Assembly (NCBI RefSeq): GCF_026151205.1
Contig: NC_087076.1
Span: 3,371,902-3,435,901 of the forward strand
DNA from: Bolinopsis microptera
Taxonomy: Eukaryota > Ctenophora > Tentaculata > Lobata > Bolinopsidae
Length of the DNA stretch: 64,000 bases
Reading direction: 5' to 3'
Both the position numbers and the translations under genes were made by a program. The notes below the pieces were generated by a model. The model saw only the letters and a program-made list of their open reading frames with translations. It did not search any database and was not told the DNA's origin. Below are positions 1-64,000 of this stretch, one piece after another (within the stretch, counting starts at the first letter, position 1; each line of letters starts with the position of its first letter).

Positions 1-2518
1 TTAGATCTAATAAGTTTAAGACAGTAGTTTGAAGAATGTAGCGGGAATGATTGCCAACAACTTGTGTACTCTCGTAACTGCTTAAAAAGAAATAATGTTG
101 CGTACTCTGGAATCGTGCTTACTAATTGGCTGCTATTATTCCTCCTTTTCATTCTCTTTTGTCTTGATTCTGTACAGTAACAGCTGCTTTTCGAAATACA
201 ACTTTTAGCCAGCTCAGAACGGAGAGTCCGAATCATGAGTTGCAAACGATCTACTAGAGGCGGGATATTTTAGGTGGATTTTTTGCTTGTTTCAATCGAA
301 TTGGGAAAGGCACGTATCTTGGATATTTCTTGCGTATACACACTTTGCTGGTTGTTTGTGCTTGTTGTTGTTTGGTTACCACGACCCAGCCCAGCCGCTG
401 AAGTTACAGAGACTATTAGATTCCTCTCTCACTGCAGGGCATAGACCCTTTCTGGGCACAGACTTTTCCTGTAAATATATATATCTGATACTCCGCATAT
501 AGAGAGCACTTGTGGTGAAAACGATGACTTTCTTTTGATAATCGGCTTCTATTAGACTTAAAGTTTCTTCGAAATTCGTGGAAAACGTCTTAGGACCCTC
601 CTAAATTCGTTACTTTGACAGAGCTGGTAACTCTTGTCTAGTCGGCAAAATCCTGAATAATAGATTGTACGAAAATCGACTCGCCACGAAAATTGACAAC
701 ATAATTTGTTGGTACACTAATTTAGTGCGGATATTGACGATGAACATAACCCTGGTTAGTAAGTTATTGAGACTGCAACACTAACTGTGTTACACTGTAA
801 TGCAGTCTAATAGTAAGCTCGGTACTAGAAAGACACTTGCTACCAGCTGACCATCCCAACCCTTCCATTTCCAAAATGTTTGACGTAGAACGGGCCCCCT
901 TCTAATTTGATTTGAATTATATTTATGTTACCTACGCAGTCGGTACAGAGAAATCGAAATGATCCTCAGACTCTGCAATCATTTGGTGAAATATTTTGGC
1001 GAGTGTGCGTGCCGATAATGATCACAAAGCAAACAACAAATTTTCATTGTCCACATTTGCAGACTCGTCTTGGTTTGAATTGACTTACGGTTACCCAATG
1101 TTTAAGTCACGGACTTGTCACATTGCGGTGTCTAAATCCATCAGTAACTCTACTCCAGCATGCCCTAAATTGTCACAATCTGCTCCATTATGTCACTATA
1201 CATCTCCAGCTAATTGTCAGTCAGTTTCCCGATAACACGTCCCAATTACCACTAATTACTGCTAATTACCACTGCTAATTACCAATGCCCATACAGCGGC
1301 AATTAGCAGGGCAGCTAGCTACAATCAAACCGTGCATCAGGTCCGGAGCCGTCTGCAGCAAATATACATTTGGATTACAACATGAATTAACAAGGTCAGG
1401 TGACTCATGTGACTACCAATGGTAACAGTACTGTAGTCAAGACAGCGGTTTTCAGCTGTACTTCGCATCTTTCCTGCCTTTCTGTGTGCCTAAATTTGCT
1501 TTTAATTCACTAATTCAAAAATATGCAACGCTGCCCCACAAAATTAATTCACAATAAGCTTGTGGTGCCGGAGGGGAGTGCTTCAATCTTTGTTTTGTAC
1601 AGTTCAGGCCAGATTACATCTGCGTTTGGGCTAATCTACATTCTCTTAATTTTTACTCGAAAAAACTGCTTTCTAATTTAGATTTTCCGTTTTGCCTGTC
1701 TGTTGCATACCAAAACTGCGTGTAGCTTCGATAATAGAATTTTGTGTCGTTTTTGCCAACTGCCCGTGTAGTGAGACTATTCGCTGGTTTGATATCTTGC
1801 AAACTATTTCCCGTATGCATAGTTCAAATATCAAGGAGTGTGATGTTTATGAGTCATATTCTTTCCGATATTGCCCAATAAAGCACTAAAGACGAGTGTC
1901 ATTATTGAGTGTGTATACCTACAGGTTAGGCACTAGATGAAGATGAAAATAACATAGGACACGTGAAGCAGGGCATGATAATCAGGACCACACCCACGAC
2001 CATATCCACGACGACGATGATCCTTAGGACGATATTTTTGACGACAATTCTATTCAAAGCAGCAAGGTGTAGCACCCGATCACATCAGGTACATTATTCT
2101 ACGTATACTAATTCCTTTCTTGTACATATATAATGAACAGAGTCTTACTCATCCGATTATTGCGACCCGCAAAATAACATTATCTGTAATGCCATTGTAT
2201 TGCCGCCAAGCAAATAATTTCAATTCCTGACCAAAATAGCAATATGGAAAATGTAGGTCAACGTTTAGGATACACGTACGTTTTGTACAATTACATTTGA
2301 GGTGGAGAATGTTCGTGCTATTTCATGAGATCAATATGCTGATGAGTCGTCAACATGCCACTCGCTGTGACAATAACCATTGATTAGGAGCTGTGCTTGA
2401 CACAGGGCTGAAACAGAAACGGCACTCAATTTACTAGATACTGGCCAGCAACATATAATCGGCTCTGAACCTTAAACAATTAATAATTAAATAATCTCAC
2501 TGATAATGATATTTTTAG
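1..2518. other. Upstream region of the EGF/glycine-rich gene; no gene recognised
   Basis: AT-rich DNA with only short open frames and no exon I can tie to a family. The EGF gene at 2519 begins in phase 0 with no start codon or signal peptide, so its first exon(s) should lie here or left of the window. An open frame at 287-502 has a hydrophobic stretch near its start but no supporting splice context, so I do not assign it. Short direct repeats of the type CTAATTACCA occur near 1248-1290. Confidence 0.5.
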
Positions 2519-5500
2519 ATAGACCTAGGAGACGAGTATTCCGACCTTGAAGACCTACACAGAAGCCTTAGTGAAACCCTATCAGAGGTAACAATGGTAT
2601 CCCCATTCTCCATCCTATAACATAATTTTTTAAACCTTCAATTTGTTTACCCCTATTATATATATCCAAACTAGAAACGACAATGCATTAAGACCGAACC
2701 TTTATTTATTTTTCAATGAAAAAGCATGGATTACATAAACGTTGATAAGAAACCAGACATTTCAGATGCAAAGTACCCTCTACGAAATAAAAAACAGCGA
2801 CCACTCCACCATTATTAATCAGGTAGACTAGACTTCTCATAATCTTCTCTTAATTTTCTATCGTTCATTGTTGATTATAACTTCAAATTATTCATTTCTT
2901 TTTCACTGGGACTTCTTACAATTCTTTGCACGAATCTCTTCACGTAGCAGGAGTTAATAGACACGTTATCAGTCGTCACTAAATCCACATTTTTTCACGT
3001 AAGTCCCGCCCCAAAATCCTCAACAGTAGCAAAACTTAATCTCAAAATGGGAAGTTCAAAGCATTTACTCCTAAACTGTTTGCGAGGCCCGGGAATTAAA
3101 TCACCCCTCAGCAGAACAATCAGAGTTTGCAGCTTTCACAGAATTTATATGGAGTAGAATTCTAAATCTGAACCACTTCCCGTCTCAGATGAACAGTGAA
3201 GTAAGATCCCTTACAATAAAGGTAAACGACCTTCAAAGCGCCAAAGAATCGTTAGAGAGCAAAGTAAGCTCGTTGGAAGCGGAGATGGACTGCGTCATGG
3301 GCCGAAGAGAGAGTTGCAGCCCTTCCACATGTATGAATGGGGGTTCCCTCATATCAGTGAGTTCTAGCAGACATTTCTTACTTGATAGGCTAGTCCACGG
3401 CTAGAGGCACAGTCTAGAAAAGAACGGCGTCTCTTTTCTACCTAACTATTTACCTAGAGTCTCTTTACCTGACTATTTTAAGTTATTTAAGGCATGTAAG
3501 TTCATTTCGTGACTAAGATTAAACGACGTTCTTCACCCAGGAAGGAGAGTGCCTGTGCCGGCAAGGCTTCACGGGTGATCACTGTGAAACAGATGTTAAC
3601 GAGTGTGAAAGTAGCAGCCCCTGCTTAAACGGTGGTAAGTTTCAAGTCAGTCTGAATCCTGCACTAGAGCATGTTTGTCAGGATATAAAAAGGAGTTGGG
3701 TAATTTAGCAAAAGGAATCCTGACAAAAGTCACTAGTCAGAGTAAACTCGTTGAAGAATAACATGAAGTATCACCAGCAAGGTAACGTGAAATATTGTCA
3801 GGGCGTTGTAAGAACACATATGGGTCCTACAAGTGTAACTGCCCGATAGACTACTACGGAGCGAGATGTGAGCAACTTCACGACGACTGTAGTCCCAATC
3901 CGTGTGGAAATGGTAGGTACCTGGGTCGACACCACGCTCCTCAACTCCATTCATTCCACCTTATCTCTCCAGTTTTCTTAAACTGGCTGTAAAACCAAAT
4001 TTAGGTTCATTGAGGATTTTTAGTAAACAACGACCTGGTCCACCGTTTTTCGATGCTGCATAAACCAGATTTAAATGTAGTTCTTTAGCCGAAACACATC
4101 TCGCCACGGAGCTACCACTTCCAGCTCCAGCTCAGGTTAACATCAGTTGTCAGGATCTGCCACCAAGTGTTCCATATTGGTTTATGTCATATTGTCCAGA
4201 TCACAAGGATATAACATTCAGCACATATTTTAACCGAAGGCAATTGTTACAAACCAAGTTACACATTCAATACTAAGTTGTTCGACGTGTAACAACATCT
4301 TGACCAGAATTGAGCATCAAGTTCACCAGAATTGAGCACCAAGGTCACCAGAATTGAGCACCAAGTTCACCAGAATTGAGCACAAAGTTAACCGGATTCA
4401 ACGCCATGTTGACCTCAACCATTCCGGCAGGTCTGTGTTTTTCACCAGGTCGGAGAGCAGAAGGAGTGCCCCACTTCCAGTGCATCTGCAACGCAGGTTG
4501 GGAGTTCCCTGAAGACGACTACTCTTGCTCCAAGGTTACCTTCCCTTTCTTATACCTGTTATCTATCCTTATCTTATCTTAACTTATAATTGCTCCTCTC
4601 TGTAACTGATTTCAGGGTTGGATCACCAGAATAATGAGCGGAAAGGCTGTTTCAAATTGTATGTGACAGCCTTTTCAAGTCAATATTCTAGTATGTGACG
4701 ATGCCTTGGTCCATCGCGACAATAAACCCAACATCCAACTCATTAGCCTCCAAACATAATGCAAGTCGACAAGAAAAATTATTCCGGATTTTTACAGGAC
4801 ATAAACGAATGCGAAGAGATCCACCTGTATTGTGACGAGATGGCGACGGACTGTGATAACACTCAGGGCTCGTACGAATGCACGTGTCCGGTGCGTACTA
4901 TCTTTGCGTAAAGTTCTTATCACTTCCGGGTCAGGTGATACGAACAATCACCTGACTTCCGGGTCAGATATCTGTATCATTATTTAGGATTCCATATCCG
5001 ACACGAAACAAGAAAACGTACAGTTAATTTGGAGCTGTCCCTGTGTAAGGCGTACTTTTTTAGGGTATTATTACTTACAATGTTTTCGATATAAGAAATG
5101 AACTAGTCCACTTTTCAGTCAGGATATTTCGGGTCTGGTAAGATGAGAGAAGGAGGTTGTATAGAGATAGCAGACTGCTCCTCTGATCCTTGTTATAACG
5201 GCCAGTGTGTGGACCTTAATATCGGGTACGTCATCATAACTCACCAAAATGTAATCAGAGCTCGTTCATCTATTGTTTATTGTTTTATATCGATTCAATA
5301 TAGATACATGCCGCAACAGACACCTGAAAATACGCCTCCAGGCGCCCTTTTGAAAAGGTAGTCGGCATGTTGCATTGCACTGCCGTAGTCGGCATGTAGT
5401 CGGCATTTGCAATGATACATCTCCGATAATGACATAATCCTTTATTCGACATTGTGTTGAGTCAGAGGTACAGAAAGTACAGCATTTCTTAATCAGATCT

Positions 5501-8428
5501 TATAGACAGCTCATATAAATAGCTATAAATAGTATTGTATCTACCAAATATTCTGCCAATCTGGAATTTTGCCTGGCAGGTACACTTGTGAGTGTGAGGA
5601 GGGCTGGACCGGTCCAACATGTGGAACCCGAGCCACGGGCTGGTGCTCGAAACAACCCTGCAGAAACGGGGCTCGTTGTGAGGAACACCAGGGACTATCT
5701 ACAGGCCCCTACAGATGTCACTGCATGCCAGGTAACTTTTAGAGGTCACGAAAAGTAGTTTGTGAGGATAGACTGAATCATTATCTCATTAATTAAATTT
5801 CAGTTCCTTACGTACACCGGAAAATGACGGGTCGACCCGCATGATTTGTTTTTCAATGATTTGTACTTCTATGATTTGTAGTTATGATTTTTGCATATCA
5901 TTTCAAACCTCTCGACTAACAATGCCACCCTGGTAGGTTTCAAAGGACAGTACTGTGAAGAGGAAGCAGTGTGTGACAGAGTGACCTGCCTCAACGGAGG
6001 AACTTGTGATTCGGGTGATGGGAGGACCTACACTTGCCAATGTAGAGACGGTTTTGCTGGCACTCATTGCGAGGTACGGTTTATTGACTGACGTTACACC
6101 ATTAGCAGCTAGTCTCAGCTTGATTGATATGTCAAATTCTCAATCAGAGTGCTAAAATAGATTTATAGTAGGCCTATTTATAGTAACTTTTACTGCGATT
6201 TATAAATTTATTCTGAAAGCACCAGGCCTAGGGTCTGGGTTTAAGCCTTTATTCAATTAAAGTACCTAAAGTAAGTAATTAGAAACTCGCTAGTTTTATT
6301 AACAAGTCTCTGGCCAAACTTTAATTCTTAAATATGAAAATTAAAATAATTACTAGTGATGCTATTTATAGTAACGAGCCCGAACATTTAAAAGTTGCAT
6401 GCCCTGCTCTTTATTCAATTACTACTTGTATGCAGAGTTATCTGAGCTCACGGATTCAATAAATAAAAACCAGGAAATTTTAATAATTTCAAAACGACCA
6501 GGGTTTAGCAGAGGCATGTGAGGGTCACGTGTGCCAGAATGGAGCAGACTGCCTCCCCACAAATAACGAACAAGGCTACAGATGCAAGTGTATGGAGAGT
6601 TTCGAGGGCCAGTTTTGTGAAGGTAAGAAACAAAAACGGTGTTGTTAACTCAGGTTCATAAGTTTTAAAAGGACTGGGGTTTAGAAACGAATCTAAAAAA
6701 ACGTTGATTAAAGTGACACGATGCTGGCAATAAAACTACCATGGTTCTCATATTTCGAACTATTTCCTGAGATAAAACTGTACCATTTCAGACCAGATAT
6801 TATACGAGCTAACAACTTGCGGAGTACAGGGTCCGACAGGTCCTGACGACGAGGCCTGCTCCTCTCACTACGGCATCACACTCTCACAACAGCTGCAAGT
6901 CAACGTGGTGTCTGGGATCCAGAGTGTGTTCATCGCTGAGAGTGGCGTCTACCAGATAACAGGTACTTTTAACAAGTCATTATAAGAAGTCGCATTCTCA
7001 AAGAACTTTGTCAAAAGTAAATCCATAGGAAGATATTGTAGGTCACTCTATTTATTTAATGGTGCATTGTTTCAGCCAGAGGAGCGAGCGGGGGGAGCAG
7101 CTGGGGATTCAATCAACTCGGGGGCTATCCTGCCATTATCAGGGGAAACTTCCGACTAGGACCCGGCTTTATTAAGGTAGCAGTAGGCCAGCAAGGAGAA
7201 TGTTATAAGTTTAACGATCTGAACGGGAAGAAGAGTAAAAGTGTTGTTTGCGGAGGAGGCGGCGGGACGTTTGTTGTGAGCGACAATGAGCCCCTGCTCA
7301 TAGCGGGAGGTGGCGGCGGTGCCGGAGACAACGGACCCGGTTAGTGGTGCAGAACACGTGGTGTAGAACACGTGGTGTAGAACACGTGGTGTAGAACACG
7401 TCCTGCGTGGTGTAGCATACGTGTTGCAGAACGCTTATAAGCTCATTGTCCATTCAATCTTATGATCATATCTGTTTAATTCTTATCTGCTAAGGAATAT
7501 TTACAACTGATAACATCGTACATAGCTTATAGCCGGTGAGTTCAAACAAATAAAAACAAATGGGTACACGTTTTGTGATGTTGACTCCCAGGTATCAATG
7601 CCAGCAAGACGATAGAAGGTACGTATCACATGCCGAACAGCAACGTATTTGGAGGACGACTTGGAGACGGAGGAAAGTCTTGTCCTAATTTTGGAGGAGC
7701 CGGAGGAGCTGGCTTTGTGACAAACGGAGAAGATGGATTCAGCAGTGGTCAACAGGTGAGAGCTTAAAGCTGAATATCTTGATTACTTTATTTGATAAGA
7801 GTTTTACCTTCTTTAGCCCCTTCTTCAATCTGTTGCCGTACTTAGATAGTAGTAATTAATACAATAAACGCTGTTTAGATGCAGTGTCAGAAGTAGCTCT
7901 AATAGCGTTTAGAAAAAGAGCTATGTCATCCCTTCCACCAGGCAATCTTAGTCGCGTTATAGGAAGTGTTCTTAGACCAAGTGGCTATGGCTGTAGACTA
8001 CCGAACGGTCTAGAATGTGTAGACCGTCAACATGACAGTCTACATCTGCAGTCTCTCTTACTATCGAGCATAACATTAACAACATATTATAATCATTCTC
8101 CAACTAATCTCAGATACAAGGAACTGGAGGACGCTCGTGGCCAGATTTGCGTGGCGGTGAAGGCACAGATGCAGCAAACATTCACAACCACGGACGATCA
8201 GCGTTTGGAGGGTTTGGCGGCGGAGGTCGCGGAACCTGGTGTCCAGGCGGCGGTGGCGGCTATTCAGGCGGCGCCGGAAAATGTTCAAGGACTGGAAAAG
8301 GAACGGCCCACAAGGGCGGAGGAGGAGGTGGATCGCTCGTCCACTCCGACGCTATTTCCCGAGACATTACAATTGCAAACATACCCGGGCCGGGTGAAGT
8401 CAAAATAGTGCGGTTAAGCGAGCAATGA
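2519..8428 (+). CDS. Secreted-type multi-EGF protein with ALK/LTK-type glycine-rich C-terminal domain (5'-partial, 14 exons)
   Basis: Exons: 2519-2587, 3189-3356, 3541-3634, 3802-3912, 4431-4534, 4798-4890, 5119-5225, 5580-5731, 5937-6073, 6502-6622, 6792-6962, 7076-7339, 7592-7755, 8114-8428. All have GT/AG borders and agreeing phases, giving 689 codons to the TGA at 8426-8428. The N-terminal ~75 residues form a heptad-patterned coiled coil. Eight EGF repeats follow; repeats 2 and 4 start with DVNEC and DINEC, the calcium-binding type. From about residue 386 the sequence reads [12 protein letters not shown], then many GGGGG clusters, and ends GPGEVKIV. That is the pattern of the glycine-rich domain of ALK/LTK receptors, here as the terminal domain with no transmembrane helix or kinase. 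Inference: an extracellular or matrix protein, perhaps a ligand or adhesion factor. EGF repeat 1 lacks its third cysteine. The start codon and signal peptide are missing from what I can see. Confidence 0.85.
4304..4390. repeat. 22-bp tandem repeat, 4 copies
   Basis: Four copies of a unit beginning CCAGAATTGAGCACCAAG lie in the intron just before the exon at 4431. Copies differ by one or two bases. Confidence 0.85.
7344..7400. repeat. 14-bp tandem repeat with CACGTG cores
   Basis: Three to four copies of ACGTGGTGTAGAAC directly follow the splice donor of the exon ending at 7339. Each junction recreates an ACACGTGG E-box-like core. Probably a simple intronic minisatellite. Confidence 0.75.
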
Positions 8429-10803
8429 AGCTGCGCCCACTCTGCCCCACAGAAAGATTATTTGTTGCCGGCAATGAATATCAAGACAAAAGAAACCTCA
8501 TCATCCAGCTCTAACAACCAGGCTAACACCCGGATATCCAGTATTAAGTGAAACGTTTTGCCACAGAGTTTGATCCTCTAATCGTATTGGTGACAAAAAA
8601 GCGAATCCGGCTGTGTCACGTGATAAAATGGTGCGTAAGAAAGTAAGAAAAGTTATTTTGCCAAATCTAGAGATTGAATGATTTCCTGTTTTTTACGACA
8701 ATTATGAAAATTTAATTTTGCGTCGATGAGATTGAGTCAGAACTCAGAACCATAGGATTCCCGTCTAATAAATATAGTATTATTTTGAAACTAATTCATT
8801 AGATTTCGAGATTGGTCGTTAAATGTAATGATTGTGTTATCAATGCAAGACACATTTTTTAATTAGGAAGATTCTTGTATGTGCTCAGAATCTTAAAAAT
8901 ACGTTATTTTGCAATTAATAGGACTTAGGACGTAAAGAAATGATAATTTATGTTTAGAACACTTATATTTGCAGTGATTTTGAACTTAACAATTTCGTGA
9001 ATGGTGGTTGATAAAACGATTGCCATATGTTTTGACATATCGACAGCATTAAATATATTCTCGTGAAGAAGTTTAAATAATGATTGTGAATCTTTTATTT
9101 GAATTTTATTTAAAAGAAACTTACGATTTGTATTCTCTGCGAAGAATTGAAGAGGGTTTCATGATTGGAGCCTCCTACGTAATAGTGTTCCATCCTGAAA
9201 GGAAGAGTTTAAGATTTCAGTAAAACTTGAATTCCTTGCCGTAATCGGAATGGTTGCAGTAATGTGTGTAAATATCTTAGATCGTAATTGTCTAATGTCT
9301 ATTTCATGGTTTCAAGCAAACGGCAATTTCAGGTAGGTGCCATACCTTGCCCTAACCCTATTTCTGGCCCAAACCCAAACCCTGAAACCTAATTTTATCC
9401 TTCCGGACCTGGACTTTGGTTGGACGCTTTATTAATAGATTAACGAACACCGCACCGCTGAGCACCCCTTACAACGCTACCAACACGCTACAGATTAAAT
9501 GATAGCTAGCTACACAGATGTGTATAGTGATCTGCTTGTTCTGCAGTGAGCTGCAATATAGTGCTTCCAGTGCAATCTAGTGCTTGATCAGCAATACTTA
9601 CAGAATTGATACTGTCACATTTTAATGGCACTTATGTGATGAATAATGATCTATATATAAGTATATACTATATAGTCACGATAAACTGTAGCTAGGATGG
9701 TACACCTAATAAACACAAGATAATAGGTTAAACACAAGATAATAGGTGATGTATCACTTATCTGCTACCACAACATTCTGTATATCACAGTATCAGCCCT
9801 ATAAAGAGAGGGGTGGTACGGGTTAACAATAAGTCATATCACTATCAGTCTAGAGGTAGCGAACGCGTCTGGATTACCCTCTAGTTCCATGGCCAAATTT
9901 TCACTCAAATCTTTACTCAAATAAAATTTTCCCGAATTTTTGGCTCTCTCTTTTCGATTCACTCAAACATTTGAGCTAAAAAAACATATTTGTATGCATT
10001 TTCAATTATGTGAGGTCTAACGCACATAAACTTATAAAGTCTTTTCTGGCAGCCAAGCGAAATATAATAGGGTAAATAGATGCAGTTAAGGCATGGTCTG
10101 CTTTTGTGATAATGATCTTAAATCTTAGTGATATTCGTGATGAATGGGGGGATATCATCAACAACTAGACACAGTTATGCCGAATAAATCGTAGATATTG
10201 AGCCTAATCCAATCTTAGTTTCGATAGTCGGTTCACAAAAGCCATGCCGCTTCCCAGAGTTAGAGCTCCTTAGTCAACACTAGAGATATAATTAATTAGG
10301 GGTTTGTTAGGTGGTTCCTGTATAGACTGCTGTTCGTTACTTGTCCTACTTATTCAGTTAACACCACACTATAAGCAGACATTTTTGACGTTAAACGTGA
10401 AATTTTCGGAGGGCCAAAAATAAAGCGAGATTATAGTTTGCAGTTGGTATCGCAAAGCAATTGAAACTGACTGTAGGGTTTCAGGGTGCTGAAACTGTTT
10501 AACGGCCCCAGAATCACTGTTAATGCAGGTGAAAGAAGCTGAGAGCCCTAAAAAGGATAGAGCTAAATCATAGGCTTAATCAAGTGGTGACAGGTGTTAG
10601 TTAAATAATAATAATTATGTAGATATTGAATAATTATGTCAATAATTCCATGTACAAATAAATAGCACCCACGTAGTTTATAATATGGTATATGGAGCCA
10701 CTTCCAACCATTTTCATGAAAATTATGTTTAAAACTAGCGGTAACTAAAGTGAATTTTAAAGTGAACCACAAAATGAATGAATGAAGATATTTTTGAACT
10801 TAC
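8429..10803. other. 3' flank of EGF gene and AT-rich spacer; no exon found
   Basis: The first few hundred bases are likely the 3' UTR of the EGF gene. The rest is AT-rich, with stops in all frames and no domain I recognise. I looked on the minus strand for the membrane-spanning exons expected downstream of the anoctamin exons at 10804-12278 and found none. Confidence 0.5.
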
Positions 10804-10845
10804 CCGCGCAAATCGAGGTAGGTTTTGATTTTCATAAATTTGATC
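10804..10845 (-). CDS. Candidate fourth small anoctamin exon
   Basis: A 42-bp phase 0-0 segment on the minus strand with a good acceptor (ACTGCAG) and a consensus donor (GTAAGT). It would add DQIYENQNLPRFAR after the exon at 11448-11546, which also ends in phase 0. In anoctamins the stretch after the conserved LKMP motif is variable, so the sequence itself neither proves nor excludes it. Support is only splice signals, phase and strand. Confidence 0.35.
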
Positions 10846-11260
10846 CTGCAGTGGTATGAATGAGTGGAAGAAAATAATGATCACAGATGAAATGAATTCT
10901 TGACATAAACTGAATTTAAAAACAGAGCGAAATGAATTAATGGAGTGGGGCTATGTAAGGAACAGTAGGATTAATTTGGCAACAAAGTATTTCAACATTC
11001 ATAGTCATACGAGGGCAACAACTACCTAATCTTACATATCTCTATACTCAATCACTGTCACGATACTTAAATCAATCTGAGCGTACGTGCTTACACATTA
11101 CATGTCGAGGGGACGGAAATGCTCACTTGTGGAGTTTGTTTTTGTCGAAAGTAGTAGTGTAGACTTGCGGAAGGGGATCTAGAGGTGAAGCGAAACTGTT
11201 TCTGACGCAGGTCGGTACCAAGTGGTCTAACCAGCTGGAGTGTGTTCGCTCTTCTTCCTG

Positions 11261-11352
11261 TTAATTATCATTAATTATCACTAATTATCACTAATTATCA
11301 CTAATTATCACTAATTATCACGAATTATTACTTTAATTATTACTTTAATTAT
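11261..11352. repeat. 10-bp tandem repeat TTAATTATCA
   Basis: About eight to nine copies of an AT-rich decamer (TTAATTATCA/CTAATTATCA), decaying at the right end. It lies between the third and fourth candidate anoctamin exons. Confidence 0.85.
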
Positions 11353-11447
11353 CCAACAATTATTTTTTTTGATTTTAGAAATTAAATTTAAAAAATGAAA
11401 ACAAATCGGTCGCTTTCTTGATCATTTTTTGTGTTATTGCCGTTTAC

Positions 11448-12278
11448 CTTGAAGGGCATTTTGAGGTTCATAAACTCGGCTCCGTCGCACAGAACATCAA
11501 ATGGGCAGTGCACTTTGACGAAGTAAGTGTTGTTGTCAGATGAATGCTGAAATAAATGTGAAATTACTCTTTCATATTACCCCCTACTCTTTGTAAGACA
11601 TGATCTCAATATACATCTTATCAAGCACAGCTAAAGTACTGGTCACAAACTTCAGCAGCATCATTGTAGATGAATTGCTGATGCTCATTGCTAACCACAT
11701 GGTCAAAAACATGCTTATATAATACATATATTATAACATAGATCGGAGCCTTTGCCCTTTGGTAGTATGGTAGGATGGTAATTCTACCCTACCATACAGT
11801 ATGGTGACACTGAAACTGGTAAGTGCTTATAGTCAAACATATTACCTCAGCAGACTCATGTTCCAGCTCGAGACCTCTATCCCGGAGGTTTGACTCGTAT
11901 ATCCGCCTCTTAGACTCCGCTTGACCACCGCTGCAATCTAGTCTGTACGCCAGTATAAAATCTGCGGAAAATATATTGTTAAGAAAGGCTAATTTTGATT
12001 CTAATAAATGGTTTATGGAACGATTATAAATGCAAAATAATTATTGAAGAATGCATTTTCGTCATAGTATTTACTGTTGTAAATGCAGTTTGCGTGAAAT
12101 GTGAGCCGTCAGTCTTATTTAAATTTAGCGTGCCTTATTAAACATAACTTACTCTTAAAGCCAGAAAACAAAACATGGTCATTCTAGACTAGGAGAATAA
12201 AAAAGAGAATGTCAAGAAATTTTACCCACCAATTTGTCGCTGTCCATCTCGAAAGTAGCAGCTATTAAGAGGTGCTTT
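11448..12278 (-). CDS. Anoctamin (TMEM16) N-terminal dimerisation domain, three exons
   Basis: Minus-strand exons 12278-12230, 11961-11846 and 11546-11448 join in phase (0/1, 1/0, 0/0) with GT/AG borders and encode 88 residues. The product reads YFRDGQRQIDFILAYRL, then a basic linker SKRRIYESNLRDRGLELE, then YFVKVHCPFDVLCDGAEFMN and LKMPFK. These are the conserved motifs of the cytosolic dimerisation domain that precedes the ten membrane helices in anoctamins, the calcium-activated chloride channels and lipid scramblases. The downstream membrane exons are not visible within the window. The likely upstream exon is 17939-19092. The gene either continues past position 1, enclosing the EGF gene on the other strand, or has lost its channel part. 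Confidence 0.85.
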
Positions 12279-12680
12279 CTGAAATGGGATGGTCGTTAAA
12301 AACATCACCAGGTAAATGAGCAGTAACATTTCTATTCTACCAAGCCAAGCAGCCGCATTCCAAATTACACACCTGCGTCCTGCAAGTTAGACAGTATTCA
12401 TAAGCTAGAGAGTCGAGAGTCTAGTTCTACTCCTCTCTACCTTTTCTATATTAAGGTATATAGTATAAAATATATATAACTATAACCCTCCTATTCTAAT
12501 CTCCATTTTCCAAATTCTCCACATTTAATTTCACAGAGGTAGAGAACAATGAACCCCCCTCGCTCATTGTTCACCTCTACCGAGCGGACAATGCTCGTGC
12601 TCTACTCTCCCATCATTTATAGTAACACTCACTAGTTCCACTAAACCTGGACACTCAGCTGCTTGTTCTACTTTACAGGT

Positions 12681-12722
12681 TTTCTAGCCCGTATCTACAT
12701 TCTTGTAGATATGGGCTAGAAA
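12681..12722. repeat. Short hairpin, 19-bp arms
   Basis: Left arm TTTCTAGCCCGTATCTACA and right arm TGTAGATATGGGCTAGAAA pair with one mismatch (a G-U pair if transcribed), around a 4-nt loop at 12700-12703. The loop is short for a typical animal microRNA precursor. Confidence 0.7.
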
Positions 12723-13900
12723 TGTAGCACAATATACGTTAAGCGGGATTGTAAACGTGGCAACAAAATTACTAAACACAAAAGTGTGACATCTTCGGGG
12801 ATATTTTAAATTGTGAGATATTTATAAGATGTTATAAGGTGAGATATTTATAAGGTGTTAAGGGACTTCTATAAATGGAAATGGTGCAAACATGTAACAA
12901 TGATAACGAAGACCACATATCTGACTTCAACCCTCGCTATATTAAATGGTTCACCTCGTCCCATATTTTTTTACTTTAATCCTAACCCTAACCTCTGGAA
13001 CTTACATTTTTCATATGCAAAAATTCAAAATTACACGTTCTCCGTACCGATCTGCGTGTATGGTCATTATTATTATTATTATTATACACTTACACAGTAC
13101 TTACACAGTACTTAAACAATAAACAGTATAATATTACATTGATTTAGTCACGTTTAAAATTGAAAAACGGTGAACATCGAAATATTGTTGATAATACCGC
13201 CACGTATAAGACACTGAAATTGGCGGAAATACTTTAAAAGTATTAAAAAACATGCAATAAAAGATCATGCGTGAATGTTTTTAGTTGACATGCCATGCAT
13301 GACAGCTTCAAACGTGCCTCAGGTCTGACAATTTTTATTCTGTAATATTCTGTCTGCTCAATACCCTGCCCATCTTTATCTCTCATAGTCTGTATTCTAC
13401 CTGACTTGGGAATTACTCAGACATTTTCAACAGATTGACTGATCGAGCATCTTTATTCTTACTGACTGTAAAGTACTTCCTCAATAAACGGTCTGATAGT
13501 GGTGACTGGTGGAGGGGGAAAGATAAAATATTCATACATTTTTGACTTGAAAGACAAGTAAAACATCTCAAAGTCAACGATCTCAAGATGATTTCTCATG
13601 ACATGGACAGTATCTCAATTTCAGCGAAACAATAAGTAGGCTTCGACAGATTACAATACTTTATTGCAAGACAGCCGGGAGAGCAAAAATGTTAAGAGAA
13701 CTGAGTGGAACCTTTGCAGTGCCAATCTTTCTGATTCTATAATAGGGCGTCTGATGGAACTCCAACACATCTATAACCTTTTTTCCCATAATGATCTAGA
13801 CTAACATCTGCGACACCGGAAAAACTAACAAAACAGCATAAGGATATAAAGTTGCTGATCGAAACAAAGTGTCGCTTTTTCGAAGCAATTGAAGTCTAAT

Positions 13901-14023
13901 AACCAGCAGAACTGGCCACTTGTACGCTGTGATATATTGCAAACCAGCAGAACTGGCCACTTGTACGCTGTGATATATTGCAAACCAGCAGAACTGGCCA
14001 CTTGTACGCTGTGATATATTGCA
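13901..14023. repeat. 41-bp direct repeat, 3 identical copies
   Basis: Three adjoining copies of a 41-bp unit starting AACCAGCAGAACTGGCCACT, at 13901, 13942 and 13983. They look identical, which suggests recent duplication. An open frame starting inside the third copy is treated as chance. Confidence 0.9.
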
Positions 14024-14495
14024 AACCGAAAGTGAAATTACTGCTCATGCTCCACTCAAAACGCTCACAAACCGCAACAGGAAAATCCTTCGATTATGCA
14101 ATAACCACTGCACTGGTTATGAAGTTATCAAGGTCACGCACGAAGCTATTATCTAGTCATTGATAAACCTATAAGCCCACGCTGAGACTCACATGTAGTC
14201 AAACTGTATAGTACACTGTACAACTAAAGACGGTCCAGTGTCTGTACGAGCAGCTGTGGATCAAGACGGGGTAGAGGGCGGGCTAAGCACAAGCTCGAAT
14301 ATCAGTGCTTTGAAACACTAGAAAAGGATATGTTTAAGAGGGAGAAAGATTATGAGTTTATCTAACACCGCAGTGTTTTAATTACAGAAATGGCGCCAAA
14401 TAATAACAACACCAACTCTAATATTTATTATAGTTCTATATATATATAGGCTACTAAAGAGCTAAGGACCTCGAGAAATATGGGCGTTCATGAAG

Positions 14496-14674
14496 TTAAA
14501 GTACCGCCGTTTGGGGACTAATCGATTGGAGATTTCTTTGCTTAAGAAAATCGCGCAAGTTTTCCAAAATAGAACAAAAATCAACAAAATGAAGTGAAGT
14601 GTCGATAACGCGCCACATGTGGTGACCCATGAAGGTGGACATTGACGGTAACAAAGTGTACACAGTTATTTCTA
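14496..14674 (-). CDS. Possible terminal exon, unidentified
   Basis: A minus-strand open segment of about 58 residues runs to a TAA at 14496 after an acceptor-like AAATATAG. It reads EITVYTLLPSMSTFMGHHMW and ends SILENLRDFLKQRNLQ plus a short tail. Composition looks protein-like, but I recognise no family, and the donor-side partner is unknown. It could be an alternative 3' end, a nested gene or chance. Confidence 0.2.
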
Positions 14675-15736
14675 TATTTGAAGAGGTTAGTTTATCAATA
14701 CACAAGAGAACAAAAAGAGCGGAAAAGATCACAATGTGACCCACCAGATATATTTCATTCACGCACTCAACTACAAAATCTTGACGACACGAATAATTTC
14801 ACAGACTGAGCTGTAACACACACGTTGCTTTTCAACTGTAAAAACACCAAGATATGAATCTTGATATACCCAGGTTACGTATCAAGTATCGTGCGACTCG
14901 AACTAATTCATCACCTAGCCACTACACTCGTGCTTAGCAACATGAAAATTTGTGGGTAGAGCAAAGAGTCATAACGTCATATTTCTTTACCTGATCACCA
15001 GTTTTGCGTGTGTCATATGGACAGTGAAGATATGGAGCAGTCGTTTGGAGCAGTGTTATGTGACGAGCTCAAGCTTGACCGCACTATTTGCATGGGGAAT
15101 TGATTCTTAGTCTCCTAATCCATGTTACGAGCAGAGAGAAACTCTTTATAAAGTCTGTTCGCTCATTTCTCCTGGAAATACTCCTACACCTTATACACAC
15201 CTGTTCTATAGCCTCATAGAAATAAGGGTGTTTTGATAAATGTGAAACCTACTGTTAACCAGCATCTCCCTAGTAGTAGTACACCATGTTTCCTATTTTA
15301 TCTGATATTGTGATTTTCGGTTAGAAAAAAAACCGAAGTTTAACAGTTTGAACAATTATCGATTTTATATTTCCTCAGTCTACAATAAATTAGTAAATTG
15401 GACGGTAAAGGCTCCTTACTTCCGCGAATAAACGACATAATTAGTAATTAGGGTACGATTGATGTATAGTTTGTATTATATATGTTAACTATTACATTTG
15501 GCGAAACAGTAATATGATAATACTTTCATTGGTGAAACGATTAAATGACTTACTATTTCGGTACAAGATGCGGGAACAGGCTCAATAGACATGAGCTAGA
15601 GGAAGTAAGCTCAGACACGCACACAGCAAGAGAAAACACAGATCATGGAGTGAGGGGGCAGGTGGTGCGAGATGATGTGACTCTGTGCCAACAAAAGACG
15701 GTTTAACGGTATTTATATAACATCAAATTTGTACAG

Positions 15737-15933
15737 TCAGGGCCAGCACTCGACAACAAAAGATACCTCAGCTTCTGATTGGAGCTCATCTGCAGGTTCT
15801 GCCACGTTGGAAACAATAACCACTGACTCGGTGTATCTCCGCTGCTGGCTCTTCATCATCCAAACAAGCAAACCAAAAACTAGCATACAAAGAGCACGGG
15901 ATAATATCCTGACAGGAGTAAATAGAAAACCCA
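15737..15933 (-). CDS. Possible exon: membrane helix plus cytoplasmic tail, or internal anoctamin exon in another frame
   Basis: On the minus strand an acceptor (CTCCTGTCAG, around 15933) precedes an open segment reading SRALCMLVFGLLVWMMKS, a plausible transmembrane helix. A basic stop-transfer QQRR and an acidic tail follow, ending in a TGA at 15737. In a second frame the same acceptor gives a 27-residue phase 0-0 segment ending in EIHR at a GTCAGT donor, which would fit between the disordered exon and the conserved anoctamin exons. I cannot choose between the two readings. Confidence 0.25.
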
Positions 15934-17938
15934 CATTTATGTCAGATACTGTAAGTCTACTACAAATTGTATCGGTGGACGGTGACTGGCATACAAATGT
16001 ACACTGCACCAGTACTCCCTTTAATAACCTAAATGAGGTGAAGGTGAGTGCAGGGACGTGTTCCTCAGAACAATGCCTCTCCGAGCTATAAGCTACAAAT
16101 CTAATGCAACGAGTAGTAGCGCCTAGTAGCAACGAGCTGATAACGTCGCAATTAATTTGTTTTATAGGTCGGTAGATCAGGTGGTGATAATTGCATTTTA
16201 GCGGGTACAGCACGTACCCCTGTGCAACACCTCCATCTTCACACCTTGTTCCTTTATAAGATGAGCACTTTCATTTGCACCCAGGTTAGAAGAATAGTCA
16301 CGTGACCTATTTGCTATTTTGATAATCATGATATTGGCAATCATTAGAGTTGATATCGACTATTGAACTATAGCTGGACCGAACGTAAGGTCGTGTTATG
16401 CATAATTCAATATGAAGTACGAATCGGTTTGAAAAGTAAGGATCTGTACGACAAGTAGATACAGGTGATGACTCAAGCTGTAGATTCTGTAACATGCGAT
16501 GAGTTGCGATTGCAACTACGTTTTCTCATTATAATTTTGCGATCAGCTGAAAAAAAAACTTATCAACGAACTGCACGAGTGTTCAATCTCGTAATATGCT
16601 TTTATTGCTGTTGTTAGCAAACACCTTGTACATCGTGATTAGTCTTGAGTGTAACATATGGTTCATTGTTTTGTACATTGCGTTTATTCTATTTTGTCAT
16701 TAGTTAATTAAATTAACTTCACAGTGAAAGAGGACTTAAGTACAGAATATTTTATAGTTTATTCGATAATTATCCAGAATCAGGAAAATGATGGGCTGAA
16801 ATAAATTTTTCAACTGGTAGTACTGGTTAATGTTCAATTTTAAAGTTTTTGAGTTATAGGCATTTTAAGCCATAAATTTGCCATTTTTGGCCCTTTTCTA
16901 TGTATGAATTCTTCTAAGACCTTCGAGGCCAGATTTCATACCTTAAAACTCAAAATTGAGAGGAATACTGTTCCAAAAAGTTGGATATGATTATCAGCTA
17001 CACTCACAAGAATTTTTGAAGCGATATCTTATGAGCTGGGTGATTGGTAAAATATACAACTTTGTTAGTAGGCAAAAATTTCAATTTTGCTTCTCTCGAC
17101 CTTGTTTGGTCTGTAACTTCGTCATTTATTGGTGAATTATAAAATCCTTTGGAGAGCTTCTTGTACGGATTGTCAATAATGTTCAATGAAACAATCAGCC
17201 AAAAAGCTTTTAAAATGACTGAAATATCGGCATTACAGTGACAGACTTCTCAAAATTGAAAAATATTTCCAAAAAGAAAAACATTTTTTTTCGAAAGTGC
17301 GTACTCTCAAAAAAATGTTTCAATGTATCAAATCTTATTGATGTTATCTATACTTTCATAATATGAAGTCAAATCCCGAATCCCGGCAAAAAAGGTTTTG
17401 GTGTATGTCCCCTTAACTATCTACATCGCGAAATAAAGACAGGTTATGTCTATGATTTTAAAGTTAACATTTTCTGAATTGGATTTACTAGATGCTTACT
17501 AAAACATCAAATATAAGTGTTTGGCATCCCTCTATCAATGAGATTGATATCTGGTGCAGGAGAGATAGATCGCTATAAAAAGTTTACCGACAAAATTAAC
17601 CAAGCAGAGATATTGTTTCTCGCTTAGGCTTGTTTTATTGTCTTAGGGCGAGTCCGGTCAGTAATCGGTTTAATACGATAATTGCCAATTGAAGATGACC
17701 CTCGCCACTTATAACAGCCTACAAGAACGACGATTAAAGGAATGTTTCGGCTTATAATACATTTTGTGTTACTCACGAAATCATGAAATCATTTCAGATG
17801 ATGTTTTTACGCTTATAATTTTACTAAGATCATGCAAATAATAGCCAATGATCATGTAATTGAAGTCTCTAAAAATAGACCACTCAGCGATCACCCAAAC
17901 AAAGACGCTAACAGACAAACAAACACACAAACACTCAC

Positions 17939-19092
17939 GTCTAGGGTATCAGAGAGGTTCTCTCCAGCTGGCCGAGTGGTGACATCAGACTCATCTTTAT
18001 CTCTTCCCCCGAGGGGAGAAGGTCGGGTGCCGCTGGGTTTCGAATCAAGTTCCATTTCCTCCTCCAGGCTCACAATGCCCATGCTGCTGACGTGTGAGAT
18101 CTGAGAGTACGCACTAAAGGCCGAACTGTCGTCTGCGTTGACCTTCTGCCGCCGAAAACCGTGACCAATCTTTCCGCTGCGTGCTGAGCGTGCCCCGGGG
18201 GAGTCACGTCTAAATAATATAGCTCCCTCTTCCACACGGATCAGCTGAGGGATGTTCTGTTCCGGCTGTAAGCCGCCGTCGTTCTTCTTGTCCACCTCAT
18301 ACTGTTTCACCATGCCCAGAAGAGTGCTTGTGTCTATTGGTTTCGGGGGAACTTTGTGGCGTGGACAGGTTCTCGTGGGGGTGGCCTCGGAATTGAACTT
18401 GCCGAGGATTTCCTACTGAACATACTTCCTATGCCCTGTTTAAAAGATGTTGGTGGATTGGTCGATGCAGCAGTCTGAGATCCAGCCTCGGTATCTGTAG
18501 TAGAGACTCCGTTCCTATCATCAACTAGGATCTTGTCAACGAATGTCACAGCGAAACCCTTGAGTTTACCCATGAACCCGCCACTGGATGGAGGAGCAGA
18601 TCCGATATTAGCACTTGAGAGTTTACTGACGGTATTGGCAGGAAGGAGCTTGTTGCTGGCATCCCTCTCCTCCATATCCCCGTTCTCATGAAGACTGGGC
18701 AGGGTCACGGAACTGTCTGTGTAGTCGGAGAAACTGGAGCCGCTACTCATCGTCCAGTTGGGATCTAAAGGTGCGGGGGTCTGAGAGAGGTCATAGTCGT
18801 CATCATGGTCATTGTGGTGGTTGTTTGCAACAGAGTCCTTCTCATATTCCGTGTCGTCTGTGTAACTGGGGGCGGAGGTAGCTCTGTCGCTTGTGTTCTG
18901 TGTGTAGGAGTCTGTGTAGGAGGTGAATTCTGACTGTGACCGGGTAGTGCAGGAGATGATGCTGTCCTGAGCTGGAGACACGATGTCCTCGTCATCCTCC
19001 TCCTGCTCCAACTTCCTCCGGTGGTGGCCGGGACTGAGAGAGGTCGAGAGTAAGGGCTCCCGACTCTGGGTATCTCGCACGGCAGTACACAT
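17939..19092 (-). CDS. Probable 5' coding exon of the anoctamin: long acidic/serine-rich disordered N-terminus, with a frameshift
   Basis: The minus-strand ATG at 19092 is preceded in frame by a TAG four codons upstream. The frame is rich in D, S, T and E (for example HHNDHDDDYD) with a short ordered patch GGFMGKLKGFAVTFVDKILV, and stops near 18334. A second frame continues at once (DTSTLLGMVKQYEVDKK) down to a consensus donor GTGAGT after ...DTLD at 17939, in phase 0. The two frames are reconciled by one extra C in the C5 run (plus-strand G5 at 18345-18349), so I read this as one exon with a homopolymer indel. Anoctamins commonly carry a long variable cytosolic N-terminus, and the phase fits the exon at 12278. 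The link to the anoctamin is inferred from strand, order and phase. Confidence 0.6.
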
Positions 19093-20364
19093 GTGGCAGC
19101 TCTACAGTACTAAACAGAACCTAGCCATGTAATCGGTCATTATCCTCACTTCCGTCTACCTAGCCTGCAAATCTAGCGTTAGAATTCGGGAAACTGTCCC
19201 TGTGCAGTGCACGACAGGTGCAGTGCAAGAATTGGCAACATTACACACACAGAGCAAAACACAAAAAGTAATCTTGTAAGCCGGTAACAAAGTTGGTAAA
19301 GACGTACGATGACTAGATTGTGCGTGCTGTAGCGATTATCCTAAATCCTGTGACGGAGCGCTCAGATGGCTGTCAGTGTAACACGACCATGATCTCCTGT
19401 CTACTCAGGGTTGAACCTACGCATAAATTGGGATAAATGCGTTGGGTTAAACTTAATCTCTAGCAGGCTCTTGAACAATTTTGTAATTCTTATAATCACC
19501 CTCGTGGTTTTGTGACTCAAGGTGGTCACACGGATAACAAGTACAAGATAATACAATAATCATTGATCAGCCCTCATTAGCATGTACGAGGAAAATCATT
19601 AGCATCCTGGAAAAATCAGATACGTCACGACGAGATATAATCTTATAATGCGATATAAAATCCCGAAAATCATTACTGATGTGCCTAGTGCCTATAATTA
19701 TGTAGATAGCATCAAGTACAAGCAAGCATTGAATTTACGATTAATCATAATTATTTTAATTCAGTGAAAGTCCGGGAAGTTAAGTCCTCGAACGCCAATT
19801 AAAGAATAAGAAACGCTGGTAGAATAATCTTAGATCATTACCTTGAGTAATTTAATCTTAATTAAGTTCAAGTAAGTAAAACGTGCTGGGATCACTAATG
19901 ATATGATCATACTTAATAAAAATTAAAATAAATATTATGTACAAACTATGCTATATAACTTCAAGCAAAGTGAATCTTACTGGGGTCGATATCTTAACGA
20001 GGTGACGATTAAACGCGAGATACCAAAAGAGAGGCAGCATATATGATAAGGTATGTGTGCTAGATAGCCGGAGTAACCTCCGAGAAGTGGATCTGTACGG
20101 GAGAGCAGGAGAATGGCTGGAGATTGTCTTGATTCTTGAGTACTGATATTAGTCGGGGATCTGATCCAGGAAGACGACAGTTAAGCACCAGGGAAACACA
20201 TCTGATCTAGCACTTGGCGGCAGGCGAGGCAGTGCACTGTACTAATATAAAACGTTATAGTATAAGTGTGTACTTGTACTAGTATTCTGCGCAGGACCTG
20301 CAAAACTTGGGCCATTAGGCAGGGTGGACCGACCCTGGCCTGTGTACAATGAATAGGGTGTAAA

Positions 20365-20395
20365 GAGAGGGAGAGAGAGAGAGAGAGAGAGAGAG
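20365..20395. repeat. GA microsatellite
   Basis: An uninterrupted run of GA dinucleotides after a short GAGAGG lead-in. Confidence 0.9.
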
Positions 20396-22453
20396 CGGTT
20401 ACACTAACATCTACTGAGCGTGCTCGAGTATTGGACCTGATGGACACTTTGGGTGACAGTTGACACGATCTTGTAATCACGTGTCCGGTAATCAGTTGCC
20501 TGGTTATTGCTCACTGTACACGTGTAATTGCGCGCACACGTGCACTGATGGGATGTACTACACGCTGCATGTGAATTATTCAAAACGGTGTTGAGCCCTA
20601 ACTTGGTGTATTAGCAACAACGTGATCAGACTAGCTAAGTACAAGTAAATGAGTAAATGTAAAGGCCCAGAGTATGTACCTTGGTAATCACGAATACAAG
20701 GTATAGTATATGTACCCGACATTAGATAGTGACGTGGCAAGATGTGGTATAGTCAGTACACGACTCAATGATAATTGGCAGGAGATTGTCGTGATGTCCT
20801 GGAGTATTCTGATAATTAGCATAAATTAATCATTAATGGGGTATTATCTTGCTCGTGAAACTAGACATATGACAAAGGCATGTCTAGGAATGGCTGTTCC
20901 TACGGAATGATGACTACCTTGCCAGCCACTTGCATCGACGGAAATTGTCATGATCAGGAATTATTTTTGATCTTGTTCAATTTTGAGAGTCACGATATGA
21001 TCAAACGAGTTTGTTGAGTTCAAAGATAATTTTGAGGGTTAAAGAAAATTACCTTAAATCGTAGATTGTTAATGCAGCAAAAGATTCCCTGCCGAGTTAT
21101 TCACCGTAAAAACTATTTTACAGTGGATAACTATTTTACAGTTATATATTTTGTTTGAAATAAATTTCGTCGTCAAATTTGTAATGTAAATATTGATCGT
21201 TATAATTGAATTAATTAATACTATTTCAGAATATGAGTATGACGTAGAAATGTCGATACGTTATTCAGCTATTTATTTCCATTAGAATCTGTCTTCACTG
21301 AGTCTATACAGAAACAATCAGAAATTTGAATGAAAGATCTATCAAATCATGAGACTCTATAACACTACACGAATCCACCAGATTACTCTCAAAATGCTCA
21401 CTGCAAACATTGATAAAAGCTTTTTAGTGAAACGAAAGGAATGTGCAAGGAGATGGAACACAAGGAGATGGGAATGTTATTCATGGTTTATGGTTTAATC
21501 ATAATCAATCTATACTTATACTCATAGAAATCAATGGAGATGCCCAAAATAGCACTATCTTTTGATTATAAGTCAAAGGTAATTCATCTCGCTGAATTAA
21601 TGTTATACAAATTTAATTCAGATTTTAATATTAAATGCCATTATTTCAACGCATCACCTTTTCAATGAATTAATTTCCCTTCTCCGTGTTTTCTCTTCTT
21701 CAATTAGATTGAATGCAAATTAAAGGTCAAAAAATTTGTCAAAAAATATCGCATAAAAATGATGGATCCGGCAGGCCTTTTGTACCAATACTTGTAGCCG
21801 AGCAAAAATTGTAACTTATCGCAGTTTTAGCCGACCTAATCATAGCCGAAGAACATACATCAAAGAAAATTTTGATAATATCGGCAATTTGCATATTGAC
21901 AGTCCTGTAATGATCAATATTAAAATGTATTTGAGAGAGAACTTGAAATGTTTAAGAAATGCACAAGTTCGATAATTGTCAAAGGTATTCCTCGGTAGGA
22001 GGTCCAAAATAAGTGCAGGTAAATAATAAAGATTAGAAAACTATTTATCAATTAACGTGAGTAGATGACAGATAGATTAATATTAGAATGGTCCCAGTTC
22101 CGATCCGAAAGCTAAAACTTAAGTCTGTCATGATCTGTAAAGTAAGCCTTTTCAGATCATGACATTATTTTCTTTTGGTATAAATTCTACTTGAAAACTC
22201 GATGAACTAAATTACTACTAATAACTAAGATGCAGACAAAAGGAAAGTCGGTCACAAGCTTACAAATCTCTGACAAGATCGTGAGAGAAATCTAGAATCA
22301 ACATTCATCCTAAGCAAGAATCATCAGTGAGGGATTAGAACTTCCACAGAAGACCTTGTGCCTCATTAGGCGCTTTCTGATTAGGCTTCAATGGCTTAAT
22401 GAGCTCGTTATACATAACACTCTGATATTCAGTACATAATTAGGAGATCATGG

Positions 22454-22585
22454 TTTCGTGTGTAACGCCCACCTTCGTGTGTAACGCCCACCTCCGTGTG
22501 TAACGCCCACCTTCGTGTGTAACGCCCACCTTCGTGTGTAACGCCCACCTCCGTGTGTAACCCCCACCTTCGTGTGTAACGCCCA
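22454..22585. repeat. 19-bp minisatellite, 7 copies
   Basis: Seven copies of CGTGTGTAACGCCCACCTT, alternating between CTT and CTC variants at the unit end. One copy has CCC in place of GCC. The reading frame through it is a chance product. Confidence 0.9.
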
Positions 22586-24600
22586 GCACACTTTACAGCT
22601 TTGTAATTGTGTTCTCGAAAAAAAACAATGAGCTCGACCCAAAAAGAAAATGTTATTTTTCAGAAAATAAAGACTTGGTAGTGACTTGTCTCAAACAGTT
22701 CAGAGAAGATCTAAGCTGTCAAGTTGTCATAGTAGCCGCAGGGCCAGCAAATTATATCGAATGTAGGGGCCTAAACTAATTGCATACTCAGGTTAGATCC
22801 AACTCATGAGCCGACCGGCCATATCACTGACTGATTATTCATATGACCAGAGAGTGACCACCTCTCTCCGTCGGGTTGAGCTGTCTGTTAATTTAAGAGT
22901 TAATTGACAGTTGCGGTCACGTTAATCGTAAAGCGAAACACGGTCACTTCACACATACTCCCGTACGTTAGTCGCCAACATTTACCAATTAAACTCCGCA
23001 CAAATATCAAATCAATCAGGTCAGATAAACGGAGACACATAAAGTTATACCCCTACACAAGAGCCAAGCGGTTAATAGACACACACCAGCAGATTGATTG
23101 AAAATACATAATCACTTGGTTTAGAACAGCTAGCCGCGGAGCAAGAGAACAAAAGCAAGACATATGGTGTCATTGCCTTGCAGATGAAGCCGGGTGATTT
23201 GCCTAACCACAAACACATCACATTGCTTACCTAACCACCTTGGAGCATTCGCCCCACTCTCCCTTACCACTACAATAGCTACAATCTACATGCAAATCTA
23301 GAGGGATTTATGCATTATCATAATCAGGGGCACATGCCGCGGGACCTCTGGTGCAGGATTGAACAATAGAAAAATGAATGGTAGTCAAACAAGAGCCAGC
23401 TATATAAGAGACCAAGGTTAGTTTACCCTACTAAACCGGGAATGATCCAAGGAGCCAAGTCCTTACACTTACCAGTACGAGTAGTGGAGAGAGCACCGTC
23501 TTTTGTTACATTAACATTTTAACAGATCAACATGTATTATAGGTTAGACTAATAGTGGCGTTACTTCAGCTATTATCAGGGTTTAAACGGTTAGATTGTT
23601 TTACTTAGTCAGGACAAAACAAGAAGATGATAAGAGGAATACTAGTAGTCACAATGGTATATCGTCAGGACTTATGATAAGAGCAACTACTCATGACTCT
23701 AAACAATGGGATTGTTGCAAATTTTCCGTTTGATATCGAAATTAAATGAATGTTAGTCTCCTGCTCAAAGATGTTTGCCATTTACTAATTAATACAAATT
23801 GAAACTTTGCTGTTTTAAAACAGAACCGAGGTATTTTCTCTGTTAAAAATGTTGGGTTGAGTGCCGCTCTGACATCGGCCAGTTATTTTCCCTTTATGTC
23901 GATGTAAGTGGAATATAAGCACTGTTTCAATTCATTTCATTTCAAGTTTTTTTAGCTTTCCTACTGACATGGTAGGTTTTGAAAGTCGCCTTAGAACCAA
24001 AGCAACCGAGATTTCAACGAATTGGCGCAAATGGGAACTAAGCACATAGCCTATAAACTCGGTATATATTTAACGGAACAACAAAATTAGAGAAGGAGAG
24101 GGAGAGGAAGAGGGGATCCGGATATATGGTGTTGTATAGGACTGCAACTGGTATATGAGTTAATTGCTCAATGATGAATTGCAGATAACAACGAATCATA
24201 CAAACAATCATCTAGTAAGCCAAACGAATCAGCTTCCATTTTAAAATTCTATGGTAGAACTTCATCCGTCTACTATCAATAACCTCGTCTTATACGATTT
24301 GTTTTAAGTAAAAGGACTGAAAAATATTTGTGCCTATGTTTAGGTTGGGCAATGGTAAATTTATGACTCCTCCATCTTTGAGGAGTATAATTTAACGTCA
24401 TTGTCTTGAAATTGTCAGAGTTAAAAATCAAGGCTGATAACTGAATCCAAAGTGGCCCCTTCCTACCAGTATTCCTTAGCTAGACTGTAAGTGCTATTGG
24501 AAACGAGTTCTTATCTCAAAATCAGAGAAAGAGAAATCAACAAGATCATGAAGTAACAAGACACATTAAGTTAAGGCGGGAAGTTTAACGCAGATCGCTC

Positions 24601-24720
24601 TCAGCTCTGATTAGTCCGCTCGAATCACCCGGGACTCTCTGATTGGTTCGCAGCTCGGACACGTGATCTCTATCAGCCAATCAGCATCGAGAAAGATAAC
24701 AAGTGACTGCCTATATCTGT
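24601..24720. promoter_or_regulatory. Candidate promoter: CCAAT boxes and E-box in a locally GC-rich patch
   Basis: Within 60 bp there is an inverted CCAAT box (GATTGG, 24641-24646), a palindromic E-box CACGTG (24660-24665) and a forward CCAAT box (GCCAATCA, 24676-24683), in DNA less AT-rich than its surroundings. Paired CCAAT boxes are common in animal promoters. On the minus strand it could serve the exon at 19092. This is inference from motif clustering. Confidence 0.3.
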
Positions 24721-25517
24721 CGCCAACGAAGAGCAAGGAAATCGTGCGTGACCTCTGGACAGCTAATAAGCGTCGACCGAGTTAACCGTATCACTATCAC
24801 TTTATCTCACCTTATCTTTGCTTTTGTTATCCCTAATCATTATCTCAACCCTCCACATTTTACGTAACGATTGCTCAAAATTGCATTTTAAACTGCAGGT
24901 TAGGATATGGATTATTGTGAGGGTTAAGATTCAGTTTAAGGTACAAATTCGTCTAAAATTGGGATATAATTAAATTGCATGTTGTCTGCCTCACCGGGAC
25001 GGGAAGAAAGAAGACAAACTCAAGCAAATCTTGCTATTATTAAATCAGTGAGCGATTCAGCAAAACCCTGAGTTAAGTACAATGCTTTCGAGTGACGACC
25101 ATGCATTCGGAATAGGCAAAAACACATGAAATGGAGAAGCGGTATCTGAGTAAAATGTAATAGCGGTTTGCTCCGATGAATTTGCGACGCTTGAATCAGG
25201 GCGTGTCATTGAAAGACTTCCAGAGATAAATTTCACAAACTCAGCGACAAATTAATCTTTAATTTACCGTCATATTGCAAAATTTACCGTCATATCGCAA
25301 AAAAAAAACGCAGTGAAACTGTGTGGGAATCAGTTCAAATATAATAGTCCACCAATCAACCCAGCATGAGATTACTACTCCACGCAAATTGGCCAATTTC
25401 GTGAAAATTTTGTTTCGCTAATTAGGTTATTTGGTAATCAAGCCTTGTGAGCGCTACATTACTCGAATCTTCTGGTAGGCGAGGTTCAACGGTACCAGAT
25501 TTAAAAAGAGACAAAAC

Positions 25518-25554
25518 ACCAGCTAGCTCACCAGCTAGCTCACCAGCTAGCTCA
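25518..25554. repeat. 12-bp tandem repeat, 3 copies
   Basis: Three copies of ACCAGCTAGCTC in a row, each containing the palindrome AGCTAGCT. Confidence 0.85.
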
Positions 25555-25683
25555 CCACAACTCGATGCAACTCAATGAAATGGTTATAACGGTACAGGTA
25601 CACACTACACGCTCAACGTAGCGTATACAAACAGATGTCGCTGTTTTGAGTGATAGATTTTGAGGCGAGAAGTCGATACGAGG

Positions 25684-25851
25684 TGAGTTGAGTGTTGAAC
25701 TTAGTGAGTTGAGTGTTGAACTTAGTGAGTTGAGTGTTGAACTTAGTGAGTTGAGTGTTGAACTTAGTGAGTTGAGTGTTGAACTTAGTGAGTTGAGTGT
25801 TGAACTTAGTGAGTTGAGTGTTGAACTTAGTGAGTTGAGTGTTGAACTTGC
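25684..25851. repeat. 21-bp minisatellite, 8 copies
   Basis: Eight near-identical copies of TGAGTTGAGTGTTGAACTTA plus G. As 21 is a multiple of three, both strands stay open: SVELSEL repeated on plus and KFNTQLT on minus. It starts about 50 bp beyond the splice donor of the exon at 25901-26005, so it is most likely intronic. Confidence 0.9.
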
Positions 25852-25900
25852 TAATTTGAATAAGTTGAGAGTACAATTTGTTGAATGCCTGAAGACTCAC

Positions 25901-26005
25901 CCCGCTTTTTTTCTTGTTGGCGTTGTTAGCAGCGTTAAGTTTCCTCCAGTATCGTTTCTGCTTGAACCTGTGTACTAGCTCGTCGAAGAAACTGTCTGTC
26001 GACAT
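25901..26005 (-). CDS. First coding exon of an unidentified minus-strand gene (35 codons)
   Basis: A minus-strand ATG at 26005 in the context GATAAATG, with TGA and TAA codons in frame directly upstream. The exon reads MSTDSFFDELVHRFKQKRYW, then a lysine- and asparagine-rich tail, and stops at a consensus donor GTGAGT in phase 0. The N-terminus is amphipathic and then basic. The next minus-strand coding exon is the disordered one at 17939-19092, which has an acceptor-like CTGTAG three codons before its own ATG and in the right phase. This could therefore be an alternative first exon of the anoctamin gene. I recognise no domain. Confidence 0.4.
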
Positions 26006-27857
26006 TTATCAGATGAGCAGAAAACGAGAGTCCTGCACCGTGCTCGAGGGTATTATCTTCATAATGTGGCAGCTAGAATAAAGGGAATAATTAGTTACTG
26101 TGGTAAAATCAAACAGAACAAATATACATTAAAAGGACTTGATTACAAAATCTTGAGCTCTCCAAAGTAATCTTGAGCTCTATAGAAGTAATAAGATACA
26201 GAGTACTAATGAGAATGAAACAGGACTAGGAAGTACGGCGGAACGTTAAGTGGCAGGTCCTTGTAATTCCACTTTCCAGGTTACAATTCGAATTTAAAGC
26301 TGAACATCCAATACGACCAATCTTTTTTTCAAAGACATTCCTCGTATTGCGCTGACGTTAAGCTTTTTATTTGTTAAAGCTAAAATAAGACGGGTACGAA
26401 TACTCGAAAGAAAATGCAACTGCTACATGTCATCTTCGACTATGAAAGCGGTTCAATACAAAGAATCACAAAAGGTTGAACTTTAGAGTTGAGACAAAGA
26501 AATCTGTACTATGAAATACAGGTATGCGAGCGCTATATGCCGACAAAGCTTTAAACGATACATTCATTGAACAGTACCATTACTTGCTTAGAGGGGTTGC
26601 AGACTTTTTGGAGTGCTAGGGTCCTGAGACGAACCGTCAAGAGAACGGTTTTGCAGAGTAGAATTAAAATTAGCATAAGAATAAATCATACACAACACAT
26701 TGTGAAGTAGTTACATTATTCAAAGAAGCTTCCGAATGTTTAGCACTATGTCCTACTATGAGCCAGAGGGATAATGTAATCTTCCTTCACCCTGTTAGTA
26801 GCACTGTGTCTAAATGAAAGTAGGGAGTTTACTATGAACAATTTTATAATTAAGATACATTTACAAAGACATGACTGACACACTCATTAAATAAATTGGA
26901 GCCGTAAATTTCCAACTGAAGTTTCAAATTGTATAACATAATAGTAAAGGAGTGAACGAAAGCACAGACCAGATTACCCCATTTTTGTATACATATTCTG
27001 AAGCAAATGACATTAAAATAAATGAATATATTATTTACATTTTTATAATCATTGGCCAGTAACCTTTCATGTTCAACAGTGAAGTGGTAAATTGAGCTTC
27101 TTGACATTATTCGTTAATCTGCGTTTTGAAAAAGTGATATTATTGTTCCTTTAACTTCTCAATTCTAGAAACAAATCTTCTTCAATGCAATGCAGCAGAT
27201 AGAGAGTTAGTTTTCGGAAAGTAAAAACAAAAACTGGTCACCAATTTGAACTGGTACCGTGTACAATCGTTACGTTCAAGTAGCTGTACTGATGCAATGT
27301 CAAATGTTTCGATTCGGATGCCCACTAACAATTAACATATGCAAAAAGCGGCTGTCCGTAACGAATAACGATAAATTCAAACTGCAAAGCTACTCACCAT
27401 CTAACAAAAAATATTGTATTCTGTTATGCTTGAAATCGCTTTTAAAAGATCTGCGATCAGTTGTAAAAACTAGGGCATATCATATGACATATTTTAATGA
27501 ACATGACGTATAACCTGTTGGATGACAGACTTTAAATTGATGTATGGCTACCAAGTTCAAATTAACGTAGCCTTCAAAACAAGATGCTGTGGACCAAAAA
27601 TAGGCCGGTTACAAGTCCACTCGCAGAAAATTGGCCAGAATTAACCTATTCGTATAATTCGGCACCGAGTTCGATGCTGGAATATTATTTTACTATAACC
27701 AGGTATATATATTAATATATAACACAGTGTGTTACGGGCTTTTAGTAACCTCACGTACCAGGAGTGGAGGGTAAGCTCCTACGTAAACTGTTTCCGAGAG
27801 TAACGATTATTTTGAGAGGCGCAATGTGAAGACGGGTACGAAACGTAGCCGCTGAAA

Positions 27858-28081
27858 CAAGCACAGAGACACAGAGATACAGAGACACAGAGATACAGAG
27901 ACACAGAGACACAGAGACACAGAGATACAGAGACACAGAGACACAGAGACACAGAGACACAGAGACACAGAGACACAGAGACACAGAGACACAGAGACAA
28001 AGAGACACAGAGACACAGAGACACAGAGACACAAATACACAGAGATACAGAGACACAGAGATACAGAGACACAGAGACACA
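27858..28081. repeat. 8-bp minisatellite CAGAGACA, about 28 copies
   Basis: A near-perfect octamer array with CAGAGATA variants at intervals. All minus-strand frames are open across it and give artificial SLCLCVSV-type repeats. Confidence 0.95.
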
Positions 28082-30510
28082 GGAGATTTGAAAACAGGTT
28101 CACGAGTTTGTGCTAAGATTTAAGAATAACAGAGAAGAGAAATAAGAGGTCTGATTTGTTATGGTATAATTTCTTTATATTGTACCCTTGTGTAACAGTA
28201 CTTCATTATATTTATAGATTTTTATTTAAGCGGTTGCCCGCTGCCGGCCTAATTTTCCGTTTGAGGCCCCAGTCATGGCCCCAGGATGTTGTGTATCATT
28301 GCTACACTAATAATACCAGGGTCATTTAACAAACATTCGACGATTACCCTTGGAATCGTGGAGCACTCAGTGCCTGCTACTGGAGCAGAGGTACATTCGC
28401 TACACAGGCATTGTTTTTACTTGACACTCGGTACTATGTTCGAGAGCAAATGGCTTAATCTGTCTTCTAGTAACCGGGATAACAATGGATCTGCAGGGTT
28501 CACGACTAGAATCACAGAGGGTAATATCCAGGAGGATCTGGTTTAGCATAAATTGAGGAGACTTGTTGCATAAAAGAGGGGCGAGGGTTTAACCTTCAAA
28601 ATTACAGTGGTATTAATGTCACATACGTTCCTGTAACACTAACAGGTTACCCCATCATTGTGATATAACATACCTAGGGGTCAATGCAACAAAACCTAAA
28701 CGAGCACACGTAACCCCTCATAGTCATATAAAAAGGGATCGATTTAAAACAAAATAAAGGAATTAGGAAACACCATTCTGCGGTTACGTAGACGCTTTGT
28801 AAAGAGAATTGCTAGGTTTCTTATTACTTAATATACTCCGCCATCGAAACTCTTCTGCACATGTGACTGGTAATCAGTTTCAACAAGACGGATAACTGTA
28901 GAGCAAACAAAAGCTCTGGTCGAGTATCGACACATCTAAATTATAATGGTTAAGTCTACAGAGATACTCGCTATACGAGAGTACAGACTGCATGAAACTG
29001 TTTAAATAATTAGATACCCGGATAGATTCTCTTTATTGTAAGACCACTTTAATTGGAAGTTAGACGTACAGCGGGGAATGCCCACCAACAGACATGGTAT
29101 AACCCAGATTTAGTCTCGACGGAAATCATATTTAAATTTCTCCGTAAACAGTAAATCTCGATAAATCGGGATTTCCATTCACACTAAACACTTGTTTGAG
29201 GGAAACAATTGAGGGAAACGAAAAAGTCTGGCAAATAAAGGTTGCCGGCAAATAAGGATTTTACTGTGGTCAGAGAAAGCGATAATGAAGAGAAAAAAAA
29301 TAATAAGGATGGATATCATTTAATAATTCTAACTAAATTACGAGTCTTCTAAAACCAGATGTAAGAGCCATATTAAAAAAGAAAGACGTCCCTAATAGAC
29401 ATTAACCCACAACGATTGAACAGCTCTCTTGTATATCATTATTCCCTGGCTAGTGGGCTGTAGCACTAAGGAACAAGGATGTCCAACCGATTTGCAAAGT
29501 TGAAGACAAGTTTCCTACAAATTCCAAGGACCGTTAGCTAAAACGTCATAGCTTAGTTCTAGCGATTCAAGAAACCGGTTTGCGCTACAAGGGTCAATTA
29601 TAGGTCGCACAGTACGATGCTAAAATACATGCAAATATAGCCTTTACCGGATGTGCCGATCTTATGGCACACATTACGACCATTTCCATAGATTATACTT
29701 AAACGTCAGGGCTAGTTATTGTGCAGAACTAAGATTGAGTTCATTTGAGGAGTATAACTTAGAATTGATTTTCCAGACTTCCATTTCTCGATTTTCCAGA
29801 CATTATGTTATGGTTTGTGCAGTCGTAGTTCGTCATGATTATTATGTAGTAAGATTATGAGTAATGATATTGGATTAGAAAAAGAATTTGCAATTCAATA
29901 TTCATGATTCACAAGCTGAAACTATTCCTACTATCGGTACGCAGTCTCCATCGAATACAGTCTCCGTCGAAATGTTGTAGAAATGCTTTCCATCGAGTTA
30001 TACTTAACTGTCGATAAAAACTCTTGTACGCTAATTAATTATCACGTTTTACTTATATTACATGGATGTGCGCTCTTTGGAAGAAAACATGGCAAGCTTG
30101 GGTGAAAACCTCATTAATTCCATGTTCAACTTAACAGACTTCACAACCGACCTCATCGAAAGATTTCACCTCCTGAAACGGACTAGAGAGTAAGGGGGTT
30201 GGCAAATTGACTAACAACTCTGCTGTTTGGCAAGCTGCCTGTTAACTCTTCTCCCCTTTTCTAGAACATGAGAACATCTTCAGTCTGCCAGACTAGATAG
30301 AAAAATGTTTCTAAACTTTTTGATAAAAACGGACTGATCGTAACGAGAGATATGTCGAAACAGGGAATGATGGAATTGAAATTTCTAGTTAATCTCCTAT
30401 TTATCAAAATAGGAGTAGAGGATGAAATAAACTTTTTACAATTATACCCGAGGTTTCATATCTCATCTCAAGGGACCAGTTGCAGTAGTTGCTATGACAA
30501 CCACAGCTTA

Positions 30511-30579
30511 TTTTCAACTCGAAAATATACGGATATGGGTTAAGCCTTAACCCATATCCGTATATATTCGAGTTGAAAA
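30511..30579. repeat. Long perfect hairpin, 33-bp arms and 3-nt loop
   Basis: The left arm 30511-30543 and right arm 30547-30579 are reverse complements with a single mismatch, around a GCC loop. The arm starts TTTTCAACTCGAAAATATAC. It is either a young inversion or foldback insertion, or a transcribed hairpin. Confidence 0.9.
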
Positions 30580-30634
30580 ATCCTTAACTCAAGGATCCAA
30601 AGTATAAATTACCCTGGCAGTATATCAATAATTT

Positions 30635-30710
30635 GTAACAACTGTAATAATGGTAATCATTGTAATCATTGTAATCATTATAACTATTGTAATCATTGTA
30701 ATCATACACA
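30635..30710. repeat. TGTAATCAT nonamer repeat
   Basis: Seven to eight degenerate copies of a 9-bp AT-rich unit. Confidence 0.8.
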
Positions 30711-31652
30711 TACATGCAACGCATTTTTACCGGACCGATTACTACCACGTAAACAAAGCAATATATCTTCAATCTTCATATCTAATCTCAATAAAATCAA
30801 CTTACGTCAGAGCAAAACGTCGGCGCAGGGTATTTTGCCATGTCAATTTGGAACTGAAACAAAATCCGTGCAGTTTTCAGTTATATTAGTATAATATGTT
30901 CTGTAAAAAATTCCTGTTCTAAAAAGAATCTGAAACTATCGAAATTAATAGAAAAAACATATTTTTTTATATTTTTAAAAAGCTGTTTAACTGACATATT
31001 TACACCATTATACACATGTAACTTTCATAGGACATAAGATGTAGAAGAACAACGAATATTTCATCCGAACTGTGGTGTTTTACTGCCTATCCAATTTATT
31101 ACATTAATAGAAATGCTGTTCAAATTTTTCAAATTATCATGAAAAATCTCACCTCTTCTTTTTTCAAAAATACCAGAGAAAGACGTTTCTTCCAGGATTT
31201 TTTATTTAGCTTCTTCTTTTTATTTAGCTTTGCCGCGACAACATGAGCATGCGCAAAGGCATGGATCTTTAGCTTTGCCGCCGGAGCGGGCGGACTGGAC
31301 AGTTGCTGCTCACTCATTTATCAGACATTCTAAATATTATTGTCGGTTATTCAAATTAACTTTAGAAGTAGTGATACTTTTAGCTGGTATAACAAAAATG
31401 AGTTAGTTAACAAATCATTGAAATTTGAAAATGAAATTAGATTGAATATGACCAGTTATCTAAAAGACAACTGACACAAGGTTTAAGTTGAAGCATTTAA
31501 GTTGAAATTGAACATAACGTATACATGACATAGCGTGTATAAATTGGCTACAATAGAATTAACAACATATTTCTATTCGAATCATTAACATTAATTGTCA
31601 AATTGATTCCGAAAATATAAAGTTATCGGAAACTTCCCAATAAGTTTATGGT

Positions 31653-32291
31653 TTACATGATGACACAACTATCTTGGTCTTGCGAAGAAGTTGAACAATC
31701 TGAAGTCGCGTTTTTCAAACTAGGTCCAGCTATGTCCCCTTTACCAGCGTTTGATTTGTCTTTCTTTAACAGGGTTTTCCCTCTATCGATACAGGCCATC
31801 GCAAACAATTTAAACTCTCCGTAATCAAGCTGTTGATCACCACTCACGTCGAAATCATTGAAGATATCTCGAATCGCTTTAAGTCCTAAGTTGAAAAGGA
31901 GGCCAAATATTTCAAACTCCTCGACATCAATGGTGGCTGAGCCGTCCTTGTCCATCAGATCGAAGACAGTGCGGGAGTGGTGGTAGATAAACTTCTTTTC
32001 CTCGTGGTCCTGGATTGAAACTAGGATGCAAACCATCAGATAAAACTCATTGTACTCGATGGAGGACGAACCGTCAACATCCAACATATCAAACACACGG
32101 TATATCTCTTTTCGGTTTAAGTCTGTGGCTTTTTTCATGAAAACGTAAAACTGAACGTCGTTGAGGGCCCCTGTTCTGTGTATATCAAGGAGGCTGAAAT
32201 ATGTGTAAACAATGCAAGCATTTCTACCACTGAGCAGACTGTACTCACGATCAAGGTGCATAAAGTTTAGTATCTTTGACTTGACCTTCAT
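31653..32291 (-). CDS. EFCAB9: EFCAB9-like EF-hand calcium sensor, single exon, with C-terminal CVIM prenylation box
   Basis: A 212-residue intact frame. The N-terminus YSLLSGRN, then TYFSLLDIHRTGALNDVQFY, DLNRKEIYRVFDML, and YHHSRTVFDLMDKDG followed by EIFGLLFNLG, follow the layout I know for EFCAB9. There are three canonical EF loops at about residues 71-82 (DVDGSSSIEYNE), 114-125 (DKDGSATIDVEE) and 148-159 (DVSGDQQLDYGE), plus a degenerate one near 36-47. In mammals EFCAB9 is a calcium sensor of the CatSper channel in the sperm tail. The C-terminus has a KKDK cluster, a low-complexity serine/aspartate linker and ends SCVIM, a CaaX farnesylation signal. An acceptor-like TATTTCTAG directly abuts the ATG, so a 5' UTR intron or trans-splicing is possible. 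It is divergent from SND1. Confidence 0.88.
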   Translation of the reverse strand: MKVKSKILNFMHLDREYSLLSGRNACIVYTYFSLLDIHRTGALNDVQFYVFMKKATDLNRKEIYRVFDMLDVDGSSSIEYNEFYLMVCILVSIQDHEEKKFIYHHSRTVFDLMDKDGSATIDVEEFEIFGLLFNLGLKAIRDIFNDFDVSGDQQLDYGEFKLFAMACIDRGKTLLKKDKSNAGKGDIAGPSLKNATSDCSTSSQDQDSCVIM

Positions 32292-33627
32292 CTAGAAATA
32301 ATGAATCATCTTCAAGTACAAAGTATACAGTACTATAATATTCAATTTATTCATTTTCATTTTGTATGATAGTAACACTAACAGTACTACTAATTGACCA
32401 TGACGATCAGATCACTGCGATGATTGAAATTTGAATTCGTATAAAATCAGAAAAATATTCAAAAATCTAATAGAGCACATACAAGTACAAACCGCGATCA
32501 TTGCATAGTATCGGTCAATTCATGACATAACTTTATCTTAAACCAGGATTAGGCGTATTTTAACTGTGGCTCTGGTCATAATTCATATTTAGAAAACCGT
32601 AACCAATAATAATAAAACAATAACTAATGAACCGTAAGACTGTTTTTGAAAACAGACACTATAAATTAACCTGGTTAAATGTATCATTTACAACAATTAA
32701 TTGAAATTTGAAAACCCAACTAGCAATGGGGAAGCGAGACACAAAAGCCCAAGTAAGCTGAGCTGCGAAATGAAAAGAATGTTGCACGTGAGTGGCGCAA
32801 AACTTGTATTGTATTGTGTCACGTACAAATTAAATGCACGTGAAATGATTTTGCAACGAGCGTAGAGCGTGAAGTGTGGAGCAAAGCTAGGAGCAAGCAT
32901 TGGTATATACCGAATGGATTTTAGTAATTTTAATATTTATACTGGAATTAGTTCACAAATGAGTTATACTGTTACACATGATGGGTTTGTCCAAGGCAAC
33001 TTTCGCTCATTAAATCGTTGAAAACCATCAAATTTAAAGGGCTAAATTAAATATTTGAGCCGCGCAATGGGACATGACAACTCACCGAGCAGATTTTACT
33101 CCGCAAACGTTTGGCTAAATAATGATTTGTACGCCACGCGCGCACTCATCTTGATACCATCTGTTCGGCTCTTGCTGTCGTGTCAGTTTCACAGAATAAC
33201 TTGACACATTTTCTGCTACTAGACATTCCAGGTGCTGTCATTGCGTTCAGTTGACGGTCCAGTCATGCTGAACATAGCCTGCTTCATTTGTCCTTTCTTC
33301 TGAGCTAAACAACAGCATCCAAAACTGTAGACATCGTGCCCATATTTTGCAATACTTTACACATTTTCCCATTCTCATAATGTGCCATAACCTGACTTTC
33401 CATGGAGGCTGCCATGTATCACAAGTGGTGAATCATGCCAGTATCTTTAGTAAGTAACCTGCAGTCAACGATCACACTTCATTCATCGTTATTTACGTTG
33501 AAAATTTTGAAATAACTTGTTTTGTCCTTTTCCCCGCTTTCATATGTACATTGGAGTTATTTATAACCTGTTAAAGTAGCCCATTTAGTTGCTTGATTTC
33601 CCCCAACTAAATTGACTTTATCTAGCC
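32292..33627. promoter_or_regulatory. Divergent intergenic region between EFCAB9-like gene (-) and SND1 (+)
   Basis: About 1.3 kb separate the two start codons, so both promoters must lie here or share elements. A GC-rich CCACGCGCGC patch sits near 33132-33141. A possible SND1 5' UTR intron starts at a GTAAGT near 33449 and ends at TTTATCTAG two bases before the ATG at 33628. No clear TATA box is visible. Confidence 0.45.
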
Positions 33628-36600
33628 ATGGACACAGCTCCTAAGACTCTTCACAGAGGATGGGTTGTCAAACAGGTAACTAGCATAACAACTTGTTTCG
33701 TCAAATCCCTGATATTCTTTTAGTTTTCCATAAGTTTAACTAAGATTAGGTGTAAAATTGTATGAGACTTGGATCTATTTATATCGGTATAATCACAGGT
33801 CAACTCTGGAGACACAATAGTGTTGAAGGGGCGGCCAAGAGGCGGACCCCCTCCCGAGAGAAACGTCAGTCTGGCGTACATTAGCGCACCCAAACTCGGA
33901 CGCAGACCCATCGGTAATGAAGAAGCTACTATTGATGAGGTGAGAATTGGAAAACTTTCATTCTGTTATTGTTTGTTAGTTTATAGAACCCGTCCCCAAT
34001 CTCGTATCGGAAAATGACTTAACTCAGTTCTGAGTGTGAATACGGGTGGTACCTGCAAGAGTTATTTCATTCTGTTATTTACGGCAGACCAAGTTAAATT
34101 TCGCAGTTTGGCAGTCTAACATAGCCTACCAATTACCTACATTATTTTGTAATAGACTCACAACCTAAAACTAAATTCTCTGCTTTTCAGCCGTATGCTT
34201 GGGAAGCTCGGGAGTATCTGAGGAAACTGTTGGTTGGCAAGGAAGTAAGCTTCATGGTGGAGCATACCATTCCCATCAGCGGCAGAGAGTGTGCCCTTGT
34301 TTACATCGGTATGTATTTTAGTGTTTGTAGTAGCAGTTGACTGATTAGAACTGATTCTGACAAATTTATGTTGTAAGGTTGCTCAGTTTAGGAAGCATCC
34401 TGTAACACAGAAGAAGTTTAAGTTATGGTAGATTCTATTATTTTGTAAGTTACATTAAATTCCACTGAAATCTGTGGTATTTTTGTCTTGACGCATTGAA
34501 TTCCAGGAACTGGAGAGAACTCAGAATGTGTCAATGAACTTATGGTTAAAGACGGCTGGGCTATCACTAGAAACAACAACAAACAAAACGAGTAATATTT
34601 CTTATTCCTATTTAGACTTTGAATATATTTCGAAAAGTACGATCTACTCATGCGCTTTAAATAACGTCCTATCCTCAGAAACCATGATTTAAGTTATGAT
34701 AACTAACCCTAATTTACAGTTAACTGGTTATTTGGCCTCTCTTACCTAGACTTACCTAGATTAGAACTGGTCGCTAGTTGTCAATATTTACAGTTTACAA
34801 TTAACTTTGTGCCCCGCCTACGCGTACGTACGTTAAGACATTTCTATGAGAAGAAAGATAACTTACGTTTTATAGCACAGGCTTTCTTTTTTTTTCGCTC
34901 TTTTGTCAAACTAGTAGGTACATTGATTAATTAATTAATTAATTCATCAGAGAGGTAGCAAAGTACTCGATGTGGATGATAGAAGCTCAGACCTCTGGGA
35001 TCGGAGTTCACAACGAGGATGGTAAATCTGCCGCCATCAGGGATGTTAAATGGGTTATTGAGGACCCCAGGATGTTATTCGACGAGCTCAAGGGGAAACC
35101 ACTCAAAGGTTTGTTTCTACAACTGATTATCATTGATTTGTAATTAAATTGTGTGGTTCTGCATACTTATATTGTGAGAGAAGTAATAACAAGTTGACAT
35201 TAAGTTTAGAACAAATTCATGCAAACAGTTATCCAGCGGAAATTTAATTGACACCGAGTGTTACAGTGGTACACCATTTTAACTTCACGTACAAATGTAT
35301 GGAATATAATATCTTGCTTCGTCGTAATTGGCGCATTTCCACTCAACGTTATACATCAGCATGGCAGGAACTACACAGATTGAACCGCACCAACAGGCAA
35401 CAGAGTGTACTCATGTATACATAAACCCCTCGCCCGAACTGTAAATACAGCTCTCTTCCTCTTCCTTACAAAACTTGTTTTTAAACTTGTTTTTAGAGAG
35501 AGAAGAGTTAAAACTCTTCTCTCTCTAAATATGTATCTGTGCTATGCAAGATTGGGTTCTCATTCTCTACATGGCACAGTGTAACTTGAATACGTTTTAC
35601 ATGCGCGATAGTGACACCGTGGTAGCTGCAATAAAACAATAAGTGTAATTTTACTTTTTCAATGCCATAATATGCTTCAATAGCGACCACTACACCGCCA
35701 CCGCATTAAACAGCTTTGTTTTGCACGGCTAATATTATACAGTAAATATACTGCGACTGTGACGTGGTATGTGTGTTAAAATGCGCTGCTGATCTGTCAG
35801 AACGTGCACACTGCCACGGTAGACTATCGTGTGTCACCTGGGCCGCATATTTCACATATTATGTATGAAATTTGCATATGTTACATGTAGATAATTGGGT
35901 AGGGTACACGTGTATTGTTCATACAGGAGGGCCCCTATAATGTTGGGTATGTTACCCTCTCCTCTCGTATTACACTGAAATTGTTATGATAAAGATAACA
36001 CTCTGCCCGGTTATCTGAGAGAACGCTTCTTTGAAAGTTTAGCCCTCAAGCTTCCACGTGTCGAATAGATTCCACTCTGAATATAATAGACTGAGGCAAC
36101 GCTGTTAGTACAAAGCCTCGTTAGAGGCTCAAATTACAGCTTATTGTTACTACTGGAACATAACGTATGTGTCGTGTACTTCTCTGAATATTTTTATGGG
36201 TACTTCATAGCTACATATTAACAAACTTTATTGGCGATTCTCTGAATATGAACAAGGTGGGGCAGTATCTGATTTCTAATTCCTCTAAAGTTTCATATAA
36301 ATGAAAAACACGACCCAGTTTTAACAGCTGTTTATACAATATACATTGGGCCTCTTCTCACAGTTAGCGATATTACACAACACAAACATTGTACTTCCGT
36401 TAATGTTAAATTCCCTTTGTTACAAAAAGTACAAAGGACAGCTACACAATCTTATATAAACATAGTTTAGACAAACACAAATTTCTTTAGAGGACATCTT
36501 AAGGTTTGTAAAATAGATGAGCGTATCACAAATGAGAAGGTCTACTTTCTTTACAAGTTTCACGAAACTTCTTAGAGCCGCATATATAATCTAGAATAAT

Positions 36601-39600
36601 ATCATTCGTGGAAGAATACTACGAAATTTGATCATCTCTTACTTATGTTACTCTGAAAATGCTTGTTTATCGTAATATATATTACTGACTGACTGATATT
36701 GGTTTACAGCTGTTGTCGAGTCAGTAAGGGACGGAGGAACCCTGCGTCTGATGCTGGTACCCACCATGAACTACATCACCCTCATGTTGACTGGAATCAG
36801 ATGTCCTTCTTTTAAACCTGATGGTGGTTCTGAGGACCATGCTGACGAGGTGAGATTAACATTTTTACATTTAGAAATTAAGAAACTGCTTTTTTATATT
36901 AGCGACAAGAGAAACGCCATTGTTGGAGACGTGAGGAGAGTGAGGACTCCTCAAACTACATTAAATTATTTCCTTCTGTAACGTCCTCAATAAATGTAAT
37001 AGATTTGTAGTGTTGTAATTAGTTTAAAACTACAACATAATTTCTGAAGCAGGAATGATTTTACTTTTTCCTAAGAACAGATTTCTCCCGATAGTTAGGC
37101 TAAAGTACTTTTGATTTTGCGGCCTACATGGAGTGGTTGTGTGATCATTAGTTTTATTATTTGGACCACATGGAGCCAAGATTTGTCGTTATCTTGATAA
37201 AATTTAAAACTGCATCATGAATACTGAATATGTTACAAGATGATTGATGATTATTCGTTAACTCCAAATATAATTTACATCAGCGAGACTGTGCTCTTAC
37301 TATTTAGATGTTTCCCAATCTTCCCATACAAATAAAAAGGATGACTACAGGTTAAACCATATTAGTGCAAATTTTATTGAACATTTTCGGCTCTCGCTTT
37401 GGGTAATGGTTAACAGGTTACAGGCTAACAGAACTGAATGGTAGCAAGATAACGTTATAAAACAGTTCACTTCTGGCTTGTTAGTAGGAACTGAAATTGG
37501 ATTTGCGTCTAACACACCCCCTATAGCATCCCAGTTGAGCAGTGAGTTAGTGATATTGAGATGGTTTAACTTGTAGTTTATCTGGGAACAGAGCGATAAC
37601 AAAGCCGACAAAACTTTATCATGCTTCCATAGTGGTGATCGAGCTCAGTTTGAGGTTGTTAACTCGCTGTTTTCATCCTGAATAAATCAACGTTGTAAGC
37701 TTGCTTTGACACGGTTGCAACACATTACACACCGTCCTTAGGGTTGTTTAATGGAAAGAGTCTCACAAGTGGTTCTTACTTACAAGTGGTAAAACTTAAA
37801 TGAATAGAATGATATTTATATTCGATATTTTCTATTGATAATCAAAATATAGGATGCCAGCCTTTGATGACTGTAGTTATAGAAAATTTTGATCGTCAAG
37901 AAGTAAAGGTGTAAGGTTTGTCCTGTGAAATATAGAGCCCAAATTCAGATTTGACCATATTGAGAGCTTACGCCTTACAGCTGTGCATCATTCACAAGAT
38001 AGTTGTAGCTACTGAGCTGCGAGATTGCGAAATAGTCATCATCAGCAGTGGTTCACTGATTGCGTAACATTTGTACATTATGTAGACCCACCAGATATTC
38101 TTGCCGCTGTGCATATTTTACTAATCCCACAGGAAGGCCAAGAGTTGTTGTTTGAGAGCTCTCTGGGTTTTAATTGACCTCGAGCTATAGGTTATTGGGC
38201 TTGGGTCCCCGAATTTAAAGCACCTGTCACCTTGTGGTTGCTAATGTACAGTGTATATGGGCGGGGTATGCAGGAATGCTCTTTAGTTCTGTTGGAATGC
38301 TAGAACAACTTAACTGAAGCAAAGTAAATGCGATTTAAATTTGTAACTATTTTAAGAATTTGTATTAATGCTTTTCATACAAAGTTACAACAAAGTCTTC
38401 ATGTTATAGTTTACCTCTTATTGATGTTGCATGTTAAAGAAGTATCTCAATTTTCCTAAATTTCAGGCACGATACGCTGTTGAAACTCGATTACTTAACA
38501 AAGACATCGAGATTTTACTGGAAGGTAACAATGTTATTACAATATGTTAAATTTATTATCGTTGGCAATTTCATTCAGAATCCTTCTATACTTGTCCATA
38601 GCGACTATCAAATAGATTTGGTAGATACGGCACGTGTACTAGTCCATCTTAAGACGAGACTTTTTAATCGAAAATCTTTCCCAACAGTACATACAGGATT
38701 AGACAATCGAATTAAAATATAGTTTTATGTCAATTCTGTTAAAAGTATTGTTAATATCTTAAATGGGATTCCAAAACACAAAAACGTGTTGTTAATATCT
38801 TAAATGGGATTCCAAAACACAAAAACGTGCAAAAACTGCAACCACATGGCCCTGTAAAAATATTTGTGTTATAAACAATCACTTAAAACTGATTTATGAC
38901 AACAAACCATTGCAGGTACATCTGGAGGTATGGGTAACGCCAGGAATCAGAACTTTGTCGGAAGTGTTGTCACACCAGTAAGTTCCCATTTCCGTCCTAT
39001 CAAATTAGTGCCACAGAGCAACAACAGTCACAAAGTAGCGCCCTGTAGGTGTGGTAGACGTCGCGCGCGAATCGTTCCTCGTAAGTAACAGACCTTACAG
39101 TCAGCCAAAGTCGTGACGAAAATTTCGCGCGCGTAATGCCTTAAGATTCTGAATTATCATACATGACGTACATTCTCCAGCATGGATAGTATTGCTATCA
39201 GCCATGTACGGCGTACACTTTTATACCATGCTTCTTTCAGGGAAACATTTCTTTGTTCCTGCTTAAGGAGGGTCTTGCCAAATGTGTGGATTGGAGCATG
39301 AAACTACTCACAGCTGATCCAGAGTCATATCGTGCTGCAACTAAACAAGCTAAGGCGGATAAGAAAAGACTGTGGAAGAACTATGAAGGTACACAATTTG
39401 TGCAGATTTCCAATTTCTGAAGTTTTACTCAGTACTGTGTAGGTCGAGTAAATAATTTCGTTGTGTCATGATTTACTGAACTTATTTATCCATGTGTAAT
39501 GTGTTTGTTATTTTCAGGACCTGTATGCACTGTGCCGAAAGATCAGAAAGAATTCTCTGGTAGAGTAACTGAGATTGTGAATGGTGAAGTATTAGTGATC

Positions 39601-42600
39601 AAGGTAGGAAGTGTCTACAAAAGAGTGACAATGTCGTCCATCAGACAACCTCGTCCAGCTGAAGGCACTGACGCTGGTCCCCCGAGCAGGGCTCTCTACG
39701 AAGTACCATATCTTTTTGAAGCTAGAGAATTTCTCAGAAAACGACTGGTAGGAAAGAAAGTGAATGCCACAGTTGATTACGTGAGGCCAGCTGCTAATGG
39801 GTATCCTGAGCGAGTGTGTGCTTCTATCTTCCTTGGTAATCAGAACATTCAAGAAGCAACCGTTAGCAAAGGTCTTGCTACAGTTGCGTGGCACAAACAA
39901 GACGACGATGAGAGAGCTGCTAACTACGATGCTCTTTTACTTGCACAAGAAAAGGCTAAGAAGGTATTAGATTGTCGATATAATTTTGTATTGAAATTTT
40001 CTTCTGACCATCAAATTTTTTCCGATTTGAATCTACAGACATTTTTCTTCAGATCTTTCAACCTATAATTTTTAGAACAAAGTTGGCGTCCACTACGGCG
40101 GAGAGCCACCTATTCACAAAGTAGCTGACCTCGCTGGAAACGCTGCCAAGAGCAAACAGTTTCTGCCTTTCTTACAGAGAATCGGTCGACTTCACGCCAA
40201 TGTGGAGTTCGTCGCCAGTGGCAGTCGCATCCGTGTTTACATTCCTCGTGACACGTGTCTAGCTACATTCCTTCTCAGTGGCATCAGGTCTGTGTAGTTT
40301 CTCTCTAGAGATGATGATTTTGAGAGCATTAATGTCTCACCAACTATCACGCTAAGATGTTTATCAGTGCGTCCACAATTTGTCCAATTCATGTCTGAAC
40401 TCTCAATACAAAGAGTTTTGAATGTTTACTTCTTAGTTGTCCGAGAGCAGGCCGACCATCTATCAAAGGACAGCCGGCTACACCTGCCGAACCCTTCGGC
40501 GATGAAGCTCTTGAGTTTATCAAAGATCAAATTATGCAGAGAGAAGTCGAAATTGAAGTTGAGAGCTGCGACAAAGCAGGTTTGCAGTAGATTTGATCTT
40601 GGTTGTTTGAATTAAATTGGTACAGTTTCTTATCATGAATACTGAATAGGACCGTCTACCTCCCTTTATTATAACTGAGTCTAATAAAAACAAAAAGAAA
40701 TTGTTTTTTTTTGCACAAAATATTTTTGTGACTTTGAGCTGATTATTTGCAGGTAATTTCATCGGTTATCTGTTTGCGGAAGATAAGAACATGTCTGTTG
40801 AACTTGTGAAAGAAGGCTTGGCCAAAATGCACTTCACAGCAGAACGCGGAAAATACTTCGATCATCTTTCCAGGTGGGAGGTCATTTTGTCATTTCGCTC
40901 AATTTTCAAAGTCAATCAATGCCTTTTAATTGTTCGTTAATATTTCTTCATTCCTTACTTAATCATGTCAACCCTACAGAGCTGAAGCAGACGCTAAAGC
41001 AGACGGAAAGAGAATGTGGAAAGACTACGTTGAGACAGTCGTAGAGAAAGAAGAATTAACAGAAATCTCAGACAGCAATAAAGCAGAATCTACTCCAGCA
41101 TTAAAGGTTAGTTTGCTTGACAATGTGGTCTTCGGAGAGTGGCGAAAATTTACTGAAATTACCTTTCATTTTTAAATAGACACTTTAACATGTGTTATTC
41201 CTCACAGATCTATATTTACAGGAGGTAGTTGTAACGCATTTAGAAGATTGCAGCAAACTTTGGGTACAGAAGTGCGCGGACGGACCCGGTTTAATATCAC
41301 TAATGAACCAAATGAGAGCAGATCTGATCAGCGATCCTCCACTAGCTGGCAGTTTTACTCCTCGCAACGGAATGTTGTGCGCTGCTATCTTTAGTGAAGA
41401 CAGTAACTGGTAAGTTATATACCTTTTCCTCTGGAGTCTGGGTAATGGTATCTAGACCTGCGAGACTGTTTTCCTGGAGTCTGTATGCACATTGCTCAAT
41501 AAAATTGTGTATTTTACCTCCATTTTCATTCAAAGTGTAACAAACTCAACCACACCTCAGGTATAGAGCTAAAGTACTGAAAGTTCACAAAGATTCAGAC
41601 TTAATAGATGTTTTATTTATTGACTACGGTAACCAAGCTACAGTGTCCTCAACTGGTGCAGCGCAGCTCACTCCACAGTTCTCCAGTGTTCCCGGAGCCG
41701 CGGCCGAGTGTCAGCTGGCTTTCATAGTCCCTCCTGAGGACGAGGATTGGAAAGAAGAGAGTCTCAGAGAAGTTCAGGTCAGTGAGAGTAGTTCAGGTCA
41801 GTGAGAGAAGTTCAGGTCAGTGAGAGAAGTTCAGGTCAGTGAGAGAAGTTCAGGTCAGTGAGAGAATGGGGTAGGGTGGTCTGGGGGACTGGGGCGTTCA
41901 GATAGTTAGGGGTCGTTCACATATTACGTAATCAATATATCAATTTTTACCCCCCTCCCCCCTCCGTAATCAACCGTAATCAAGACCCAACCCCCCCCCC
42001 CCCTGACAGCAATATTACGAATCATGGCCTGACCCCCCCCCCCCCCCCCCCCCCCCATTGACTTTTTTCCCTGGAAATCATTCTTCTTTACGTTTCATGC
42101 TACCCTGATCATGATGAGCCGAAATCATTGTTATGATATCCGGCCAAGCACCTTTCAAACTACTTGCTATAATGGATATCCGATCAATTTCTAAATTTTA
42201 TCACTATCATAATGAAATTGAGTGGAATTTGAATTAACATATTGTAAATTGTTATTATTCTAGAGGATAAAAAAGAAAATGTTTATTACGTAATCAACCA
42301 TCAAACCCATCCCCCCCCACCCCCCCCCCCCCCCCCCCCCCCCCGTAATCAACCGTACGCGTAAGCATTTGGAAACCCCCCCCCCCTCCCCCTCGGTTGA
42401 TTACGTAATATGTGAACGACCCCTTATATTATGAAATCATTCATGTATATTATCTGTTTTATCAACTATGGAGTTGTACCTTACAAAGAATTGGAATTAT
42501 GAAAATGAGTTGCGGAATTATGAAAGCGAATTGTTTGTAAATGTCATCGGTGCAACTTCCCCGACCAGTTATAAAAGGATTTCAAGCCGATTTATAGATT

Positions 42601-43351
42601 GACGTCATCACTTCCTTATAAATCAAGAGGCTTGCATATAATGAACATATTGACACGGGTGCAGAGTTGAGTCTGTACGGAACCTAGTAGTTTCAGATCC
42701 TTGTTTAACTTGCCGTACAGCAAGGTCATCCACTATTTTGTCGTTTAATCTTGATTGCAGTTTAATCGTTGTGATCAATTTGCTCAACTTTTGACGTTAT
42801 TTTAAATCCTCTCACGTTCTATACTAGGTTGAATTTAAATATTTTATCATATCATTACTTTCCTCATTTTCAGATGCTGACCCAAACTAAGCTGGTAATG
42901 ACAGTAGTCGGTAAGAACGGAAGTGCGGATCTAGTCAGTCTAACATCCAATGGAACTGACATAGCTACTCATCTTCTTTCTAATGGTCTTGTAGAGTACG
43001 AGAAACAGAGAAACAGAAACAAATATGGAACTCTGGTGAGTTCAGCTCAATCTTTCATGCTACTCTGATCACGTGATATTTACTGAATCCTGTTACATTC
43101 TATACTGTATGTAGTGTGTACTATATGATTTATTTAATTCTACTCCACTGCACTGGATCCATTCCCAAACAAATAAATTGATTCTAATCGTTGTTTTGAG
43201 TCTATTTGTGCATCGACATTTATAAGACTTTTCATTTCAGATGTCCACGTACGAAACTGCAATGGCAGAAGCCAGGAAAAACCGAAGAAACCGTTTCCAG
43301 TACGGTGACTTTACCCAAGATGACGCCAAAGAATTTGGATACGCTAAATAA
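33628..43351 (+). CDS. SND1: Tudor-SN / staphylococcal nuclease domain-containing protein 1, complete, 18 exons
   Basis: Exons: 33628-33675, 33799-33939, 34191-34308, 34507-34591, 34951-35108, 36710-36849, 38467-38524, 38916-38977, 39241-39388, 39518-39963, 40076-40287, 40437-40579, 40753-40873, 40980-41106, 41222-41409, 41561-41777, 42874-43035, 43241-43351. All are GT/AG and in phase, giving 894 residues against about 910 in human. Four staphylococcal-nuclease-like domains occupy about residues 8-650. The Tudor domain follows, with WYRAKV at 732-737 and the methyl-arginine-binding LFIDYGN at 750-756, inside a split fifth nuclease-like domain. The C-terminus is [14 protein letters not shown]. 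Known roles of the family: RNA decay and stability, splicing and transcription coactivation, and small-RNA pathways in germ cells. The donor after exon 16 is tandemly duplicated, and the next intron carries a MITE. Confidence 0.96.
35109..36709. other. SND1 intron 5 (1.6 kb)
   Basis: Non-coding, holding a perfect 18-bp-arm hairpin at 35492-35529. The segment 36330-36480 has a faint resemblance to reverse-transcriptase-derived DNA, but no frame holds. Confidence 0.6.
35492..35529. repeat. Perfect hairpin in SND1 intron
   Basis: Arms TTTAGAGAGAGAAGAGTT (35492-35509) and AACTCTTCTCTCTCTAAA (35512-35529) are exact reverse complements with a 2-nt spacer. Confidence 0.9.
36850..38466. other. SND1 intron 6 (1.6 kb)
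   Basis: AT-rich non-coding DNA. A minus-strand open frame at 37345-37611 has no domain or splice support. Confidence 0.6.
38749..38829. repeat. 40-bp direct duplication
   Basis: Two adjacent copies of a roughly 40-bp segment beginning TTAATATCTTAAATGGGATT, in the SND1 intron before exon 8. Confidence 0.9.
41759..41865. repeat. 19-bp tandem repeat that copies the SND1 exon 16 splice donor
   Basis: The exon 16 end GAGAAGTTCAG and donor GTCAGTGAGA are repeated five times in a 19-bp unit (GTCAGTGAGAGAAGTTCAG). The first AAGTTCAG/GTCAGT junction at 41777/41778 keeps the frame into exon 17. Copies at +19 and +38 would shift frame; +57 would not. Confidence 0.9.
41911..42422. mobile_element. MITE with PIF/Harbinger-like ends in SND1 intron 16
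   Basis: Terminal inverted repeats GGGGTCGTTCACATATTACG... at 41911 and its reverse complement ending ...GTGAACGACCCC at 42422 agree over about 27 bp. Both ends are flanked by TTA, a 3-bp target duplication as used by PIF/Harbinger elements. The interior is AT-rich with several homopolymer C runs (about 41993-42002, 42034-42056, 42310-42345) and has no coding capacity. Confidence 0.75.
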
Positions 43352-43883
43352 GTTAACTTACATCAGGAACAAACTTGTTTTAAAATTCATCAGTTTTACG
43401 GACATACATATTTATTTAATTGTGGGTAATTTTGATTTTTACTGGCGACCTTTTTAAATTTATCCAGCCAAACACCAATTTGATGATGGCCCCTTTCTGT
43501 CCTGTTGATGACATGATGTTTTCTGTATGATACAAATTTGACTTGAGGTATATAGTATTGATTTGTTAAAATTTAAGATTTAGATATTTCCAAAATTCGA
43601 TTTTCACTTTGTTTGAGCGGTATAGAACGAATGTCAGGACTGGAGGCAATGAAAAACTAGTTAACAACAACTTAGCTCGAAAACTAACAATTGTCCTTGT
43701 CACACTTAGTTTCCGAATTGTTGGTTTATTTTACGAAAAACGTGTATCAATGATCAAGTAGTAAATGAAATGAAATTGCGACTTGAGACAAGTGACTAAC
43801 TGGTCACAATCACATTTCTCAATTAAAACAGCTGACCTGACTTTTTATTTATGCAATGTCACAACCATAAGCTACGACAGAAT

Positions 43884-44350
43884 TTGACCATTGTTAATGG
43901 TCTGGCCCGGCGCGCGCAACTTCGAATGTTCGAAGAAATTTAGACGAGTTTGGAGTAACAATAACATCCGTCAACGACAGAAGCAAAGTTTATGTTGTCA
44001 ATTTTTAATGGTAGTTAAATTGAAATTTTATCGTGTGGCGGGGTGGCGCGCAAAAAGCTAAAACATAAAAGTACGTAAAATACAAAATATACGTTACGTG
44101 TTATAATTTTAGTGTTGCGTGTTGACGGATGTTACTCATCTAAATTTTTTTAAATGTTTTAGAAGTAGCGCGCGCCGCTTTCTTCTCGAAATGATGGCCC
44201 GATGTTAATTGACGATGTCAATTCATCGCAGCTCGGCGAGGCACAGTAGCGCATTTCGCCGATCTAGCGAGATCTTAGCTTGCCGATTGCCGATGTCGCT
44301 GTGACTGTGAAACGCCTCATTGAGTGCGTGGCGCGGCACAGTAACGCATC
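43884..44350. repeat. GC-rich dispersed repeat, related in inverted orientation to 53700-53793
   Basis: The 34-bp stretch at 43884-43917 (core ACCATTGTTAATGGTCTGGC then CCGGCGCGCGC) recurs as its reverse complement at 53760-53793. A GAAGTAGCGCGCGCCG copy at about 44162-44177 is inverted relative to the left block. Motifs of the type GGCACAGTAGCGCAT recur at about 44240 and 44335 and near 53705. It probably represents a non-autonomous transposon. Confidence 0.55.
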
Positions 44351-45529
44351 TTACCTGAGGACCCCAGGCTATTATGTTCATCACAATGCTGGCAAGCATG
44401 ACCGTGCCTCTTATATTCACAATACTATTTACCTTCTTTACTATTTACCCCCTTTACTTTTATAACCCTTTATTGTTTTTCGGGCATTAAGACTCATCGA
44501 AAGTAGTTCAGCAGGTATATTTAAGTTCAAATCATTCTAATTCAATGTTAAAGATGACAGGAACAAAAAATAGTTATGTGGAGGTTTTTAAGAAATTTGC
44601 GCAAAATACGCGCCAGCATGTTATACTTATAGTAGAGGCTCTTACGGGCTTTGTCTGCTCGATACACTAAAATCACCAGACCCATCTTAAAAGACGTATT
44701 TTTGACCGTAGAATCGATTAAAAGTGGTTAGAAGTGTTTAAAATGGGGGTTACCTGGTTTTATTTTGAAAAAACCGTTTTTTGGCCCCAAAAATGGCCAT
44801 TTTTTGAGGTTTTTTAGAAATTTCGACAGGTTAATTCAATGAAAAAGCTTAGATATTTTGGTTTCTTGTACATTTTTATTTGCCGCACTAGCTAATACCA
44901 ATATAATAAGCACACCTAAGAGTTTACCCGGTCAAAATTTTAAAAAACCTCCCAAAAAAATGTTTTTTTGCGCGCTAAATTTTTTCGGCTCTTTATACAT
45001 CCACAATGAAATATTTTTGCCCACAAAGTGTTTTAATACTGTTCAATAATAGTATTTGATAGTTTTTCAGCGTCAAAACAAGTTTTGAAAACGGAAGAAA
45101 AAATTATATTTTTCGTGGCGCTGAGCACTTTGAAAATTTTTGAATAAAATCGAGCGCTACCGTAAAATTTTAGTAACCCTTCCCTGAAACTCATTTAAGT
45201 TTTTGTACCGTTAGTGTTTTGTCCTTTTCTGAAGTTCATGCCTTCTCTGGCTTAATTTCATTTAATATTGTTTAATACAGTACAGTAAAGTGTTTTATAA
45301 TAGTAGAGTGCCATTTCTAATACTTCAATGTTACATTGTTGAGATACCTTTACTTGACTGATTACCTTTTGTTAATACAATTTCACAAATTTAGTATTGC
45401 ATTGCTTATATGACTATTTGGATTTATAATTTATCGATTGTGGGTATGAATAAACTTTTGGTTCACAATCAACAATATAATGTCTACTGTGTGGTACCCT
45501 TACAAGATTAATTGAAGATCTTTTGACAA

Positions 45530-45945
45530 GAATGCCTGACTTAAACCCCATCATCCATCACTCATTCCGTGTTACCTGTTGGATGTGGAGGACCCCTACC
45601 ACAAACTGAAATATTGTAAAGGTACCCTTCAGTACATAAATAGAGCACTGTAAATAATATAGATTAGTTACTGCTATCTTCTCAATGCAATTTTGAATAC
45701 ATGTCAGGAACACCTGACTTAAACCCCCTCATCCATCACTCATTCAGTGTTGCCTGTTGGATATGGAGGAAATCTACACCACAAAGTGGAATATTGTAAA
45801 GGCACTCTTCAGTACACATAAAATAGAGCACGGTAAATAATATAGATTAGTTGCTGCTATCTTCTTAACATGATTTTGAATTTATAAATAGTAGTAGAGT
45901 AAATGGCAGGAATGCCTGACTTAAACCCCCTCAGCCATCACTAAT
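45530..45945. repeat. About 190-bp tandem repeat, 2.2 copies
   Basis: The unit begins ATGCCTGACTTAAACCCC and includes CATCCATCACTCATTC and AATAATATAGATTAGTT. Copies begin near 45530, 45711 and 45913 (partial) and differ by scattered substitutions and small indels. Confidence 0.85.
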
Positions 45946-46662
45946 TTCGAATAAATGTATAGATGCTGCATTGAATTCATGAAGATATCATTCGTTTTGA
46001 GCAATCATTCCCTTAGCTCCCCCGTTCTTTGATTGTTTCAAAGAAGTAGTCATACTACAATATGTATTGTTTAGTTACATCTATTGCCAAGTTATTTAAG
46101 CCATTTCATCTCTAGTAGATTCAAATAATTTCTGTAATTCTGAATTATGTTGCTGAACAAACTTGACAATCACCATTAGAAAGAAGGTGACATGTTTATG
46201 GACCCAGAACTAGCTAAGACAGTTCTCTGTGTACATGCGGATCACTTCAAGAATCTTCCTGATGAAAGAAGCTTGCGTGGTTTGTTAAAAGACTTCGATC
46301 CGCTCACAGCCATGCAGATTAAGAAGAATTTAGATCGACATTATTTTGATAACAATGAAAACTCAAATGGTTTGATTTTTAGCTAAATTACCATAATTAT
46401 TATAATTAATTAAATACAGGCTGACAATGTTTCATTTCGCAAACTGTATCTGAATAATGTAATTTTAACTGAATCTTAAGCTGTTCAAACAGCTTTTTTA
46501 GATGATGTTATCGATGCTGTATAAGTTGAAACCTTTTGATGATGAGAGGTACATGAACAAACCTACACTAAACAATACTACATTCCAGCTTGGAACGAAA
46601 TGAGTGGAGTTGAACGACGCCCTGTTTATTGAAACTTCATCAATCAACTTTTAAACTATGCA

Positions 46663-47040
46663 GGTTATTAATGAAATGAAATGAAATACTACTACTTTGT
46701 CGGAACTAAGTCCGATCTACGCCAGATAACCCCCTCCATATATCCCTGTCCCGCATCAGGGTTCACAGTTCCTCTTTTGAGTTTGTCCCAATTTGCTTCA
46801 GTAACATAGACAAGTAGCTTTGTCTTGGTCGGCCTTGCTGTGCTCTACCATGCATAGGTTTCCATAAGACTAAATCACTGGCAAGTAGCTCAGGATGTCT
46901 GATGCAGTGTCCTGCCATTTTTAGTCTCCTGCTTCGTAACTTGTTTGACAGCCTTGGTAGACTACCATACAAAGTTATATTGCTGACTTTGTCCTTCCAT
47001 GAGATACTTATGGACGTATGTCACTCATTATTATGTATCA
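46663..47040 (-). pseudogene. LINE reverse transcriptase C-terminal remnant
   Basis: The minus strand encodes ISWKDKVSNITLYGSLPRLS, then RRLKMAGHCIRHPE, then LVLWKPMHGRAQQGRPRQSY, then a TGA in frame followed by TLMRDRDIWRG. The order R-R-L-x-x-A-G-H-C, L-V-L-W-x-P and G-R-P is that of the C-terminal end of non-LTR retrotransposon proteins common in cnidarian and other invertebrate genomes. It is truncated and broken by the stop. Confidence 0.8.
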
Positions 47041-47165
47041 CTCTCTAACATCTTGTCCTCACTACAAATATTACCACTTCTGATATAATAATGTTTTTTT
47101 GTGTCTTCTTTGGCTCAGGCATGGCTCCAGCTCAAAATCTTTGGGTGGGTGCAGCTTGGCGCACG

Positions 47166-47187
47166 GGGGGGGGGGGGGGGGGGGGGG
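47166..47187. repeat. Poly-G run
   Basis: An uninterrupted run of more than 20 G, likely an assembly and polymerase trouble spot. Confidence 0.9.
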
Positions 47188-47332
47188 CCCTAATTTTGGA
47201 ATTTTACTCTCCTAACGGTATTTTAATATCTCCAAAACAGTCTCAATTGATTACAGAAGTCAATTGACCCTTAGTTTATACAAAATTTGACAATTTTTGT
47301 GTGAAGATTTTCAAATCGTTTGGGTGGGTGCA

Positions 47333-47930
47333 ACAGGAGGGGCTAAGTGCAAAGAAACTGCTGCTAACTGCTGCTCACTGCTGCTCACTGCTACTAACTG
47401 CTGCTCACTGCTGCTCACTGCTGCTCACGGCTGCTCACTGCTGCTCACTGCTGATGTCGCGCGCGTTCCCATAGCAGCAGTGAGCAGCAGTGAGCAGCAG
47501 TGAGCAGCAGTGAGTAGCAGTTGCGCGCGGCGTGCGTTGTGCAGTAAAGACACGCATATAACTGCTGCTAACTGCTGCTCACTGCTGCTCACTGCTGCTC
47601 ACTGCTACTAACTGCTGCTCACAACAGCAGTGAGCAGCAGTGAGTAGCAGTTGCGCGCGGCGTGCGTTGTGCAGTAAAGACACGCATATAACTGCTGCTA
47701 ACTGCTGCTCACTGCTGCTCACTGCTGCTCACTGCTACTAACTGCTGCTCACTGCTGCTCACTGCTGCTCACTGACAGCAGCAGTGAGCAGCAGTGAGCA
47801 GCAGTTAGTAGCAGTTAGTAGCAGTGAGCAGCAGTGAGCAGCAGTGAGCAGCAGTGAGCAGCAGTTTCTTTGCACTGAGCAGCAGTGAGCAGCAGTGAGC
47901 AGCAGTTTCTTTGCACTTAGCCCCTCCTGT
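47333..47930. mobile_element. Palindromic 598-bp element with internal ACTGCTGCTC satellite
   Basis: The ends are inverted repeats: ACAGGAGGGGCTAAGTGCAA at 47333 and its reverse complement ending at 47930. The inside is an array of the 10-bp unit ACTGCTGCTC (variants ACTGCTACTA, ACTGCTGCTA) that switches strand several times. A 130-bp block with GCGCGCGGCGTGCG is duplicated (47521 and 47651). The element sits inside a LINE ORF1 remnant, with coding sequence resuming at 47931. Confidence 0.8.
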
Positions 47931-48585
47931 GACCCGAACCTACACGGTGGAGCCATGCCTGCTTTGGCTATCTGTTTCATTTCCAAGACCAACCGCTGAT
48001 GGATAGCTCGATCTTCAGGTGATCGATCTGGAGAGATGAAAACAGTCTTATGATCTTCACACAGTCTCAGCTTTTTGGCATTTACTAATATCTGATGAAC
48101 GGTAAGTTAGAATTACCTAGCGAAACTTTGACTGGTCTCGTCTTGTTGGCTGATTTTCTCCCAACCCAGATAGCTTCAAAACGTGGTTTTTCTTCAATCT
48201 GCTGAAAAATCACGGTAACTTTATTGCACAGTTCCTCTTCATCAGTCTCCTTCAAACCAAATATGAGCACATTCCTACTGCGATCCTCTTCCGATACAGC
48301 ATTCTGTACAACCTTTTTTAAACTCTCTTCTGCAAGCACAGGTGCATTTTTAGTCACAGCTTGACTGTATGACTTCATCTCAGCTTGGACAGTGTCTTGA
48401 ACGGCGGTCTTGACGGTGGAGTGCACGGATTCCAACTGCTTCGATTTAGTTTCCAGAAGTTCAGCCTGCAGCTTGATAACAGTACTTTGCGATCGGATAA
48501 GATCGCTCTTCAACTCCTCCATATCTTTCTTGTTATCAAGAAACGTACTTACATGATTATCGGTAGTCTGATACGCAGAATACAA
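47931..48585 (-). pseudogene. LINE ORF1-like remnant, frameshifted and interrupted
   Basis: The minus-strand frame from 48585 has a coiled coil (LKSDLIRSQSTVIKLQAELL), then SRNVLIFGLKETDEEELCNK and an IWVGRK motif, typical of the coiled-coil plus RNA-binding layout of LINE ORF1 proteins. Near 48100 the frame shifts by one base and continues TVHQILVNAKKLRLCEDHKT, then FISPDRSPEDRAIHQRLVLE. It ends where the palindromic element is inserted at 47930. It lies upstream on the same strand of the RT remnant at 46663-47040, so both probably come from one LINE. Confidence 0.75.
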
Positions 48586-48973
48586 ATTACAAATGTTTTA
48601 CTGAAACTGACTTCACTGAAAACTCAGATTTATTGTCACTAACAGTTCGTAGCTTCCGCGAGTTCAGTGATCCAACCGTTATAGACCTCATACTCTTCAG
48701 TAATGTAGGTAGAATAAACTGACAATCTTTGAAGAGTATCCATTTCCTCCATCGTTTACTTGTACTTGTATAAAGTAAAAACACAGTACCAGCAAAATGG
48801 CAGTTGTTATGTAGCGATAAAATAGAGATAAGAGCTAGATTATCAACACGTAACAAAAACTGTAAAACTGTATCATAATATTATGATGCTTTTAACATCA
48901 TCTGTTGTGATATACATGACAAAGGGTTGGAAATGTACAGTAACCTTACTATATTGCAATTACACAATATTAT

Positions 48974-49000
48974 GTGAACGACCCCTAACCCCTTATAGGC
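48974..49000. mobile_element. Solo end related to the SND1-intron MITE
   Basis: TATGTGAACGACCCCTAACC matches the right terminal repeat of the MITE at 41911-42422 (GTGAACGACCCCTTA). No second end is seen nearby, so this is a fragment. Confidence 0.55.
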
Positions 49001-49466
49001 TCTATAAGCATTGAATAATGATAACTGCAGGGTTTCAAAATGTACAAGGCATCATATCAAAGATTGCATATGCCCGAAAGAAGGACAAATCCAATTTGGC
49101 TTTCTGGATGTATGGAAAGCTCTCAACCTTCCAGAAAAGTACTTTTCAAAGGAACACTTAAATCCCTCCGACAGGTAATTATTATAAATAATAATTTAGT
49201 CTACACTTCATTATGTCAAATCACCTACTATAATGAAGAACTAAAATTGTTGTGTTAACCAAGTTTAATGTGACTCAATTTTGGTGGAACTTTAGAATTT
49301 GGACGTTATATCTATCATGTTCATCTTAAATCTCATATATTATATACTCAATATTCAATTAAACAGACAAAGATAACCTCTCTAGGCCCTCTGGTGGTGA
49401 CGTATATAAGTGCTTTCTCAGTTCTTTCTCTCGCTTTTGGACAAATCCAGTGAGTTAACTTTTTAT

Positions 49467-49647
49467 CAGTGGTCGACCGGGGGCAGGATTCTGACCGGGG
49501 CCGGGGAGCCCCAATATAGCCGGGGCCGGGGCTGACCACTGAGAATTGGCCGGGGCCGGGGTTTACCCCCGGCGAATTGCCAATTTTTGGCCGGGGCCGG
49601 GAAGGGCTAAGGGTTGTGATTTTGGCCGGGGCACCGGTCGACCACTG
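49467..49647. mobile_element. hAT-like MITE, 181 bp, GC-rich interior
   Basis: The terminal repeats are CAGTGGTCGACCGG and CCGGTCGACCACTG. Flanks CTTTTTAT (left) and CCTTTTAT (right) form an 8-bp target duplication with one mismatch, as expected for hAT elements. The interior is packed with GGCCGGGG subrepeats, far richer in GC than the surroundings. Confidence 0.8.
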
Positions 49648-50398
49648 CCTTTTATGTCACGATTTTTAAAACTTTATTCATAAGTTTATGAAACATCAAA
49701 ACTTTGCATGCTCTGCATAATGTAAACTCAGTCATGCACTAGAGCACAGTTCACATATAACCTAATCCACCCTAGGGGAGGGGGTTTGAAATCGCTTGTG
49801 CTAGAGTGATTTATACTCAATAGCTATGTGAAAAGTGGCTCAAGGAGGGGAGACCGACGTAAACAATTTTGAATTGGTAGAAGTTAAGTTTAGGCTTTAA
49901 TGAAAAACTATTTAAAGAATATCATTCTTTTACCACAGACATAAGACTTTGCCGTAGGGTATACAAAAATGTGACCATTCATCAATTTTCAGAGTGCTGT
50001 ATCTGTACCCGAATAGAAATAAAGATAAAATAAAAATTTTAATGAAACAGTTTTCTTCCGCTCTGAAAGTGAACGAATGACAAAACAGTCTAGAGAATTC
50101 CTCGCCCTGCTGTAGAAGATCAATCCTGGGTTGTGCTCACCAAAGCAAACCTCTTTTTTGTGTATTCAGTGTCTTAACTATGTAAAAGACAACTATAACA
50201 GGGTGAGTGGTTTCCTCCTGTTTTACTAACATTTAAAAACATTATTATTCAAAGGTAAATAGACAGCGAGTAGTAATTTTTAATCCATTTCTATCGGATT
50301 TGCAAACTTTTAAAATGATATAACACTTGTACGATCTCAAACTTATGTGATATGATACTGTTGATATAAATGTGGGAAGTAATAAAGTATTTGCAGGT

Positions 50399-51112
50399 GT
50401 ACAGTGCTGTTTCTGAAATTGACGAATCCTCTTGTGATGAAGATTGAAGAAGCTATTGCCATCCAAGTGGAAAAAGTCCCGCCTTTGTCACCCTCCTCGA
50501 ATAGAACTAAGAAAATGTGGAGACTATCTTCATTTAGTTCCCAATCAAGTGGACCAGATGTTGATTTGTTTGAAATGGACTGAGACTTGTGTTTCATATG
50601 CCAGGTTGAACAGGTTTGTGTGAAAATTTTGCTCGCAAATATAATTATTATACATATTATCTCGATTTAATTTTAAGAGTATGAGAGGTTATTCTTCTTT
50701 AACAATACGAATTTCCCTAGACGTTAGAAACGAAAAAGGATAGTATGATTCAAGGAAAAGATAAAAGTTTCTTCGTCGATTTCGCAACATACTATCTGTG
50801 GACATCTACAGAAATCGTCAGGATCTGTGCAACATCGATCTTAATCCTGATTCGCACATGAACAAGTGCCCTGTTCTTAACCCTGAGAGTCTCGGAAAAT
50901 ATCTCTATAGCAAGCTAGGTAGATATCACAAAACATGTCGTTTGAGGTACAGCAACTCGAGGGTGAAACAATTGAAGGGTAAATTATCTGAAGCTGTAAG
51001 TTTAAAACCTGTCTCTAAGGCAGGTTTTAAAATGGAAAGACACGTGTCCACGCACGACAACACCAATGCTGCATTAATGAGTGCAGGTATTGACGCTGTA
51101 CGGACCTTTTAA
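50399..51112 (+). pseudogene. Fragment of a repeat-family gene with C-x-x-C / H-x-x-x-C motif
   Basis: After an acceptor-like TTTGCAG the plus strand reads VYSAVSEIDESSCDED then a stop. A neighbouring frame reads EAIAIQVEKVPPLSPSSNRT to LFEMD then a stop. Next come CFICQ and, at 50798-51112, a 104-codon frame with NKCPVLNPESLGKYLYSKLG and RYHKTCRLRYSN. CxxC followed by HxxxC suggests a zinc-binding module of the kind I associate with multicopy, probably transposon-derived invertebrate genes. The frames are broken, and identification is by pattern only. Confidence 0.35.
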
Positions 51113-53155
51113 CTGGAGCAGGAGAATGTTTTACCAGAACTGTACCTCGTGTCTGACCCGAAGCTTAAGTACAATGACTATGTGACGTCTAATTTATCTG
51201 AGAACGCTGCAAACTCCAGCAATGTTTAATCTGATCACATCAGTTTTCAGAAAGACAATGTCGGTAAGACGAGTTTGTTTCGACAGCAGAATCGTATCTA
51301 ATCTTGCCGCAACAATAGATGCGGATAGAGATGATAACACTTTAACAAAGACAGCACTCATAATATAAAGGAGATCAGAAAAGAAATCTTTCAATGTAGA
51401 AACGAATTCTATCAGCTATGTTCGATTTACTGATCGGTGGCATCTGTAGAAATATAGTGTTTATGTGGATTAATCTGTTAAAGCAGGGCTATTGTATCAT
51501 TTTAACATTAACTTTGCATAGTGATGATACTTTTATTGTGTCTCTTGTGATTATCTATTTCTACAGTGTTACGGTACCACGAGGTTTCTGGCGCAGTAAT
51601 GCGCTTTTGAGCAATATACGTCACGCGCCGCAACCGAATCAGATTTAAGTGCACTTTTTTCATTGTAAACACTACATACGACGCGCAACACGTTCTACGA
51701 GGTCGAAATTTTCGAGGTCTCTAACTCCGGAATAGAGCAATATTTAGACGATCTGACACTTTCTGGGGCTTAAGCAACCTAAGAGAAATTAGGGGAACAA
51801 CTCAGAAAAAATTTTTAGTCGATATTCCGGTGTCTGTAGATGTCCGAAGTTTTGGCAGTAAAGTGCTCACAACACAGCTTCTGAAGGCTCTAGAAGGTTC
51901 CCGATACCGTCAGAGTGTTCAGTACACTCCATTCTATCATATAAGAACCCTAAAAGAAGTCCCAGAGCTCGAGCAGAGAAGTGCGATATTTGCCCGTAAG
52001 AGCCTCTACTATTATACGAAATTCGGTAAAAAACCCAAAATTGCCATATTCAGGTGCCTTAAAAACCATGTTAAAATTGAGTTAGAGATCTGAAACTTTG
52101 CAGGGCGTCTAGACGTTGACCAAATCAACTGTAAAAAAAATTTCGTGTTTCAGGAGTATCGGGAAATGGGTTTTCTGGTACCCCTGTTTTACGATAGATT
52201 GTATTTGTCGTGATACATATATTCAGGGATAGACTCTTTGCCAGTCAAATGTAGTCAATTGTAGCCTGAATTTAAGTGTCCGGAGATTCAAAAGTATAAA
52301 AGATACAGCAATTTCCGACCACAGGTCTTAAAGATAATTGTTTACACTTCAGTTTCAATTATATCAAAAAATAATTTAACGTAATCATCACCACTTGATG
52401 ACGTCATCAAATTAAGTGTTTTTAAAACTTGATTTTTGACAAAATAACAACTTTTCAAACTGATTTTACACCATTAAGGAGTAATTTTATTCAAAATCTG
52501 AGGACATTTTTACCTTAGATAATTGTTCAAGCATTCTGAAAATCTACCGGAAAGTTTCCCTACCTTGCTCCTTCATAAAGATATTTGCCATTGAAGTTAG
52601 TGCTTTTTTGAAAAATTATTTTATAAAAACGTCAATTTTGCGATTTAGTATTCTCTGGTGTTGGGCTATCCCTTGGGTTGTGGAGCTCAGTTCTGCTTTC
52701 TATAGGTATAAATTGTGTATTAGGCTAGTTTTAAAGTTAAAAATCTAAAAGTTGCACACGTGGGGACACGCCCAACTTGATTAAAAATTGCTAAAATCAC
52801 TGAAAATTGCTGTTTTTACCATTTTCTGTAAACGTCGGTGTGCCGTTGTGATTGGACGCAACGTCCGCTCATAGTTTGCACGTGCGAAAGGTGATAATTT
52901 TGCTCATTCGTGATTTCGAACAAATTCTGCTTTACCACGACAGTTCAATGTCATTATATATAAATTTAATGCCAACTTGAATGAGTATAAAGTGGCAAAT
53001 TCAGTCAGTGATCGACCGATATGCTTACCCAAACACAAGGAAATGTTTTCAAAGGAAAAATTTTGAAATCGTTGAAACTTCCTCCTTATTAATGAAGATA
53101 TCAGTTTATATTTCGACTTTATAAAGTACCCTGACATTAATCAAAAAGCGATGAT
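51113..53155. other. Repeat-like DNA without a supported gene
   Basis: Non-coding, with long repetitive-looking AT-rich passages. A plus frame at 51830-52093 (87 codons) has no recognisable domain. A 16-bp palindrome with a full CRE, TTGATGACGTCATCAA, lies at 52395-52410. Confidence 0.45.
52395..52410. promoter_or_regulatory. Palindromic CRE (TGACGTCA) site
   Basis: TTGATGACGTCATCAA is a perfect 16-bp palindrome centred on the CREB/ATF consensus. There is no nearby start site, so function is uncertain; it may belong to a repeat. Confidence 0.3.
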
Positions 53156-53661
53156 ATTTGACCAAAACCCATAATCATGGGTAGAGTGGACCGCTGCCAG
53201 TGTCTCTCTTTCCCAAACAAAAGGAAATGATATTAATTTGATTGACCGTTTTCAAATGCAAAATGATACCGAGAATGAAATCGGTCGCTCGCTTTTCCCA
53301 GTCATTTACAAATGTAATAGATTAAGAAGAACTACCATACCCGAAGACAGCTGTACTCGGCAATAAAGATTCAATAAACTTCAGCTAATTCACTAACTAC
53401 CACCCTTATCCCGAAATACTAGGTATCGACCCGAACGCAACCCAAAGAGATTATTACAGCATGTGATCGATGTAATTTATCGAAACCTATTGCAATTCGT
53501 ATAAGCCGTGAATGAATGGGAAAAGCGAGCGACCGATTTCATTCTCGGTATCATTTTGCATTTGAAAACGGTCAATCAAATTAATATCATTTCCTTTTGT
53601 TTGGGAAAGAGAGACACTGGCAGCGGTCCACTCTACCCATGATTATGGGTTTTGGTCAAAT
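53156..53661. mobile_element. 506-bp element with 151-bp terminal inverted repeats
   Basis: The arms 53156-53306 and 53511-53661 are near-identical reverse complements (ends ATTTGACCAAAACCCATAAT and its complement), separated by about 204 bp of unique sequence. No transposase is encoded. I could not define a target duplication. Confidence 0.85.
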
Positions 53662-53699
53662 TAACATTAAGAATAAAGATTTGGCGGAATGACAGGCTG

Positions 53700-53793
53700 A
53701 GCGCGGCCCAGTAATAACGCATCGCGCTACAAGGCCCGATGGCACGTGCTACGAAGTAGCGCGCGCCGGGCCAGACCATTAACAATGGTCAAT
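53700..53793. repeat. Inverted relative of the 43884 repeat
   Basis: GCGCGCGCCGGGCCAGACCA then TTAACAATGGTCAA is the reverse complement of the block at 43884-43917. It follows a GCGCGGCCCAGTAATAACGC motif similar to ones near 44240-44350. Confidence 0.55.
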
Positions 53794-54559
53794 TTGAGTG
53801 CTGAGGCAAGCGCTATCAAGATTTGCGCGCAATCTATACATTCACACGTGCGCATGAAAATTGCTACATTGTTCATCCATGCACATGATCCAGCTTTTGT
53901 TTCGATTTATAGGCTACGGCTTGCTTGTTGCTGCTTGCGTCGGTTTTTGATTTATTTATTTTCGATACTCTTGGAGTTGAACATTTTGTTTTCTTGAACA
54001 CATGAGGTTCAGAATCAAGCTGCATTAAGTAAAGGTCGTAAATTTGGAAACAGCCAAATTTCTGAAAACCGAGAGCAAAATTATGCTTATGCAACGGGAT
54101 TCGTTGGAACTTTTAAGCTTTATTCTCCTTAAGACTAAGAGCATCACAAACAAACAATTTTATCGATCATCTGTCGTTTTAATTTTATTTTGCAGGGGAG
54201 CCTGGCCACGAACATTTGCGAACTGTGTGAATATTCAGCTTTAAGAAAGGTATAATGGTCGCATCTAGGATAGCCATCATAAACAAGTTAAGCCTTGAAA
54301 TAAACTGAGTTATGGTTTGTAACAAGACAACAGCAAAAAATTATAGTTTATTTACAACAAGATCGCCAGTTTCTGATTTAGTTGTCAGTTGTGGAACATA
54401 CAACAAGAAAATTGAAAATAATCTTGTGCGAGGGTAGGGACCCAGATGTCGTTTCTAACCCAAATAAACTTTAAGGAGGCTTCTCATCCCAGCCTTCTAG
54501 AGTTCATCACAAGTAGCAACCACCTTAACGAATGAAGATCCTTGACACCCAGACACACC

Positions 54560-54751
54560 CTATCGGCGAACAAACTTTGGATATAATCTTACATGCTCCC
54601 GAAGGAATCCCTGGTTTCGTTTATGGTCTTTCTCGAATCTCATCGTCACCATGACCAGCACTTTCACTAGATCACCAGCTCTTTCACTGAAGTCATATCG
54701 ATTCCATATATCGTCATCGATTCCAGGATTTCGTTTTTGGCGCAATGCCAA
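54560..54751 (-). CDS. Short minus-strand open frame, unidentified
   Basis: A 63-codon frame just upstream of the CatSper gene on the opposite strand, with NPGIDDDIWNRYDFSERAG and a basic C-terminus. Composition is protein-like, but I recognise no family and see no clear splice partners. It could be a relic exon or chance. Confidence 0.2.
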   Translation of the reverse strand: MALRQKRNPGIDDDIWNRYDFSERAGDLVKVLVMVTMRFEKDHKRNQGFLREHVRLYPKFVRR

Positions 54752-54860
54752 TAACCGGTTATTATTTAAAAAAATTAAGTATGCAATATTTCCACATTTT
54801 CATCATGACGTATATACTATATCATAAAACCAAACTAATGAGACAATTTTCATAGAAAAG

Positions 54861-57800
54861 ATGGGCGATGACAAGAATGACCGACGCCGGCGGAGTACTC
54901 TAAGAGTAGAAGCGACTGGAACCTACTACAGTCCAGTCATTCCAGCTGGAAGCCAACGTATAAGCAATGGGGGAGCAATGAGGGAGAGTCGCATTCAAGG
55001 CAGCATTCGACCTCGGGGTCGATCTCGGGGCGACACTCTCATTCCAATACACCCACTCTTCAACAAGGGGAAAATACGACAGTTTCTATATGACGTTGTG
55101 GAGGATAAGCGGTTCCATTCCTCCATGTTGTTTATTATCCTGACTAACACCGCCTTGATTGGTCTTCAGACCGTCCCTTCAGTTCATAACAAGATTGGGT
55201 GGTATCTCAATCAACTGGATGTGTTTTACCTTGCAGTGTATTTTGTCGAGTGTATCCTCAAGCTTGGTGCTATCCATTTCAGTTATTTTAAAGACAGATG
55301 GAACGTGTTTGATTTCTTCATCGTTATAACCTCGCTAATTGATTTCGTATGGCCCATGATCATGGAGGACCAAAACTTATCTCTCGACACCGACCTTTTC
55401 AAGATTTTCAGACTCCTGAAAAGTTTCAGGGCACTGCGAGCATTGCGGGTAATCCGCACAATTCAGTTCCTGAAAAATCTTCAGATCACGGTGAACGCGA
55501 TAATCCAATCCATTCCTGCTCTGGGAAGCATCATTATGCTTATTGGACTGGTTCTGTACATATTCGCTATTATCGGGAAAGGACTGTATAAAGACGTCGA
55601 TCCCATACGTTTTGGAAATATAGGTTAGAGAAATTATAGATTACTAAAATTGTATAATAAAACAATCATTTTACGATTATGTAAATAATTTTATAGTAAT
55701 AATCAATTAAAATCTGAAGATTGTGAACTTTAAAAAGGTTTCACAACGACCTAAAATCTGCAGGGTTTGCTGCGTTTAGTCTGTTCCAACTGATTACACT
55801 AGACGACTGGTTCCTGATGTACTCGGAAGTTCAACAGAAGCACCCTGACTACTGGCACATCCTCATCTATCTTGTTACTTTCATTGTCTTGGAGAACTTT
55901 ATCTTCATCAACCTCTTCATCGCCGTTATCGTTGATAACCTGGAAAGGTTTGCAGAACACCGTTTTTTACATTTGCCATTCTTATTTGGATAGTTTTGTA
56001 AAACCAGAAAAGATGGAGTAGAGAGGAATAATCATATGTACCGCAACAGTTTACAACTGACATGTGTCAAAACTAATAGTGTGACTTTACTTTGAGCGGA
56101 GCCGCGACCCCTTACGGGACTACCTGAGCTTTTAAAATATTTTAAGCTTTCTGTGGACTTTCTGGACTTGAAAACTGTAGGGGAGGTTACACAAATGAAA
56201 CTTCTCCTGATCTGCTGTGCCCAGAAACTATCACCAAACTACTGTTGTTAAATGTTCACCCAATGTTCCTTCACACAGTAGATACATCAATATGTCTTAT
56301 ACAGAGCCATGTGACGTCAATCGTGTTGCATGGTTAAAAATACTGGAACGGATCACTTTTTAAAATCAGGAGGCAAGAGTTGGACCATCGAGCTACATCA
56401 TACATATCTGTAAATAATGTGTGTGTTTCTCTAATTTCTCTAATATCTACAGACTGCCTTTAATTTCCCTCCGTCGTGAAAAGGACGTATTCACATGTTG
56501 CCAGCTGACTTATTGCAAGCTTGTACGTGGGATTGTACTTGGCCTTCTGCTGAATAGTTCACTTGAAATTAGCCTGATTCTTTTCAATTGATTAATTGAT
56601 TGCTCGAGGCAAGCTGTTTGTTGCATATTTATAATTAGGAGTAGGAGTAGGAGATCTAGGTACATATGTACAAACTTTAGGACCAGCTTGTTTTGTAATT
56701 GAGACTCTATTACTAAGCTATAGTACTATAGTACAACATCTTTTAGTCACATACAGACATAAAACCAAGGCAGCTGCACTGTGAAGTAGTATCTTGGCAT
56801 AATGGCAACTCACTTTGCTTTGTAACGATCATTATATGCATTATTTGCTTTCCTTAAAACTATTTCGATTATAAAGTACGATTAAAATGTAACCGTTTCG
56901 ATAGCATCGTAATTTTATTTCTATTCAGGATAACTGAACATCTAGCTCTGGCTGTTCCAGCTTCATGTTATAAAGATCGATCATGTGTTCTTAAAACTTT
57001 GCAATAGTTGCAAGTCTCATTAATGAAAATGCCTCAATGCTTGTTATCATTCACAGCATTCTTCACACTGTCCACAATTTGACATAATGTCTTGTTACTT
57101 TGTTTAGATTTAATGTTGATCATGTCTGAGGGCCGGTAGATTAAGGAATTCTCATTTCTCTCGCCCATGCTTAACAAAAAGGCCCCGTTGTGTTTACTCA
57201 TACTACTGCTTCAGTACTCGCTGTAAAATATTTCTGTCGACTTTTTATTCTCGAAAAGCATTATCCATTATCAATAGAAACACCACCATGTTTCGACTCG
57301 TGTTTCGAAATTGTGTGAATTTCACCTTAATTGAGCCACATTTATGAATGAACGGATGGCGATAATTAAATCATCGGCACATTATCTACCACTTAATTAA
57401 GCATTCCTACTCGTTACCTTAACGCATCTACATGCCCTTCAATTATTTAATTTCTCGAATCTAAATTGAATCTGTGGTCCTGGAAACACGGAATAAAACC
57501 AGAAGATTGCTAAAACTACCCCTACTCCCTGGTACTCCCTCCCGTACTATCAGCCCGATATCATGTCAGGAGCTCCTTCCCCGTACGTGTAGCTATACGT
57601 GTGATAAGTGGGATATACACCACTATATTACCACTATGGTTCCACACAGTGTCCAGCTCTGAGCTTCTAACACCTTGTCCGGTTTAACGTGTGGTTTGTG
57701 CTCGGTGTTTTAGTGTTTGTTGGTACCTGGTGGAAACCACCACCTCCTTCACACATTAATTATTATTCAATTTTCGCCTGGTTCTATCCCATACCTGCCA

Positions 57801-59442
57801 GCTTTCTACTTCGTTCCAAAATCCAATATTCACCTAATCATTTCATCGCAGGGAGTATTCATACTCTAAACTTCTTCATGGTGTGCCACAGTCGACTGTA
57901 GCACTTAACCTCTAACTATCGTTGTTGAAGTTCTCTTTGATGGTCTATGATCAAAGACATTTTTTTAATAGTAACCTTTAATGAGATATTGTAACATATC
58001 ATTACGGTTTAATGAGTTAGAAATTGATTTGTGTTTGTAATTGTTGTCTCCAGATTCTAGAAGGTTAATGAGCTGTCTCTATTTCCTCCCTACTTCTCTC
58101 TTGACTTTGACAAAATAGTCTGATTTAAACTTGCGGTTAAACTGCAATCAGAATTTACACTTCATTGAAGCGTTGTAAAGTTAGTCATCTTTTCTGTTTC
58201 TAATTTCCACCACACCACACCACACCACACCACACCACACCACACCACACCACACCACACCACACCACACCACACCACACCACACCACACCACACCACAC
58301 CACACCACACCACACCACACCACACCACACCACACCACACCACACCACACCACACCACACCACACCACACCACACCACACCACACCACACCACACCACAC
58401 CACACCACACCACACCACACCACACCACACCACACCACACCACACCACACCACACCACACCACACCACACCACACCACACCACACCACACCACACCACAC
58501 CACACCACACCACACCACACAACACAACACAACACAACACAACACAACACAACACAACACAACACAACACAACACAACACAACACAACACGTCACACTTA
58601 ACCCCACTGCACCACACCACATTTCAGAGCTCACGCTGCTGCCAGAGAAGAATCGTTGCAGGTGTCGGCTAGTGTAGAGTCGATGGACTCGAACGAGGTG
58701 GTCACAGCCATGGCTCTCGATGAGTAAGTTTAAGATATATTTCTGTTGAACAACCGACTCAATTAACTTGATTTGATTTGCAGCTTGTTAGGTAGGTAGG
58801 TTGTTGCTTCACTGTTAGAAATATTCAGCTGCTCAGCATATAATGTTTTCTAAAGTACACCAGAATCTCTCTTTCAGTCAAATATTGCACGTTTATTTCA
58901 CGTCTTATTGATCGAAAGATTGGTTTCATGTTTTTGGTACAATTCATGCAGGATCTGGATGAGTGAATCGAATCAATAACTTTCTCGATGATTCCAATTT
59001 CAATTTGAACCAATGTTTTGAAATACAATCTCGCATTTCACTTATTCGGATCGGTTGTGTGTCCGTTGACTAAACATTTTATCGGACTATTTGATGGACG
59101 GGTAGTCCGTCCAACTGTCACGTGCACGAGCAGATCAAACGCCACAATTTCAACCTTCATTTTATTTCAGGAACATTCTGTTTTTTCTCAGCAAACTTTT
59201 TTTCACGCAAACTTACATTTCACACCAAATCACACGAAACTTTTAGAGATAAGATATTCGACGAAGTGCCCCCCTCGGGTACAGTGGAATTCTACTACGA
59301 GGGCCGGAGAGACAACGTTACCAAACATATCGCCCGTTACACTGAACTCATGGCAACCCTCGAATTCTACATAGAGCGCAGTCAGAGTCACACCAGAAAC
59401 CTTAACAAACTCCTCGAACTAGCTAAACGGTCAAGTCATTGA
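54861..59442 (+). CDS. CATSPER1: CatSper cation channel pore subunit, CatSper1-like, complete, 4 exons
   Basis: Exons 54861-55623, 55764-55947, 58628-58723 and 59247-59442 join in phase with GT/AG borders into 412 residues. A short arginine-rich N-terminus (~80 residues) precedes six helices: S1 about 86-106, S2 118-137, S3 149-167, S4 180-203 (FRLLKSFRALRALRVIRTIQ, positive charge every third residue), S5 218-240, and S6 285-312. The pore loop holds ITLDDW at 265-270; the T-x-D-x-W pattern is the CatSper selectivity-filter signature. S4, the DPIRFGNI linker and the TLDDW pore resemble CatSper1 more than CatSper2-4. The C-terminus is helical and charged. Known role: one of four subunits of the sperm-tail calcium channel controlling motility. 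Human CatSper1 has a very long His-rich N-terminus that is absent here. Intron 2 ends in a large ACCAC satellite. Confidence 0.92.
55948..58627. other. CatSper intron 2 (2.7 kb)
   Basis: Non-coding, AT-rich, ending in the pentanucleotide satellite at 58207-58590 just before the exon 3 acceptor. Short open frames at 57474-57901 have no support. Confidence 0.7.
58207..58590. repeat. Pentanucleotide satellite (ACCAC)n switching to (ACAAC)n
   Basis: About 63 perfect copies of CACAC/ACCAC (58207-58520), then about 14 copies of ACAAC (58521-58590). It ends 37 bp before the CatSper exon 3 acceptor. All minus frames stay open and give meaningless VWCGV repeats. Confidence 0.97.
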
Positions 59443-61975
59443 CACTCTATAATATAAAGATCTGTGCGACACAATGCGACACAGTGCGACACAGTGCGAC
59501 AAAGTGCGACACAGTGTGACACAGTGCGGTCATTGTGTAATTTATGTTATCATGTTATTACTCCTACTGTTCACACACATTTCTAGGTTCATAGGACGGA
59601 CTATATCGTATTCTATTGCACAAGTGTTAGATTCAAGTTACCGTGTCAAGGTTAGCGCCTGTTTGCCGATCTTATTCAACTTAAATCCCTTAAAAGTTCG
59701 GATGGAGTTTTATGGAGTTCGTAACGTTTTTGAAATGATCGCCCTCATGATAACTTACAATTCCATGGTGTTAGGTCACAAATTTATATGTTTGTCATAT
59801 ACATGATGACATTGCGATGTTTTAAATTTTCCCTACTTTTTTGTCAAAACATGGTCAAAATTGTGTGTGAATTTCTCATTTTGTTTATTTGGCACACGAT
59901 TCACCTCGGAAGAAATAATAATGACATTAACAATACATATGTTATGCAGCTGCTGAAAATGAGTCATTGTTAGACAGATTTGATATTCCCCAAAGTTGGC
60001 TATCGTAAATAAATACCTCTGATTTCTCTTTGCTTCAGTCCCTCATTATTATAACTCGGACTTCTTCACAATGAATATCTTAGATATTTATATCAGTCAC
60101 ACTTTTTAGAGAATAATATTACTTTTTGTCAGTGTTCATGTTGCTTGATCCAGAATGTAGCATGTAGTATGGTAGTTTTATAAGAGTTTCAACACATATC
60201 AACTTTTAGCGTTCTTCACATGAGTCAGTTCACTTGTACGAATTCACTGTTCTGCTTATAACAAGAGTTACGTTTGATCGAAGCTACAATACTGAACTGT
60301 AAATGTTGTCATCAGCAGCCAGATATAATTCTTACAATCATAAGATATTATTTGTGATATGTATTTCTACATTTGTTTTAGTCATGTTCGATATCTGCTC
60401 CTTACATTGAACGTAGTCGTATATTGCTTAGTAGCTAGCAAATTATTATTCAGGCTATACTGAGCTGTGTAATATCAAAAGAGTATGAGACAATGAAAAT
60501 CACCGTTTAATACTCCTAAACTGAATCTATATTTAAGTAACAATGCAGTGGTCAATGGTTATGTATTTTACGATCATCCAATACATTCAATATGAATATC
60601 ATTGCTCACCTAAATTATGTAAGGTCCTGGTTCTTCCCACTTTTCTAATTTCCTCTCACCTGATAGAGACAATAAAAGCACATTACATGTTAATCGAGGT
60701 TTTTTTCATGATCATATAAATAAAATAAATAATATCTTATTTCATATTTTTATAATTCCATAACTTTATATTGTTGCCTCTTGTGTTTTGCAGAGCATTA
60801 TTCAGTCAACCATATCCATTTATCTGTGTTGAGACTTGAGTGTATGTGGCAGGCTAATTGGGATTGACAGTACGTGACCAGTAATATAATATTATCATTC
60901 GAATTATTCTCTTTGGAATTGACTGGCAGAGTTACCGTGCTCATTTTAACATTTGAGAAGTTAGCAGCTTTATTTTGTGAATTTGTATTCAACTTTCAAC
61001 CACTTTGCTTGAAGAATTTGTATTGAATGTTATGAGAAATATCCGGAATGAATGAGTGGCTCTCTTCTCTGATCTTTTATAATTAATCCGAATTATCCGA
61101 TATTGTATTCTGTCATCACTTTTTTCAACGGATTCAAATTGACGTAACAGCATGGACAAATGCTCTGCTCACTGTAAATCTCGTTTTTGAATTTCTTCAT
61201 GGGTGACGTATGTTGTTTAGGCTGACAATTTTATATTTTGTACCGTCAACAAATGGGCTCGTTAATTTTAGCCACGCCCACAACGAAGAATTGTCAATAT
61301 GTGATAAAATTAAACTGTGATATTTATACTTAATTAGCAATCACTATTAACGCTATCAAGCTACAGCGATCTCTGTTGTTTAAACATAATTAATATCTTG
61401 ACAAACCTATATTATATTGATGAAGGAGCAAATATGTTGCTCCGTGTAGAGATGACCGTGTAATGAATTCTTGGCTGACTTCTTGAAAAGTTTTGCCCAC
61501 CCGCTGTGCATATATATCAATTTCTATATGTTAAGATAGAGTGAAGATACATATCTTTGATATCAATTGTGTTGGTTGTATAGTTTATCTGCTTGTATTC
61601 GAAGTTTTCTGATATATATAATATGAAGAAGCTGTGTCATTTCGTGAAAATTTCGTGCATATAGTGCTTAATAAAATCCAATTACTTTGACATATACAGT
61701 CATAGACTCTATACTATAGAGGAGTTCTTAACAACTTTCAGCGACTCAAAGTTATAACTTATGTACTTATTAGGTTTAAACGCCGCCTTTTGGTCATGGT
61801 CAAGGCTTCGCATTGTTCATGTTGCTAGTAAGGGGCTCGACAGTCATGTAATCCACTTTTCCGATCATAATTTAATTGTTATATGGTTTATTGATGTTAT
61901 CGTTTGTTTAATCTACTTTCGTCTTTATATAGATTTTATGGAATAAAACAGATTTTATCTGATCGCTCGAAGTAG
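59443..61975. other. CatSper 3' flank and intergenic DNA
   Basis: Starts with the CatSper 3' UTR, including a short TGCGACACAG repeat (59462-59528). The rest is AT-rich with no supported gene. Confidence 0.5.
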
Positions 61976-63512
61976 AACTGGATAGAGAGCTGGTCAGGAC
62001 GCTGATGTTGAGTTATGAGAGCAGACTGAAGCTGTTGCCGTCCTCATGTCTCAAGACAATCCTCCCACGAGTTGCTTCTCCTGCACTCGCTTCACAAATA
62101 CTCTTTCAAGGTTCGTTTTGTTGCTGTTTCGTTTTCAAATTTACCCGGTTTTCATGCTGCTCTATTGTTTAAGACAAGTTTTCTGTTTAACTTTAAGTTT
62201 AACATACGACTAAGTAACTGAAGATGTAGAATCTGCTCCATTAACATTTCGAATCCCGGCAACTTGATAAACATTTCAGATTAGTGCGACGAAATAGTAT
62301 AAAGCCTTACGAAACTGATACCTCAGATAAGGTAAATAAGTCAATTTAGAATGTCAGTAGTTTGAAGATCGGCAAGTTTCCATAAACGATATTTTATGAT
62401 CGGCGCCGATAATCGCTTATTGAGCGCTTTCTCGGCGTTTTTTTTAAAAAACCGTTTATAATCGATTTTTTTACGATTATAAACGGTTCAAAAAAAATCG
62501 CTTATAATCGACTATAATTGATGTCATAATTCAAAAAAGCGCTTTTTTGAATTTAAAAGCGCTTATAAGCGCTTTTAAGCGCTTATAAGCGTCGCTGAGC
62601 GATTTGAAAGCGGTTTTCCAGTAGGATTGGCGCCAAAAACGGGTGGATAAGCGGTTGGCCGGATAAGCGATTCGTAGGCGCTTTTTTGAACCATTTATAA
62701 GCGATTATAAGCGCTTATAATTGGGGTGCAATTTAGCTGTTTGTAAAGCGCAAATAAAGCGCTTATAAGCGCTTTTAAAATTGAGTCAGGAAAACGCTAT
62801 ATTACATCTTATAACCGCTTATAATCGATTATAATCGCTTTTTAGAAATCGCTTATAACGGCTAATTCATCGCTATTTTACCGCTTTTACCGCTTTTCCT
62901 ATCATCCATGGCCAGGTGAGCAGGAATTAAAAAGCGCTTATAAGCGCTTTATTTGCGCTTTACAAACAGCTAAATTGCACCCCAATTATAAGCGCTTATA
63001 ATCGCTTATAAATGGTTCAAAAAAGCGCCTACGAATCGCTTATCCGGCCAACCGCTTATCCACCTGTTTTTGGCGCCAATCCTACTGGAAAACCGCTTTC
63101 AAATCGCTCAGCGACGCTTATAAGCGCTTAAAAGCGCTTATAAGCGCTTTTAAATTAAAAAAAGCGCTTTTTTGAATTATGACATCAATTATAGTCGATT
63201 ATAAGCGATTTTTTTTGAACCGTTTATAATCGTAAAAAAATCGATTATAAACGGTTTTTAAAAAAAAAGCGCCGAGAAAGCGCTCAATAAGCGATTATCG
63301 GCGCCGATCATAAAATATCGTTTATGAAAACTTGCCTGAAGATCTTCTCCAAAAAACAAAAAATATAAAATAGTAATCAACAATCCGGCAAATTATTGAC
63401 AATTTTAAATAAAAACTTGATTTGAAGTCAACAATTTTTCAGCACAATGTTAATGGAACCACTGTCCTCAAAGTTTACCAAAATGAGGCTGCTCTTAAAA
63501 TGGAAAAATCTG
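61976..63512 (+). CDS. Three internal exons of an unidentified gene
   Basis: The exon about 61976-62110 encodes ELDRELVRTLMLSYESRLKL and then TILPRVASPALASQILFQ. The exon 62285-62331 adds VRRNSIKPYETDTSDK, and the exon 63443-63512 adds HNVNGTTVLKVYQNEAALKM before a GTAAGT donor. Phases agree (1, 0, 1) and borders are GT/AG; the first acceptor (GAAGTAG) is weak. The first exon looks like an alpha-helical repeat protein. I do not recognise the family. The start and end of the gene are not visible; it should continue past 64000. The intron 62332-63442 contains the large foldback element. Confidence 0.5.
62371..63336. mobile_element. 966-bp foldback element with about 407-bp arms and 8-bp target duplication
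   Basis: The left arm 62371-62777 and right arm 62930-63336 are near-perfect reverse complements with outer ends GGCAAGTTT and AACTTGCC. The exact octamer TGAAGATC flanks both sides (62363-62370 and 63337-63344). The arms are built of short palindromes such as AAGCGCTTATAAGCGCTT and GGCGCCGAT. The roughly 150-bp centre has no coding capacity. An 8-bp duplication suggests mobilisation by a hAT-type or other 8-bp-duplicating transposase. Confidence 0.93.
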
Positions 63513-64000
63513 GTAAGTCTTTGACTTTTAATCGATTTTGTTAACGTCCTGTGCAATTGCAAACCATGGTGTGACTGTGAATGGCAGTGTCTTTAATTAG
63601 AGCTGCGAAAATGACACGAGTGCACATGCATGCATAATTTGCATATGCTTAATTGCTTACGGTTGCCATTATGCTGCCGGGGAGTGTGTACCATTGTACC
63701 AAAAGGATCCTACCGCCACAAGACACGGAGATCGACACCTCGTCCACTAGTTTGCTATGGTCACCATTTTTTGTGCTATTTCATAATTTACTATCGAAAG
63801 TTCCGGTTGGCGATTCAGTTAATCGGTGTTCTAAAGAAGTTTCTGTCACATCCGTGTGCCTTCTTAGTTCAGATTGATAAACGTCTGTTTACGTATGTTT
63901 ACGTCAGGCCAAAATATTTGGTGTAAATTCTACGAATGGTACAATAGCGAGAGAAAAGCAATTAATTAAGCTGTCATGCCTGATATCATTACTCATTGGA
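63513..64000. other. Intron or 3' flank of the unidentified gene
   Basis: Follows the donor at 63513. Two overlapping plus frames (63630-63926, 63653-63877) lack domains and splice support. I see nothing else. Confidence 0.5.

Follow-up and report, generated by a model that had tools for sequence, protein, structure and literature searches.

The window, i.e. the whole 64,000-nucleotide stretch of DNA analysed here, contains one copy of a large and little-diverged family of foldback elements. This is probably a family of non-autonomous DNA transposons, for which Merlin (IS1595/IS1016-like DDE) is the most likely mobilising superfamily. Because the same ends recur across the genome, the palindrome in the window is neither a product of chance nor a lone assembly error. 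The element (62371-63336, 966 bp) is a near-perfect inverted repeat flanked on both sides by an exact 8-bp duplication, TGAAGATC. With both duplications it coincides exactly with the interval 62363-63344, described in the initial annotation as a near-perfect foldback with an exact 8-bp target duplication. Its features are the following.

62363-62370, + strand: left target-site duplication TGAAGATC, identical to 63337-63344
62371-62390, + strand: left end motif GGCAAGTTTCCATAAACGAT (200 exact genome sites, reversed control 0)
62371-62779, + strand: left inverted-repeat arm, 409 bp, from the arm alignment
62553-62591, + strand: tandem 10-bp modules (TTATAAGCGC) of the left arm, from TRF, with 10-bp spacing
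62780-62926, no strand: 147-bp spacer between the arms, matching the inward portion of the end (~583 bp) found in long members
62927-63336, - strand: right inverted-repeat arm, 410 bp, from the arm alignment
62930-62950, no strand: 21-bp palindromic module, putative deletion junction, common to both sides and enriched in comparison with simulated junctions
63115-63153, - strand: tandem 10-bp modules of the right arm, from TRF
63317-63336, - strand: right end motif, differing from the 20-base motif at one position (column 9, C vs. T)
63337-63344, + strand: right target-site duplication TGAAGATC, identical to 62363-62370

The alignment of the two arms has 404 identical columns out of 410, with 5 mismatches and 1 gap. 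The 10-bp module TTATAAGCGC and its variants are abundant in both arms, where they form nested palindromes. The arms are indeed built of palindromic modules, as previously proposed: GCGCTTATAAGCGC is found in 4 copies inside the element vs. 0 in the remaining window, AAGCGCTT in 14 vs. 0 (shuffled mean of 0.008), and GGCGCC in 4 vs. 3. The hairpin foreseen for the RNA was also recovered by folding, with a predicted energy of -734 kcal/mol, whereas 20 dinucleotide shuffles averaged -235 (sd 8.5; z -58.8). An Rfam scan of positions 60000-64000 gave no match, and no gene model could be fixed around the element.

Then, we searched the genome (264.65 Mb in 232 contigs) for other copies. An initial search scored 40 of its 277 candidates. 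The 20-bp end was found exactly at 200 sites, 83 preceded by a purine and 117 by a pyrimidine. With up to two mismatches, 242 sites were counted (100 of them among the matches listed, the 42 non-exact ones being known as a count), vs. 0 for the reversed control. Ends facing each other at less than 15 kb formed 85 pairs, which together cover 409 kb, while 30 ends were unpaired. Among the latter is the left end of the window copy, its right counterpart departing from the motif by one mismatch. The length distribution of these pairs is bimodal, with 18 pairs of 89-1140 bp, 67 pairs of 2844-8961 bp and none in between. The element is therefore not the single copy without related ends that the initial annotation had considered as the contrary outcome of such a search. 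A looser probe, the 16-base end with as many as 3 mismatches allowed, yielded 4213 sites vs. 2601 in the control, with 100 sites among the matches listed, and thus cannot serve as a census. In addition, a second subfamily shares the first 16 bases of the end and differs in the sequence inward of them.

The two arms of one element differ on average by 4.9 bases over about 400, vs. 9.1 between elements, and none of 10,000 random re-pairings of arms was as close as the real pairing (14 elements, the asymmetric L067 and L068 being excluded). This likeness is a tendency rather than a rule, since the partner arm is strictly the nearest one for 9 of the 28 arms (14 when ties are counted). The low divergence between arms suggests that the copies are young.

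We also counted the copies with target-site duplications, a check called for by the initial annotation. The flank set comprised 42 elements, reduced to 41 by excluding L013, in which the motif is missing from the left end. An exact 8-bp duplication flanks 32 of these 41 elements, and 35 have a duplication with at most one mismatch. In the other six, the flanks differ at two or more of the 8 bases, one of them having a 7-bp duplication, and no duplication of 9 bp or more was found among the 41. As a control, mispaired flanks gave no match in 1640 comparisons. All 32 exact duplications differ in sequence, and their A+T content is 71% vs. 61% for the window. Beyond these 41 elements, two further exact 8-bp duplications were found, AATTTAAC and CTCAAATC. 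A spacing of 6 bp separates two foldback ends at one locus (L016:8430-8436; C7:13239733-13239740), an arrangement resembling the insertion of one copy next to or within another copy's duplication.

Fourteen long loci were read whole. They and the window copy share a ~583-base end, inward of which the long loci have tandem arrays (69-bp and 269-bp units in L009). With 5 of these 14 loci as queries, a core was found to be common to most other long members, with private stretches in some of them. No transposase was recognised among the open frames of at least 100 aa of the 14 loci. The weak matches given by a Pfam scan of 10 of these frames were below cut-offs and were taken as chance, and an Rfam scan of 6 of the 14 loci gave no match. 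For a 13.2-kb pair (C7:707994-721155), a sample of 2 kb contained 366 bases matching the shared core and 1197 bases matching a stretch that L019 alone has among the long members, with no open frame over 101 aa in the sample.

The window copy corresponds to about the first 583 and the last 408 bases of a large member, with 21 bases (AAAAGCGCTTATAAGCGCTTT) common to both sides. It thus looks like a deletion derivative joined inside this 21-bp module. We scored the junctions of 19 of the 20 small members (L023, with a left reach of 0, was dropped): 9 have at least 19 shared bases, 6 have none and the rest have 3-6. With a cut-off of 19 bp, which was picked after the data had been seen, the excess over simulated junctions is significant (9/19 vs. 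26/190; P = 0.001, Fisher test), and a rank test gave P = 0.048. These data suggest that members lose their interior when repeated modules are joined to each other, in the manner of interrupted gap repair. With sizes running from 89 bp to 9 kb and junctions in palindromic modules, the family also suggests how MITE-like hairpins may arise from large parents.

The family has the features of a foldback: long terminal inverted repeats able to fold back, tandem modules within them (of 10 bp in the window copy, and of 69 and 269 bp in the L009 arrays), strong differences in copy size (85 pairs of 89-8961 bp), and a duplication within the 8-10 bp of this class (exactly 8 bp in 32/41). The sea urchin TU elements have, as here, long inverted repeats with short tandem repeats and an 8-bp duplication, and differ by their 15-bp repeats. 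Galileo, of the P superfamily, presents a foldback-like architecture outside Mutator, as the window family probably does, and differs by its P-type transposase and ends. According to the available parts of two papers (PMC4079207, PMC3169594), the foldback form arose in several superfamilies, mostly in Mutator, and in P for Galileo. The same parts describe two foldbacks with tandem modules, so that the architecture of the window element is not new. Tm1, a Mutator/Foldback element of root-knot nematodes, also has terminal repeats of composite type that contain tandem modules, both MITE-like and large members, and no target consensus; it differs by its 14-bp modules, its mostly 9-bp duplications and the Phantom-like MULE transposase of some members (PMC3169594). 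Tetris, from Drosophila virilis, is also a non-autonomous foldback with tandem repeats in long terminal repeats, a related short element (DAIBAM) and no autonomous copy found; it differs by its three complete copies and its duplications of 8-9 bp (9-10 bp in rearranged copies), its superfamily not being settled (PMC4079207). Of the undescribed family with an unusual modular code that had been suggested, the large multi-copy family is real, and its tandem-module architecture belongs to an already known class.

We then looked for the enzyme. Since most known foldbacks are MULEs, an origin in Mutator (MULE/Phantom) was tried first, in which the family would be moved by a MULE transposase of the same genome. 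MULE duplications are mostly of 9 bp and range from 8 to 11 bp, so that 8 bp is admissible, and the genome contains 98 matches to PF10551 (MULE). Most foldbacks are also placed in Mutator in the available parts of PMC4079207 and PMC3169594. However, none of the 98 MULE matches lies inside 79 end pairs of the family (76 exact pairs and 3 of the second subfamily), so that no same-ended copy with this transposase was found there, and the 24 kb around each of the 216 ends known at that stage are equally free of them. Moreover, the duplications are of 8 bp in 32 of 41 elements and never of 9, whereas those of Tm1 are most commonly of 9 bp in the part of PMC3169594 available. The ends and module-built arms also resemble those of the Merlins of the same genome, a likeness of ends that was scored against Merlin ends only in a genome that also has 98 MULE matches. 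We consider a MULE origin unlikely. As no MULE match was found in or near the pairs, Merlin was tried.

The published marks of Merlin, in the accessible part of PMC8101967, are 5'-GG ends and 8- or 9-bp duplications. The window family has GGCAAGTTT, and thus terminal 5'-GG, at both ends, and the exact 8-bp duplications counted above. Its GGCAA start is common with Merlins of the same genome, the nearest Merlin end agreeing at 7 of 9 bases and not over the full terminus. These Merlins also have module-built long terminal repeats (see below). Unlike Merlin, the window family has no transposase: no same-ended copy with a DDE_Tnp_IS1595 transposase was found, and inside 89 end pairs lie 0 of 61 Merlin-family matches, 0 of 124 Merlin-protein matches and 0 of 86 accessory-protein matches. 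In consequence, the family is not filed under Merlin. The autonomous relative with the same ends that the initial annotation proposed to look for did not appear either: no autonomous copy with GGCAAGTTTCCATAAA ends was found with the end patterns, the Merlin family and protein, the accessory protein or the 14 long members, nor any of the 98 MULE matches inside the 79 pairs. When nine Merlin proteins were compared with the foldback loci read, a single match with E <0.01 was obtained, an accessory-gene remnant lying beside and not in the element.

One locus was considered as an autonomous partner (C1:4836-4841 kb) and rejected, as its Merlin pieces, 1.8-2.1 kb from the foldback, read as a separate Merlin remnant. 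This decayed Merlin (C1:4836462-4840808, partly L023), with TGTGCCCCAAG-type modules and an accessory-gene end, adjoins a foldback element of 222 bp, which is flanked by a duplication of its own, CTCAAATC.

The GGCAAGTTT ends, the 8-bp duplications and the arms made of 10-bp modules fit Merlin better than MULE, the sole other superfamily tested. The family has the appearance, and probably the behaviour, of a foldback mobilised by Merlin. Its transposase would be provided in trans, most likely from the Merlin superfamily, and would recognise the GGCAAGTTT ends and, with a partner protein, perhaps the repeated 10-bp modules too. The element would be cut out and inserted elsewhere, with duplication of 8 bp of the target. 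Short members, including the window copy, would derive from parents of 3-9 kb that lost their interior, the remaining parts being often joined within a palindromic module common to both.

Other cut-and-paste superfamilies also make 8-bp duplications (P, hAT, KDZ), and a foldback belonging to one of them would account for the absence of the family's own transposase from searches that covered Merlin and MULE; Galileo is a precedent as a foldback-like member of P. We nevertheless hold it to be quite improbable, the ends being GG here whereas those of P and hAT usually begin with CA. An inverted duplication or an assembly artefact is extremely improbable: although assembly or snap-back replication can make near-perfect palindromes, neither fits 200 scattered exact ends, 85 pairs and exact 8-bp duplications that differ among 32 of 41 elements.

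In support of the Merlin reading, we examined the Merlins of this genome. It contains 61 DDE_Tnp_IS1595 matches, and 124 matches to one Merlin protein used as a query. Ten Merlin loci were read and the limits of five elements established. All five have GG ends and an exact 8-bp duplication, the ends being, in short form, GGCAGTATC, GGCAGTTTA, GGTAACTCG and GG[CG]AA[CG]TTGG (two copies of one family). Their longer forms are as follows.

L080: Merlin end GGCAGTATCGAG, exact 8-bp duplication
L082: Merlin ends GGCAGTTTACAAG and, at the other end, GGCAGTCTCC, exact 8-bp duplication
C7: Merlin end GGTAACTCGG, exact 8-bp duplication
C13 and C6, one family: Merlin ends GG[CG]AA[CG]TTGGTCG, exact 8-bp duplications

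The scan for these ends imposed GG/CC; a rerun free of this rule gave the same best answer for C7, C13 and C6, and the GG ends of L080 and L082 rest on the imposed scan. A sixth Merlin has GGCAACTTGTACG (short form GGCAACTTG) and L078 has GGTCAAAG at both ends, in each case without a duplication. The rule-free scan of L073, L074, L078 and C4 gave no clear end pair, and L077 was covered by the GG/CC-imposed scan only. In an alignment of six Merlin transposases, invariant acidic positions (D165, D228 and E265 of the first) fall in the blocks expected of a DDE enzyme.

In all four Merlin loci run through TRF, 11-bp tandem modules fill part of the terminal repeat, with 29, 21, 14-36 and 28 copies. 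In addition, a second frame was found in 8 of the 10 Merlin loci, in one of two forms and in varying orientation to the transposase.

L075:1347-1676: 11-bp module array (TRF)
L078:1186-1420: 11-bp module array (TRF)
L076:1329-1630: 11-bp module array (TRF)
L079:2713-2863, 3024-3421 and 3548-3705: 11-bp module arrays (TRF)
L075:3262-4131, + strand: accessory frame
L080:2558-3433, - strand: accessory frame
L073:2586-3356, + strand: accessory frame
L076:3452-4300, + strand: accessory frame
L074, L077, L081 and L082: accessory frames also present

The sequence of the 11-bp modules differs among the four loci, and their length is near one turn of DNA. The inverted repeats of C7 (80% identity) are up to about 600 bp long and those of C13 (88%) up to 1.1 kb, both longer than the 24-462 bp of Merlin terminal repeats given in the accessible part of PMC8101967. 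Since the same part reports internal tandem repeats in several Merlin families, repeats within Merlin are not new in themselves. By eye, the accessory frame begins with a Cys-rich region, continues with low-complexity sequence and finishes with a helix-turn-helix-like part. A Pfam scan of four of these frames gave sub-cut-off matches only, and the end of one form has 86 matches in the genome. Our guess is that this candidate accessory protein binds the modules.

Still more tentatively, in a reading that we rate as less likely than not, the Merlins of this lineage could have become a two-protein system, in which a DDE transposase would cut GGYAR ends and a helix-turn-helix accessory protein would coat arrays in which each turn of the helix corresponds to one module of 10-11 bp. 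Such a module code might repeatedly drive the foldback form, families like that of the window being pure end-plus-module parasites. Merlin would then join Mutator and P as a third superfamily giving rise to foldbacks, and other orphan foldbacks with an 8-bp duplication, e.g. the sea urchin TU elements, might belong to it.

Three further observations were made on Merlins. In C6:10842000-10852500 (L087, L081, L088), three tandem copies of a Merlin left end follow each other at intervals of about 1.25 kb (joined offsets 724, 1970 and 3242). In this Merlin, the transposase frame is fused with an accessory-type frame (481 aa). On the same contig, Merlin, MULE and accessory-gene matches cluster within about 0.5 Mb (15.35-15.85 Mb), which is perhaps a transposon graveyard or a piRNA-type cluster.

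Foldbacks have been linked to inversions, deletions and double-stranded RNA, and the mobilising enzyme of many of them is not known. Those with a known enzyme are tied to Mutator and exceptionally to P in the available parts of PMC4079207 and PMC3169594. If Merlin moves the window family, one more enzyme class would join those thought to mobilise foldbacks. The Merlins of the same genome retain open transposase frames and are thus named candidate enzymes. As they share with a large, low-divergence family the end type, the duplication length and the module-built arms, which enzyme moves a foldback is now testable. The form itself is known; what is new is the probable link with Merlin, together with the long, module-built terminal repeats found in the Merlins. 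A search for Merlin together with foldback gave one plant review containing both terms (PMC10794571), and another gave three papers in which the word foldback does not occur. As these searches covered open-access text, the family may have been described earlier.

Finally, other features were observed elsewhere in the window: an SND1-like exon (39472-40068, + strand) and an exon resembling CatSper1 and voltage-gated channels (54828-55628, + strand; CatSper1/sodium-channel-like). Along with 13 contigs measuring 15-26 Mb, these exons point to an animal genome. A short simple repeat extends over about 500 bp (58160-58680), and its frames translate as (TTPHH)n and (CGVVW)n.
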